Source of the DNA: Toxonevra muliebris
Taxonomy: Eukaryota > Arthropoda > Insecta > Diptera > Pallopteridae
DNA: 64,000 nt
Reading direction: 5' to 3'
NCBI GenBank assembly: GCA_963691655.1
Contig: CAVNUY010000006.1
Span: 248,001-312,000 of the forward strand
Part shown: in pieces, positions 1-64,000 of the stretch
How positions within the stretch are numbered: position 1 is the stretch's first letter
Layout: each line of letters opens with the position of its first letter
Notes under the pieces: model-generated
Told to the model about the DNA's origin: nothing
The model's input: the letters and a program-made list of their open reading frames with translations, nothing else
Database searches by the model: none
Program-made: the position numbers and the translations under genes

Positions 1-1278
1 GAAACAAAGCGAAAAATAGCAATGGAAATCAGTTCGTAATGCAATGCTCGCAAGTCCAGTAACTTGCAGTCGTTGCGCATGCCAAGCGAACAGTTCAATC
101 GTATACGTTGCTCTGGATGGTATTTTGGCGGTTCATCTTCTTTCTTTGGCTATTTTGGTGGTGGTTTTTAATAAAAAAAAGAAGCGGAAAGCGTAATTTT
201 TCATCAATTATTTTTTTAAAATGCGAAAAAGTTGTTGTAGACTAATTTGATTTTTTGCAACATATCGCGTCGAGCTCGCATATATTCTTTAAATTATAAA
301 TATGAGTCATAAATATGTTCGCTTCTTTTTTTTTTTAATTTAACCGAAATTCGCTACAAAAGAGAACCTAACGTCAACATTGTGTACTTACATTTGAAAA
401 ATTCTTTTCGTACCAAAAAAACTATTAGAAATTGCCGAAAAACTATTGCTGTGTTGAAATTTTGCATAAAAAATCACTTATAAGCATCAAATACACAAAG
501 TAAGCTCGTCAAATGTCAAGAACTGAGTGGTCCGTAATACCCCTACAAAAATGGTTCCTAATTCCCCGAAGCACTTTTTTACAATATGGCTGCATATAAG
601 TAGCACAATGCAAAATTTCTTGTCTGTGTCGAAGGCTTAAGGTTTCGCGTATATTATGAGAATATTTACCTGAGTTGGTTCTCTAAAAGTATGGACAAAT
701 TAAATGAAACACAAAGTGAAAAAAAAATTTTCTAAGTATCAAATTTCTATTTGCTATAGAAGCGAAATAATTATACGTGTACACAAGCCGAGTACTGAGC
801 GAAAAAAGAGCTGAGGGGAGCTGATAACAGTTATTTGTAACTGTGAACCATTACTAGGGGAAAAAATATGACGGGAAAAAACATTTCTTCGTGGTCCACA
901 ATACCGCAGTCTCCCCTATGTAAAATCTTTTTTTTCGCAACATCTTAAAACCCAGACTTGAGGGAACAGAATTATAGTAAATTTCGTGACCAGAGAATTG
1001 ATGTATGAGTTTAATAGTGTCTTTAAACGAGTGTTCGATACAAGTACGTACTTGTTACCTTTTCCCGGTATTTTCGATGGCAGCAATTATGAAATTAAAA
1101 ATTGTACGAAATAGGTAAATTAGATGAGATACACATTCAAGTTCTTTTAAAAAAAATTTGGTTTCAAATTTCATCAACTTTTGGAAAATATTAAATACCA
1201 TAATGAAAATAAATTATTATTTTGCACTTAAAAATTATCACACAATAATGGTTGGTACAATACGTTAAGTGAACTTAC
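1..1278. other. probable PIP4K intron, no exon seen
   Basis: This AT-rich stretch lies downstream of the fourth PIP4K coding exon (the gene is on the minus strand). I looked for the next expected exon, which should carry the family's KGST and DREAS motifs, and did not find it on the minus strand. The likeliest reading is that this is part of a long intron and the remaining exons lie outside the window. No other coding signal or clear repeat was seen. Confidence 0.5.
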
Positions 1279-2151
1279 TTGTGTATGGTTAAACGTGAGC
1301 TGAATACATTGCGCATAACAACAAAATAATATTGCACGCTCTCAACAGTTATCCTATACATACCCAAATATTGCGGTAAAAGAGTTTTGCCATGCTTTTC
1401 AACGACATACTATGAAATCAAAACAAAAATTATTTTAACTTAAATCTGAACGGAATGCAATGAACACATCGTACACTAAACATAAACTAAAATGAAATTA
1501 AATTACTGGGCAGAAAAATATAACTTACTGGATGGTATTGCTTCAAAAAAGCATGCATTCTTTCAATTTCTTCAGATGTTAAACTTTTTATGATAAAAAA
1601 TTTATCATAGCTTTGGTAAAATTGTGCTCCTGATTTTCCAGAAGATTCAATACGTAATGGCTGTGAACGCGTAAGTGACTCACGGTAATCAACATCATCC
1701 ACACCAAAACGTTCACGCAAATTCCGAAATACAAGTGGGCAATATTCTTTGACTTTAAAATGTGATGGCATATTTTCTCTGAAAAAAAGAAAACATCCTC
1801 AATTTTGCATAAAAATACTGACTATTTATTAAGCATTGCTTACTTATTAAAGAGATGATTATCTACTTTAATTTTAGAATATGCGCGGAAATCGTCAGGC
1901 AAAAGCATCACAGGTATATTAACATGGCTCAATTCATTTATCTACAATAGGGGGTAGAACGAGGGAGTAAACTTTGTTAGTCATAAATGTATATAAGAGG
2001 TAATTGTACTTACAGTATGATTAATGCCCCACATGAAAACGCTCAGTATGGGTTCATTTGCGCGGAAAAGCTTTACTTTTTGATGTTTTACACGAAAATG
2101 TTTCTTTTTCAGAATACGTGGCTGCGAAGAAGACGACATTTTCTTGTCCAT
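1279..2151 (-). CDS. PIP4K: phosphatidylinositol 5-phosphate 4-kinase, first four coding exons
   Basis: PIP4K phosphorylates PI5P on the 4-hydroxyl to give PI(4,5)P2 and acts at the plasma membrane and on endomembranes. Four exons join in frame: 2014-2151, 1844-1941, 1529-1778 and 1279-1409, with GTAAGT or GTAAGC donors and pyrimidine-rich AG acceptors. They encode about 205 residues. Recognisable family blocks, in order, are [65 protein letters not shown], the [10 protein letters not shown] block with the ATP-binding lysine, and the [16 protein letters not shown] strand. The start is the first ATG after an in-frame stop; a second ATG follows four codons later. The family is about 400 residues, so roughly the N-terminal half is present. 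It reads as intact, unlike nearly everything else here. Exon boundaries are mine, by eye. Confidence 0.93.
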
Positions 2152-3384
2152 ACTATTTTGATTGTTGTACACACCAAATTCACTTCTTCCACTTAATTAA
2201 GCAATAGATTTTAACGTTATTTTAATGTGAGAAAACACACTGAAAAGAAAAAAGCAAATTCTATGTTCAAATTAGCATAGCTCAGATATCATATATTATA
2301 CGCTGCCAACGCAATAATGTATCTCTATTTACAGTAACACGATATTAAGGCATATATAAACATAATATGAAAATGATACAGCCAAGCTTAGCACAACTTT
2401 TATGCCGAATTAAATAGGTTTGAATAAAAATATTAAAGAAATTATAGCACTGTTTCAAAAGAGTCTATAAAATATTTTCGATCTTAAGTCGAGTTAGGCT
2501 GTTTCCCATTTTTACCACAGAATACATTTCTTTGAGCCAGACAAAACGTTCCAATCTAGGCAGAATATATCCGAAAATCAAATACTTATATTTTAAGAGC
2601 ATATCAAAGGTCATACGTTGACACCTCGTGTGCAGTTTTCACCACTTTTGGAAGAGACAGCCAAAATGCAATAAATTAATATAAAGAAAGTGTAAATATT
2701 GTATTTTTAACAAAAAAAAATTTTTGTTTGAGAATTATTTTATTTGAAGCTGAGTTTTCAGATTTTTCATAGAAAAGAAATAGAAAGCTCAATAAGCTTT
2801 GGTCGTCTTTCTTAAATGTGGTGAATAATTTCTTACGAGGTGTTAACTCATAACCATCGATATGCATAATGCTTATTTCCAAAAATAATATAAAAAATAG
2901 TCCATTAACAAGCACTAGAAGTAATCAAAAAGAAAGATTATGTCAGAAAAATTCCCACTAACATTAAAATGTTTAAAAAACGGTTTGGCCGATATCCTAC
3001 TTTTATAACTAGAGGTTTTAAACTATTTGGAATTTATCAGCTCTATCACTAATTCTGACAAAACTCCCGACGGGAAATGAATTGCCTTCACGAATACGAA
3101 ATAAATGGTATTCCTAATTCCAATGAATTCGAAGAAAGCTGGAATGAAAAAATCAGCTGTTTTGTGTTAAAAGGAAGAAGGAAAAGTATTAAAAATTTTA
3201 AATAAATATAAAAATTAATCAAAAAGAAATGTTTTTGTGCAATAAGCTATGTATACAAATAATTGGATTCCATGGCAGCAGCGGTATATTGAAAAGAGGA
3301 AAAGACGAAGTATCAAAGCCGAAACTTAAAAATGGGGCACAAGCTGTTAAGAAATGCTTGCGATCTTCTTAATACGGGCAATCA
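2152..3384. other. PIP4K upstream region, no gene recognised
   Basis: This holds the presumed 5' untranslated and promoter region of the PIP4K gene followed by AT-rich sequence with no recognisable gene. A short piece at 3038-3075 is shared, inverted, with 10453-10487 and is probably one end of a small transposon. No TATA or initiator element could be assigned with confidence. Confidence 0.4.
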
Positions 3385-3965
3385 ATCGTGAGCCTGCTGA
3401 TTTCTAATATCACTATATTTACTGACAGTCAGGCTGCAATGAAGGCAATATAATCTAAAATAATTAAATTAGAGATTATAAAGAAATGTCGTGCTTCACT
3501 GATGGCCATTGAGCACCACAAGGTCACTCTCTGCTGGGTTCCTGGACATAGCAATATTGAAGGGAACGAAATAGCAGATGAATCGGCCAGAAGGGGCTCT
3601 GAAATGGACATTAACGAGGCGGATACCTCTATACAATCTCCGATGTGTGAACTATTTAGGAAAGTAGACGAGTACACCATAGCGATGTCAAATACTGTAT
3701 AGTTTCACGGGCCTTGTGGCCAAGGTCAGGTAGGAAGAGGACAAATGTCCTCTTAGGGCACAACAAATCTGCAGTACGTCTGCTCACAAGAAGTCATAAC
3801 TAAATATTGTGCTATTGCATTAATGCTCCAACGGTGGTGTATTTCCACGAGCAGACTGTGCAGAAGTTGTTTTGATAAAGAAGAGACAGAATTGATTCTT
3901 CACTTTCTATGTCAATGGCAATTACATGAGGGCAATCGCAATGGACAATTAAGTCTCCGAGTGGA
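3385..3965 (+). pseudogene. non-LTR retrotransposon fragment: RNase H domain and C-terminal zinc motif
   Basis: This is a dead 3' fragment of a non-LTR (LINE-type) retrotransposon ORF2. The first part reads ITIFTDSQAAMKAI, then an in-frame stop, then VTLCWVPGHSNIEGNEIAD, which is the end of an RNase H domain: the DSQAA aspartate and the GHSxIxGNExAD motif are the active-site region. A frameshifted stretch corresponding to the usual LLxGHxxSAVRLL helix follows at about 3720-3800. The last part reads CRSCFDKEET followed by a HFLC motif (the Cys/His cluster that follows RNase H in these elements). No endonuclease or reverse transcriptase lies upstream, so the copy is 5' truncated. It resembles the tail at 21.5-22.4 kb, but I cannot say they are the same family. 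Confidence 0.75.
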
Positions 3966-6183
3966 AGTGCGGGAAATTATGGTAAGCGCCATTTTTTCGA
4001 AAATTGTTTTTTGATCACAAATAAATCTTGAGCACCAGGCGCACCTTTCTATCGTTTCATATGTTTACATGTACGCGTGATTGCAGAATTATAGTAAACG
4101 ACACTTTGAACACAACCAGCTTTATCATGTGAAGCTTTAACAGTTTCCTTGAGCTAAAAAAATAACTTTTAATAGTTTTTTTTTCTTTTACGCAGTTACA
4201 TTTGTCAGCAGAACTTCTATTTAATAAAAATTTTGCAAAAATTGTTAATTTTGGAAGAAAAAAAAAGTTAGGTGAATCATGGCGCAAAGGTATGATAACT
4301 TTAAATATTTATTAAATTGTTGCCAAAATGCAATATTTTATAGGAAAATCAACCAAAAAACAAATGCAATTTGTGTGAAAAATTTAAGCTAAGGTCACGG
4401 GCAGAGAAGAAGAATATCAGATTAGAAAGAAATTACTTTTACAAAAATCATATTTTGGACAAAGAAAATTCAAAAAAAGCTTTTTAGGATTGATCAATCA
4501 AAAAGCAAAAAATTTTAATAAATAGTTTTAGAATAAGAAGTCTAATTTCAATTACATCCCTATTCAGAGTATTTCTTTGTGACTGATTTTAAATTAAAAT
4601 ATTTAATAGATATTTTAATTTTTAGCCATTCAAATAAAAAGTTCGAAGATTCTACTGCGAACGAGACAAGTTGCAAAAATTAAAAAGAAAAAATTATTTA
4701 TCGTAAGCGCCTCAATACTTCATGCTTATTACAAATTAATGATAGCGAAAAATATCGTAAGCGCCATAAGTTACGTACAAATCTCAAGGTATTTTTTAAA
4801 CCGTTTAAAAAAAAAACACAAAACAGAGTCTCCTGAAAAATTATGAATTTGTCGTTTACGATAAATTGACGATCATGGCTCGATATTCGCACACGCCTTC
4901 CAAACCTAACCTGGAATGGCATAATCAACGATGTTGAAAGAAATGAAACGGAGCTTGAATATTTTGGAAACGAAGCTTTGTGCAAAGTGAATTAAGGTGG
5001 AAAAAAGGAGGCCAATATTGATTTTTATGAAAGAACGCAATTTCCTGGCACCAAAATGTACCCAAGACTGTTTGGCTGTTTGGTTTGAATTCATTTTTAT
5101 TAAATTAATACTAATATTTTATTTATGCATTTAACATTGACTTGAAAGGTTCAAATTTGATTGGACCTTCATTCATACCTTCATTTGCTATCATTAACGA
5201 AGCCAAAGTTTTTGAAAAGGCGACTATGTTTGGAGTTCCTCCCTTATGAGGTTACCTAATATAGGCGGTCCTCAGGACAATCGAGTCTACGGCCCGAGAC
5301 CGACCCAGGAGAAATTCTGGCCAAGGATCTTCGACGTGGAAGCAGTCGCTACAACAACAACAACCTAATATTGGTGATATGTGAAACACACTTTGTGCAT
5401 ACTCTTCTTCTTATTGTCATTCAAACAAGTGTGTTGTGCTGCCAGATATATCTTTTTGCTATGTTGAAAAAATATTTGAAATGCAGTGTTAATTACAACA
5501 AAAAAAAAAAAAATAAATTATTTACATTGCATACATTCGTAGAAAACTCCTCGTTTTTGTTAATAACAAAAAAAAAATTAGATTCCATACATTCGTAGAA
5601 AACTCCTGGTTTTCGGCAAATGGAAAAATAGTACGCCGTCTATCGGAGTACGCCGATGGTACTTCGGTCGGCCGAAAAGTACGCATTTTGTTCTAAAAAT
5701 TACGTCCCGGCAACGCTTGTTGGAACATTTACTTAGAAATTATGCACAAATAATTAATAACACAGTGTGACAAAAAACAAAAATTTGAATATACTTTTTT
5801 CGAGGCTTACACCTGTCGTAGGTCTAATCAAGCAGAAAAAAACTACATACTCAGAATTTTCAATTGACTCAGATTTCAATTGGGAGTTGTGATCGTCGGA
5901 AGGGACGGACGTTCCCATCGATCTTTTTTTCTGTGGTCTAGTTCACTTTTTTCTAAATAATAATAAAACTATACTTAATAATCATACAGACACGCCGCGT
6001 GTGCCTAACAATTAAACGCAAACAATTTAAACAAATCCAACAACATATAAAGACATTTACTCACAATAAAATAAATAATCACAATAATAACGGCAAAACT
6101 AAACACAGCAATAGTTCAACAATACAACAACAACCAAAAACAGCAATCAAAAAAACATAGTGGAACTGCATTGCCGTTGATTT
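3966..6183. other. AT-rich intergenic sequence with a GC-rich block
   Basis: No gene is supported. A GC-rich block at about 5215-5370 stands out from AT-rich surroundings and ends in a CAA trinucleotide run; it looks like a piece of older transposon but I cannot name it. A second small GC-rich patch with CGG-containing inverted words lies at about 5628-5690. CAA-rich simple sequence also occurs at 6118-6150. Confidence 0.4.
5526..5612. repeat. short direct repeat, period about 57 bp
   Basis: The word CATACATTCGTAGAAAACTC occurs at about 5529 and again at about 5586, both followed by a T-rich stretch. It is a local two-copy duplication of about 30 matching bases; its origin is unknown. Confidence 0.7.
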
Positions 6184-6361
6184 TTTTTCCTTCCTTTCCC
6201 ATTCGTTGGTGCTACATGCGGTCATAGTCGGCATTGATAAAGTGAAATTCATTGTGGTAAAGGCATAACACTTACCACAATGCTTGTTTTTCCTTCTATC
6301 AATGCTCTATGAGTGCATTCTCTGCCTTTTCTGTCTTGTTTTAATTTGTTCAGTGTCGTAA

Positions 6362-7085
6362 ATGTCGGACAACTTTCGCATAGCTTTTTGCAATATTAGC
6401 GGACTCAGAGCAAATTTCTTCTCTGTATTTGCATTTATAAACCTCCATAAGCCCCATATAATGGCACTGGGCGAGACCCAAGTTATATGAGGGTGCAGAT
6501 CCACTGGACTTCCACATACCCGGATATCGCTTAGTGCCATTATTTTCTCCCCATAGGGGTCTTGCCCTCTTTATAAATCAGGAAGTTGCATACCAGTGCC
6601 AGGAACAACTCTACATGACGGATGCTGAGTTTAGCTCCATGTGGGTTAAACTTAGCATCCAGTCACATTTGCTGCACTTCTGTTTTCTTTATAGAAGCCC
6701 GAATTCAGATAGGAATCTTACTTTTAATAAGTTAGACTTCCTTTCTGATTCGATTGGTTCTATTTTGCAAACATATCCGTGCAGTGAAATTGTTGTTGCT
6801 GGAGACTTTAATGTTCACAATTCAAATTGGCTACGCCACACATCACCCGAAGGCTTATATGTTGAGCTTTTTGCCGAGTCGAACTGTCTGAGTCAATTAG
6901 TGACTGAACCGACGCACATTCCGTGCATCGTAGGCCAAGCGCATAACATCCTTGACCTGTTTCTTACTTCCCATCAAGACAAATATGATGTAAGTATCCA
7001 CGCACCTCTTGGAAATTCGGACCATTGCACCATTTTAGCATCCTTTCCATACTCTAGAATCCATAACACTTTGCCAATAGCCCCA
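6362..7085 (+). pseudogene. retrotransposon endonuclease domain (broken)
   Basis: This encodes the N-terminal nuclease that nicks the target DNA for target-primed reverse transcription. The start is the ATG at 6362 (MSDNFRIAFCNISGLR). The reading proceeds to GETQVI and then a TGA; a +1 shift restores ADPLDFHIPGYRL. Later landmarks are LYRSPNSD, the catalytic GDFNVHNSNW block, LVTEPTHIPC and the GNSDH motif with its catalytic histidine. The domain is therefore complete in content but split by one frameshift. A further frame change occurs after about 7130. Confidence 0.82.
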
Positions 7086-7104
7086 AAGCGATTAATGTGG
7101 CTTT

Positions 7105-8341
7105 ATGGAAAGGCAAATTGGAGTGGTCTTAATAAATTTTTTTGACCACTTCAATTGGAAATTGTGCTTTCTCGATAAAAGCATAGAAGCCAGTGCTAAA
7201 ATGGTAGAAGAAATTATTTTATTAGGAATGCGATCTTTCATTCCTAATAAAATGGTTAACATTAAACCAAAAGATAACTCGTGGTTTAATGCGACTTGCA
7301 GATCGGCAGTCAGGTCCAAAGAGGCTTCTTTCAGGAACTGGCAATCTTACAAGAATGCCAATACTGAACAGTTGCGCAAGCAGGCAAGAAATCGCTGTAA
7401 TGCCATATTAAGGCGCGAAAAGTTTCTTCACGAACAGCGCCAGAGGCAAAAAGTCTTACAATTCCATAAGGATAGTAAGAACTTTTGGTCATTTGTAAAG
7501 AGAGTAAAAAACCAAACGACTTCGTCAATTCCAACTCTTTTTATAGGTGATCGCCTCGTCACTAGCTCGGTTGATAAAGAATCTTTTAGCTAGCATTTTC
7601 GCAGAGAACTCTTCTCTGCCAGATAACAATCAGTCACTACCCGTTATCGAACCTGTATCTTGTGCTATGCCTGAGATACACTTTCGAACACGTGTAGTTA
7701 AAAGAGTGCTTGCGAATCTCGACATCAATAAGGCTTCGGGGCTCGATGGCATTCCAGCCCATGTATTGCGAACATGCTCGTCAACACTGGCGCGACCGTT
7801 ACGCAATCTTTTTAACATTTCATACACTGCAGGTGTATTTCCCTCTTGTTGGAAAGTTGCAAACGTTCAGCCTTTTCCTAAAAAGGGCAAGACTATGGAC
7901 CCTGCGAATTACCGCCCTATCGCAATTTGTTCTACACTGGCCAAGGTCATGGAAAGTGTAGTAAACTTTCACTTGGTCAAGTATTTAGAGCGAAATGAAT
8001 TGCTTAATGACCGCCAATACGGTTTCCGCCGTAATCGCTCCACGGGCGATCTCATGGCGGTTCTCACCGAGAACTGGAACCATAGTGTCCATGGCTTAGG
8101 TGAGAGCAAAGCGGTTGCTCTGGATATTTCCAAGGCGTTTGACCAAGTGTGGCACAAAGCACTGGTGTCAAAACTGATTGCGTATGGGGTCGGCAATAAC
8201 TTCACCCGATGGATCACGAGTTTTCTAGGTGACCGCTCTATCCGTGTTGTGATAGACGGTGTTACTTCGGAGGCTCGTGCCATTAATGCTGGAGTGCCGC
8301 AGGGCTCGGTCCCTTTTCCTTATCTTTATCTTTATCAATGA
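7105..8341 (+). pseudogene. linker and first half of reverse transcriptase (broken)
   Basis: A lysine/arginine-rich linker with WFNATCRSAVRSKEASFRNW lies at about 7280-7345. A frame change at about 7550-7590 leads to the reverse transcriptase fingers and palm: NLDINKASGLDGIPAHVL, FPKKGKTMDPANYRPIAI, ERNELLNDRQYGFRRNRST, the first catalytic block LDISKAFDQVWH, and NAGVPQGSV. These are conserved RT blocks 1 to 4 in the right order. The LSP that normally follows PQGSV is replaced by low-complexity coding, and the frame changes there. Confidence 0.85.
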
Positions 8342-9259
8342 CCTTCTGTCATTGACTAGATATCCCATTCACTCCTTTGCAGGTAACAGCACCATTTGTC
8401 ATTCATACACCTGCTCAAAACGCCCTAACTCTTTGGAGATTGAGAGTAAACGGCATGATATGAATGGCTCACTCAATAATGATCTCCAATCAATCTACGA
8501 GTGGGGTCACGCGAACAGAGTTGAATTCAACGCGCGTAAGACCCAATGTTGTTTGTTATCCCACAAACGAGTGCCCCAACCCTCTGTTAACCCCCTGGTT
8601 ATGGGTGGGGTGATTATTGCGGAGTCAGAAACTCTTGATGTTCTGGGCATGTCCATCCAACGTGACGTTCGTTGGAATAATCATATTTTTGATGTGTCGA
8701 AAGAAGCAGCCAGGTGCATCGGCTTTCTAAAGCGGTGTAAGAAATACTTCACTCCGTCTGATATCCGCATGATCTATAACACCTATATCCGCCCCAAAAT
8801 GGAGTATAATTCGCACCTATGGGCAGGAGTTTTATGAACGCAACTAGAGTTCCTGGACCGTATTCAACATCGGGCGATAAAGCTATAGGAGACAGTGGGG
8901 TTTCCAGCTCTATTGACTCCTTGGAACACCGTAGAAACGTGGCTTGTGTGACTCTGTTCTACCGGTATTTTCATGGTAAATGTTGCGCTGAGATACGGAA
9001 TTTGATTCCACCAGTTCATGTGTTCACCAGAACTACTCGAACTGCAAGCGGTAGTCATGCATTCCACGTGGATATGGTACCCCAACGCACCACGCATTAC
9101 AGAGATAGTTCTTTTCTCTGCCGTACCGCGTGTATAATAAGCTCCCTGCAACAGTTTTTCCTGACTTTTGCGACTTTTTCTCCCTCTTTCCTCCTGCCAC
9201 TAATCTATCTTCATTCCTCAATCAACGCAATGCTTCGCATTTATAGGGGTACCCCCTGA
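8290..9259 (+). pseudogene. reverse transcriptase active-site half and C-terminal region (catalytically dead)
   Basis: After a frame change the reading continues with FIFINDLLS and then the position of the catalytic aspartate pair, which here reads FAGNST: both aspartates of the expected xADD box are gone. Downstream blocks are WGHANRVEFNARKTQC, VLGMSIQRDVRW, GFLKRCKKYFTPSD and MEYNSHLWAG, typical of the thumb of CR1/Jockey-group enzymes. A stop and frameshift follow near 8836, then SLEHRRNVACVTLFYRYFHG, LIPPVHVFTR and TTHYRDSSF. The ORF ends near the A-rich tail. Confidence 0.85.
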
Positions 9260-9287
9260 GTGTTGATTGCCTAAATAAAAAAAATTA

Positions 9288-10120
9288 AAAAAATCTGGAC
9301 TTAGGGCTGAAAAACCCATTTTTGATAGGTTAAAGCATATACTTGCCCGTAACTTTATTTTTATTCATCCGATGAGTAAGTTTTTATAATTCATCCAAAA
9401 GAAGACATTTAGCTGCTTACAATGATATATAAATTGGTAATATATCTTAAGAAATACCAGAGTTAGAGGGCAAAATATAACGAAAATTTAAATTTTTTAT
9501 ATTTTTTCAATTTGAGTGGTGTTTTAAACGACTATTTTGTTTACCAGTGTACATATAAATGTATAATTAAATAAACAGCATTTAGTTCTGTTTCCAACAT
9601 GTCAAAATCCATTGAGGTTTGACTGAGATATTCGACTTCGAACACCGTATACTGCAAAAAAATCCATATATTTTTAAGTTGCTTTTTGTATTCTTAAATA
9701 GTTGAAGTAATACTCGTCTACAAATACTTACATTCTACGTATTGAAATTTTTTGGGTAGTCAAATAAAAGAATTAAATAAGTCATCCACACCTGAATAGT
9801 TTTTAAAAATTTTTAGCTAGTAGGAAACAGAATTGAAAGCAGTTTATTTTCATATACTCTGATTTATACACTGGTAAACAAAATAGTCGTTTAAAACGCC
9901 ATTCTAAATTAAAAATTGTAAAAACTTTTTCGATTTTCCTTATGTTTTGCCCTCTAACTCCGGTATTCCTTAAGATATATTACCATTTATATATCATTGT
10001 AAGCAACTAAGTGTCCTCTTTTGAATGAAATATAAAAACTTACTCATAGGATAAATAAAAAAAGTATATGCTTTAACCTATCAAAAATGGGTTTTTCGGC
10101 CCTAAGTCCAGATTTTGAGG
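9288..10120. mobile_element. foldback element with inverted repeats of about 250-310 bp
   Basis: The left arm starts with ATCTGGACTTAGGGC at about 9291 and runs to about 9590; the right arm is its inverted copy at about 9830-10115, ending in GCCCTAAGTCCAGAT. Shared words include GGTTAAAGCATATACTT, the CCAGAGTTAGAGGGC / GCCCTCTAACTCCGG pair, and AAACGACTATTTTGTTTACC. The arms differ by scattered substitutions and small indels. The central spacer is about 220 bp and non-coding. This is a non-autonomous foldback or long-TIR MITE. The left end sits directly against the A tail of the preceding LINE, so one may have inserted at the edge of the other. Target duplication could not be assigned. Confidence 0.85.
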
Positions 10121-10680
10121 GTCAATTTAAAATTCTGTGTATGCAGTTTTTTCTGCTTGACTATACCTACAATTTGAGCTATGTCTCGAGGAAAGTATAT
10201 TTTCACTGTCAGACAGTGTAATTGATATTCCTTCCATTTTGATACGACATATTTTTAAAACGTTGTTTTCCTGTTTATCTTCACTTTTTCTGCTCTCGAC
10301 GCACTTCAGCATTCGTACAAAATCATCACTAAAAACTGTAAAGGTTCTATTTCATTCAGAATCAATGATGTAAATCTCCAGAATTTCGATATTTTCGGGG
10401 AAACGTCCTGGCCACAACGGAATTAAAAATACGAATTGTTCATTCGTAGCTACGACGGGAGTTCCGTCGGAATTAGTGATAGAGCTGTATTTTACTATTT
10501 TTTATGTATTCGGAGCTGATTTAAAACTAGACCTGACCGACTATAGCAAAGCTTCTTAACTTTTGTTTCAAAAACATTGAAGTTTAAGTATAAGTGCGTG
10601 CAGTAAGAAGATTATAGCATTTACTATAAAACTAAATTCTTTTAAATGTTGACTTAAACAATTTTTGTTTTATATCACAG
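10121..10680. other. intergenic, contains a short dispersed repeat end
   Basis: No gene is seen. Positions 10453-10487 carry, inverted, the sequence also found at 3038-3075 (CAGCTCTATCACTAATTC and the adjoining CTCCCG word), suggesting two copies of a small transposon family. Confidence 0.45.
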
Positions 10681-10689
10681 ATGGTTCTC

Positions 10690-10885
10690 CGTTACGTCCT
10701 TTTAAGTATTTTATTTGTATGGAAGGTACCACGCGCAAAAGCTACCATATTCCGCCCAATAACTATTACCAATATACCGTTTTCACACACTTTCACTTTC
10801 TTCGTTGCTATGGTTCCTCAGATATTCCCCTTCCAAGCATTTAATTTGTATGGGAGATGCCACGCTCACTCATTTTTATAACATT
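10690..10885 (+). repeat. dispersed repeat module, TATGGGAG-GCCACGC type
   Basis: The sequence contains AACTATTACCAATATACC, then TATGGTTCCTCAGATA, then TTTGTATGGGAGATGCCACG. The same ordered words occur in diverged form at 14300-14400, and the first words again at 11505-11580. These are copies of one non-coding dispersed family of the kind that litters fly genomes. The class is not known to me. Confidence 0.55.
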
Positions 10886-11499
10886 TAATGCAAGAGTTGG
10901 TGGGTAATTCCCACTTTCACAAGCCAAAAAAATAAATTTTGGAAGAAATAGCACTTAAAGCCTCTCTTTAAGCTTAACAAGTTTTTTTCAGACATCAAAT
11001 TCGTATCTGTAGAAACAAAGAAAAATCTTAATAGATCCTGAAGACGATGTGATGGGGAAAAACTGAGTACGTAGTGATAATCAGTGACCTTCAATTACTA
11101 TAAAACAGAAAGTTGAAATCTTGTTGCAAGCTGTTTTTTGATTTGATCAAAATAAAATTTTTTAAAAGAAAATATGGTTTCTCTATAAGATAGGAGGGCT
11201 AACTTTTTGTCACCCACATAATTATTTTGAGATTAAGGGGTTCAAAGTTAAAACTTGTTTGAAAAAATACAAAAAAAAAGTGATTTTTTTGCCTATTTTC
11301 AATCATAACAGTAATGTGGCTGATACTATTGGCACGTTTTATACGTTAAAATTTTTGTCTAACTCTCATCTAAAATATGCAAAAATTCAATGTGTGAAGT
11401 ATGTGCTCTCACGGTACTATTTTTTGAATTTTACTATCTACATGAAAAATTGGGGCTAATCGAAAAAAATCATTAGGATATTCAGGTCGTTTAAAAACG

Positions 11500-11700
11500 A
11501 CACTTTACCCAATATCTACTATCAATATACCCCTTTTGCATACAAACTGTCATTGTCTTCCGAACTATGGTTCTCTAGATACCACATCCACTAATTCAAA
11601 CCTATCCATATTTTACCCATAAAATTCTATTGACAAATCACATTTTCATTCGACATCCGATAATGAAAATTCAGGTTATATGAAAAGAGCTTATCCTCTA
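11500..11700 (+). repeat. dispersed repeat module, second part
   Basis: The stretch with CTATCCATATTTTACCCA, AAATTCTATTGACAAATC and AATGAAAATTCAGGTTATAT is repeated as a diverged copy at about 14525-14645. Together with 10690-10885 it appears to be parts of a single interrupted or degraded repeat copy. Confidence 0.6.
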
Positions 11701-11952
11701 ATCGTAAGTGCTTGCATTGAAATGTGTCTAATCCTAAATTATTATGTCACAATACAGTAGAATACGCAAATGCAACACACAATTTTTCGATAGAATCTTG
11801 AAATATTGATGGTATGCCTCGCCTTTGTGTCCAATCTAGTCTATATAGGACATGAAACTTTGAGTTGAAAGCATAAAACCTTTTACCAAATTTCATTGAA
11901 AAATATTCAGCGGGATCCCAAGTAATAGCATACAAGTGAAAAAAAACTTGAC

Positions 11953-12454
11953 TTAACTCTTTCATACCCAATGTTGCATATATGCAACATTCACTTTTAT
12001 GTGACATAAATAAAATGTTTAACAGATATTACTATTAATGCTATTTGTACTCGGTTCTGTCAGGTATTCTTCAAGTTTGCTGATTGCCGAATATTTGAAA
12101 TTACTTGCTTAAGTATTTTTTTTTAATGTTTTGTCTTTGAAGTCCAGCAAAACCCCCAAGTGCAAAAATTTTTAGTACAATTTTTTGCACTATTTTTTGA
12201 AAAATAATGCATTAAATTATTACTAACCGGAAATTTTTTTTTATCAGATATGTTTACAAAAGATTGGAGAATATGAAAATCAAAAAATTGGCGAAAAAAG
12301 AGTTATCCAATGGTTGTCTACAGCTTCATAGCTATGCTTTTTTAACCTTTAATAAAGGACAAACAAACCAATGTAGAAGCAAGAAATTTGGTATCATGAT
12401 TGTGGAAGACCTAAGTAACCTAAGTAATTTCACAACAAAATGTCAAAGGGTTAA
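11953..12454. mobile_element. possible piggyBac-type MITE (TTAA ends)
   Basis: The stretch is bounded by TTAACTCTTTCA on the left and, inverted, TTAACCCTTTGACA on the right. TTAA target sites with short CCCTTT-like inverted ends are the signature of piggyBac-superfamily elements. A perfect 22-bp palindrome at 11970-11991 lies 14 bases inside the left end. The terminal match is short (about 9 of 12 after TTAA), so this is a tentative call. No transposase is encoded. Confidence 0.35.
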
Positions 12455-12730
12455 GATCGAAAATATTTTATCATATATTTTTGATTATAAACATTAAATT
12501 GTTGCGAATTTTTAAATAATTTTTAGAATTATATATCGTTTTAAGAATGACCTTTGGCTATAGCTTCTTTAATATTTCTATTTAAAGCAATAAACTCGGA
12601 TGACAATAAAATTAACTTAAGCTGTTACTCCTTTTTACCACAGATATTTAGATCACTAAAGCTAAAAAACTAAGCTAACATAAGTAGATATTGCTAGCCT
12701 ATATTCCCTTTCTAAAAAAAAAATAAAATA
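12455..12730. other. AT-rich sequence, nothing recognised
   Basis: This holds simple AT-rich DNA between the possible MITE and the A tail of the guanylate kinase retrocopy. No gene or repeat unit was identified. Confidence 0.4.
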
Positions 12731-12886
12731 TTTTTTGTTTTTTTTTTTTTTAATCAGTAACGAACAAATGAACAATATAAACTTCTGCATGATACAATAT
12801 TACACTTTAACGCAACGTCATTTCCAAAAATCATTTAAATTGTATTATTGCCAGCAGATCTTGACACCATTAACCTCCTGAGACTT

Positions 12887-13462
12887 TCATTCATTAACTA
12901 TATACTCTTTAAATTCAGCGTATGATGCATCAATTTCAATATTAGTAATAATTTTTTGAAAATTGCCAGGGGTAAGACCGTAGGTTATTTCATTTTTTGC
13001 AGATTGTAGACGCTTTTGAAGCGCTTCTTCCGTTACGGTATTACGTTTACGTAAGCGAATTTCTAAATCCTTTAGTGTTGGTAATAATCCACCATACATT
13101 AAAATTAGATTAAGATCAGTTTTCTTAATTTGTTCAACGCCTTGGGGCTCAATGTCTAAAATACAAACTTTTCCTGTATTTTGTATATCTTTTACTGCTG
13201 CTTTACTGGTTCCATAAATATTTCCACTGAAAGTTGCAGTTTCAATAAATTCATTATGTGAAACCTTCTCCGTCATTTCATCTTTTGATATAAAATAGTA
13301 ATGAACACCATTCTCTTCACCAAAACGTGGTTGTCTGGTGGTATGTAAGACACTAAAACCGAAAGTGTTTGGGAATTCCTCAAAGAGCTTCTTGAGCAAT
13401 GTGCTCTTTCCCTAACCAGAAGGTCCGCATAGGACGAGTGGTCGTGGGCCAATTTGTACCAT
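12887..13462 (-). pseudogene. guanylate kinase retrocopy with a stop in the P-loop
   Basis: Guanylate kinase transfers phosphate from ATP to GMP in the cytosol. The reading starts at the ATG at 13462 with MVQIGPRPLVLCGPSG, meets TAG at 13412-13414, then continues in the same frame GKSTLLKKLFEEF. The stop thus falls inside the GxxxxGK[ST] nucleotide-binding loop, one substitution from a sense codon. The rest (about 175 residues) has no further stop: HTTRQPR, GEENGVHYYF, FIETATFSGNIYGTSK, DIEPQGVEQIKKTD and TPGNF. Several conserved positions have changed (FSVLHTT where family members have Ser before His; PRFGE where they have Pro before Gly). It has no introns, and 150 bases past the stop codon lies an A-rich tract (12731-12751, T on the plus strand), as expected of a processed copy. 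A functional copy with readthrough is unlikely but not excluded. Confidence 0.88.
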
Positions 13463-13911
13463 CTTCCTGAAAACTATAGTAACAATAAATTTCGTACAAG
13501 AAATATATGAAAAGGCAAAAAGTTATTACTCCTCAAGTTGTATAGAAATTTTACTCCTCCTCCCAAAACCAATACACGTAACATTAAGAAGGAAAGCTTT
13601 TTTAGTAATTGATTTTTTATTAAATCTCCTGAAAGTAATCAAAGAAAAGTATTCAACATTGGGAATATTTTCGTAATTTTTAGAATTCCAGAAAACTTAT
13701 TTTATATATCATTTCAGTTCATTATTTTTTAACCCAGATATATCCAATGTGCTGTATATAGTACATTTCAGAAATGTTTGAATTTGATTAAATGGGAAGA
13801 TTTAATAAAAATCAAAACTTTCTAGGCATATCTAGGCTAATATCTACGAAAACACCATATTCAAAATGCCGTATGTGTAAATTTTTAATTAATTATTTCA
13901 TTTATATAGAT
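13463..13911. other. intergenic, nothing recognised
   Basis: AT-rich sequence upstream of the guanylate kinase retrocopy. I saw no gene, promoter element or repeat that I could support. Confidence 0.4.
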
Positions 13912-14980
13912 ACTAGCTGGGCTTCGCCCAGCTTCGTTGTCCGGACCTCTTACTAAGGCTCTCTAATAACTATCAACATACATCCTTTACAAATAAATTT
14001 GTATTGCTTGTCTTATTATGGTTCCCCTTATTGCTGCCTTAATTTGCTAAAGTCTTAACACGCATTTTTCAAATTTTACAGGAGAATTTCGAGAATTTGT
14101 AATTTAAGCAAAACGAAAAGATTGCAAGTTTTCAGTGTAGGTTTCTAAAATTTTCGGAACAGGGAACATTTGTTATCATAATCCATCGAAAACTCTATAC
14201 TGAAAAATGGATGTTAGGGCCTTAGCAAAATAAGGCAGAGATATATACCTTTTGAAGCATTTCCTTTGTATACCAAAAAACTTCCACATTCTGCTCAACA
14301 ACTACTACTAACCATCACACACAAACTGCCAGTGTGTTCTTTGCAATGGTTTCTCAGGTATACAGTTTCAAACATTTTCTTTGCATGGGAGGTGTCACGC
14401 ATATTTTATTTATTCCATTCATTTTTTTTTTCTACCCTTTTCCATTGGCAATCAAAGCTCTCTAACCACAAATAATTTAGGAAATATACCTTATAAAACC
14501 CAGGTGGAACAGTCACTAACCCAAGTCTACCCATACTTTACCCACCAAATTCTATTGGCAAATCATATTATCATTCCAAATCTTAGTACTGCACTACAAA
14601 TAGTTTCTAAGATATACAATAATGAAAATTCAGCCTATATGGAAAGTTCCTCGCCGTCTTTTTCAATCCTAACCACATTTTTTTTTGTGGCGTGGTTTTG
14701 TCAACCAACGTGGGTTCTGGTTCTGGAAATATATATAGAAGCATTAGAGTTGAACGGAAAAGGCCACTCCATATTTTTTCATGGAATGCCAAAATAACGT
14801 GTTTTAGAGACGTGCCACAAATGAATACTGAATATTCCATAGCTAAAACTCAGATTATATAGGAGATGTAATGCCCCCTTTTTTCAATTTCATAGACCTT
14901 TTTCCTGTGGCATTATATTGCCAATTAATATCCTTATACTAAATTTCTGCTTGTGGAGATATACCCGAAAATTATCTGAG
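13912..14980 (+). repeat. dispersed repeat copy starting with a hairpin
   Basis: The left end carries the hairpin GCTGGGC-TTC-GCCCAGC (13918-13934) after the word TACTA, a layout common to a dispersed repeat class in insects. Further in are the modules also found at 10.7 and 11.5 kb: ATGGTTTCTCAGGTATA, TTTGCATGGGAGGTGTCACG, then ACTTTACCCACCAAATTC and AATGAAAATTCAGCCTATAT. It is non-coding; several short ORFs inside are chance. The right boundary is approximate. Confidence 0.5.
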
Positions 14981-15049
14981 TTATTGATGGGCATATTTCC
15001 ATGAATAATAGTATGAAAACAAAATAATTATTTGTATAAAAGAGAATAA

Positions 15050-15172
15050 CTTGGTCCACCTGTAGTTGAATTCGAACTCGCGACACCAAAAAAACTCAGA
15101 ATTCCTTTGCACAGCACAACCAAAACTTTACACTTCTTTTTAACTCACTCACCCAAACACATTTATAAAATA
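15050..15172 (-). repeat. tRNA-like SINE head, copy 1 of 3
   Basis: On the minus strand this reads a weak A box (TGTTTGGGTGAGTGAGTTAA) and, about 60 bases on, a B box GAGTTCGAATTC, ending at GGTGGACCAAG. This is the internal RNA polymerase III promoter layout of a tRNA-derived SINE. It is degenerate and not a functional tRNA. Confidence 0.5.
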
Positions 15173-15291
15173 ACGCGATCACATTAGTAATATGTATTTG
15201 ATAATGTATTATATATGTTTGCATGTTTTATATTTACCTTTGTCTTTATTTCTTGTATTTATTTTTTTACACCAAAAAAAAAAAATAAAAA

Positions 15292-15402
15292 ATTTGGTCC
15301 GCTTCAAGTGAGATTTGAACCCACTATTCAAAAAACTATTTCCAGCATACACTACTTTACCCTACCTCCTAACCAACTCATCTACACAACACGATAGTGC
15401 CG
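15292..15402 (-). repeat. tRNA-like SINE head, copy 2 of 3
   Basis: The minus strand reads TAGATGAGTTGGTTAGGAGG, a good A box, and GTGGGTTCAAATCTCACTTG, a good B box, ending GCGGACCAAA. This is the best preserved of the three. The downstream flank ATTAGTAATATGTA is shared with the other two copies, which shows they belong to one family. Confidence 0.6.
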
Positions 15403-15589
15403 CAATCAAATTAGTAATATGTAGTTATGGTACATTCATGCAAATGAAAAAGAATTTAAAACAGAAAGCTCTCACGCTTTCTTTTTGCCTTTGTGTTTGT
15501 GTAGTGGAAATCGCAGGGAGCGAAATAAAAAAAAACTTTGGGTTTGATTCTAGGAAAAAAAATATATTTACAATAACAAATGTAAGGGC

Positions 15590-16675
15590 AACGAATTTTT
15601 AATATAAAAATGCATTATACAGGTGAACTATTAACTTTAGATATGTGCCAAAACTGACTTTATTTTAGCAAACGATAAGATCTATAATCTTACCATACAT
15701 AATTTTAATATACCTCTTTCAGTTTAAGCATTGCGAAATATAGAAACCTATTAGGACTAAACATTTAACAGCGCTCTATTTTATATATATAGAAGATATA
15801 TATAAATATTTGTATATAAACAATTTTTCCATGACCAAATTGATAGCATACTATATTTTTATATTTATGTGATGAAAGTATAGTATTTGCATATTGTATA
15901 TATTGTCTTTGTAGGTATTTTTGTTGTATATACTTTATATTTTTTTATATCGATGAAAAACAAAAAAAGGAAAAAAAAAAGAAAAAAAAATATATAAGAA
16001 AAAAACAAATGATTTGCTATTAGAGGGATTCGAACTCAATACATCCTCTCTAATTCCCTTTACTTTCTTTACCCTTCACTTTAACACTCTCACCCACACA
16101 CCACCATTTAAATTTATGATTAAATTAGTAATATATAGTTACATTCATTCAAATGAAGAATCATATAAAACAAAAGCTCGCATTCTATTGTTTTGTGTTT
16201 GTGTGGGAGCGAGATAGAGGAGAAATGAAAAGAAATAAAATCAAAATCATTGTTATTAGTTCTAGGAAAAACATAAATATTTACAATAACAAATGTAAAG
16301 GGAACAAATTTTTAATATAAAAATGCATTTTACAGGTAAACTATTAAGTTAGATGTATGCCACCACTGACTTTATTTTAGCAAACGATAAGATCTATAAT
16401 CTTTCTGTACATAAATTGAATGTACCTCTTATAGTTTAAGCAGCATTTTACATTAAGTAGCTAAATTTTTTAAAAAAATTGACTTTGGTTCAAATATCGA
16501 TCTATATTAAAGAAACTATTTGAAATTAACTTAAAATAAATATCAACTTAACTCGACAAATGTCCAAAGCAATTACATACGAAATTTCATGACAATCCGT
16601 TGCGAAATATAGAAACCTATTAGGACTAAACATTTAACAGCCTCTATTTTATATATATAGAAGATATATGTAAAC
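15590..16675. repeat. direct repeat pair with a SINE head between
   Basis: The segment at about 15590-15805 is repeated at about 16305-16675. Shared words include AATTTTTAATATAAAAATGC, CAAACGATAAGATCTATAAT, GAAATATAGAAACCTATTAG, GACTAAACATTTAACAGC and CTCTATTTTATATATATAGA. The second copy has an insertion of about 130 bp. Each copy follows a tRNA-like head (15292-15402 and 16012-16115), so two long tRNA-headed units lie in tandem. Confidence 0.75.
16012..16115 (-). repeat. tRNA-like SINE head, copy 3 of 3
   Basis: The minus strand reads TGTGTGGGTGAGAGTGTTAA as a degenerate A box and GAGTTCGAATCCCTCTAA as a B box. The flank ATTAGTAATATATA matches that of copies 1 and 2. Confidence 0.55.
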
Positions 16676-17250
16676 ATATAGCCATGCCACAAAATACAAT
16701 TGAGTTCATTATTTTGAATATTACAGGTAGTACCATGAGTTAGCGAGTTTTTGTTGTTTCAATATAAAATGAAATATTGAGAAAGTGTAAGAGTAAAATT
16801 TAACCAAAATGGTCACCAAATGATTTAGCTTTCGATGCCTTATGATCAAACCAGTGTAACATTGTGAAATTTTGCACAATAATTGTCTATTGGGAGCAAA
16901 TAGTACATATTCAGTGATAAATGTATTAAAAGGCGTAAAACTGGTTAAGGCAGTAATAGTGTACAGAAATTTCAAAAAAACATTTCTTGTAACATTTTCC
17001 AAAAAAAATTTAGTATTTCTTAGTTCATAGCTAAACCTTCAAAGATTTATAAATTTTTGTTTTTTTATTTCCAAATTAATAGATGCACATTATATGAAAT
17101 AGAAATTTAGATAACGTCCAATGCCCACTAGAAAAAGGAAAGTATATTATTTGGGCAAAAAAAAAAATGTATTAATAGGATAATTCCGGGAGGTATGGAA
17201 CGCCGCAATTTACGATTCCCTTTAAATTTGTGATGATTTAAAAAAGAGGC
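16676..17250. other. AT-rich sequence, nothing recognised
   Basis: No gene, repeat unit or regulatory site could be supported in this stretch. Confidence 0.4.
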
Positions 17251-17252
17251 TC

Positions 17253-17284
17253 TATCTATATATATATATATATAGATATATATT
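17253..17284. repeat. TA microsatellite
   Basis: An alternating TA tract with CTA/TAG interruptions at both ends, followed by a run of T. It is a simple repeat and a possible polymorphic site. Confidence 0.85.
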
Positions 17285-17303
17285 TTTTTTTTTATTCCAT
17301 TTG

Positions 17304-17560
17304 AAACTAGATATAATAAGCTTTCATTTGAACCCAAACATGGGGAAGGGTCTCCCGCTAACAAAATGTCCCATTTCAATAGAAATATATATATAGCCGC
17401 CATATTGGTCTGCCATCATGCCAAATCAAAAAAGAGCTTGTTGCATTCGAAACTAGAGATAATAAGCTTTTATTTGAGCCCAAACATGCTCTGAAATACC
17501 TAAACCAATTTTAGAGAGGGGCGGGAGGGCTCCCGTTGACAGAGAATGTCCCATATTTAT
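17304..17560. repeat. two-copy direct repeat, period about 140 bp
   Basis: GAAACTAGATATAATAAGCT followed by TTGAACCCAAACATG and AATGTCCCAT at 17304-17380 recurs with changes at 17446-17555 (GAAACTAGAGATAATAAGCT and so on). The second copy carries an extra stretch containing GGGGCGGGAGGGCTCCCG. It is probably a local duplication inside an older repeat. Confidence 0.7.
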
Positions 17561-17598
17561 ATATGGGGGATTTCTTCTCTTAAAATCGATCGAGCTTA

Positions 17599-17735
17599 AA
17601 AAACATTAATTTTCGGAAAAAAAGTCACAACTTTTTTTTAATTTTGAAAAAATGATGTTACATCAAAAAACATTAATTTTCGGAAAAAAAGTCACAACTT
17701 TTTTTTAATTTTGAAAAAAAATGATGGTCACATTT
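17599..17735. repeat. 67-bp tandem duplication
   Basis: The unit with CATTAATTTTCGGAAAAAAA and GTCACAACTTTTTTTTAATT occurs twice, 67 bases apart, nearly identical. The match is close enough to be recent. Confidence 0.85.
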
Positions 17736-18441
17736 TGATTTTTAAAATTTATTTTCTATTTTCAAAACATGGAATAAAAATCTGTCGAAAACGTTTTAAA
17801 CAAAAAATTTCTAAATCAATAGGTAATTAGTTATATGGATCCGAAACAGGTGCTGTTTGACCAAAATGTTAAAATTCTACCCCCTCCAGCTCGGCGAATT
17901 TTTGATCGATCTCATACAAATTTGGTGTGGTAACTACTACTCAATAGGACTAAAATTTGTGTTTAAGCCCGATCGATTTTAAGAGTGGGTTCCCTTGAGA
18001 TGCATATACATACTTATAAAAGGAGGAAAACTTTTTTTAAAAAATATAAAGCATTTTTCTCAAATCGCTTTTATTTGCGTCTTTGTTTTCCTCGTAATGA
18101 AAGCAAATAAAAAATTTTTAAATATAAAGGACTGAATTAATGGTACAAATTAAGAATAGGCCGTACAAAAAAACGTGCAACTCTTTTCAAAAACTTTGAA
18201 TTGACAAGGTAACCGTAGTAGTTATTAGTTATTTACAAACTACTTTTAATTTTGTCATTTCTTACTAGCATTTCAACATTCTGTATAAGTGTTTAATATT
18301 TGAAAACATTACCAAGAATTACAAGGTTTTTGTTTTCAAGTATTTTCACTGAACAGATATGATGAATGACTAACACAACTGTTCTTTATATCTATTTTGT
18401 TGAAATTCTCATTGCAACAGTTAGTTAATTGCAACGGTTAG
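17736..18441. other. intergenic, nothing recognised
   Basis: AT-rich DNA. A phrase about 17880-17990 (GATCGATCTCATACAAATTT, TTAAGCCCGATCGATTTTAA) resembles dispersed fly repeat sequence, but no boundaries could be set. Confidence 0.35.
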
Positions 18442-18736
18442 TTAACACGTTCGCGGACACTCAAGAGACCCAAGTGTCTCACCATTAAAGTAATCGTAAT
18501 ATTTAAATTTTAATTATACACGTTTTTCCCAAGTTCAAACAATATCACATTTAATTAGTTATATATGTACACTGAATGCTTAAGCATTTACTTCGATATA
18601 TAGATCAGTTCTGTTATGGATGACATATAATTGAATGCCGAAATTTGGTTTATAGATTTGAATGCTATAGCATTCACGTCATATTGTGACACCATGAAAA
18701 TGAATATTATAGCATTCACGTCCGCGAACGTGTTAA
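18442..18736. mobile_element. piggyBac-type MITE, 287 bp plus TTAA target sites
   Basis: TTAA occurs at 18442-18445 and 18733-18736. Inside them are perfect 13-bp inverted ends, CACGTTCGCGGAC on the left and GTCCGCGAACGTG on the right. TTAA target duplication and a short terminal inverted repeat starting with C are the hallmarks of the piggyBac superfamily. Near the right end, GAATGCTATAGCATTC (a perfect 16-bp palindrome) and TTATAGCATTCACGTC form a subterminal repeat. There is no coding capacity, so it would need a transposase from elsewhere. The perfect ends suggest it is fairly young. Confidence 0.88.
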
Positions 18737-19262
18737 TGACTAGTTGTAGAAATGAGAGAGAGAGAGCGTGTAATATTACACTGAAAAATTATTTTAAATG
18801 ATAGATACAACTGAAATTCAAAATTCGACGAAGAAAGTGTAAAAAAAAAAAAAGTTTGAAAATCAAAACTCAACGGAATTGAAACTTTTTTTTTTGTAAA
18901 TTTTAAGTAAATATTATTGTTGTTTAATAGAATGACGAAATAATTGTAAATCAAATGCTATATTTTTTTTAAAACTCATTTTGTGTTGGTCTTGATTTCA
19001 TTCACCAAAAATTATAAGATAGCAGGGGAAAAATACTAAAAACTAGCGAAAAGTTTTCTAGTAGTGAGGTGTGATAAATGATTGTTATCGTGCTTTGGTC
19101 AGACAGTTGAAAAAACTCTAGCATCTTTTAGCTTTGAATGTCCAAAACATAAACACTTTTTATTTAAAATCTTGTATAAAGATATGTTAGGTTCGAGTTA
19201 CTGCCTAGAGACACACTTAGGCTTGAACTGCTCATTAATATACCACATGTTTGGACCTACAA
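18737..19262. other. intergenic, nothing recognised
   Basis: AT-rich DNA with a short GA run at about 18757. The part from about 19150 to 19262 may be the diverged tail region of the neighbouring SINE, since it shares weak similarity with 22711-22790 read on the other strand. Confidence 0.35.
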
Positions 19263-19510
19263 TTTAAAGCCAGTGTGGCAATTTGTTATCACTTGGTGGT
19301 TTTGCCATTGCCTACAAAGAAGTGTACTTGTACACTTTTTTTATAATTCTCATACACTTCATATTGATAGTGAATATAAGAAGGTTATGAGAATTACCCA
19401 CCAGACCAAGACGGAAATCGAACCCGAACTTCCCGGTGAAGGTCAAGAGCACTAACCACAAGACTATGGAGGTCGGAGTCTAGCACACTAACCACTAGGC
19501 TATGGCGACC
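19263..19510 (-). mobile_element. tRNA-derived SINE with two head modules
   Basis: Read on the minus strand, it starts GGTCGCCATAGCCTAGTGGT, then a second head CCATAGTCTTGTGGTTAGTG, then a B box GGGTTCGATTTCCG and CTTGGTCTGGTGGGTAATTC. The body (TCTCATAACCTTCTTATATT, AGTGTACAAGTACACTTC, GGCAAAACCACCAAG) and the end TTGTAGGTCCAA match the plus-strand copy at 22473-22710, which proves a dispersed family. Having two A-box-like modules in a row makes it a dimeric head. Confidence 0.85.
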
Positions 19511-20705
19511 ACATAAGTAAAAAACTAATTCTAACAATTTGTAACTTCCTATCAGTTTTATTTTCAACTCCATGCGGGTTATAAAGGGATACAGATTTGT
19601 CTAAGATTGACAATATATAATAAAAAACAGCTATATCCAATAACATTATTTTTCTAAATTGTTTGGAAAATTATGCAGATTAGAAAAGGTTAATACCGTG
19701 AGAATTCATGTAAAATTTGATAACCTAATTTTTTATTTGCTAAAATGAAGTTAGTTTATACAATCCATATGTTGGCTATGAACACTGTCAAAACTTAAAT
19801 AGTTAATACTCACGTTTCAACTGTATCATTCAATTAAAGACATCATTTAAATTTTAAAGGCTAATTAATACGGACCACGATATAAAGTAAACATTAAAAA
19901 GTGTAGATTTTATAATGTTATGAGTACCTCAAAATTATTATGGAAAAACAATCGTTTGTCAAAATTACTAATCACAAAATTTTCAATTTCCTTCTTTGGT
20001 TTTTATTATAGGAGTATAAATTTGTGTAATTTTTCATAAACCAAACAACACCCACCCCTTCCGTAAATATACTCCTGGCTGATAGGATATTTAAACTATT
20101 TCGACGCCGATACGAAGTGGTATAGTTCTTAATGTTTTTGTTTTTTGTAGTTGAGTATGGTTATTTTACTTTATATGAAAAAATAAGATGTTTATGCTTC
20201 AATAGAGAATACCAAACTGGAAGAGTGAAATATATTTCACAAATAAGTAAACGCGTTGGATTTTAAATAAATGTATTAAAATAATTGAGAGCTACTAATA
20301 ACACTACTTAACAAATTCCAATTTTTTACTTTAGGCAACTTTCAAATGCCAATATCACAAGAAACATTACGTGATGAAGAAAAACTGAGTAGGTCATCGT
20401 GGTTGGAACCTGTAAGTTATGTATTAGGTGTCTAAAGCAAAATTCGTGTTGACTAATGTAATTTGCTTCGCCACTAATAAACAATTTAAAGGGAAAGGAA
20501 AGGAATGACAATTTGTTATATAGCCTGATTTGCGTGTGAAAAATGTAATTAAGTTCACTTTTACATTAAAATAAATAAGTGCCATAAAACAAATAAATCG
20601 AAGGGACACGGAGTAAAGGATTATAAAAGCTTATCAAAGCGCAACACGAATCTTTTCCAAATTACATCAGTAGAAAATATATATAAAAAAAGTGTATATA
20701 AAAAA
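19511..20705. other. intergenic, nothing recognised
   Basis: AT-rich sequence without a supported gene, repeat or site. Confidence 0.4.
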
Positions 20706-20708
20706 ATA

Positions 20709-20834
20709 ATCAGCCCTATTCTAAATATTCCCGAATTAATTCTCCGGGAAAACTTGTTTCTTTTTCCTTCTTTTTCTATAGGAATACGGGAGAAAGGAAA
20801 AAATTTTCCCGGGAATATTTAAAATAGAGCTGAA
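20709..20834. mobile_element. small inverted-repeat MITE of about 125 bp
   Basis: The left end CAGCCCTATTCTAAATATTC and the right end GAATATTTAAAATAGAGCTG are inverted copies with few mismatches, followed inward by CCG-containing words. The whole can fold into a long hairpin. It has no coding capacity. Confidence 0.75.
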
Positions 20835-21039
20835 TGTGCATACAACAGGATGATTCAGGAGTTATAGTCAAAATGGTGTTAAATGATGAGGTCAAAATAA
20901 GCCTCGAAAGTTTTCGTGTCAATTTTGACTCGAAAGCAGCCTCAAAGGTTTACACAAATGGTACAGTGCTGCATTTGTTTGGCTAGTGCATGTTATACTT
21001 TATAACGCAATTTTGTAAGTTGAAGTTCATATAAGGTCT

Positions 21040-21136
21040 GTTCCCGTACTTTTTGGATAAAGTCTGCTAAACTGAGAGTAAACAAAAAATACTCTCTGTG
21101 ATAGACAAAAATGCACAAAAGTACGGGAACGCACAA
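21040..21136. mobile_element. tiny inverted-repeat element
   Basis: GTTCCCGTACTTTT on the left is matched by AAAAGTACGGGAAC on the right, and an inner pair GAGAGTA / TACTCTC lies between them. The two nested stems make one hairpin of about 95 bp, consistent with a very short MITE. Confidence 0.65.
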
Positions 21137-21498
21137 AACCACTTTTCCTGCACGAAATAAAATGTCAAATTGTAACGACAGTTAAATTCAAAAAAACAAA
21201 ATGTCAGTGATATTTAATAAAATATAAATTGTTAAGTCTTACAAGAAAATAAATAAATAATGAAGAAATTAAACATAAATTGTTCGCCTGACTACTTCTG
21301 TAGAATCTTCTGGCTTACAACCACCATTTGCATTTTTCAGAAATAGCAGACGCTCTTACAGCATCAGAAGTTGAACAGACACTTGCGTTATTAATCTGTG
21401 CAGAATGTAGTTAAAAATTATCAAATATACAACTAATACATTTCTAATTTTCTAAAAATTCTTTATTTATTTATTAATTTAAAATTTTTAATATATTT
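21137..21498. other. intergenic, nothing recognised
   Basis: AT-rich sequence between a small MITE and the LINE fragment. No gene or repeat was supported. Confidence 0.4.
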
Positions 21499-22430
21499 TC
21501 ACAAAGGCAAAACAATTGATTGTTTGACACTTTTAATATTTTTACCCAGAGAAAAAGTGCGAGCTATTTCGTTTGCGTCTCCCTCCTCTTGCAAAGGAGA
21601 GAGAAAATGCTCTGTAGTGTCGCTTTCCTCCTCAAACCGTCCTGTCATCAAACTCATCAGGATATGCAGATTATTTCTCCCCAGATGAAAAAGAAAGTCA
21701 GCTGTTCCCCTGTTAGGTTCTTTCACAAAGTCCTTCGAATTTTCTACAATTTCGGAATTGACACTGGACCATCTTTTTCTGTGAGCATAATTCATGAATT
21801 TGTTGATCCATTGCATAGTTTCTGACAAACTGACACCGATGATTGGTTCCGGGCACATTAGATTTGCTGCAGAGCAGCAGTTGGTCATTTCATCAACCAA
21901 CCCGAATCGATTCCAATTGTTATTTTGGAGCCGTCCGCTCCAACCTCCGGATTGCTCCATTGGTTTCGCTCAGGATATTTCACATCATATTTTCTGCTGA
22001 ATTTGATGTGGGGCACAAAACTGTCAACCGACATCAAAAACAATGGGCATTGCTCCGATAGCTAGCGGTAAATCCGTCTGTGCTCCGTATCATTTTCAAC
22101 GTGCTAAACTCTGCTTCACTTGAGTCGACACACCGCCTTCATTGCTTCGCTTTGAATATATAAATGAAGGGGAAGCAAATCAAGCAAAAGATTTGGGACA
22201 TCACCTGGAGTTGTACTCATAGAACCAGAGCCACACACTACTTTGTTTAGCAAGCTAGCCTGTGTAGCGTAGAAACTGTGAACTTAACCAGGACTCACCA
22301 TATCACAGGCGTATGTGACAATACGCCTAATTAAAACTGTATACAACAGTCGGCTTTAGGCCCCAAGTCTTGCCAAAAGTTCTGCTGCATTGGCAGAAAA
22401 CCTTTAGTGCACGAAACACCTTTTGGTAAA
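21499..22430 (-). pseudogene. non-LTR retrotransposon 3' fragment (RT thumb, RNase H end, C-terminus)
   Basis: Read on the minus strand from 22430, the first recognisable piece resembles the LINE thumb phrase GKTWGLKPxxxxWxYTAVxRP in broken form (ARLGA, SRLLYTVLIRRIVTYA). A poorly readable stretch follows. From 21960 an uninterrupted 153-codon reading has CPEPIIGVSLSETMQWIN, AHRKRWSSVNSE and FHLGRNNLHILMSLMTG. That order (end of RNase H, the GPEP segment, the arginine-tryptophan block and LxxxxLxxLxxxxTG) is what lies at the C-terminus of I/LOA-type elements. The zinc motif after TG is lost. No poly(A) end is evident. Confidence 0.68.
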
Positions 22431-22472
22431 GTTTGGAAACTTATTTTTTTGATATTATATATAAATGATCGA

Positions 22473-22710
22473 AGACCTTGATAGTCTAATGGATAGTGCA
22501 CAAGACTTTCACCCAGAAGGCTGCGGGTTCGATTCCCGTCTTGGTCTGGTGGTTAATTCTCATAAACTTCTTATATTCACTATCGAATGAAGTGAATGAG
22601 AATTATAAGAAAGTGTACAAGTATACACCTTGATTGGTAATGGCAAAACCACCGAGCTGATAAAAAATTGCCACACAGCCGTTTGGAATCGGCGTTAAAC
22701 TGTAGGTCCA
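22473..22710 (+). mobile_element. tRNA-derived SINE
   Basis: The head AGACCTTGATAGTCTAATGG has an A box (TAGTCTAATGGATAG) and 35 bases later a B box (GGGTTCGATTCCCG), and the ends GACC and GGTC can pair as in a tRNA acceptor stem; it most resembles an arginine tRNA. The body and the end TAAACTGTAGGTCCA are shared with the minus-strand copy at 19263-19510. RNA polymerase III would read it from the internal boxes. Confidence 0.87.
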
Positions 22711-22790
22711 ACCATCGCTACTGTAGTCTAGTGGCAGACTTTTGTCTCTGGGGACTCGAGTTCGATTCTAGGCTTGGTTATGTTTCTTAT
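22711..22790 (+). repeat. second tRNA-like module next to the SINE
   Basis: CTGTAGTCTAGTGGCAGACT looks like an A box and GAGTTCGATTCTAGG like a B box, spaced about as in a tRNA. It directly follows the SINE end and may be a second element or a second head in a composite. It is not a functional tRNA: no matching acceptor stem was found. Confidence 0.5.
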
Positions 22791-22879
22791 CTGTCTTTCT
22801 TTCTCTCTTTCATAACTTGGACCTTTGAGTCGTCCTTTCTTCAAATAATAATATAAATGGTCAGCGTGCTGAATATCGA

Positions 22880-23040
22880 TTTAGCCAAGCCCATATGTCC
22901 GTCTACCTGTGTCACGATAACTCGAGTAAAAGTTAAGCTACTTTAACCAAACGTGGTATAAACATACTCACTGTTGAAAAAGCCTTTTGAAAAACTGTTG
23001 CGAAAATGATCAATATTGGTCAATAGCCATACTTATCTTC
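22880..23040 (+). repeat. dispersed fly repeat (CATATGTCCGTCT...ACTCGAG type)
   Basis: The words AGCCCATATGTCCGTCTACC, ACGATAACTCGAGTAAAAGT and TTTAACCAAACGTGGTATAA are a phrase I recognise as common in fly interspersed repeats. It is non-coding. Confidence 0.5.
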
Positions 23041-23254
23041 CATTCAAGTGAAATCTTTAAAGAACAGTATCAAAGAAAATATTGATACCAGTACAACGAA
23101 GATCAATTTACGGAATCAAATTAACAAGTTAAAAGTCGGAATATTTATCGAACAAGAACGAAGTTGGCTCCAAAGTTGTGCGAAGAAAATATGGCCACTT
23201 ATTGGTCCTCGTTAAGTGGGCTCTGTAAATAATTCTTGCTTAAAACTCAGTTTT

Positions 23255-23440
23255 CCATTTATAGGACTTATTTTCTGACTAAAAAAAGTGGAACCTTGAT
23301 GGACATGATGGCAATAATTAGATCTACCATAAGAAAGGAAACGCGCTACTTCTCTACATGTAACTTTGTTGGTGGTTCGGTGATGGTCTGGGGAGAATTT
23401 GCACGGCAAGGGATGTTGGAAATTCAGTTCACGTTGCAGA
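23255..23440 (+). pseudogene. Tc1-like transposase fragment
   Basis: The reading contains RKETRYFSTCNF followed by VGGSVMVWGEFARQG, the GGGSVMVWGxF signature between the first and second catalytic aspartates of Tc1-type DDE transposases. Neither catalytic aspartate is preserved in an open frame; the stretch stops after about 60 recognisable residues. It is a dead remnant. Confidence 0.8.
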
Positions 23441-23950
23441 GCATCGTGCTACCATTTCTGCATCTACCTGCCTATCTACTTTTTTCCCGTTCGTCCTTAA
23501 TGGGTTAAAAGCAGCCATCATCAGTTCTTAGAAGAATTAGGAAAATCAAACATTAATTAATTTAATTTCTTCTATGCATAAAAAAGTTTTTGAAGTAATA
23601 AAGGATAAATTCCGCAAATTAAAACTTTATTTTTGTTGTTTTTTAACATTTCCTTTGAAAAATTGCAGAGTGGGTTATAATTATGAAACCATTTTTTTTT
23701 TTTTGGAAAAATTTAGATAGTAGTGAAGTAAAAATGGTTTCAGCATTGTGTTTTCTCTTTTGTTTATCTATTTTAATAAAAATTTAGTAACATTAAAATG
23801 TACGAGTGAAATACTGCATTGTAATAGAGGTGGGTTTTATAAACGCTCCTTACCAAATCCAAACATTAATATATCACTCTTTTGTTCCAACATCTGTAAC
23901 AACTCTACAACTCAAAAAACATTCATATCAAAAATATTATGATGTAAAAA
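23441..23950. other. intergenic, nothing recognised
   Basis: AT-rich sequence between two Tc1/mariner remnants. It may include decayed transposon sequence, but I cannot support a call. Confidence 0.35.
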
Positions 23951-24085
23951 TTGCTTCATTATGGACGATGAGACCCATGTACTAGGTGACTTTTCACAGC
24001 TTCCAGGTGTTGCAGATCGTAAAAAGAATAATGTAATTGTAATGGGATGCATTTCGGAAAAAATCAAAATTTTTATCACAAGTTA
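23951..24085 (+). pseudogene. DD37E-type transposase fragment
   Basis: The reading CFIMDDETHVLGDFSQLPG matches the first catalytic aspartate block of the DD37E transposase at 27.0-27.9 kb (CIMDDETYILADFKQLPG). It continues only to VIVMGCISEK, so a short piece survives. Confidence 0.75.
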
Positions 24086-24240
24086 ATAACAAAAGATATT
24101 TTGTTGATGAATACAAACATTAATGAAATTGCTGTTAATATAACGTTTGTTTTTTTTTAATATGTTAACTAGTTCTGAAGCAATTTGAGTTTATTTATGC
24201 ACATTTTGTCAAGTATCAATATATTACACTAGTCGGTAAG

Positions 24241-24257
24241 GCCCCAGTAACTGGGGC
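24241..24257. other. perfect 8-bp hairpin followed by T run
   Basis: GCCCCAGT and ACTGGGGC are exact complements around a single A, followed by ATTTTTTTT. It looks like a bacterial terminator in form, but this is fly DNA, so I report only the structure. Confidence 0.6.
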
Positions 24258-24284
24258 TATTTTTTTTGTTCAAGAAATCTCTTT

Positions 24285-25065
24285 ATGAAAAAAACTAAAT
24301 TGTGTATTAACGAACACAAGGCAAAAGTGAAACTTCGTGTGAACTAAACGAAACACAAGCAAATGAAATTTTTCAAGTAAAAAATTTACTTCATTGGCTT
24401 TTTTTTTTCGAAGGGGGAATCTTTCATAGATACCGTCATCCATAGACGGCATGCACGATTCGTACTGCCCGCTAAGGTACGCCTCATTCGGGGCCACGCC
24501 CAGTCAGTATTATCTTACTATGCTGGACTTGCGAAACAGTACGCCTACGTACTAAACCCTTAACTCCGTCTTCTGTAGCTTGTATTAGTATTTGGCCCTG
24601 CGGGACCGCCGTTAAGCACTACTTCGCAGGGACAAGCTGGGCCGAAATGGCTCTTCACACACCCCCTACAGGGTTATTCATCGTTTGAACGTCTTCATTT
24701 TCACTTTTGCACTGACTTTCTTTCTTCCTGAGCTCCTGGAGCGCTGTTGCAGACCATTCCTTCATCTTAGCCCACACCAATCTCGATTGCAGCATGTGGC
24801 TCACAATGTTATCGGGTGTCATGCTTTCGTTTATTAACGATTCTATGATTGTTCTCTCCGCTTAATATCTCGAACAAGAAAAAAAGATATGTTCTGCGTC
24901 TTCGCCATCACTGCCGCAGAAGGAGCAATTCATGACCAAATCTGAAGAGATACTCCCTGAAACAGCCATGACCCGTCAAAAATTTTTCAATGTTTTTTCA
25001 TTTGCTTGTGTTTCGTTTAGTTCACAAGAAGTTTCACTTCTGCCTTGTGTTCGTTAATACACAAC
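24285..25065. mobile_element. inverted-repeat element flanking an R1-like LINE fragment
   Basis: TGTGTATTAACGAACACAAG through AACTAAACGAAACACAAGCA at about 24300-24365 recurs inverted at about 24995-25065 with only a few differences (about 75 bp). Between the arms is the LINE fragment at 24399-24990. Either the LINE inserted in the loop of a foldback element, or the arms were formed around it. Confidence 0.75.
24399..24990 (-). pseudogene. R1-like non-LTR retrotransposon 3' end
   Basis: On the minus strand the reading starts LTGHGCFREYLFRFGHE, then after a one-base shift CSFCGSDGEDAEHIFFSC, the CCHC zinc motif that ends ORF2 in R1-clade elements, then a TAA in place of a sense codon, then ESMTPDNIVSHMLQSRLVW and KEWSATALQELRKKE. 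A 3' untranslated region follows and ends in ten A residues at about 24400-24409. The copy is strongly 5' truncated. Its GC content is clearly higher than the surroundings. Confidence 0.82.
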
Positions 25066-27035
25066 CAATTTTTTTTTGGGATTATGCTAGAACAAAAATT
25101 GCAACTCTGTACCGGTAACGTTGATGACAATTGTAGACGAACTCTTTTTGTGTGCGACATCTTCATTTAATTTCTTGGACATTTGCGCCATCTGTATGTG
25201 AAATGTATAACTGTCATAAACTTTAAGATGGCGACGCTACACATTGTTCTTTCTGCCATAGGCGTATGTGTAATTAATATGTTATATTGAATTAAAACTA
25301 TTTATGAATCGTTTATTATATAGTTTGACCCTCATGCACATTGCTCGACAAAATTATGTCGCATTGCAAACTTACGCGCGACGTCACATCCGGTTGGTTT
25401 TACTCTAGGACAAGAGAAAAGAAGTTTCACTTCAAAAACAAATACCAAACGAGAACCAAACAGCTCGTTGGTGTTTGTTTTGTTATTTGTATATGCAGAT
25501 AATTCGTTAGATAATTCTGAGAAATGCCTTTACTAATGTCTTCTTTCTCTCTCTCATTTGTTATTTACTCCGGCTTAAGCAATTGCTGCATTCACGAAAC
25601 TCATCAATTCCTAAACAGTTGTAAAATTCTATTGTGAATGGCAACATTTTTAGTGAGCAAGCGCCATTTTTGGTAGCGAAAAATTTGTATGATACTTTTC
25701 ATCGGTTGATTTGTGTACAGTGGGTTATGTTTATCTATTTCTTCTATATATACTATTTTTGTTTATTATGGCTGTCATAATTGAAAAAACATATTCATAT
25801 TAACGCCATAGTCAAACATACTTTGCAAAAACATTAAATTATTTATATTCATTATTTAAGTTTTTGGTTTTGTTAAAGGCGAAAAATAGTAAAAAACTAT
25901 TCACAATAGAATAGTTAACGCTAAAAAGTAGCAGCATGTTCACAACAAGAAAATTGATGAGCTGGAACTGTTTAGCAATTGATGAGTGTCGTGAATGCAG
26001 CCAATGATTTTTACAACGATGAATGCAATACTTCAATGAGTGAATTTTAAAGAACGCTAATATTTTGGAATTGGCTTAACCGATTTTAAATCTGATAATT
26101 TTTGGCTAACCTACTCGTCAAGCTCTTTGATATATAATATGATAGTGTAGCACTTCTGAATCTTCTGGAATAAAATTGTAGTTACACTAATAAATGTATA
26201 GATCCTACAGTACATAATAAAATTCGATCTCTTTTTCTTCTCACCGCTGCACAGTGGTTCTCTCCAAACGCCAAAAATAAATATATGAAAGTCAATAATT
26301 TTATAAACTCATAATGCAGAATATATCTTAATTTCTCAAACTTGATAAAAGTAAAGTTATTTTTGTTGCTTATTAACAGTTATTATTAAATATAAAAACT
26401 CAAAGTGAGTGCATTTATGGATGTAGTCTGGTGTTCCGGCCTAATTTTCAAGGTTTTTTTTCGCGAATTTTCTATTATAACAAAATAAAACACAATCATT
26501 TTAATTTTTTTATATATGTTATTATTGACATCTCTAGCTGTACAGAAACAATGTTTTGGAGTTTATTTTACTACATTTTTTAGTGTGTTTTACGTCCAAA
26601 GTAGACACCTAAAAAAGTGTGTAGCTGGACCGGGTGATTACGGCACTTGACGTCATCTCAGACAAAAAATTTAAATAGAATATCGTTCTTTAGCCTTGTC
26701 ATTCTGACAGCTATTATATTTAAACATTTTTAATAAAAAATAACAAAATGGCAGACTTCCAAAAAAAAAAAAAAAATAAAAATTTCTTTGTTAAAAATCG
26801 GGATAAAGAAATAAGAAATAATGATTAAAAATAAACAATTCTACTACCTGCGGGGGCCTATCAAAAAAAACGTTGTTTCGAGAAAAACGCTTTTAAAATT
26901 TTAACAACAAATAAAATTTTACAAATTACAGAAAAATATAACTTTTATAGTTCTAACTATAATGAACTCGTGGACCTTTTTTGGAAAGCCTTTCATTAGA
27001 GATTTGATAGTTGTTTCAGACACCTTTTAAAATCT
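25066..27035. other. intergenic with one short inverted repeat pair
   Basis: No gene is supported. An inverted pair of about 40 bp lies at 25578-25622 and 25965-26010 (CTGCATTCACGA, ACTCATCAATT and CTAAACAGTT are shared), with about 340 bp between; it may be another small MITE. The region 26620-26900 shows no recognisable structure. Confidence 0.45.
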
Positions 27036-27932
27036 TCAATATTTTGGGACACCTTTTTTGAGCTCTTTAAGCTTTTTTTTCACAATAACCCAATATCTCT
27101 CCACTGGTCTTAGCGCCGGATAATTTGAAGGATTGGACTCTCTTGGTACAAAAAATATGATATTACTTTGGTACCACTCCAGAGCTTTCTTGCCGTAGTG
27201 ACATGATGCTAAATCGGGCCAAAAATATGTGGACACATTGTGCTCTTTTATGAAAGGAAGAAGTCTATTTTTCAAACATTCTTTGATGTATATTTCGGTA
27301 TTTATAGAGCCCACTGTAACAAATGACTTGCTTCTTTTGCCGCAACTGCATATAGCTTGCCATAACAGAAATTTTTTAGGAAATTTTGTCTGATTTTGGA
27401 TTCGAAATTGTTCTTCGACATTTCCTCGAGCATCAGCAACATAAAAATTTTGACCCGGAAGCTGCTTAAAATCTGCCAGTATATACGTTTCGTCGTCCAT
27501 TATACAACATGAATATTTTTGTATGAAATTCGATTTTAATTTACGAGCCCTACTTTTGCCCTCTAAATTTTTTGCAGCATTCCTGTCTGGAACTTTTTGG
27601 ACTTTGTATGTTTGCAAACCTGCATTGGCTTTAACTTTTCGCACCAAATAGTCAGAGCACTGGGCTAACCGGGCAGCTTTTCTACCAGATGTGTTTGGAG
27701 ATCTTTTCAATATGCTTTCTATTTTCTTGGCTTTCCCAATATCATGTGGTCCTTGTTTTCTTCCCGAACCAGGTTTCTCATCCAAGGTCAAATTCTCCTG
27801 AAACTGTTTAATAACATTGGAAACAGTTTGACGACAGACCTTCAATTCGTTGGCCAATTTTTTGTAGGACCAATTTAGATTTTTTTGAAAATTTTTAATA
27901 ATTTTAAGACGTACTTCTTTTTCTTCACTCAT
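27036..27932 (-). pseudogene. DD37E Tc1/mariner transposase, frameshifted near the C-terminus
   Basis: A cut-and-paste transposase. From the ATG at 27932 the reading runs 298 codons. The N-terminal helix-turn-helix region has SYKKLANELKVCRQTVSNVI and a GSGRKQGP linker. The catalytic core has MDDETYILADFKQLPGQ, LLWQAICSCG, WPDLASCHYGKKALEWY and ALRPVERYW. Counting from the second aspartate to the glutamate gives 37 residues between them, hence DD37E. All three catalytic residues are present. After KKLKELKK a one-base shift gives a short wrong tail and a stop; in the neighbouring frame the expected VSQNIEDFKRCL continues. I did not find its terminal inverted repeats, so full-length mobility is unlikely. 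Confidence 0.85.
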
Positions 27933-28381
27933 TTTGATCAAACTCACAATAAATCAACATGTTTGTCATTAAAAATAACAACTGACAAATTTTTCAAAGA
28001 TTACTAGATCAAAGAAATTCTTAAATTTTACACCCAAAAAAAATTATTAGGTAAAACGTGTGTTAAGATTTTTTTCAATCTCACTCCTTATGTGCTATAA
28101 CTTCGTTAATATTTTGAATTATGGTATGAAATTTTTGCAGTATACTCTCAATTGTACTTAATAAAAGATACATAATAAAAGAAAATTAATTTTTTATACA
28201 AATCATTAGTGCATAATCGGAAGTGTGTACGTGAAGGTTTTTTTAAGAATTTCATTTAAGTTTATTAGATATATAAAATTGAATTTAAATGGATATTATA
28301 AAAGTAGGTATTTTCTTTGTTTTAAAATATAAAACATAAATGTGCGATAAAAATTTGAATCGAATGTGTGAATTTGAAATA
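27933..28381. other. flank of the DD37E copy, nothing recognised
   Basis: This probably includes the 5' end of the transposon, but no terminal inverted repeat could be paired with the other side. Otherwise AT-rich. Confidence 0.35.
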
Positions 28382-29178
28382 CAGTACTGTGCAAAACAAA
28401 AGCAACAAATTTTTGCATACCATAGTTATTACGTTGTACATACGTCGTCTAATATGGGAGTTGTAGTATGAACTAATTCAATTAAAATTGAACCAGTTCT
28501 GACTAAACTTACGTCAATATGTCAGTAATTAGGTGGAAAACAGTTCTGCATAGTCAGAATTTAAAAGTGGACCGATGAGTCGAAATTCAGTTGAATCAAT
28601 TCATGTTGTTTATTTTTTCCTCGAAATAAATTAAAATATTGACCACCAAATCCATAGGGAAGCTCCAAAACCCCAAATGCTTCATCAGCCACTGTGGAAA
28701 TTGTCTCTTTGTGGAATATTTAAACATGAAATCTACTCGAAACGCACATTAAAGTTGTTTTAAGATTGATTAGCATGGAGAAGGGTTCATTTTTCTAATG
28801 GGTTGTTACTAGTGAGATGGTATCACTTCCAAATCAACGATGAGCTGGGATAGATTTGGAATAAAAGGGGGAAATGGCACCCAAAAGGACATTTATCAAG
28901 CTGACAAAGTCAATGCCTCGCGGATGTGAAGCAATGAATGTAAATAAGGAATATCATAAAATTGTTGCTTTTGTTTTGCACAGCCCTAAGTGCATATTCC
29001 TTTGATTTTTTTTAAATAATTTTTTTTTACATTTTTTTTTAACTTTTAAGTTTTCCATTATATAGTAAACTATTTAAGAAAAAATAAATCCACTTTCTTT
29101 TAAATAAAAATTAACAAAAGTCATGAAAACGTAACAAGTATGATATGCCAAGATTTGTAACTTTTGTTTTGCATACTG
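28382..29178. mobile_element. Tc1-like element, deleted, with an extra internal terminus
   Basis: The left end CAGTACTGTGCAAAACAAAA after TA and the right end at 29178 (inverted CAGTATGCAAAACAAAAGTT) match over about 55 bp and are flanked by TA on both sides, as expected for Tc1/mariner. A third terminus, inverted CTGTGCAAAACAAAAGCAAC, ends at 28983. Inside, KWTDESKF at about 28565 is the first-aspartate block of a Tc1 transposase; the rest is deleted or scrambled. It is therefore a non-autonomous composite of related ends. Confidence 0.78.
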
Positions 29179-29620
29179 TATATGTTTTTTAGTATATAAT
29201 TTTTTTTATTATGTTGCCCTCATCTCCACGTACTGATCTTTTTTTAGATTGAAGATTGAAATTTAACCTTTAAATATCAGTTTCCATAAGTTGCGCCTTT
29301 TTTAATAAAAAACAAAAGAGTAACACTACTTGCTCTTCTCCGCTACCAGTTGCGTACATTGTGATGTGATCCTGTCAGTAGTTATTTTAACATTTCTTCA
29401 ATTTGATTTTTTTGTGCTTATTTTTAGAATAATTTTAAGCACAAAAGATGTGAACTTTAAAGTTTCAATGTGAGCCACGGTATGAGCAATAATAATGTTC
29501 TTCTTAATAAATGTGTCTTGTTATTACAATAACAATTTTTTTTATTGAATCCATCTTATTATAGAATAGATTTTCAAAAATACCTATTAGGAATCCGGAA
29601 GATAAAATTAAATTTTTCGA
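29179..29620. other. intergenic, nothing recognised
   Basis: AT-rich DNA without a supported feature. Confidence 0.4.
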
Positions 29621-29770
29621 AGAAAAACTTACATTCAAACGCAGTTTAATGAAAAAATGGGTTTAATAATAGATGAGCCAAAAGTGGGAGGTATTGGAAA
29701 TTCTAATGATGGAAATAAGGCGAGAATATTTTTTAACAACGTGGATTTATCTGCTAATGATTTTTTTTAA
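29621..29770 (+). pseudogene. fragment of an unclassified transposon-like protein (part 1)
   Basis: The reading YIQTQFNEKMGLIIDEPKVG followed by GNSNDGNKARIFFNN ends in a TAA. I recognise the pattern MGLxxDxPKxGxGxxNDGNxAxxFF from a protein that recurs in insect genomes in many copies and so is probably transposon-encoded, but I cannot name the family. The piece at 40900-41327 resembles the C-terminal part of the same protein and lies in the same orientation further right, so one original copy may have been split by insertions. Confidence 0.5.
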
Positions 29771-29864
29771 ATATTAATTTTACCTTCTTAGTAAATTTTA
29801 AATAAAAAATTGCAATGTTTCACAATAATTGCCTTAAATTTTGGGATTTTTTTTTATAAGAACA

Positions 29865-29932
29865 GTAGACGTGAGAGGGGTGTGACCACGCCTATTTTTA
29901 CAGAGAATCATATTCAACTAGCCAAAACCTTG
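29865..29932. repeat. dispersed repeat (GACCACGCC type) interrupted by the BEL element
   Basis: GTGACCACGCCTATTTTTAC is the complement-type phrase of the common fly repeat with GGGCGTGG. The sequence continues after the LTR element at 36138 with TTTCCAAAATTTCAGATCGA, showing that the BEL element landed inside this repeat. The join is marked by the CCTTG duplication. Confidence 0.55.
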
Positions 29933-30367
29933 TGTTAGGAATTAATTCGCATTAATCTATATAATATTTTTATTACTATGTTCAATCGAAATGAATTTGT
30001 ACTTTTTGTTTGTTCCATTATTTTTTTTATTCTGTTTTTGTGTAAACGCCCTATGCATATCTTTGTTCTGTTTCATTATATCAATTTTAATGTTAATATG
30101 TAAGTGCCTGACAAAATGTGAATGATCTTGGAATGAAACAAGTTTGAAAAGTAATCATGAATGTGTCTTAAAGTAATCGTTTTAATATTTGAATTCATTC
30201 CAGGAAACGTTAGCGGTCAGAAAACAAATAAGTAAGTTGTAATGATATTTATTTATATTTAAGAATTCACTTTGTAACTATCTATATGTAGATAATAAAA
30301 CACACTCATACAACACACCGTTGACGATGGGAGGTGTTCTTATTATATTGTTTCCTGGGCTGCAACA
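29933..30367 (+). repeat. left LTR of BEL/Pao element 1
   Basis: 435 bp, TGTTAGGAATT to CTGCAACA. Compared with the right LTR it has roughly ten substitutions by eye and an extra 48 bp (ending near 30238) that the right LTR lacks. AATAAAACACAC at about 30295 is a likely polyadenylation signal. I could not identify a clear primer binding site immediately after it. Confidence 0.95.
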
Positions 30368-30447
30368 AAATTTTTATTATTTATTTATTTTTTTTGGATT
30401 GTGGCATGCCGCGCCGCAGTTAGCGTATCAAAAACAAAATCGTTAAG

Positions 30448-31812
30448 ATGTCATCAGAGGAAGACAATTTGGAACATGCTTCCAGCGAAGGGGAGCACGA
30501 TACAACAATGGTTGAAAAGGATATGATTGCCCAATTGCAGGAGCAGGTAAGAAAACTGCAAGAAACAATTGCGTCGGGAGCAATTGCCGATTCCTGCGTT
30601 AAGAACAACATCAGTCATACATTCGAAACAATATCTAATTGCGATTCGTTAACGCCAACTCTGCCGGCGAATACTTTACAAACGAATACGTCGATGCCTG
30701 CGTCAATTCTGCCAACGCATTATAATATTTGCACAACAACATTTGCATCGCCAATGCCAACTTACGCCACGTCAATTTTGCCGACGCACTTACAAACGAA
30801 GACGCCGATGCTATCGACGCCTCTGCCTGCGTCAATTCTGCCGACGCATTATTTTTCAAACTTGTCAGAATCAACGCCGACCTACGCCGCGTCGACTTTG
30901 CCAATGCAGACCTATGCCGTGTCTAATTTGGCAACGCCTTCATATGCACCGATGCCTTCGTGTATAACTAAACAAATGCCACCGCCGACAACTCTGTCAA
31001 TTAAATCTTCTACAGATTCGTTTGAATTTATAACTTCGCCAGCTCATGCAGCCCTAATATTATTCCATCCGCGCCTTTCATATATAATCAGCCTATTCGA
31101 TATGCCAGAATTCAGTGGTTTACCTGAGCAATGGCCAATGTTTGCCGTAGCCTATAGGGAAACAACAAACGCCTACGGTTACACAAACTTAGAAAATCTA
31201 TCACGATTGCAAAAGGCACTAAAAGGTGCTGCTAAAAACAAAGTTGAAGCTTTACTCATACACCCAGATAGCGTCAACATGATTATGCATACGTTAGAGT
31301 CTCACTATGGACGACCAACAATTTTAATACGGAGCCAGATAGCAAAGGTTCGAGCGTATCCAGCAATATCGGCTGGGAAAATTTGTGAAATAGTCGATTT
31401 CAGCACAATGGTTTCGAATTTAACCGCATTTTTAGAAAATGCTGGCGCCACACCTCCCTTATGTGATCCAACGCTTTTGGATGAATTGGTAAGCAAGTTT
31501 CCATTGTTTAAAAGAGAAGAGTGGGCAAGACACATTGGCACAAATATGATTCAGTATCCGAGCGTACGTGAGTTTAGCCAATGGCTGCAAACTGTTGCAG
31601 CGTATATTTCAATCGCCATTGAAGTGCTGCCTCCAAAGGCTGGAAGTATGCAAGCTTCGTCAAATATTGGTAAACATCAATTATCAAAGCCATCTTATAT
31701 CATTCTGAAGAGCAAACTAAAAAGCCGGAATGCGTTGTCTGCTCAGTGGAGCATAACTTGTATCAATGTAGCCAATTTCGCAGTTGCACAGTCGCTGATC
31801 GTTGGAATATAG
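30448..31812 (+). pseudogene. BEL/Pao gag, frameshifted at the 3' end
   Basis: Gag packages the element RNA. The reading opens at ATG 30448 (MSSEEDNLEHASSEGEHDTT) with an acidic segment and a short coiled coil (AQLQEQVRKLQETI), then a low-complexity Pro/Thr/Ser region of about 150 residues built on repeats of ASILPTHY and related words. The conserved BEL gag domain begins at about 31095: MPEFSGLPEQWPMFAVAYRE, NLSRLQKALKGAAKN and ESHYGRPTILIRSQI. The frame is lost at about 31715 just before the zinc knuckles. Confidence 0.88.
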
Positions 31813-32114
31813 TAAAAAAGAACAAACTCTGCTTTTGCTGTCTTCATCCCGGCCATATTGTGATGAAATGCGGAAAACGACGTGAATGTGGAGTGTCTTC
31901 TTGCGCAAAGTTCCATAATCGTCTATTGCACGAAATTACAAAAAATCGAAAATTAGTTGAAGATGGTAGCTCTGTAAAACAGCAAACGTCAAACGTTAGA
32001 GTCGAGTGCGCATCTATTAATAGTCTAAAAAATAATAACGAGAATGCCACTGTCACCACAATTGTAAATGAGTTCAATAAGAAAACATTATTAAAGTTTT
32101 TGCCTGTCGTTTGA
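31718..32114 (+). pseudogene. BEL/Pao gag zinc knuckles (shifted frame)
   Basis: In the next frame the reading is KPECVVCSVEHNLYQCSQF, then KLCFCCLHPGHIVMKC, a C-x2-C-x4-H-x4-C knuckle, then CGVSSCAKFHNRLLH, a second Cys/His cluster. The order and spacing match BEL/Pao gag. The reading ends at a TGA at 32112-32114, before the protease. Confidence 0.85.
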
Positions 32115-32141
32115 AAAGGATCCAAAGTATGTTGTGAAGTA

Positions 32142-33863
32142 ATGGCTTTCATTGATGAAGGGTCAAAAATTTCTTTAATTGAAGAACAAGCTGCAAAGAC
32201 AGTCGGGCTGAATGGTGCCGCCGGTATGCTGTCGCTGCGATGGATTGGTGGTAAAACAACTAACGAAATGTCTCAACGCCTGAATATTGAAATTGCTGGA
32301 GTAAATAGCAGGACAAATACGTTTCAAATGAGAAATGTACGCACAACCAAAAATTTAGAATTGCCCGCCCAAAGTTTGTTTTTACAACAATTTAAGAAAA
32401 AATACTCGGTATTGAAAGATTTACCAATAAACGATTATAATCATGCAATACCAAAAATGTTAATTGGTATGCCGCATATAAATCTGGTGCGCCCATTGAA
32501 CGTATTAAATTTAGATGAAAGTTTTTCAGTGCATGAAACCAATTTGGGCTATACAATATTTGGCTCCAATGAAGATAGCACAGACGCCGTTGTCTGTTTT
32601 GTTGAATGTGAACAAAATACTCTCAGAGATTTACAAAATCAAGTCTTAGAATATTTTACAATTGAAAATTTCGGCACAAAACTACTACAGCTGCTTGTTT
32701 CAGAAGCCGATATACGAGCTGAAAGAATATTTCTTGAAACCACCAAAAAGGTTGGAAATAATTACGAAATAGGTCTTCTGTGGAAAGACGATTTAATACA
32801 TTTCCAAGAAAGTTATACAATGGCACTAAAACGCCTAGAAACAATTGAAAAAAAGATGTCGAGAGATGAAGAGTTTTCTACGTGGTACAAATCTAAGATA
32901 GAAGAGTACGTGACAAAAGGATACGCCAGAAAACTTTCGTCGCATTTAGCTTCACATTTGGAAGCTCACACGTGGTACCTGCCGCATTTTGCGGTTTGTA
33001 ATATAAATAAAGGAAATAAGCTGCGACTTGTTTTCGACGCTGCCGCATTAGTTAATAACTTATCACTTAATACAAGATTAATGAAGGGTCCTGCATCGTA
33101 TCAACCAAAACCTTTATTGTCAATTTTATTCAAATTTCGTCAAGCACAATTTGGAGTGTACGTAGACATCCGTGAGATGTTCCATCGCATAAATATTAGA
33201 GAAGAAGATCGAACTGCACAAAGATTTTTGTGGCGGAATGGAGATTTGTCAAAACCACCAGATACTTACGTAATGATTTTCGGCTCAGCTTGCTCGCCAT
33301 GCTCGGCGCAATATGTCAAAAATATTAACGCTGAATTGCATAAAGAAGAACATTCTCGAGCAGTGAAAGCAATTACCGATCGTCATTACGTCGATAGTTT
33401 TGATACCGTCGAAGAAGCAATAACGATTACAAAAGAAGTTGTAGAAATACATAAACGGGCTGGTTTCGAGTTAAGAGGCTTCGTTTCCAATTCAACCGAA
33501 TTTCATCAAGCAATAACAAACAATTCATCAGCGCCACCTGAGTCGATCTTGGCAAGTATGTATCATGGAGAATCAACAGAAAAGATTTTGGGTATGTATT
33601 GGCACCCGTCTGATGACCAATTCTGTTTTATTTTAAAATTTGGAAGAGTACCGAAATTAGTTTTAAATGGTAGTCGACGGTCCACTAAAAGCGAAGTGTT
33701 AAGTTTGACCATGTCTATTTTTGATCGGTATGGTTTTTTGGCTAACGTTGTTATACAGTCAAAAATATTACTTCAAGAGTTGTGGAGAGCAAATGTAGAT
33801 TGGAACAGTCCAATTCCGGAAAAAATTTACAATAAATGGTATAAATGGAGCTTCACCGGGTAG
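32142..33863 (+). pseudogene. BEL/Pao protease and reverse transcriptase, active-site box damaged
   Basis: The first part has AFIDEGSKISLIEE, where DEGS is the catalytic segment of the BEL aspartic protease. The connecting region includes LIGMPHINLV and NLGYTIFGS. The reverse transcriptase has KLRLVFDAAA, VYVDIREMFHRINI with the first catalytic aspartate, and QRFLWRNGD. The YxDD box reads HYVDSFDTVEEA: the second aspartate is not there and the segment is shorter than in relatives, consistent with a small in-frame deletion. The thumb FDRYGFLANVVIQSKIL follows. No stop interrupts the 573-codon reading, so loss of function rests on this box. Confidence 0.9.
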
Positions 33864-34351
33864 AAAATTTAAAGGTGGATAGATGTTATCACAGACAATT
33901 TACAAATGCATCTACAAAAATTGAATTACACATATTCGTTGATGCGAGTGAACTCGCATTTGCTGCCGTCGGATACTGGCGTATAAACTGTTCGGATAAT
34001 ATAGCCATATCGTTCGCTGCCGCCAAGTCAAGGTGTAGTCCATTAAAGGCTCTTTCCGTGCCACGGCTAGAGCTTCAAGCCGCTGTACTGGGTGTGAAAT
34101 TGAAAGATGCGATTGTAAGCAGTCATGATGTAAAGCCGCATAATATAATATTTTGGTCAGACTCTAAAACAGCTATTAGCTGGATCAGATCTGACAGTCG
34201 CTGTTACAAGCCGTTCGTTGCGCATAGAATTACGGAATTTCTCGATTCATCTGAAATTGGACAATGGAGGTGGGTTCCTGGCTCCCAGAACCCAGCTGAC
34301 GATGCAACAAGGCCTCAGAAAAAACAAGAAATTTCTTCGAATTCACGTTAG
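33845..34351 (+). pseudogene. BEL/Pao RNase H domain
   Basis: RNase H degrades the RNA strand during reverse transcription. Visible motifs are LHIFVDASELAFAAVGYW (first catalytic aspartate), PRLELQAAVLGVKL (catalytic glutamate), IIFWSDSKTAISWI (second aspartate) and WRWVPGSQNPADDATR (third). The domain appears complete, but it is in a different frame from the reverse transcriptase and overlaps it by 19 bases. Confidence 0.88.
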
Positions 34352-34369
34352 ATAAACGGTCCTCCATTT

Positions 34370-35690
34370 TTGAAGCGCCGTGAAATGGAATGGCCGCAAA
34401 CGCCGAAAGATTTAACAGACAACGAGAGTAAATTAGAAAAACGTTCTAAATTTATATTTGCCATTTCCGCTAATTTATCTGTTGTTCCGTTTGAAAAATA
34501 TTCAAATTATTACAAATTATTGAAAATTATGGCATGGGTTCGTCGAGCGGTAGATACTTTCAAAGCAAAGGGAAAGGAAAAAGACCATTTCACGTTGAGT
34601 GCAGATTTGCCGTTAACTGCAAATGAGATTAAAAACACCGAAATTTTTATTTGCCGCTTGGTCCAAGAAAACATATTCTACTTTTCTACCAAAAAGTAGT
34701 TCAATATACAGTTTAACGCCAATATTGGATGAAGATAAAGTTATACTCCTATGCGGACGCATTGATAATAGCAAATGCGTTTCTGAAAATACGAAGCGAC
34801 CTATTATCCTACCAAAGAATCATGCGCTATCTAGATTGATCGCGAAACACTACCACGAACTTTATCAACACCAAAATCAGGAGGCTATTTGTTGTGCCAT
34901 TCGTCGAAAATTTTGGATACCTTCTATACGACAACTGATTCGATCAGCTAAATCGTCATGTCAACTTTGTAAAAATTTATCAGCTGCACCACGTCCGCCC
35001 CTTATGGGACAACTTCCGGAAGACCGACTATCACCATTTGTCGGCTGATGCTGCAATTGTTTGTTTACGTAATTTTATGAATCGTAGAGGTGTACCCATA
35101 CGTTTGAGGAGCGACAGAGGAACCAATTTCGTCGGCGCCAGCAAAGAGGAAATTGCAATAATCAAAGAGCATATTGCTAATAAATGCACACGTCGAGGAG
35201 TGGAATGGGTTTTCAATGTGCCAGCGAATCCATCTGCTGGAGGACCTTAGGAACGAATGGTTCGTTCAGTTAAACGTGTATTGTTGTTTACGTTGAAGGA
35301 AAAGGCACCACAAATTGAAACACTCATCGGCTTATTAATCGAGGCCGAAAACTTGGTCCTCGCGACCTCTCACACATTTACCGTTGGAAAGCAGTGAAGA
35401 CGAACCATTAACCCCAAACCACATTTTGCTTGGATGTACTAATTTCGTACAAACGCCAGCCGTTGATAACAAAATATGTCTTCGAAAACAGTGGCATATC
35501 CTTCAACAACTGAAGCAAAGTTTTTGGAAAAGGTGGGTCCTGGAATATCTTCCAGAACTTACACGACGCACTAAATGGCACAAGCGAGTTGAGCCGATAC
35601 GTATTGGTGACGTAGTAGTCATATGTGACGACAGTACTTTCGGCATTGGTAAAAACTTCAATTGGCACACTGCGTAGACCTGCACCAAAG
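34370..35690 (+). pseudogene. BEL/Pao integrase, core deleted and stopped
   Basis: The N-terminal zinc-binding part is readable (HYHELYQHQNQEAICCAIRR, CQLCKN). The frame then goes from GQLPEDRLSPFVG straight to SADAAIVCLRNFMNRRGVP, so the part of the core with the first catalytic aspartate is deleted. The second aspartate segment is LRSDRGTNFVGASKEE. A TAG precedes ERMVRSVKRVLL, which should contain the catalytic glutamate. The C-terminal domain WKRWVLEYLPELTRRTKWHK and IRIGDVVVICDD follows in another frame. The enzyme is dead. Confidence 0.85.
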
Positions 35691-35750
35691 TTGGCAGTAC
35701 TCGACGTAGTTGGTTAGTCTCAAGCCGTCATCGACTCACGGGCGGTGGGA

Positions 35751-36137
35751 TGTTAGAAATTAATTCGCATTAATCTATATAATATTTTTATTACTATGTT
35801 CAATTGAAATGAATTTATACTTTTTGTTTGTTGCATTATTTTTTTTATTCTGTTTTTGTGTAAACGCCCTATGCATATCTTTGTTCTGTTTCATTATATC
35901 AATTTTAATGTTAATATGTAAGTGCCTGACAAAATGTGAACGATCTTGGAATGAAACAAGTTTGAAAAGTAATCATGAATGTGTCTTAAAGTAATCGTTT
36001 TAATATTTGTAATGGTATTTATTTATATTTAAGAATTCACTTTGTAACTATCTATATGAAGATAATAAAACACACTCATACAACACACCGTTGACGATTG
36101 GAGGTGTTCTTGTTATATTGTTTCCTGGGCTACAACA
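35751..36137 (+). repeat. right LTR of BEL/Pao element 1
   Basis: 387 bp, TGTTAGAAATT to CTACAACA, followed by the CCTTG target duplication. It lacks 48 bp found in the left LTR between two short similar words, so it looks like a deletion in this copy or a variant LTR template. Confidence 0.95.
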
Positions 36138-36142
36138 CCTTG

Positions 36143-37030
36143 TTTCCAAAATTTCAGATCGATATCTCTATTCTAATTATTTTTGTCGCTCTGCCCCATA
36201 CCAAATGGAACCACTATGAGCTGCCGAGAGCAGACGCACATCTTAATAACTGAGTTTCTATTTTACAAAAACGCGCTATGGACCACCGACGCATTCGCCG
36301 CGCATCACCATTCGGTGCTTGGGCGCGCGGGCTGCGCCAGCTTCTAAGCTTTGCTATCACTATTTTATGTCCCCATTACGTTTGATACATTATTTTAAAG
36401 GAGAAAACATAAGCTTTCTTTTGGTGCAAAATAAAAAAAAATTAAATATGTCGCAATATGAGAAAAAATTTAAAATGTGAATTTGACAAAAACACGAGAA
36501 GGGTTAATAGCGAAAATATATATAAAAGTAAATTTGTTGACGAAACTCATGATGTACAAATATAAAAATATTGAATAATTGTAAATAGTAAATATTTGTA
36601 GGTATATAGTTTACTAGTCGTTATTAAATAATATTAGATTCATGTTCATCAACTGAAATTACACAAAAATAGGCTTTTTCCCTCGTTTTATGATGATTTC
36701 GGTAGGCGTGTTTTCTTAAATTATAATTAGGTTATAATGACTTTTAAGTTTTTATTTAAGATACGTGATCTCCAACGAAAAACATAAAATGTTTCTCTTA
36801 AAATATGATTTTAATGTTTTTTCTTTTATTTATATTCTGCATACATATATGTATTTACAAGTATTTAAATATCTATTTTAAGTTTATCCTTAAAAAGATA
36901 ATTTTAAAGCAATACATTTTTGTGCAGTTAACATAATTCATCTTATATTTTATGCTTAAAATAAATAAAAATTAATAAAAACAAAGAAAACATAATACAT
37001 TCTTTTTTTCATATTTATCAAATGATGCAA
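36143..37030. other. intergenic with GC-rich block and a shared repeat piece
   Basis: Positions 36143-36230 continue the dispersed repeat split by the BEL element. A GC-rich block lies at about 36275-36345 (CGCCGCGCATCACCATTCGG and GGGCGCGCGGGCTGCGCCAG). Positions about 36625-36700 are, inverted, the same sequence as 43550-43645 (TTCAGTTGATGAACATGAAT, AAAGCCTATTTTTGTGTAAT). The rest is AT-rich. Confidence 0.5.
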
Positions 37031-37031
37031 A

Positions 37032-37264
37032 AACCCAATTGGCTCAATGCGCTGAATACTTTTTGTGCTGTCGGGTGTCGTTTTTGATACTGAGTTACAG
37101 CATTGCATTTTTGGACACTGCGTTAATGTCTCAATGGGTCGAATATTTTTTTGCGCTATTGTTTTGATACTGAGTTATTGCGCTACAGCATTGTCAATAA
37201 GTGTATCAGCGCAATAACGCAACCCTATGTATTAACGCAATAGCGTAACGCAGCGCTGCGTTAC
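37032..37264. repeat. degenerate duplicated segment ending in a 20-bp palindrome
   Basis: TTTTGATACTGAGTTA occurs at about 37084 and 37157, each preceded by a CTCAATG word and followed by ACAGCATTG. At 37245-37264 GTAACGCAGCGCTGCGTTAC is a perfect palindrome. The nature of the repeat is unknown. Confidence 0.6.
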
Positions 37265-37314
37265 CCAACATTATACACAACCATACATGGGCATGCTGCA
37301 GTATATATGTATTA

Positions 37315-38615
37315 AAGCGCGGTTCACGCAAAATTGGCACGCAGGAAGTTGCTGTATCTTTTTAACCAGAACACTCAGAATAACAAATAATGCATTAAAT
37401 GATAAGTTTAATATTGTATTTTAATACTGTAATATTAAAAGATTTAAATTACTTTGTTGTGCAAAAAGTTCCGGGTATTCCTTTTAATGGACCCAATCAA
37501 CCTTTGAACATCCGCTCTGGATACTTTTGCGGCTATTTGGTTCCATTTTAGTAACACTGAATTCACATTTTTGACAATACCTGCATTTTTCTTCAACTTA
37601 TATTTTGTAATAGCCCAGCATTTTTCGATCGGTCGAAGCTGGGGGCAATTGGGTGGATTCATATATTTGGGCACTACATCTACTTTATTTGTCTGATACC
37701 AATCCATGGTTTTGTTAGAGTAGTGGCAACTGGCTAAATCAGGCCAAAACTTTACTGGCGAATGGTGGTGACGAACAAATGGCAATAGTCGTTTCGAAAG
37801 GCACTCTTTGATGTAAATATCAGATGTCATAGAAGAGGATGTCACAAATACCCTGGATTTGAGACCACAGCTGCAAATAGCCTGCCACACCATTGCTTTC
37901 TTTGCAAATTTATCCATTTTAATGTACTTGAATTTTGAGGGTACATTACCACGATTCGTTGCCATATAAAATTTTTGACCTGGAATCTGTTTAAGATCAA
38001 ATTTTACGTATGATTTGTCATCCACAATAATGCATCCGTTGAATTTGGTCAAAACATTATTATAAAGAAGACGAGCACGTTTTTTGGCCAGCAAATTCTG
38101 TTTGTCTGTTCTATTTGGATATTTTATAGCTCGATAGCACTTTAGTTCAGCTTTTATGCCTATTCGTCTAGCAGTACTTTTGCTGGTATTGAATTTTTTG
38201 GCACGATCGCTGTCCGATAGTCCGGGATTGCTTTTGATGGACCTCAAGATCTCTGCCTTTAATTTTATGTTGGTGGTTCCCCTTTTGTTCACAACTTTTT
38301 TAGCTCTTTCAACACTAAGAGTTTCTTTATATCGTTTTATAACTCTACATACCGTTCTTTTGGAGATATTTAACACTTTAGCAATCTTTGAACCAGACCA
38401 CGACGAATTTTTAATAAATTTGTTTACAATCAATTTTCTATTTGCAGCTTCCATTGTGCACACAATCACCAACTTGCGAACAATTAATATGAAAAATTTA
38501 TCAACTAACGGTAACGGTATTGTAAACAAATCCCAGTAAAAAATTTGTTGTTCTTATGACTAGGGGCGACGTGGTGACCACAACAAAGCGTGCCAATTTG
38601 GCGTGAACCGCGCTT
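37315..38615 (-). mobile_element. DD37E Tc1/mariner transposon, apparently complete
   Basis: The terminal inverted repeats are 28 bp with one mismatch (AAGCGCGGTTCACGC, then one variable base, then AAATTGGCACGC), flanked by TA on both sides (37313-37314 and 38616-38617). Length is 1301 bp, normal for the superfamily. It holds one uninterrupted transposase ORF in the minus orientation. Unlike every other element in the window it shows no visible defect, so it may be active or recently so. Related DD37E elements are best known from mosquitoes; the occurrence here alongside two decayed relatives points to repeated waves. Confidence 0.93.
37444..38454 (-). CDS. DD37E transposase, 336 residues, intact
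   Basis: The transposase binds the terminal repeats, cuts and reinserts the element at TA. The start is the ATG at 38454 (MEAANRKLIVNKFIKN); no ATG precedes it in the frame. Residues about 8-60 form a helix-turn-helix with AKVLNISKRTVCRVIKRY; a second one follows with RAKKFNTSKSTARRIG. The catalytic residues are the first Asp in CIIVDDKSYVKFDLKQIPGQ, the second Asp in WPDLASCHYSNKTMDWY and the Glu in QLRPIEKCW, with 37 residues between the last two. The C-terminal tail of about 65 residues is basic, ending FLHNKVI. No frameshift or stop. Its relative at 27036-27932 shares the order of all motifs but is clearly a different family member. Confidence 0.93.
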   Translation of the reverse strand: MEAANRKLIVNKFIKNSSWSGSKIAKVLNISKRTVCRVIKRYKETLSVERAKKVVNKRGTTNIKLKAEILRSIKSNPGLSDSDRAKKFNTSKSTARRIGIKAELKCYRAIKYPNRTDKQNLLAKKRARLLYNNVLTKFNGCIIVDDKSYVKFDLKQIPGQKFYMATNRGNVPSKFKYIKMDKFAKKAMVWQAICSCGLKSRVFVTSSSMTSDIYIKECLSKRLLPFVRHHHSPVKFWPDLASCHYSNKTMDWYQTNKVDVVPKYMNPPNCPQLRPIEKCWAITKYKLKKNAGIVKNVNSVLLKWNQIAAKVSRADVQRLIGSIKRNTRNFLHNKVI

Positions 38616-38770
38616 TAAATGCATTACTGATTACTGAAAAAAATTAAAATATTTACTGGTAGTCAAAAATCAATGCATTAAATTAAATTTACTGGTAATG
38701 TATTTTAAATTGCAGTAAAAATTTATTTTTACTGCAATTTTACTGATACTGCGAAGTGCCCATTTATGTA

Positions 38771-38985
38771 CACAACGATTTGACATTGCCGAGAAAGTCA
38801 ACCCACATATACAACGATTTATCATTGCCGTGCAAATCAACGCCACTACACAATTTGCCATTGCCGTGCAAATTAACGAAATAAGAACCATTTGAAATTG
38901 TCGTGCAAAGCAACACCACTCGCAACAAGTCTATTGCTGTGAAAATCAGCATCGCTATACAATAATTTGTCCTTGCCATAAAATT
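38771..38985. repeat. degenerate minisatellite, unit about 36-39 bp
   Basis: About six copies of a unit with ACAACGATTT, CATTGCCGTGCAAATCAACG and a short variable end. Copies diverge progressively to the right. The unit has no coding meaning that I can support. Confidence 0.75.
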
Positions 38986-39006
38986 AAAAGCCTAAGAAAA
39001 TTTTAG

Positions 39007-39210
39007 ATGAACACTCCAATTCAGTACAATTTGAGGAGGGCAAATAAGACATGCAATATATCAACGCCGAATGATTCCGAGAACTTTTTGCAAAATTCAA
39101 ACGCCGAAGCGGATCGACTATCCTCTGCAATCAGGTGCAGAGCATCCCAAATGGGAATGTCGAAACCCAAAGAGTCGCAGAAACTAAACAGTTGCAGTCA
39201 AAATATTTAA
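39007..39210 (+). CDS. short ORF, unrecognised
   Basis: A 67-codon ORF starting with ATG: MNTPIQYNLRRANKTCNIST, then NAEADRLSSAIRCRASQMGM and a C-terminus ending SQNI. The composition (polar, with a GC-richer codon pattern than the flanks) hints at a real or formerly real coding sequence, such as the start of a retroelement gag, but I do not recognise it and no further frame continues it. It could be chance. Confidence 0.2.
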   Translation: MNTPIQYNLRRANKTCNISTPNDSENFLQNSNAEADRLSSAIRCRASQMGMSKPKESQKLNSCSQNI

Positions 39211-39587
39211 AAATATATGCCTCCAGAGTATGTATTTTCATAAAATCAGAAAACTAACTACTTTTAGCTGCAAATCAATGAAATTAATTAATTTTTGTAG
39301 TGACACCCAGAGTAAAAATTTGTGAACTATTTGAGATTTGGTTTGAGGCACTGTACGGAAAGTCGAAAATAAAAAGTGTCAGAAATGGTTGGCTACATAA
39401 AAAAAAGGTTTTCATATTTTGGTAATGGAACTGCTATTGGAGAAGTTAAATTTTTTTGGAACTAAAGTTCACAAAGCTGTGGAACTCTTGCAGTAGAAAT
39501 AGTAATTTTTTCGAAACCGAGCATTTGTCGTGGCTTCAGTCTTGTATTGATTTAAGCGAAATCAAAGAGATTTGTGTAAGTCATTGG

Positions 39588-40758
39588 GAGTATGAATGTA
39601 TAAACTCGTATTTTTTTTCGTAATTTGGACATTTATTGTGAAAAAGTGATTATAAATTTATTCTTTAAAGTATTGTCCATCGTTAGCCACAACCTTTCCC
39701 CATCTTTCTGGTAGCATATGAATTCCGCGTCGAAAGAACTCTTCATCTTTTGACCCATTTTTGAGTTCTTCGAAAGAACGGAAGTGCTTTTCAGCCAGGC
39801 CATGTGTCATCGATCGGAAAAAGTGGTAATCAGAAGGAGCAATGTCTGGAGAATACGGCGGGTGGGGTAGCACTTCCCATTTCAGCGTTTCCAAGTATGT
39901 TTTTACTTGCCTTGCAACATGCGGCCGACCATTCTGGCCTCTTATCCTTTAATGTTCGGCTCAAACGCATCAATTGTAGTCTGTAGCGGTCGCCAGTGAT
40001 CGTTTCATTCGGTTTCAACAGCATGAGCTTGGATCCATGGATGTTCGGCTTTGCCGTTGATGTTGATGCATGTCCGGGCGGTCCCCATGATTTTTTACGC
40101 TTTAGGTTATCGTATCGTATCCACTTTTCATTGCCAGTCACAATACGATGCAGAAAACCCTTTCTTTTCTGTCGTTCAATCAGCAGTTCACTTGTGAAAA
40201 ATCGACGTTCGACGTCTCTAGGCTTTAATTCGTACGGCACCCAATTTCCTTGCTTTTGAATCATTCCCAATGCTTTTAATCGTTTAGAAATGATTGATTG
40301 ATCAACTCCTAAAGATTCTGCAAGTTATTGTTGCGTTTGACATGAATCTTCTTGGAGTAATGCCTTCAATTCTTCATCTTCGAACTTTTTCGGGCCGCCT
40401 GAACGTTCCCTGTCTTCAACATCAAAATCACCACTTTTGAAACGGGCATACCACACCTGACACATTCTAACGTCTATAGCACAGTCAGGATAAGCTTCAG
40501 TGAGTAAACGACGTGCTTCAGTTGCGTTTTTCTTTAAATGGAAGAAGCAAATTAAAACTTCCCGCAAAATGTTGTTTTGTTGGCACGAAATTCGACATTT
40601 TCAGCTACACTTTTGTAAAATTATGAAAATTATTTGACAGATCAATTCTTATAGTATTTTTGGCGCTCTTCGAGATAGAATAGCTGTCAATGTCAAAAAA
40701 ATGGCGCGTATGATAGATATGAAGTTAGTCACAATTACGAGTTTATACATTCATACTC
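39588..40758 (-). mobile_element. mariner element (DD34D type), broken copy 1
   Basis: Inverted ends GAGTATGAATGTATAAACTC at 39588 and, inverted, at 40758. The transposase is in pieces on the minus strand: CQVWYARFKSGDFDVEDRER with the helix-turn-helix region, then after a stop GMIQKQGNWVPYELKPRDVE, the catalytic segment IVTGNEKWIRYDN (normally with an Asp where Asn is), an internal deletion after HGSKLMLL, then LPHPPYSPDIAPSDYHFF with the last catalytic Asp. Stops, frameshifts, a missing segment and a changed first catalytic residue make it dead. TA at the ends cannot be assigned cleanly. Confidence 0.9.
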
Positions 40759-40899
40759 CTTCTTATTGTTGTCAAGTTATGGTAACAAAATATGAATATT
40801 TGAATTTTAAGAAGGGCGGAGAATATCAGGTGTATAAAGATGAAGTAAGTTTTCAACGAAGAATATGTAGGTAATGATTGCGATGATGTTTTTTTTATT

Positions 40900-41327
40900 C
40901 TCAGTGAGCTATATGAGTTTCTGGCTAGTCATCCCTGCATTAAAGTATAGTTTAGTTAATGGAAAACTATTCTTGGTATAACATGCGTGCAACAGTACAC
41001 AAAATATTATTATACGGGTTGGATATTATTAAATATTTTAGCATTCCAATTGGAATGCTTTCAGAAGATGTACGTGGAGCAAGACTTAAGGAAATTCGAA
41101 ATTTTCGCTTAAATAATACACGAAATATTTCTCGGGGATACTCAAATAGAAATATATTTGTAACTATGTTACTTTCTTCGGAGCCAATTATTTCCGCTCA
41201 TACAAAAATTCATTCTACGAAACATACAATTACCGAAGATATTTCAAAGTATATTTTAATTGAAGAAACACAAGAAGAAACTGTTTTCTACACTTTTTTT
41301 ATTCCGGGAATAGATTTTGAAATTTAA
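40900..41327 (+). pseudogene. fragment of an unclassified transposon-like protein (part 2)
   Basis: The first piece ELYEFLASHPCIKV is in another frame. From the ATG at 40959 a 122-codon reading has SWYNMRATVHKILLYGLDII, PIGMLSEDVRGARLKEIRNF, NTRNISRGYSNRNIFVTMLL and SSEPIIS. I recognise WYxMxxTVHKxLxHGxxII and LPIGxLSEExxxxRxKD from the same widespread insect protein as the piece at 29.6 kb, here its C-terminal part. The reading ends naturally. I cannot name the transposon class. Confidence 0.55.
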
Positions 41328-41499
41328 TTTTAAACGATTTATCATTTAGTTATGATTCAGAAAGCGAAAACGAGTAGCTTATATTTTATATCGTCATTAA
41401 TGTAAATGCAAATTAAAAAACTTCGTTATATAAGGAAATAAACTGTTACATAAAGTTGTAATGGAGCTGTTTATAGTTATTATAATGATGTATCATTAT

Positions 41500-41965
41500 T
41501 TTATAAACAATGGCTATTTTATAAAGTGGGCGTGGTCGCCTGTTTATACTCAGTAGAAGACTAAGTTGTTTTATAACATCCTGTGCCATGTTTTATACTT
41601 TGGTGCCATTTATTTTGAAGTTAGAGGTATTTTTTAAAGTAGGCGTGGCAGCCCGCCCATTTTCCTTATAATAAACATTGTTACCGCTATAACTTCACAC
41701 ACTTAAGTTGAACATTCTGGTGTTTATATTTAGTATGTTTTTTCAAAATGAGTGTTTCATTCGTATGGGAGGTGGGCGTGGAAGTGGGCCAATTTTTACA
41801 ATTTTTTCTTCCGAACTTTACTTTGACCAAAACACAACATTTGCAAGGTTTCATAGAGATTAAACAACGTTTACTATTTTTGGTCACATGTTATATGGAG
41901 ACGCGACACTGTGCGACATGCTGCTACGTTGTCAATATATCCGACCATTAACAATTTTTCCAATT
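41500..41965 (+). repeat. dispersed GGGCGTGG repeats, three modules
   Basis: AAAGTGGGCGTGGTCGCCTG (about 41525), AAAGTAGGCGTGGCAGCCCG (about 41637) and GTATGGGAGGTGGGCGTGG (about 41764) are the recurrent core of a non-coding repeat type that is abundant in fly genomes. Related copies are at 29.87 and 46.13-46.40 kb. Open frames across them are by chance. Confidence 0.6.
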
Positions 41966-42485
41966 GGTTTAGTAATCTCGCCAGAGTGCACAATGGTTGG
42001 ACTTGTATAGAGTCAGCGGCCAAAAATACTTCCAGTTGAGATAGAAACGTGAAACTTTGGTTACAGCTTTAAAACAATGTGAAAATTATTATATGATAAA
42101 ATGGACGTTGTTGAACACCTGCACACCCACTCTCTACCACCCCTATTATCCCTTTCCACCCAGTATAAGCAAAAAATTGTACTCAACTTGTTTTTTAAAT
42201 ATAACAAGTTTTGAATAAGATTGAGTTTTACAAAATAAGAAAGTTAACAATTCAAAAACGACTATTTATAAAAAATTATAAAACTGATGTTATTCCAGCA
42301 AATCAAAAATAGATTTTATTTAGAAATTTTCGCTATTCCGTTATAAGAGGATCCGAACTTTAAATTAAACAAATAATCAAATCCGTATTATCTGAAACAG
42401 AACAAAAACACCGCAGAAACGGGAGTACGGTTATAATAATAATAAAATAAAAATTACTATACTTTTGAAAAGCTTATTCTTATAG
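41966..42485. other. intergenic, nothing recognised
   Basis: AT-rich DNA and possibly the tail of the preceding repeat. No gene is supported. Confidence 0.35.
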
Positions 42486-42579
42486 AAAATAGGGATGACA
42501 CTTTGGTACCAAATTTTTTACCTTGATTTTTTATTTTTGGCCGATGGCAGCGACCAGTGTGTAGTGGTTTGTTTGTTGC

Positions 42580-43420
42580 CTCCAAGTGGTACTGTGCCAG
42601 CTACAAAAGCCCCTTCGAGTTATATACATAGAAGAAAACGTTCCTCAAAATACACAAAAGTGTTTGCAATGTGGGAAAGACCATTTAATTGCAAAACATT
42701 CAAAATGCTGGGAGAAAGTGAAGAATAATCAACTATGTTTTTCTTGTTTGCGTAGCGGACACAAAGCAACAGGGTGCCGCCGATGGAAGAAACAATGTGG
42801 GGTGGATAACTGCCATAGGTATCATCATCAATGTTTATATAAAGAAAGAAACCCAAACAAAAGAGTCATCGCCAACAAATGCCGTGCAGCCGCTTTTAAA
42901 TTGTCGTTCGCCACAAACACAAACAAATCAAATTTTTAAAATTTTCGTTGAGAAACATTAGGTGGATGACTTCGTATGCAGCTTTAAATCGAAACATGAA
43001 GCAAGAACAGATATGCCAGGAAGTAATTGCTATTAATGCCAAAGCTTCATTCGAATCTTGCCAACTTACAACAACAATTAAACGGGAAACACGCTACTTT
43101 TTACAGTAGTGTGGAGATGGAGAAATAAGCAACTACCGAAAAGGTGCTGGGCATGTTTTGAAGCACACCAAATCATGCCCAACATGTTTGGTATGCTCCA
43201 AGACAATTGGAATAGTTATGGCAGTTTTTCATCCATTAGGTCTACTTTACGGTTTCCATATACTTTCGAAAATCCTGGTGCAAGAGACATGGAAATCAGG
43301 CATTCAATGGGATGAAGTAATTCCAGAAGATTTACAGTGTGGATGGTCAATTTGGTGGGAAGAGTTTCAAAAAAAAATTTTTAAATTCCATGATTCTACT
43401 CGCCAAACTCTTAGATAAAG
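42580..43420 (+). pseudogene. BEL/Pao remnant: gag zinc knuckles joined to RT thumb
   Basis: The first piece reads KCLQCGKDHLIAKHSKCWEK then QLCFSCLRSGHKATGCRRW (C-x2-C-x4-H-x4-C) and CGVDNCHRYHHQCLY, BEL/Pao gag knuckles. About 300 bases later the reading HPLGLLYGFHILSKILVQET and WEEFQKKIFKF is the reverse transcriptase thumb. Protease and most of RT are missing, so a large internal deletion joins the two. It differs in sequence from both complete BEL/Pao elements here. No LTRs were found. Confidence 0.82.
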
Positions 43421-43790
43421 CTTTTTTCATATAATTTTTTTGGCTGAATATAAATCTAATATTATTTTTCACGGGGAATGTTACATGTTGTCCCTAACCT
43501 CAAAAAAGGTCCAAAAAGGCTGTTTTTCGGGTTTTACTCTTACCCAAGTAAAATCATAAAACGATGGGGAAAGCCTATTTTTGTGTAATTTCAGTTGATG
43601 TATTTTTGTGTAATTTCAGTTGATGAACATGAATCTAATATTATTTTCTAAAATTTTAAAATTCCATGATTCTACACGCCAAACTCTTAGATAAAGCTTT
43701 TTTCATATATTTTTTTTGGCTGAATATAAATCTAATATTATTTTTCACGGGGAATATTACATGTTGTCCCTAACCTCAAAAAATGAAAAA
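43375..43790. repeat. duplication, about 135 bp repeated at 275-bp spacing
   Basis: AAATTCCATGATTCTACTCG through ATGTTGTCCCTAACCTCAAA at 43375-43508 recurs at 43650-43783 with few changes. The first copy includes the end of the BEL/Pao reading (FHDSTRQTLR). Between them a 25-bp word, TTTTTGTGTAATTTCAGTTG, occurs twice in tandem at about 43579 and 43604. Confidence 0.85.
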
Positions 43791-44024
43791 TCCCAAAAAA
43801 AACTTTTTTTCGTGCCTCACGTGTCCCAAGTCATCAGATAACTTCCCAAAAAACTTAATCTTCATTAATAATTTTTAACTCCAATTAAGCACCGCAAAGG
43901 TAACAGAGGCCTCCTAAGTTCACGTCGTTGTTTCTGCGTAAGGAATGAAAAATGAAGGTATTACTCCTTCATCTAACTGACAAAATAATATTTCTTAGAT
44001 TTAAAAAAATATCAAACTTACACA
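43791..44024. other. intergenic, nothing recognised
   Basis: Short AT-rich stretch with no supported feature. Confidence 0.35.
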
Positions 44025-44725
44025 TTTTGCCCTATGGCATGACGCTGAGTCGTTTTGGAAAATTGGACTTATAATCACAGGGAATAAGGCATCAATGGAT
44101 GGTTCCAAATTCTTTATTATGTCGATGTACCCAAATGCGTTTAATGTTTCATTTCTAAATGCCAAATGACTACCTCCGTAGTTATTTGGCCTACCTTACC
44201 ATTAAACTAGGTGGAAATTTACTCTTTGAAATTATAGTATTTGGGAGCAAATCCTCGTTTCTTCTCCTGCGGAGGTACTGGTCCCCATCCTATTGAATGA
44301 GATTAATTTTGGATTCGTCAGTAAAAATTACTCTCTTTCAATGATTTGAGGTTTAGTTTTGGTGTTGTTTTGCGAAATTTAGCCGAGCAGCACGCATTTT
44401 AACATTCAAGTTTGCCTTTTTCGGCCTCCTTGCTTTTAGACCCATTTCTAGCACAGTTCCTGCACTTTCTACACTGAAGAAGAAAACCGACTCATTAGGC
44501 TCAAGTTTTTTAAATTTGGATATATTCGCCTAGTCTTTTTATTTTTTGTCCAGTTCCTGAAGTCCTTTTTAAAGTTTTTGTGACGTCATACTGTTTATAA
44601 AATTTGAGTACAGCAACGTGACTACAACTTATTCACTGTGCAATAGTCCGTGAATATTTTTCTTCCCTCAAAGCCAAAATAACACTTTTTTGGTTGATCG
44701 ATAATTTTTAATTTTTTCTTGATTC
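44025..44725 (-). pseudogene. Tc1-like transposase, degenerate
   Basis: Read on the minus strand with several stops: an N-terminal region with IIDQPKKCYFGFEGRKIFTD, then ERE-FLLTNPKLISFNRMG around the first catalytic site, FQRVNFHLV and GRPNNYGGSHLAF (from the GGGSxMVWG region), DIIKNLEPSIDALF, and finally FQNDSASCHRAKC, where the second catalytic aspartate (QxDxAxxH) is present. The part with the glutamate is missing at the left edge. It is an old dead copy, distinct from the one at 23.3 kb. Confidence 0.75.
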
Positions 44726-46125
44726 GCGCTTTATTACACTTCAATATGAACTAAGACAAAAATTAAAAAATCAAAACTATTTACCATTATTAAGAACCTT
44801 TACAGCAACAGAATGCACACAAAAAAAGGTAAAATGTCAATAACAAAAGAAATGACGGCTTACTAAAAATTGTCTTCAATTTGCATTATCTAGCCTGTAC
44901 CATATTTCTATGTTTTAATATGCCGCAAAAAACTACTAGGGTTTGATACATACAGTTACGATCAAAATAAAAAAGTGATAGAAGGAGGAATTTCATTTTA
45001 CGCAAACAATATTTTTGAATTATTAATAATAGATTCAATTTTTTTTTTTTTTTTTTTAATACAGAAAATAAAAGGTTCTCCAGGAAAAATAACTTTGTTT
45101 CTCGAGATGTCTAGAAATGTCCAAAGATTTTTAGAGGTTAATTTTTGAATATATTAGAAAACAATAAATAAGTTCCTACATCGGATCACACAAAATTTTA
45201 CGAAATAATTTTTTGTAAAACGTTTATTTAGATATTTATGTATGGGGCCAGGCCCCCCCCAGAAAATATATTTAACACTTTTTCGGCAGTAATTTTTTCT
45301 TTTACAGATTTGTTTTCAATGTTAATAATTGATTCATTTGAAAACCTTTCCTGTAAATTGGTTGCTCTTAACCAAAGTCTTTATAACAGCACAGACTCAA
45401 GCATAATGCGATAGAGCTGATGAAGAAGATATCATTTATATTGCTGATGAATTAATCACAAATAATATTTTATAACAGAACTGAGAATATTAATTTTTGT
45501 CAAAAATCTGATATAAAAATATATAATAATTATTTTTTTCCTGTAATAAAAAATTATTTTTTTTACTTGCCACATCGATTAACTGCTAAAGTCACATACA
45601 AATTGTAACATTACTGACGATTACTTTTTGGCTATTCCTTCATATTAATTTTATATACCGTTATATAAAAGCTGCATCTGTATTTATGCATTATACGATA
45701 TTTATTTCAATTTATATTATAAAAGGAACTTTAAAAAACAATGTTCGTTATTTCATCGCATATCTCCACTTTTTGTTTTATGGAGTTGATAGATTTGTCA
45801 ATTGTTGTCCAACTGCGAAATAAATCGACCCGTATTTTTTTGTTTGAACATGATATACAAAATTTTCGAGTTACGAATATTTATACCTTTGAAGTGTAAA
45901 AAATCAAATTTTTTTGTAATCGTGTAGTTCGTAAGCGATTTTATAAAAAATAACGAAATTTTCAGGAAGGATAAGTCGAACTTTTCAAGGTCTAATAAAT
46001 AAAAAAGTTTCATATTGTTTTGCAAATGTTATTAACAAATTACATTTACAAAAAATAGAACCTTTTTTAATCGTCTTTTCAATTACTAAAATATTTTTCA
46101 TAGTACCTAGAATGCCTCATAAAAA
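44726..46125. other. intergenic, nothing recognised
   Basis: AT-rich DNA with runs of T (45043-45058) and a short GC patch with GGGGCCAGGCCCC at 45243-45255. No gene, transposon end or repeat could be supported. Confidence 0.4.
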
Positions 46126-46405
46126 TTTAAGAGTGGACCGTCCAGAAGTTTGCAAGATATAAATAATTGTTTATAGTCGCTTCGGCCTTGAGCGCGTAAT
46201 AGCGCGCCGCACAGTGTAACATCACCATACAATGGGTGACCAAAACCTGAAAAAACTGTTATAGAGCGATAAAATTTTGACTTTAAAAATATGTTGTCAA
46301 AAATTAACTTAATCTGACCACGGCCACGCCCACCTCCTATATAAACAGAAAAATTAAAAAGCCACATCTTCGAACATGTTTGAAATATAGTGATGAAATT
46401 TTTCA
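46126..46405 (-). repeat. dispersed GGGCGTGG repeat copy
   Basis: On the minus strand it reads TATAGGAGGTGGGCGTGGCC and further on CAGTTTTTTCAGGTTTTGGT and the CG-rich ACTGTGCGGCGCGCTATTAC. A 99-codon open frame here is a by-product of the repeat and not a gene. It is related to the copies at 41.5-41.9 kb. Confidence 0.6.
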
Positions 46406-46455
46406 CATATTAATTTGTTGGCCATAAAACATATCATATCCCACTAAATACACAG

Positions 46456-47157
46456 CATGAGCTTGGATCCATGGATGTTCGGCTTTGCCGTTGATGTTGA
46501 ATCATGTCCGGGCGGTCCCTATGATTTTTTACGCTTTGGGTTATTGTAACGTATCCTCTTTTTATTGCCAGTCACAATACGATGCAGAAAATCCTTTCTT
46601 TTCTGTCGTTCAATCACAGTTCACATGTGAAAAATCGTCGTTCGACGTCTCTCGGCTTTAGAATCATTCCCAATGATTTTAATCGTTTAGAAACGCTTGA
46701 TTGATCAACTCCTAAAGATTCTGCATGTTTTTGTTGCGTTTGACATGAATCTTCTTCGAGTAATGCCTTCAATTCTTCATCTTCGAACTTTTTCGGACCG
46801 CCTGAACGTTCCCTGTCTTCAACATCAAAATCACCACTTTTGAAACGGGCATACCACACCTGACACATTCTAACGTCTATAACACAGTCAGGATAAGCTT
46901 CCGTGAGTAAACAATGTGCTTCAGTTGCGGAAGAATCAAATTAAAACTTCCCGCAAAATGTTGTTTTGTTGGCACGAAATTCGACATTTTCAGCTATAGT
47001 AAAACACTTTTGTAAAATTATCAAAATTATTTGACAGATCAATTCTTATAGTATTTTTGGCGCCCTTCGAGATAGAATAGCTGTCAATGTCAAAAAAAAT
47101 GTGCGCGTATGATAGATATGAAGTTAGTCACAATTACGAGTTTTTACATTCATACTC
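46456..47157 (-). mobile_element. mariner element copy 2, truncated
   Basis: Closely similar to the right 60 percent of the mariner at 39588-40758. The outer end GAGTATGAATGTAAAAACTC is at 47157. The transposase N-terminal part CQVWYARFKSGDFDVEDRER through GVDQSSVSKRLKSLGMILKP is more complete than in copy 1. The copy stops abruptly at 46456, at AGCATGAGCTTGGATCC, so the C-terminal half is missing. Confidence 0.9.
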
Positions 47158-48375
47158 TTAATAATTGAAAAGGCGATTTAAAAGAGTCTCATCACTTCAT
47201 TCAATCGAAAATAAATGTGCAAAATAACTACTTTCTGTGACAGATACAGAAAATGTTATAATCATATAATGTCGAATATATTTGACAAAACACTGAAACT
47301 GTTAAAGGACTCGTGTGTCATATTTTCATCATTCGAACTTACAGACTCTCAAAGATTGTAGACATGATTTTAAAACCAACCTTTTCTATGGCATTATATA
47401 TGCTTTCAATCAAGTTCAGTTTTTTCCATTTTATCTGTATTTCGTTATTATGTCCCAAATGTTAATTTTTTAACTGATGAACCTAACAGTCTTAGAAAAA
47501 AATTAAGAATAACTTTCAGCAAATTTTAGTATTTGAATATATTATCTGAAACCAGTTGAACTCAGAAGCATCTTGTATTCGTGTGTTCACAAAATATCAG
47601 CAATTAGTCATCTAAATATCTACTGCAATATATTACAGTTTTCAGATGTTTTCAAAAGTAAATAAAATCAATCAATTTTGATCAAGATCCATATGGATAA
47701 AAAAATAAATGCACACTGAGTAGTATATGATCCTAAGAAGTATATTCCAACAGGATAACAACTTTCGAAGTGGAGCTAAATCTGCAAAAACTCATTACCT
47801 CAACAAAATCTATATTTTAAAATGATGTGCATTGCAAATTATTGAAAAAATAATGTATGACTAAGATTTACCAGTATCACATCAATCATTTTGCAGTGAG
47901 TGTAAGCTCCTGTAATGACAGAATGGTGGACGACACCTGCAGGGAAATGCGAAGGCTTTGTTGACTGTAAGCCCCTGCGATGTTTCATTTTTCTAGCTAA
48001 AAATATTAATACATTTTTAAACTATTTTATAGAATATAATAGAGTATCTAATAGAAAAAAAATTTCCTATTACTATTTCTAACCATATATTTTTTTGACC
48101 GTCAAAATCATGTTTTGTGAGTCATTTTTGTTTTTGTATATTTTTCGTTACTTTTAACCCTTTATCACGCAAGATCATGGATTTTTTAAATTAGTACCTG
48201 GTTCGATTTGCATTAAGAAATAAACAATCACGTTTTTTTGGTTTAGCATATTTGTTTATATAAAGGTTCTATTTAAAAAAAATATGGTTGTCACTTATTC
48301 AAAAACACGATTTTGTTGTTTGTGTACAATTATTACTATTTATTAATTAATATCGATTATATGGTGCGATAGTAA
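47158..48375. other. intergenic, nothing recognised
   Basis: AT-rich DNA. At 47890-47985 the words GTAAGCTCCTG and GTAAGCCCCTG occur 72 bases apart in a GC-richer patch of unknown origin. Confidence 0.4.
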
Positions 48376-49150
48376 AAAATACCTGGGAAGTGATACTATT
48401 TTTCTTGTAGGTTTTGTCGAGTAAAACAAGAGTCTGTCTGTGAAATTTTCCATACACCCCCAAAATCTTGATCGGTTTTACGTACCTCTACGCACTAATA
48501 AGCTTGTAACTTATTAGTGGATTATCAACAAATTTTCTTAGACCTTTCGAATGATATATATTTTATTTAAGAAAACTTGAGAAACTTGTGTGTTATTTGT
48601 CCAGAAAACACATTTTATTTTTCACTTTTTTCGCCTTTTCCCAACTTTGGCGATGTTTCTACACACTATTTTATAAAGAAACCATAATACTTGTGAAATA
48701 ATTCAAAAGATATGTTTAATAACGAATACAACGCATATTTGTTTTTAAAAATCGGTAAGTAATTGACTGAGTTATTAAACTTTTTATGATAACAACATTT
48801 TTACAAAAATACAATTTTTGCCCATTCAACTCAAAAAGGTTCGCTTGACCGTGATTTTTTTTAAATTCAAATTCTTCAGTTTCTCGCTGAAGTGACCAAA
48901 AATATTCGAAATCTTTTTTGTTTTATTATTTCTTTCGAAGAGCTTTTCAATTGTAGCCATTTCTTGGTGTAAATATTCTCCTCGCCAGGTTATATGGAAA
49001 TAAGTTCAAATACGAATGTAGGAAATGAATTTTTATGGCCATGTTGCAGCCCATTTTACAATACGCAATTATTCATTTATTGACAACCGTGACAGAGTCG
49101 TCGATTCTGTGATTACCCAGGAAATTATCGAATAGCGCATCGTTGTGAAT
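48376..49150. repeat. left arm of a very long inverted repeat
   Basis: This segment, from AAATACCTGGGAAGTGATAC, is an inverted and diverged copy of 55420-56202. Shared words include GGTTTTGTCGAG / CTCGACAAGACC, GGCGATGTTTCTACACACTA, GAATACAACGCATATTTGTT, GTTATTAAACTTTTTATGA and CAATTGTAGCCATT. The arm covers the 3' part of the gene-like sequence on the other side. Confidence 0.85.
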
Positions 49151-49239
49151 GGGATAGTCGTGCACCTTATCGCTATGATCGTAAAGTACGGCCATCACAA
49201 GTACGGTCACATCAAATAGGTCAGAAAAACTTTTTAAAC

Positions 49240-49418
49240 GTCTAATTAGTTGAAGCTGAGGATGTTATTCTACCACTACTGCATCTAAAGTTGGGCTACA
49301 TGAAACAATTTCTAAAAAATTGGAAGTAGACGGCGATGCATTTTGCCATCTTAAAGGGGTGTTCCCAAAATTAACTGAAGCCAAAATGAAAGGAGGTATT
49401 AATTTATTTGTTTCCAAG
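49240..49418 (+). pseudogene. unclassified transposon-like protein, part upstream of BEL insertion
   Basis: The reading VILPLLHLKLGYMKQFLKNW and, after a one-base shift, VDGDAFCHLKGVFPKLTEAK and MKGGI resembles a protein family that recurs widely in animal genomes, with the pattern LPPLHxKLGxMKQFVK and FPKLxxAKxxxGIFxGPQ. It is broken off at the CCAAG site where BEL element 2 inserted and continues at 55274. I recall no accepted family name, and I infer that it is transposon-borne. Confidence 0.6.
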
Positions 49419-49633
49419 TGTAGGGGACTCTACAGTGCATTCTTCATGTTTTTGCTACAATGATCAAAACCTGTAAATTTATATTCTCTCTCTTTTGTAT
49501 AATGAAATGAAAAATGAAAAGAATAAAGAAGACACGTTGCTGTGTCACAGTTACTTAATTTCTTGAACTCTGTCTAAAACCAAAAGATAAGTATAATTCT
49601 ATTTTCTAATTCAAAACAAGAAAAACTCCTACG
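49419..49633 (+). repeat. left LTR of BEL/Pao element 2
   Basis: 215 bp. Relative to the right LTR it lacks about 43 bp after GACTCTACAGTGC and about 25 bp after TTTTGTATAA. Otherwise nearly identical. GAATAAAGAAGA at about 49519 includes a probable polyadenylation signal. Confidence 0.95.
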
Positions 49634-49639
49634 TTTTTA

Positions 49640-49657
49640 TGGTGCCGAAACCCGGGA
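49640..49657 (+). promoter_or_regulatory. primer binding site of BEL/Pao element 2
   Basis: TGGTGCCGAAACCCGGGA lies six bases after the left LTR. It begins TGG, the complement of a tRNA 3' CCA, as expected of the site that primes minus-strand synthesis. I do not assign the tRNA. Confidence 0.8.
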
Positions 49658-49712
49658 ACTCAATTCCCAATAAGATTTTCTTCGATTTTCCAGATCTTCA
49701 AATCTTCACAAA

Positions 49713-51180
49713 ATGGAGTCCCTCAACTCCGCCATTGCAACTCAGCAAAAAACACTACGTCATTTAAAACGCAAGCAGACCATGTTTAATGCAAAACCAA
49801 GGGAAAGCAAAACTAGAGCTTGCTCGATGATGTCGAAAGTAATTACACTTCTTTCCGAGATGGGCATGAGAAGATAGATGAAATTGTTAGTTCTAGCTCC
49901 ATTGCTGAAGTAGATGTGCCATATCTCAAGGAAGATGTCTTCTACACTTGCTATGATCTTTATATCGCGCTTAAATCTTCTTTAATTGATTTGCAATATG
50001 AATTTAATGCACCACTCTCACCAGTCGTTCATGCTAGCACGCTTGCAACAACCAACAGCCGAAATGAATCTTTTAGCGCCTGTGCGCGACTCCCTAAAAT
50101 TAATTTGCCCAACTTCTCCGGTGAATATCTCGAATGGATTCCATACCGGGATATGTTCTTGTCACTTGTTCACAATAACCACGCTCTCTCAATGTTCAGA
50201 AGTACTTCTACTTAAAGAGTTCTTGCGCTGGAGCACCGTTAGACATCGTGAATGAGTATCCAGCAGCAGACACCAATTATGAACTAGCATGGGGTGCATT
50301 AGAAAAACGATTCCATAATCACCGAAAATTAGTCGAGCAAATTCTTAAACGTCTCTTTGCTATCCCAAACATAAATGGATCGTGTGAAAGCGTAAAGCTA
50401 CTGCTAGATACCACTCGTAATTGCTTAGCATTGATCAAAAGTCTCAACATTGATATTACAACTTGGGACGCTATTCTTGTGTTCTTAACTACACGAAAGC
50501 TTGACAAGCAGACAATAAAAGAATGGGAGCAATCTTTAAACGCCAGCACTAATATCCCATCCATGACAAACATGATAATGTTTTTGGAAACAACGTTTAG
50601 AACACTTGAGATGGTCGAAGAACCAAAATATATGATGAGCAATAAGCCACAAAGTCATGATTCTAAATCATTTAAAACAGCAACGTCTAAACAACCGTTT
50701 CGTCGCAATATCTACTCGCACACTACTCTACTGTTCAGGACAGTAACTGCCCTTGCTGCCAAATTCTCAGCGCTTTCATCTGCTGCTAAGCTAGCATTTG
50801 TAAATCAGAACAAGGTTTGCAGAAACTGCCTTTATCCTGGACATAACCACAATGAATGCAAACTAAGCACTCGCTGCAAAATCTGCCAACAGCTGCATCA
50901 TACCATTATTCACAACGAGTTCTCCTCTGACTCCATCCAACGTCAACACTCACCAGCTAAAACTCTCTCTGGCTTTACAAATGAACCTATCACAACCACA
51001 GCTCTACCACACACCTTCAACGGTGGTCATGCAAGTGCAAACATTTCAACTATGTCGAGTCCTCAAATTATACTTGCGACAGCGAAGGTAATTGCGAAAA
51101 CTAGCAAAGGTACATTTACGCTGAAAGCTCTCGTTGACCAAGGCGCTCAGGCATCTTTTATTACCGAAGAGTTTGCCTAA
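49713..51180 (+). pseudogene. BEL/Pao gag, zinc knuckles and start of protease (broken)
   Basis: The ATG at 49713 opens MESLNSAIATQQKTLRHLKR; a shift leads to LLDDVESNYTSFRDGHEKID. The conserved BEL gag region has RLPKINLPNFSGEYLEWIPY, then after a stop and shift NYELAWGALEKRFHNHRKLV. The zinc region reads KVCRNCLYPGHNHNECKL (C-x2-C-x4-H-x4-C) and CKICQQLHHTIIH. From about 51090 the reading ATAKVIAKT and ALVDQGAQASFITEEFA is the protease, with DQGA at the catalytic position, and stops at 51178-51180. Confidence 0.88.
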
Positions 51181-51181
51181 C

Positions 51182-53393
51182 TACTAAATATATCTAAATT
51201 AACTACTCACGTAACGGTTAAAGGAGTTGGAGATAAACAATCAGTCAATGTAAGAAAATATGTGCCACTCAAACTTTATTCGCATTATGTTCCAAATTTT
51301 ACTTTGAAATGCAATGCTTTAATTCTGCCTACTCTTACTGCATATAACCTTATGCCAATAAATATTAACCTTTTACCTAATCTATCACAACTCCATCTCG
51401 CTGACCCACAATTTATTCAACCAAGCAGAATTGATCTAATTCTTGGCAGTAATGTCTATGGAAACCTACCTACCATACCTGAGTATGAGAAAATATGAAA
51501 CAGGACTGCTTCTTCAAAATACATCGTTTGGTTGGATGGTTTCTGGACCTACTTGCAAAAATTCATTTGCTACTGACGTTAGCATCAACATTTGCTCTCT
51601 TGAAAATCAACTACGCCTTTTCTGGGAACAAGAAGAGCTATACGAAGAGAAACTAAAACTACCTGAAGAAACAGCTTGCGAAACTTTGTTCTCAGAAACC
51701 CACTTTCGCGATAAGGATGGTAGGTACACTGTCCAATTACCATTTAAACAATTGATTTTACACAACAAACTGCCTACTTTTCAACAAACGGATTATAACG
51801 CTCTTAAACGACTCAAACAACTGGAAATAACATTTGCCAAAAGACCTCTATTTGCTGAAATGTACAAGAAATTTATGGAGGAATACGAATCTCTAAATCA
51901 CATGCAAAATATAGGTGTTTATCCAAGTGATTTGCCGCCTAATTGTTATTTTTTGCCGCAACATGGAGTGCTCAGAGAAAATAGTAAGACAACTAAGCTC
52001 CGTGTTGTATTCGATGGAGGCAACCGTAAGCCACCTCAAAATTCACTTAATGCCTACAATCATCACACGCTGGCGCCGCTTTTCAATTGGATTTACAGCA
52101 GATCTTGAAAAGATGTTTAGGCAAATTAATGTCTGCGAAGAACACCAGAAATTACAATGCATCCTCTGGCGAGAATGCCAAAGTAACAACATTTGTATTT
52201 GCAAGTTGCGCACGGTCACGTATAGTACCACCTCTGCTCCCTATTTGTCTATTCGTGTTCTACAACAACTTGCTACGGACGGGAAATATATTTATCCTCT
52301 AGCTAGTAAAGTCTAGAGTACAGATACCTATGTCGACGATGTGATTTCAGGCGCAGACTCTGTCGAAGAAGCAATACAACTACAACAACAACTGTGCCAA
52401 CTTTTAGCGGCCGGCGGTTTCAATTTGAGAAAGTGGTCTTCTAATTCGATCAATGTACTGCAAACCATTCCTGAAGAAAATCGTGAAACTGCAGACTTAT
52501 TTCAATTGCAAGATCAAAATTACGTGAAAGCTTTGGGGCTCACCTTGGATACCATTAATAATTCATTTTCTTTTAAACTTAATTTTACTTTTGCACCTCA
52601 TTTAACAAAAAGTAGCCTTCTCTCGGATGCCGCAAAGCTTTTCGACCCACTAGGGTGGCTCTCACCGATCACGATCGTGCCGAAGATTATGTTCCAAAAA
52701 TTATGGACAGCTGGGCTAGATTGGAAAGACCCACTTCCAGCTGATATCAATCAAGAATGGCAGAGCTACCGAGACTCATTAAAAGATATCGAACAGATTA
52801 AGATCTCCAGGTGGTTTGGAGGCAAACGTACAACCAAGGCAGAGCTGCATGGATTTAGTGACGCCTCTCAGTTGGCATATGCTGCCGCAGTATACCTACG
52901 AATCACAACGGAAATTGGGGAGGTCGTTGTAAACTTAGTGCAGTCAAAAACGAAAGTAGCGCCTTTGAAAACAGTCACGATTCCTAGACTGGAACTTTGT
53001 GCAGCTGCTCTACTAGCAAAACTTACAGCTACAATTAAAAATTCCTTGGACGTGAGCATCGAAAGCATAACCTATTGGACTGATAGCACCACTGTTCTCA
53101 GCTGGATAAATAACCACTCTTCTAAATGGACCGTTTATGTCGCAAATCGCGTTGCACAAATTCAGCGTCTCACTGAACCTAATGAGTGGAGATATATATC
53201 AATAAATGACAATCCAGCGGATTGCGCTTCAAGAGATACCACGCACTATGGTGGCAAGGACCACCATGGCTCCAGAAAGCATACGCATATTGGCCAACAA
53301 TATCTAAAACAGTTGAAACTGATCTCGAAGTTAGACGAATTACAATCCACTCAATTAAAACACAGCCTTTACAGTATCCTGAACTTTCGTTAA
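51182..53393 (+). pseudogene. BEL/Pao protease end, reverse transcriptase and RNase H (broken)
   Basis: Protease end: DLILGSNVYG. Connector: NTSFGWMVSGP, an element-typical phrase. RT: KLRVVFDGGNRK, then a frame change, then DLEKMFRQINVCEEHQKLQC, the first catalytic aspartate block, and after a TAG at 52315 TYVDDVISGADSVEEAIQ with an intact YVDD box. Thumb: AKLFDPLGWLSPITIVPKIM. RNase H: LHGFSDASQLAYAAAVYLR, PRLELCAAALLAKL, ITYWTDSTTVLSWI and NDNPADCASR carry the four catalytic positions. Thus the key residues survive but the frame is broken at least three times. Confidence 0.9.
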
Positions 53394-53399
53394 GATTTT

Positions 53400-54851
53400 C
53401 GACCTTTACAACGATGCGGCGTGTGACAGCATATGTTTTAAGATTTCACCACAATTTACAATGTGGTCTTCGGACAGGGAAGTGGGATACCTAAAGACTT
53501 ATGAACTCAAGCGCGCAGAACTGTTACTGATTAAGTTAACACAGGGAGTATGTTTCGAAAAAGATATCAAATGCTTAAAAATTAATAAATTATTGCCACC
53601 GCAAAGCAAAATACTACAACTCAGCCCCTTCCTGGATAATGATGGTATTGTTAGAGTTGGAGGCCGTATTGTGAATGCAGAAGTTTCGTATCAAACTATC
53701 CAATATTATTATCAAAACACAACCCACTTTCTATTCTTATATTTACTTGTGTGCGCAAACACATCATGGCGGTTTACAACTCATGCAAACCTATGTCAGG
53801 CTCCGATACTTGATTTTATCCTCTCGCAATTTAGCTAAATCTGTGCAACGAAGATGTGCAATTTGTTATAAATACAATGCAAAAACATGCCAACAAATCA
53901 TGGGCAATCTGCCCGCGGTACGCTTGCAACCAACAAGAGCATTTAAACATAGCGGGCTAGACTACGCTGGTCCCATAATATCAAAACAATCTACATTGAG
54001 AAAGGCCGCTGTTTCAAAAAGTTACATATGTTTATTTATTTGCATGTGTACAAAAGCGATCCATCTGGAAGTTGTTCGTCGCCAGACGAGGAACCTGCAC
54101 CGACCTGTACTCCGACTGCGATACTACATTCATAGGCGCAAACAAGGAGTTACAGGTACTCTTCAATCGATGTAAAACATCGCTGCCGGAGCATTTGGTT
54201 GAAACACTGGCAAACGAAGAACAACTTGGCATTTCATTCCTCCAGCTTCGCCTCATTTTGGAGGATTATGGGAAGCCGGAGTAAAGTCTACAAAACACCA
54301 TCTGAAATGTATAATGCAGGATCGTATTCTCACCTATGAGGAGTTACCTACACTGCTAGCACAAATTGAAAGCTGCTTGAACTCCCGTCCTCTTTCACCA
54401 CTATCAACGGATCCATCGGATCACATTGCGCTTACCCCAGCGCATTTTCTTATTGGCGAACCAACTTCATGCCTGCCCGCCGAGAACCTACTAGGTGCGA
54501 ATATTGATCGTTTGAGTCGCTGGAAAATTGTTGAGACTTAAACAAAGCTTTTGGAAAAGATGGTCGAGTGAGTATATGTGTAGGTTACAAGCACGTCCTA
54601 AATGGAAAACCCCTCAACGAAACCCCAAAGTAGGCGATGTAGTCCTTCTGTTACATGAACGTAGCGCACCAGGAAAATGGCCGTTGGCAAGAATCGAAGA
54701 GCTTCATCTAGGGTCCGACGGATTAATACGTGTTGTTACATTGCTTTGCAATGGCAAAACATTGAAGCGACCGATAGCTAAAATCTGCTTGCTTCCAACT
54801 AACATAACTAACGAGACTGACATCCAAGACCAACCTGCACAACACCCGTAA
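53400..54851 (+). pseudogene. BEL/Pao integrase (broken, part of core missing)
   Basis: Readable parts in changing frames: DGIVRVGGRIVNAEVSYQ, the HHGG and QRRCAICYKYNAKTCQ zinc region, FKHSGLDYAGPI with the first catalytic Asp, CTKAIHLEVV directly followed by a shifted RRGTCTDLYSDCDTTFIGAN with the second Asp (a short segment between is lost), FGGLWEAGVKSTKHHLK with the catalytic Glu, LTPAHFLIGEP, and the C-terminal LKQSFWKRWSSEYMCRLQAR and NPKVGDVVLLLHERSAPGKW. All three catalytic residues exist, but no frame spans them. Confidence 0.87.
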
Positions 54852-54977
54852 AGTCATCTTCACTCTAGCCACCTCCTAACGCTGTGAGTCGAGGCATAGC
54901 GTGATCAACTTGGCGATCGAACAAATGCACCTCTAACAGGCTAGAGTGTAGGTAATAGCTTTAAGAACAGTCGTTCT

Positions 54978-54990
54978 TTGTGGGGGAGAA
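54978..54990 (+). promoter_or_regulatory. polypurine tract of BEL/Pao element 2
   Basis: TGTGGGGGAGAA directly precedes the right LTR. Purine runs in this position prime plus-strand synthesis. Confidence 0.8.
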
Positions 54991-55273
54991 TGTAGGGGAC
55001 TCTACAGTGCTTAATCAACTGATTATATTCTAAACCTGCAAGTGTTCCATTTCCATTCTTCATATTTTTGCTACAATGATCAAAACCTGTAAATTTATAT
55101 TCTCTCTCTTTTGTATAACATATAAATGAAACTGTAAAAATTGAGGTAGAAAAATGAAAAGAATAAAGAAGACACGTTGCTGTGTCACAGTTACTTAATT
55201 TCTTGAACTCTGTCTAAAACCAAAAGATAAGTATAATTCTATTTTCTAATTCAAAACAAGAAAAACTCCTACA
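54991..55273 (+). repeat. right LTR of BEL/Pao element 2
   Basis: 283 bp, TGTAGGGGACTC to CTCCTACA, followed by the CCAAG duplication. It is the complete version; the left LTR has two deletions relative to it. Confidence 0.95.
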
Positions 55274-55740
55274 CCAAGTCTAGTACTTTTTTCATCGTGC
55301 TTATCTCTTTTGATGAATTTTTAGATATTTTCATTGGACCTCAAATTCGTAAAATTATGAGCGATGTAAACTTTATGAACAAGCTCAGTTCTGTTGACAA
55401 ACGTGCATAGAAGAGTTTCGTTACGCAATGCGATAATTTCCTTGGTAATGACAGAAAAGACGACTATGTCACGATTGTTAATAAATTTTTAAATGCGTAT
55501 GGTGAAATGGGCTACATGTCCATAAAAATCCATTTCCTGCTTTCGCATTTGGACTTCTTCTTAGATAACCTGGGCCAGTTCAACGATGAACATGACGAAC
55601 ATTTTCACTAAGAATGGCTACAATTGTAAAGCGCTTCCAAGGTAAAAATAAAACAAAAATGATTTCAAAATATTGTTGGGCACTTCAACAAGAAACTGAT
55701 GATGCTGAATTTAAAAAAAGCACGCTCAAGCAAATATTTT
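55274..55740 (+). pseudogene. unclassified transposon-like protein, part downstream of BEL insertion
   Basis: The reading IGPQIRKIMSDVNFMNKLSS, VDKRA, stop, KSFVTQCDNFLGNDRKDDYV, TIVNKFLNAYGEMGYMSIKI, HFLLSHLDFFLDNLGQFNDE, HDEHFH continues the sequence cut at 49418. The HxLxSHLDxFxxNxGxxSDExGExFHQ pattern is the C-terminal signature of the same widespread protein. Stops at the codon after KRA and after HFH, plus a later frame change (FNKKLMMLN), show decay. Confidence 0.62.
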
Positions 55741-56202
55741 TGAGTTGAATGGCCCAAAATTGTATTTTTGTAAAGATTTCGTTTTCATAAAAAGTTTAAT
55801 AACTCAATGAATTACTTACCGATTTTTAAAAACAAATATGCGTTGTATTCGTTATTAAACATATTTGAATAAATTCACAAGTAGTATGGTTTCTTTATAA
55901 AATAGTGTGTAGAAACATCGCCAAAGTTGAGAAAAGACGAAAAAAGTAAAAAAAAAAATTGTGTTTGCTGGACAAATACTCACAAATTCTTCAAATTTTC
56001 TTAAATAAAATATATATCATTCTTCTAAAACCGGTTAAAAAAACTGAAAATCTGTTGATAATCCACTAAGTTAGAGACTTATAAGTGTGCAAAGGTACGT
56101 AAAACCGGGTTTTTAACGGTAAATCAAGATTTTGGGGGTGTTTGGAAAATTTACTCGACAAGACCTACAAGAAAAATAGTATCACTTCCCAGGTATTTCT
56201 AC
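55420..56202. repeat. right arm of the very long inverted repeat
   Basis: The inverted partner of 48376-49150, ending AGTATCACTTCCCAGGTATT. It covers the last part of the transposon-like gene and its 3' flank. Before the BEL element inserted, the loop between the arms would have been only about 415 bp. Confidence 0.85.
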
Positions 56203-58351
56203 TTCACTAAATTTTGTAGCACTGTGTATTTGAAAGTTTAGCTATCACATTTTTAGAAAAAAACGCAGTAAAATATAAATTTAAACATAAGGCACGTATT
56301 TTCTGTTAAAAACTTTCAGGTAGAGAGTAAAAGCATGATTGAGAAAAAAATTCTCACAAAGAGAAAACTATCAGAAAAAGTACGCGAAGAGAAAACTATT
56401 AAACACGTTCAATTAAACAGCTGATCCATTATTTTGACAAAATTTGAAATTTTAGAGCGAAAAAAATATATAAAAATATATAATTAAATTAAAGAGTAAT
56501 TTGTTGGAATAATTTCGTGTGGCACATTTGCATATAAAAATACTTACATTTTTCAAGCCACAAACTCACTCAAATTTCTAAAAGCACAAATTTTACTTTC
56601 AATTACTTTTTTCTCTCTCACATTCTTACGCTCTAGATTTTCGTTCTCGTTGAAAGTTTTTCGAGTGCAAATTCTTAACAATTTTCAACAATTTTTTTCA
56701 CGTGAACAGATCTATAATGTACAAATTCCTCCAAAAATATTGTTTCAGTGATATAGCACTTTTCCCCTTATGCCAATGCTACTATTTTGATTGCTACGTT
56801 AAGTACAGAAGCACACAGTTTAATAATACTCCTAAGTCCATAAAAAGTCAGGTCAAGATATTTTGTGGACTATTAATCCGAAAAACAGTACAAAACAAAA
56901 AAAAAAAAACAAAATTGTTGAATACTACAAGTAGTTTTAAGATAACTTCACTTATTTGTAGGTCCTTTTCCGTCTCATTGCGATTAAAACACTTTCATCA
57001 AAACCGAAAAATTGTTTTTGTTTACGTATTTTCGGTACGTGTTTTTCATGTAAACAGTTTTTTTAATATATGGAATGCTGTGGATGGATTTAAATAGTTT
57101 TTTTCTTTTTCCCATTACAATAGAATATAATTTTGGTAACAAATTTTATGTACTCACAATGCACAGTTAGAACCTTCACTAATCACTAATCTGAGTTGAG
57201 TAGTCTTTTTTTTTCATTTTTCTGTTGCTATTTGCTGTATTAATTAAGCTGTTTTCAATTGAAGTTGTTTTTTTTAGATTTTTTCTAAGAAATTCTTTAA
57301 CTGTGTAATGCCATAAACTGCAGGGCACTGTTTAAATATTCCATATGCAAATATATTTAATTAACATTCTTAATAACTGAGCAAAACAGATGTTAATAGT
57401 AAAGCGAAAGTTCAGTATAGGACTTTAATGGGCTGCTATACCATAAAGTGAGAAAAGTAAGATAATAGTGATGGAGGTAGATTGACAGTTTATGCTGTCC
57501 TTACTAACCAATCCAAAAAACCAAGAAAAAGGGCATTATTTTTTGGGTAATTGTGGGATACTAATCTGCAAATCAGTTGTTTTTTAATGTACTACCTATC
57601 CTATTTCTATTATAATTTGCCGATTAACGTCGATTTAACTTTAATCACTTTTCTTATTAGATTCCTCTTATTTTATAAAGATAAAAATTAAATTGAAGCC
57701 CAAAATAGTATATGTATACATAGGTATATCATTAAATGTCGTAGCTGTTTTTAACTATCGTGTCAGACTGTTTTAATCAGCTTTATTTTTTCCTACTGAA
57801 TTCCATTATTTGCCTCTACTATCAATAGTATATTTGAAACTAAAAAGGTAAGAACCGCAAAATCGTACGGCATCGCACTCACACAAAATCAAAATGGAAT
57901 AGTATATTACACCTGTAATGTAAGGATTTGCATTTTTTTCAGGGATGTAGTACTTGCGTATGCGCGACTATTTAATGCATTTTGTCAGCATAAACAATTT
58001 AACACTGCGTTATCATATGCGTCGTTGTTTTTTGATATACGAATATTATGTATCATTTTTTTTTTTGGGTGGATTTGTAATTATAAACAACCGAATGTAT
58101 ATTACTTGACCACAAAAGCATTACCTTTTTCTCTGTATAAACAGATGGTTTTAGCTTTTGCACATGTCTTTTAACCAATTATTTTTGAAAAGTCTTCAAC
58201 GCCAATTGCATTTACTATCTATTTTTAAACTATTAACTTTTTTCGTTATTTCTTAATTCAGCTGGATTCCACAAGAACGCACGAGCTAGAGGTGTGCAAT
58301 AAGTCATATGTAGAATTTATCGATATGCATACATTAACATAATTTTTTTAG
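56203..58351. other. intergenic, nothing recognised
   Basis: AT-rich DNA with several runs of A or T. The 131-codon open frame at 56702-57097 has low-complexity composition and is not supported as a gene. No repeat family was recognised. Confidence 0.4.
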
Positions 58352-58439
58352 GGTAATGAATATCTTCACTAATATGGAAACGTTAAGGAAAGTTGATGAG
58401 CGAGCATGTCTGAAGACGACGCTGGAAGACATGTATGAC
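58352..58439 (+). CDS. candidate internal exon of an unrecognised host gene
   Basis: An acceptor with a T-rich tract (AATTTTTTTAG) and a branch-like TTAAC upstream is followed by 88 bases reading VMNIFTNMETLRKVDERACL and KTTLEDMYD, then a donor GTAAAT. The piece is rich in charged residues and richer in GC than its flanks (CTGAAGACGACGCTGGAAGA), as host exons are here. It begins one base into a codon and ends on a codon boundary. I do not recognise the protein and did not find neighbouring exons, so it may be an isolated chance match. Confidence 0.4.
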
Positions 58440-59120
58440 GTAAATATTAACTTTTTGTTTACACGACAGCGTTAGACCGTCAAAATTCGCGTCAGTGAAG
58501 TAACACACAGTGCCGCATGCATCCGCTGCAGCTTTTGCAATATTTCCTACTCCATTTTTTTTTATTTTTGTAATTGCGTTTCATATGCTTTGTTTTTAAC
58601 ATCTTGTTTATATAAATTTCGCTATTAATTTTAACAAATTAATAGAACATTCCCTTGAACGTGTAAACTCGTAAGTGCCTGATTATTTTGGTGCTCGGTT
58701 TTTGACGAACACAAAACATTTTCCTCCTTGCTCGGTCGAGGTGGTTACATTCAGTTCGTTGCAGAGTTGCTTTTTGTCAAAATATACTCGTTTGTTTAAT
58801 GCCATTTTATGGTAATGATACTGTTTCGTAATTGGAATGAAGATGGAATTTAATTCCTAAAGGATTCATTACTACCAAACTCTGCACGCCATATCGTGTT
58901 CGGTGTGAGAGTGGATAAAAACTCTCTCTTTGTGTTCGGTGCAGCAATAATTTCATGGTGTTCACCGAGCTATTCCCAATACAACCACAGCCCCACCCGT
59001 GTTAAATTTGTAAATTTATAAGACTGTTTTTGGGAACGCATATTTCGATAAACGTGTAAATCATTGCGTAAATCAACTATTTGATAGTTTGATCAGGGTT
59101 CAATTTTAGTATTTGGTTTC
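58440..59120 (+). other. possible 5' region of the following LINE
   Basis: The stretch 58680-58990 is somewhat GC-richer, with TGTGTTCGGTGCAGCAATAA and GTGTTCGGTGTGAGAGTGG as a partly repeated pair. It may be the 5' untranslated part or a decayed ORF1 of the element at 59.1-61.4 kb. No reading frame is supported. Confidence 0.3.
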
Positions 59121-59235
59121 AGGATTTATTTTTAAGTATTTGTTGAAACGTTAAGAACAGTTTATGGTCGAGTATGTCTTATCATCATTTAAACACTCGG
59201 TTTCCTAAGATAACATCATCACTTATATCTCACAT

Positions 59236-59445
59236 CAAGCTTCTATTGATAAGAGTCTCCTTAGCTGTCGGAAATTGGTTAAGAAGGATACTTCTACTAA
59301 TTCTCTACGCAACATTAACTTTAAAGTGGGTGTTTGTGATACAATGTATGAAAAGCTACTTAATCCATCGCTTTGGCAAGTTGGAGTAAATGTTAAACCG
59401 TTCCAGTTTTTTCCAAGGAGACAGGTTCCTCAACTACCCACTTGA
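59236..59445 (+). pseudogene. LINE 2, ORF1 C-terminal part
   Basis: The reading SHQASIDKSLLSCRKLVKKD, NFKVGVCDTMYEKLLNPSLW and VGVNVKPFQFFPRRQVPQLP ends at TGA 59443-59445. The phrase NFKVGVxxxxYxKLLxPSLWPxGVxVxPF is typical of the end of ORF1 (RNA-binding) proteins in insect LINEs. The stop overlaps the beginning of the ORF2 reading by a few bases. Confidence 0.6.
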
Positions 59446-59941
59446 AATCGTCTGTTGCCAATAATCTCACTCCTCTAAAGTTATACTATCAAAACTGTTC
59501 TGGAATTAGAACGAAATCGCATAATATTTGGAATCTAAGTTCCCTTATCGAATATGATGTCATAGTTTTTGCTGAGACGTGGCTAAATGCGAATTTTTCC
59601 GACTATGAGTTTTTTGATCCAAATCTATATCATGTTTTCCGTAAAGATAGAGACTTTATTAGATCTGGTTGTTTAAAGGGTGGTGGAGTATTAATAGCAG
59701 TTCGTCGTAATCCTCATGCCTCAATACTAACACTCTTCTTGATCAGATTTGTGTTTTAGTACAAGGATCTTCTGGAGCAATATATATCTGCGCATCTTAT
59801 ATTCCTCCGAATAGCAGTGATTCCTTATATATGAAGTATGCAGATAATATAATTCACCTCGCGCTGAATATTCCTGACGATAATCACATCTGTGTATTGG
59901 GCGATTTCAATTTATGTAAGGTTGACTGGAAATCTATTTAA
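59446..59941 (+). pseudogene. LINE 2 endonuclease (broken)
   Basis: LKLYYQNCSGIRTKSHNIWN, VIVFAETWLNANFSDYEFFD and KGGGVLIAVRRN carry the first half of the nuclease with the catalytic Asn and Glu. A shift at about 59725 leads to ICASYIPPNSSD and CVLGDFNLCKVDWKS, with the catalytic GDFN, then a stop. The SDH end of the domain is replaced by AT-rich sequence with further short readings. Confidence 0.82.
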
Positions 59942-60081
59942 TTGATAGTTTATTAAGCCTTGGTCTTTTGTAAATTAACTGCTTTCCTAATAAATTAAAT
60001 AGATTTCTTGATCTAATTTGTTTAAGTAATAATATAAATTATAATTTTTTTGATTGCGCTGTCCTTTTTTCTAACCCTGGT

Positions 60082-61400
60082 TTGCATCATAATCCGATTG
60101 CTTTTGATATTGAGTTTTATGACTTTCCATATATTTTCAATGATAATGTTAAAATTAACTTCAATTATAGATTATGCGATTTCAATAATATTAATCGGTT
60201 AATTTTAGACATTTGTTGGGCTGATTTGTCTGCTTGTTATATGACTTTCAAACTTAAGTTACGTGATATTTGTATGAATAATATTCCGAGATTTCCTAGA
60301 AAGATTCATAAATTACCGTGGTATACTAAAGAACTAAAAAAGCTAAAGAATTTGAGAAATAAGAACTATAAAAATTTCAAAAGTACCAATAATTCTTATT
60401 ACTGCTCTAGGTATCAATATTACATATAAATTGGAATTCAGTATTCTGAATAATTATCTTTACCATAATTACATCCAACAGTTTGAAATCAATATCAATA
60501 CCAATCCGAAGGCCTTTTTGAGGTACGTTAAATCCAGAAAATCTGCTTTTCCATCCACAGTTTTCCTAAATGAGAAATCTGCTTGTTCTTCTGAGAATGT
60601 GGCCAATCTCTTTGCAGAATTCTTTAAATCGAATCTTGATGGTGCAACTGAGATAGATGATAGTTTCGTTTAATTGACTTTGGGTTCCTTGTGTTAACAG
60701 ATGATGATATTATAAATGGTATTCTGAATCTTAAGTTATCAACTCATACTGATTTCGACGGCCTTTCAGCTCTATTCTTTAAAAACTGCACATCATCTAT
60801 CATCCAACCATTGAGACTCCTCTCAAATCGTTGTCCTCTGGTGTTTTTATTGATGATTGGAAAATCACTGCTATCTCTCCTATTTTTAAAAATGCTAATA
60901 AGAATGATATCTCTAACTATAGGCCTATTTCTAAGTTAACTACAGTCTCTATACTCTTTGAAAGCATAGTAAAAAATAAGATTTATTTTGCGGTTAAAAA
61001 CATAATATGCTCAAATCAACATAGTTTTGTCTCGGGTCGTTCAACAATTACTAATCTTTCAGTTTTTACCGAAGACTGTATTGTTGCGTTTCAAAATGGT
61101 TTCCAAATTGATTCCATTTACACCGATTTTTCTAAAGCGTTTGACAAGGTCTCTCATAATTTATTGATTTTCAAATTGGCAAAATTGGGTTTCCACTCTG
61201 TCTTTTTGAAGTGGATTAGAAGTTACTTAACAACTAGGCTTTCGTTTGTTGTTATCGACAATGTTGAATCAATTCTCTTTAGGGCCACCTCTGGTGTTCC
61301 TCAAGGTAGTATTTTAGGTCCATTACTGTTCGTCCTATTTATTAATGATATTAGTAACTGTTTTTCTAATTCAAAATTTTTATTGTATTGTAACGCAACG
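60082..61400 (+). pseudogene. LINE 2 linker and reverse transcriptase (cut at the active site)
   Basis: The linker has LPWYTKELKKLKNLRNKNYK and FLRYVKSRKSAFPSTVFLNE. The RT begins NGILNLKLSTHTDFDGLSAL, then with frame changes WKITAISPIFKNANKNDISN, YRPISKLTTVSILFESIVKN, QHSFVSGRSTITNL, the first catalytic block IYTDFSKAFDKVSHNLLIFK, and SGVPQGSILGPLLFVLFIND. The next conserved box should be YADD; here the reading is LLYCNATFF and the element ends. Catalysis is therefore lost. Confidence 0.85.
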
Positions 61401-61590
61401 TTCTTTCACAGGCAGGGGTAGAGCTCAGCGGGCTCCAGTGGTTCGTTGGCTACAGAATTTTTGATTGCAGGGGAACCCTTACTTTTTATTGAGACTCATT
61501 TCTTTTAATTTAATAATGTTTAATTCACTTTTTAGTTCTAATGTTTACAATAACGATAATATAAACTAATGAAACTATTCTTTCGTATTC
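61401..61590. other. junction between LINE 2 and the satellite block
   Basis: A GC-richer patch (GGGGTAGAGCTCAGCGGGCT) directly follows the LINE break, then AT-rich sequence to the start of the 46-bp array. No feature is supported. Confidence 0.4.
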
Positions 61591-61964
61591 GAGCTTGCTG
61601 TGCGTGGACGACGATGGATGATACGCCTGATGAGGCGAACTTGCTGTGCGTGGACGACGATGGATGATACGCCTGATAGGGCGAACTTGCTGTACGTGAA
61701 CGACGATGGATGATCCGCCTGATGAGGCGAACTTGCTGTGCGTGGACGACGATGGATGATACGCCTGATGAGGCGAACTTGCTGTGAGTGGACGACGATG
61801 GATGATACGCCTGATAGGGCCAACTTGCTGTGCGTGGACGACGATGGATGATACGCCTGATGAGGCGAACTTGCTGTGCGTGGACGACGATGGATGATAC
61901 GCCTGATAGGGCGAACTTGCTGTGAGTGGACGACGATGGATGATACGCCTGATAGGGCGAAAAA
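61591..61964. repeat. 46-bp satellite, eight copies
   Basis: The unit begins CTTGCTGTGCGTGGACGACG, then ATGGATGATACGCCTGATGA and GGCGAA. Eight near-identical copies in a row. Each contains a short hairpin CGCCT-GATG-AGGCG; the variant copies with GATA-GGGCG keep pairing through a T-G pair. Long open frames on the minus strand (HRRPRTASSP-type repeats) are just the satellite translated. Confidence 0.95.
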
Positions 61965-62074
61965 CTTGCTGAGCGTTGATGATACACTTGCTGAGCGTAG
62001 ATGAAACACTTACTGAGCGTTGGTGGAAAACTTGCTGAGCATTGGCAATACACTTGCTGAGCGTTTGTGACGGC
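61965..62074. repeat. 22-bp repeat, five copies, derived from the 46-bp unit
   Basis: CTTGCTGAGCGTTGATGATACA recurs at 61965, 61987, 62009, 62031 and 62053 with substitutions. It equals the 46-bp unit without its GGACGACGATGG and hairpin parts, so the two arrays share ancestry. Confidence 0.9.
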
Positions 62075-62175
62075 TGCGGTCAATTAGAGTACCGTATACT
62101 GGCGGCGCAGCGACTACGGGACGTGGGTGGAGTAGAGCGTCCGTAATTGTAGTGTTATTTTCTCTACGCTACCTC

Positions 62176-62662
62176 AAGCTTCCAATAGTCCATCTGGGGT
62201 CATATGGTAGGGACTATACCATCCAAGTAGCACCACACAGTCTGGTTAAAGCGTTTAGTACTGTATTGTGGTGGTTAGGCCAACAATACACTACTAAGCG
62301 CTCGGTTACTCGCTCCTAAGGAATGCCCTGCTACTTTTCGTAAGTTTCCAACCGGGCGTCTGGGGTCATATAGTAGGGACTATACCATCCAAGTGGCACC
62401 ACACGCTCTGGTTAAAACGTTTAATACTGTATGGTGGGGGTTAAGCCAAAGATACACTACTAAGCGCTTGGTTACTTGTTTCTGCGAAATACTACACTAA
62501 TATCATAAGCTTCCAACCGGACGTCTGGGGTCATTTGGTAGGCACTATAGCATCCAAGTGGCACCACACAGTCTGGTTGAGGCGTTTAGTACTGTATTGT
62601 GGTGGTTAAGCCAACAATACAATTACCAAATGCTTGGTAGCTTATCCCTAAGCTTATTTATA
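62176..62662. repeat. 166-bp tandem repeat, three copies
   Basis: The unit begins AGCTTCCAAC, has CTGGGGTCATATGGTAGGGA, CCAAGTGGCACCACAC and TTAGTACTGTATTGTGGTGG. Copies start at about 62176, 62342 and 62507. Within the unit GTATTGT and ACAATAC can pair across about 13 bases. It is non-coding; the copies differ by roughly ten percent. Confidence 0.9.
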
Positions 62663-62716
62663 ATGCCTCGTATGATGATTTCGTTGCTTTTGTGTGCGCT
62701 GCTAGCAGCATAAGCC

Positions 62717-62728
62717 AAAATGTTTGTT
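62717..62728. repeat. 12-bp direct repeat flanking the hammerhead array, left
   Basis: AAAATGTTTGTT here and again at 63896-63907 on the other side of the array. It is the likely target-site duplication of the whole block; its last three bases also match the inverted unit, so the exact edge is ambiguous by three bases. Confidence 0.75.
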
Positions 62729-62810
62729 ATTTGAAGTTATATATAAACAGGTTAATGAACAAATGTAGTCATCACAACAACAATGTATATAGAGACGGGC
62801 AAATCAGACG
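62726..62810 (-). repeat. inverted partial unit of the hammerhead array
   Basis: This is the inverted copy of the unit segment from CGTCTGATTTGCCCGTC to CTTCAAATAAC (compare 63260-63344). Read on the minus strand it starts at CGTC-TGATTT, four bases before the predicted ribozyme cleavage point. With the first direct unit it can form a 52-bp hairpin stem. Confidence 0.9.
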
Positions 62811-63219
62811 TTGTGATGACTACATTTGTTCATTAACCTGTTTATATATAACTTCAAATAACGAAATTGACGTGAACTTAAGTCATGACTTGGAAAATTA
62901 ACCTCTAGATTTAATTTTCATAGTCTCCTAAAAAACTATCATGAACTGATCGAATGGGGACCGTTCAGAAAAAATGACACCTAGAATCATTTTCTCATAA
63001 ACACACACACTCTCCCATGTACTAGACTTTCAAATAACGAACTGTTATGCAGACTAGCTACAATGGGAAAAAACAACAACATAAGTGTATAGAACGGTAG
63101 TGGTAGTTTCTTTCAATATCTATTCAGTGAAGATATTTGGAATCAAATCCGTAATTCTGGGTTATGATTTCAAATATTAGTAGCTTTTATAGGATATTGA
63201 AAGATTAAGAACTATCACT

Positions 63220-63269
63220 AAGATCACTGATGAGGAATTGTGGCGGATTCCGAAACGGCCGTCTGATTT
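63220..63269 (+). ncRNA. type I hammerhead ribozyme, copy 1
   Basis: In order: stem I strand AAGATCA (63220-63226); core CTGATGA (63227-63233); stem II GGAAT (63234-63238), loop TGTGGCGG, ATTCC (63247-63251); core GAAA (63252-63255); palindromic stem III segment, ACGGCCGT counted from the last A of GAAA (63255-63262); cleavage triplet GTC ending at 63263; stem I strand TGATTT (63264-63269), which pairs with AAGATCA over 6 bp with one G-T pair. All core positions of the hammerhead fit, and the GTC triplet is the favoured one. Stem III has no loop of its own, so efficient cleavage would need two ribozymes pairing through the palindrome, as known for other short-stem-III hammerheads. Self-cleavage would yield unit-length RNA. 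Confidence 0.85.
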
Positions 63270-63703
63270 GCCCGTCTCTATATACATTGTTGTTGTGATG
63301 ACTACATTTGTTCATTAACCTGTTTATATATAACTTCAAATAACGAAATTGACGTGAACTTAAGTCATGACTTTGAAAATTAACCTCTAGATTTAATTTT
63401 CATAGTCTCCTAAAAAACTATCTTGAACTGATCGAATGGGGACCGTTCAGAAAAAATGACACCTAGAATCATTTTCTCACAAACACACACACTCTCCCAT
63501 GTACTAGACTTTCAAATAACGAACTGTTATGCAGACTAGCTACAGTGGGAAAAAACAACAACATAAGTGTATAGAACGGTAGTGGTAGTTTCTTTCAATA
63601 TCTCTATTCAGTGAAGATATTTGGAATCAAATCCGTAATTCTGGGTTATGATTTCAAATATTAGTAGCTTATATAGGATATTGAAAGATTAAGAACTATC
63701 ACT

Positions 63704-63753
63704 AAGATCACTGATGAGGAATTGTGGCGGATTGCGAAACGGCCGTCTGATTT
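63704..63753 (+). ncRNA. type I hammerhead ribozyme, copy 2
   Basis: Same layout one unit later: AAGATCA at 63704-63710, CTGATGA at 63711-63717, stem II GGAAT with ATTGC (63731-63735), GAAA at 63736-63739, CGGCCG, cleavage after TC at 63747, TGATTT at 63748-63753. One base change in stem II (C to G) makes a mismatch at its second pair; the closing G-C pair and all core bases are kept, so activity may be reduced but not necessarily lost. Confidence 0.82.
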
Positions 63754-63895
63754 GCCCATCTCTATATACATTGTTGTTGTGATGACTACATTTGTTCATT
63801 AACCTGTTTATATATAACTTCAAATAACGAAATTGACATGAACTTAAGTCATGACTTTGAAAATTAGATTTAATTTTCATAGTCTCCTAAAAAAC

Positions 63896-63907
63896 AAAAT
63901 GTTTGTT
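63896..63907. repeat. 12-bp direct repeat flanking the hammerhead array, right
   Basis: AAAATGTTTGTT, matching 62717-62728. The partial third unit ends at the base before it. Confidence 0.75.
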
Positions 63908-64000
63908 GTTGGTTTAAGTATGCTGTGATATTCCATGGCAGTGTTGTTGGTTTTCTCGTACACAGAATAGTTCTGTGCATTGTTGTTGTTATTTCATACA
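63908..64000. other. window end, nothing recognised
   Basis: A TTG-rich stretch of 93 bases with no supported feature. Confidence 0.4.

Follow-up and report, generated by a model that had tools for sequence, protein, structure and literature searches.

How retrozymes, which are without genes, find their way back into DNA is the question that this locus raises, and the ends of the fly insertions are so well defined that the starting points of reverse transcription can be read from them. Animal retrozymes are defined in passages of PMC7229834 (Cervera and de la Pena, 2020). Passages of PMC7761336 name Penelope-like elements (PLEs) and Terminons as likely candidates for completing retrozyme mobilisation, and PLEs are proposed there as mobilisers because both they and retrozymes carry type I hammerheads and co-occur in the genomes analysed there. 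The window, which is the whole 64,000-nucleotide stretch of Toxonevra muliebris DNA analysed here, contained a tandem block at 62729-63895, and we compared its anatomy, its genomic copies and their ends with those of the PLEs of the same fly.

An exact 12-bp direct repeat (AAAATGTTTGTT) flanked the block on both sides (Table 1). The sequence-only reading had described a single insertion with these limits and this repeat, and both proved to be exact. Its account of 483-bp tandem units was right for two direct units and a partial third unit, but the leftmost 81 bp were found to be inverted and to lie outside the direct tandem. The outer end of this inverted piece coincided with the first of two reverse transcription start sites (RT start sites 1 and 2, described below), and its inner end lay 3-4 nt past the hammerhead cleavage site; the joint of the inverted and direct parts was located at 62806-62810, at the same 3-4 nt past the cut. 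The units were 97-99% identical to one another, the partial third unit carried a 7-bp internal deletion, and the GC content of the whole block was 0.33, that of its units 0.34. Within its 1,086 bp of direct repeat, the window copy showed seven substitutions confined to a single unit, one more common to two of the three units and two single-unit deletions, a variant load that was among the highest of the 40 loci described below. The block had been called coding-free, and no ORF of at least 120 aa was indeed present between 62729 and 63895. A reading of the block as an LTR structure was rejected, as no RT ORF was found in it and its ends were internal to the unit.

Table 1. Coordinates of the insertion and its parts in the window.
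Feature	Position	Strand	Remark
Target-site duplication, left copy, 12 bp	62717..62728	.	identical to 63896-63907
Inverted 5' piece, 81 bp	62729..62809	-	reverse complement of 63261-63341
Unit 1, 482 bp	62810..63291	+	
Hairpin, 39 nt, located between the two RT start sites	62887..62925	+	
Small GC-rich hairpin GAATGG GGA CCGTTC, just 3' of RT start site 2	62952..62966	+	
Type I hammerhead copy 1	63221..63269	+	
Unit 2, 484 bp	63292..63775	+	
Hammerhead copy 2, core intact, G.G mismatch in stem II	63705..63753	+	predicted cleavage after 63747
Partial third unit	63776..63895	+	ends at unit position 156 past the cut (RT start site 2)
Target-site duplication, right copy, 12 bp	63896..63907	.	identical to 62717-62728

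Two other tandems were located directly upstream of the block, one of 166 bp in three copies with 77-84% identity (62176-62655) and one of 46 bp in about eight copies (61590-61961). Elsewhere in the window, remnants resembling BEL/Pao elements, Tc1/mariner-like transposases and LINE RT were present (30424-34351, 49817-54175 and 60783-61421; 27036-27953 and 37444-38553 on the minus strand), which were recognised by Pfam matches for part of them and by a reading of the ORF list for the rest. A guanylate kinase exon was located at 12887-13411 on the minus strand. It matched an unnamed protein at 87% and, of the named proteins, that of Eurosta solidaginis at 75%, followed by those of further tephritids, blow flies and house flies, which places the host among the schizophoran flies, probably close to Tephritidae.

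In each unit, stem I was 6 bp long and the remainder read CTGATGA - stem II - GAAA - C GGCC G - TC. In copy 1, stem I was formed by 63221-63226 and 63264-63269, the core occupied 63227-63233, stem II 63234-63251 and GAAA 63252-63255; the palindromic stem III strand ACGGCCGT was located at 63255-63262, and cleavage is predicted after 63263. The claim that both units carry a hammerhead held for the core, which was intact in each, and for the 6-bp stem I, whereas stem II of unit 2 read GCGAAAC instead of CCGAAAC and therefore contained a G.G mismatch. A descriptor that asked for a CTGATGA or CTGANGA core, stems I and II of 5 and 4 bp, GAAA and NUH revealed a single motif when both strands of the 64 kb were searched, at 63227, since the mismatch caused the unit 2 hammerhead to fail it. 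The same descriptor found no motif on either strand of 150 dinucleotide shuffles, and a chance hammerhead was rejected. The mismatched hammerhead of unit 2 was one of the 92 motif copies judged in the 40 loci.

The sequence-only reading had counted the lack of a covariance-model hit as a result that would speak against the hammerhead, and this was the result obtained: Rfam cmscan of the block reported no hammerhead, whether the gathering score was applied or hits up to E=10 were admitted. However, the Rfam search was equally blank for one copy of each of three PLE families (L075 of family A, L094 of family B and L074 of family C), whose hammerhead cores were read by eye, and for the retrozyme copy L041. 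The Rfam models thus seem to miss this hammerhead class, and the negative result for the block is weak evidence. Candidates of other kinds in the Rfam output, including miRNAs and snoRNAs, were rejected because none reached its own gathering score; the strongest of these rows were miRNA models on the inverted-repeat hairpin at approximately 62721-62866.

Folded as a hammerhead, the monomer was weak (-5.0 kcal/mol, versus -11.2 kcal/mol for its best fold), and the dimer in hammerhead pairing was near, not below, its best co-fold (-28.9 versus -29.3 kcal/mol). Passages of PMC7229834 report that amphibian hammerheads with a short stem III cleave better as dimers. The palindromic stem III (ACGGCCGU) of the fly element suggests that two hammerheads may pair and cut as a dimer.

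As evident from the genome-wide search, the window copy was one of many. The core pattern CTGATGAG-N7..23-CGAAACNNNNGTC had 1,400 forward and 1,429 reverse matches, 2,829 together, in the 491.4-Mb assembly of 96 contigs, and the same pattern read backwards, which served as a control, had none on either strand of that assembly. Of 1,583 first-look candidates, 40 were scored; these were the loci with near-full-length unit matches (L031-L070, with the window's own locus as L070), a choice by which short copies were under-represented. The commonest genomic unit was 486 bp long, and the arrays spanned 1.06-4.84 units. The cut-to-cut spacing was 484-488 bp in 55 of the 57 full units, with 467 and 492 bp in the other two, and this near-constant spacing argues against end-to-end jumping between separate monomers. 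Five loci contained no variant at all, including L043 (4.0 units) and L045 (3.8 units), each with nearly 2 kb of array. Treated as a circle, the unit folded at -130.6 kcal/mol, compared with -88.1 +/- 5.2 kcal/mol for shuffled sequences (z -8.1; 0 of 100 as low). A search of phage records with the unit gave no match. Judged from its sequence, the element is a type I retrozyme in a fly, and a recently active one.

The hammerhead had been expected to keep its core in the genomic copies, and 89 of 92 motif copies in the 40 loci were identical over 55 nt; the 92 were those of 97 cut sites whose last ten bases fit AAC[G/A]GCCGTC and that had enough preceding sequence, a filter that favours identity. 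Because the family is young, with 23 of the 57 full units identical, copy identity was dropped as proof of selection. Paired changes in stem II between subfamilies are, as far as aligned sequences can tell, better evidence of conservation than identity within the family. Among 23 distinct rows, stem II pair 18-27 was UA in 14, CG in 8 and UG in 1, and pair 19-26 was CG, UG or UA and was unpaired in one row. Stem II cells changed on both sides numbered 10, versus 4.3 in shuffles (as high in 0 of 500), counts that are inflated by the kinship of the rows, and 95.0% of the cells were paired, versus 92.9% in shuffles. The number of pairs with a both-side change showed no excess (2 versus 1.8 in shuffles). 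When the structure was slid by one column (+1), 10 both-side cells were also obtained, yet pairing was found in only 34% of the cells.

A second subfamily (L095-L102, with its hammerhead also in L114) showed 70-75% identity to the main one around the hammerhead. Its stem II was GGAACC/GGTTCC, most sampled copies had the palindromic stem III ACGATCGT, and the copies look single-unit; L095-L114 had been hand-picked for divergent hammerheads from 100 listed places of the core-pattern search. The core was kept in both retrozyme subfamilies, and so was a palindrome on the stem III strand. Of 22 distinct hammerheads, 10 had ACGGCCGT as this strand, 6 had ACGATCGT and the other six each had a version found once. 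In five older copies, the broken pairs of the whole rod fold, compared with random expectation, were fewer in L104, L105 and L107, approximately equal in L106 and more numerous in L109.

The ends of the insertions were then read in unit numbering (486 bp), which begins at the first base past the cleavage site. The direct 3' ends fell at 78-88 (site 1) in 11 of the 40 loci and at 155-169 (site 2) in 27, and the two off-site ends were at 47 and 141. Because short copies were under-represented, the test was redone on the 22 loci of at least 1.9 units, whose 3' ends are beyond length selection by the search, and 21 of these ends were within the same two intervals. The direct 5' ends of the 40 loci were scattered. 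Run-off from cleaved RNA ends was considered as their source and was unsupported, as three of the 40 lay within 8 nt of the cut when 1.4 were expected. In 10 of the 40 loci, head-to-head inverted pieces adjoined the direct part, and the outer ends of eight of the nine readable ones were at 80-85 or 155-159 (the exception, L054, was at 68; that of L063 lay in Ns and was excluded). Where a fragment was separated from the main part by over 20 bp (L048, L052, L053 and L055), it was left uncounted; the one in L055 was inverted, with its outer end at site 2. Four of the 10 inverted pieces ended within 8 nt of the cut (binomial p 0.0003), and three of these four ran beyond it, so the inverted pieces are not simple run-off from cleaved ends. 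Their ends near the cut possibly mark an RT that stopped at the folded ribozyme.

Target duplications were assessed at 38 of these loci (L053 and L063 have N beside the element and were omitted). Duplications of at least 10 nt were found in 15 loci, versus 3 of 1406 mismatched flank pairs, and those of at least 12 nt in 11 loci, versus 0 of 1406. The one-step insertion of a concatemer, as had been proposed from the window copy, gained support from these duplications, from arrays of 1.06-4.84 units with locus-specific variants and from the genomic motif count. The same results bear on the view that the block is ordinary satellite DNA, spread by recombination or DNA circles, with a hammerhead that is a coincidence or a relic. 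Its tandem organisation and its GC content of approximately 34% would suit a satellite, but the copies were dispersed insertions of 1-5 units with target duplications and fixed 3' ends, no motif arose by chance in the shuffles and the stem II changes were paired; we therefore give this view hardly any credence.

Mobilisation by another RT, from a LINE or a BEL/Pao element, has in its favour the remnants of both within the window itself. However, no poly(A) tail or LTR was present at the retrozyme ends that were read, and the combination of two internal start sites with head-to-head pieces is a PLE trait in passages of PMC11167929 and PMC3846280 that was also seen in PLE family A of this fly, which makes such a source very unlikely. 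In the lizard PLE, as described in part of PMC11167929, reverse transcription starts from two internal sites and both target strands are extended in vitro. PLE inserts in passages of PMC3846280 have an inverted pLTR, a tail and a target duplication, and non-PLE sequence can be carried between pLTRs.

To compare these ends with the PLEs of the same genome, we used the RT fragment of one copy (L072), in which a GIY-YIG domain was located downstream of the RT. This fragment had 148 genome matches, at identities of approximately 85% (family A), 65% (family B), 43% (family C) and other levels. Matches to the Pfam GIY-YIG model were limited to two genomic places, of which L072 was one, and the assignment of families A-C to PLEs therefore rests on RT and anatomy. 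Family A (L075) had a minimal hammerhead, with the cut placed after position 1139 of the reverse complement. The 801-bp region from hammerhead to ORF, used as a genome query, gave 46 rows, and 5 of the 40 direct rows reached the query end and were excluded. The remaining 35 copies, which ended inside the query, did so 78-88 nt past the cut in 16, 114-124 nt past it in 17 and elsewhere in 2. Five of six inverted pieces, which lay up to 143 bp from the direct row, started at the same two sites; for families B and C, the ends were seen in few copies. Site 1 of the retrozyme was located at the same distance from the cut as in family A, and site 2 approximately 40 nt further. As a 39-nt hairpin lies between the two retrozyme sites, this excess of approximately 40 nt may be looped out.

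Additionally, the PLE stem III strands were palindromic by reading (ACGCGT, ACGT and ATAT in families A, B and C). All three families showed a small hairpin, xCGG-AGRGCACR-CCGx, within approximately 10 nt downstream of the last end (seen in L073, L074, L075 and L094), with a closing pair of GC, UA and AU in the three families, which may be a binding site of the PLE protein. The retrozyme hairpin, approximately 10 nt downstream of site 2, was different, and its loop was not the conserved Penelope loop. The sequence-only reading had suspected a Penelope tie from the kind of hammerhead, and this tie is now backed by a common insertion anatomy, beyond co-occurrence.

Such likeness would also be expected if the unit were the pseudo-LTR of an autonomous PLE, an ORF-less tandem deletion derivative and not an independent retrozyme lineage. 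Its parts follow the order of family A, i.e. hammerhead, approximately 80 nt, start site 1, start site 2 and small hairpin, and the inverted pieces of the two are of the same kind. We nevertheless consider this origin unlikely, as no unit was linked to an ORF in the PLE stretches compared (L073-L094, part of the 148 RT matches), the unit hammerhead was unlike those of families A, B and C, and the 57 full units, of approximately 486 bp, were joined head to tail with no space for an ORF. Between the retrozyme and the PLE stretches L073-L076 and L089-L094, no sequence aligned beyond chance (best E 0.089). Stretches L077-L088 contained two unit matches (L078:1616-1943 and L087:2054-2549). Both were found downstream of the PLE 3' ends, by approximately 1.2-1.4 kb, and appear to be independent insertions. 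The search for the unit and a linked Penelope-type RT, as it had been proposed, thus succeeded in finding the unit dispersed through the genome but revealed no linked autonomous parent in the stretches compared. Of 12 stretches of 2.6 kb taken from downstream of PLE copies, two contained retrozyme insertions, which is more than expected from the overall motif density. A target preference common to PLEs and the retrozyme is possible.

The distribution of variants within arrays indicated what had served as template. At loci with at least two units covering a place, and with the A-run at unit positions 286-290 excluded, variants relative to the commonest unit were shared by all units in 21 cells, confined to one unit in 46 and intermediate in 3. 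For six recurrent variants, 17 locus-variant cells were fixed and 3 were mixed, versus approximately 44 mixed cells if units were shuffled among loci; these six markers were our choice among variants recurring in at least two loci, and a seventh, 438 T>C, was left out of the set. The recurrent variants were mostly fixed within arrays, and thus each array looks copied from one monomer. Most single-unit variants would then be later than array formation. A circle is the simplest source of such a template, the alternative being a linear RNA transcribed from a uniform array that had just formed.

The alternative, in which a linear multimeric array transcript is the template and the intermediate of transposition arises without the hammerhead, draws on several observations. 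In passages of PMC11167929, the lizard PLE PAc inserts RNA despite hammerhead mutations, the substrate used in vitro is chiefly unprocessed RNA and insertion in vitro proceeds without need for hammerhead cleavage. In the fly arrays, right-hand cDNAs cross 1-5 uncut sites, 438 T>C was mixed in both of its loci (1/2 and 1/5 units), and transcripts of arrays that were uniform from birth would give uniform arrays too. However, the rarity of in-between variants is simpler with one monomer per array, and the core and palindromic stem III were kept in both subfamilies; a linear template is accordingly the less expected one, and we hold it to be improbable.

Taken together, it is probable that the element is a non-autonomous, non-coding retrozyme of the animal type, whose RNA is self-cleaved and circularised (or uniformly multimeric) and is copied by a Penelope-type RT on both target strands, with starts at fixed internal sites. 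A genomic array would be transcribed as a multimer that cuts itself at each hammerhead, presumably with two hammerheads acting as a dimer, and the 486-nt monomer would be closed into a circle, as in other animal retrozymes. A Penelope-type RT/endonuclease would then make a staggered cut, giving the duplication of approximately 12 nt that was observed at the insertions, and reverse transcription would begin from both cut target strands at one of two places past the cleavage site (78-88 or 155-169 nt), where the ends were found. The right-hand primer would circle 1-5 units before a random stop, the left-hand primer would give the short inverted piece, and the two cDNAs would be joined and fixed as one insertion. 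On balance, we favour the view that the insertion ends are direct genomic evidence for Penelope-type enzymes mobilising retrozymes in trans, with an RNA circle in which a two-site start module of its own follows a dimer-forming hammerhead, an arrangement like that of this fly's PLEs; both cut target strands would prime on the circle. The blank Rfam result, the weak monomer fold and the two off-site 3' ends are counterpoints to this explanation. The question is thereby narrowed to whether retrozyme RNA is copied by a PLE enzyme from +80 and +160, on both strands.

To place the element among known systems, we compared it with four of them. The animal (non-LTR) retrozymes of Cervera and de la Pena, as described in passages of PMC7229834, have a type I hammerhead in each unit, occur as dimers to multimers, are non-coding and of low GC content, and show target duplications of more than 4 bp, a strongly self-paired unit and PLEs in the same genome; the fly element likewise showed a type I hammerhead, dispersed short non-coding tandems, target duplications of more than 4 bp, low GC and self-pairing. 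The differences were the unit size, as 150-450 bp is reported in those passages and the commonest fly unit of 486 bp lies outside this range, which we take as descriptive and not as defining, and the host, as the same passages name insects in general and no fly. Additionally, circular, self-paired RNA has been described for other animal retrozymes and is predicted for the fly element.

A satellite of Dolichopoda cave crickets, pDo500, is similar in its insect host, its unit of approximately 500 bp with one 49-nt hammerhead and its compensatory stem II changes; in the passages of PMC2837043, it is described as satellite DNA, neither insertion ends nor a helper are mentioned, and its double-hammerhead model has stem III inside one strand. 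The HDV-like hammerheads of dipteran genomes (passages of PMC7936874) share the fly hosts but have a type III topology and are kin of HDV-like RNAs; those passages make no mention of tandem non-LTR retrozymes in flies. A limited literature search, of sources represented in part, found no report of such a retrozyme in flies, which does not imply its absence from print.

PLEs with minimal hammerheads (passages of PMC11167929 and PMC3846280) have two internal RT start sites (the 'tail'), an inverted 5'-side piece, a short target duplication, tandem copies and a hammerhead upstream of the start sites, and those of the same genome also have the palindromic stem III strand. The insertion anatomy of the fly element, with two fixed 3' ends, an inverted 5' piece and a short target duplication, was of this kind, and its likeness to family A covers ends and inverted pieces. 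In contrast to PLEs, the fly element was without an RT/GIY-YIG ORF, had a CTGATGA core with a 6-bp stem I, and had its site 2 approximately 40 nt further than family A. By these predicted structures, the element is a fly retrozyme with PLE-type insertion ends, which joins the traits of retrozymes and PLEs in one element.
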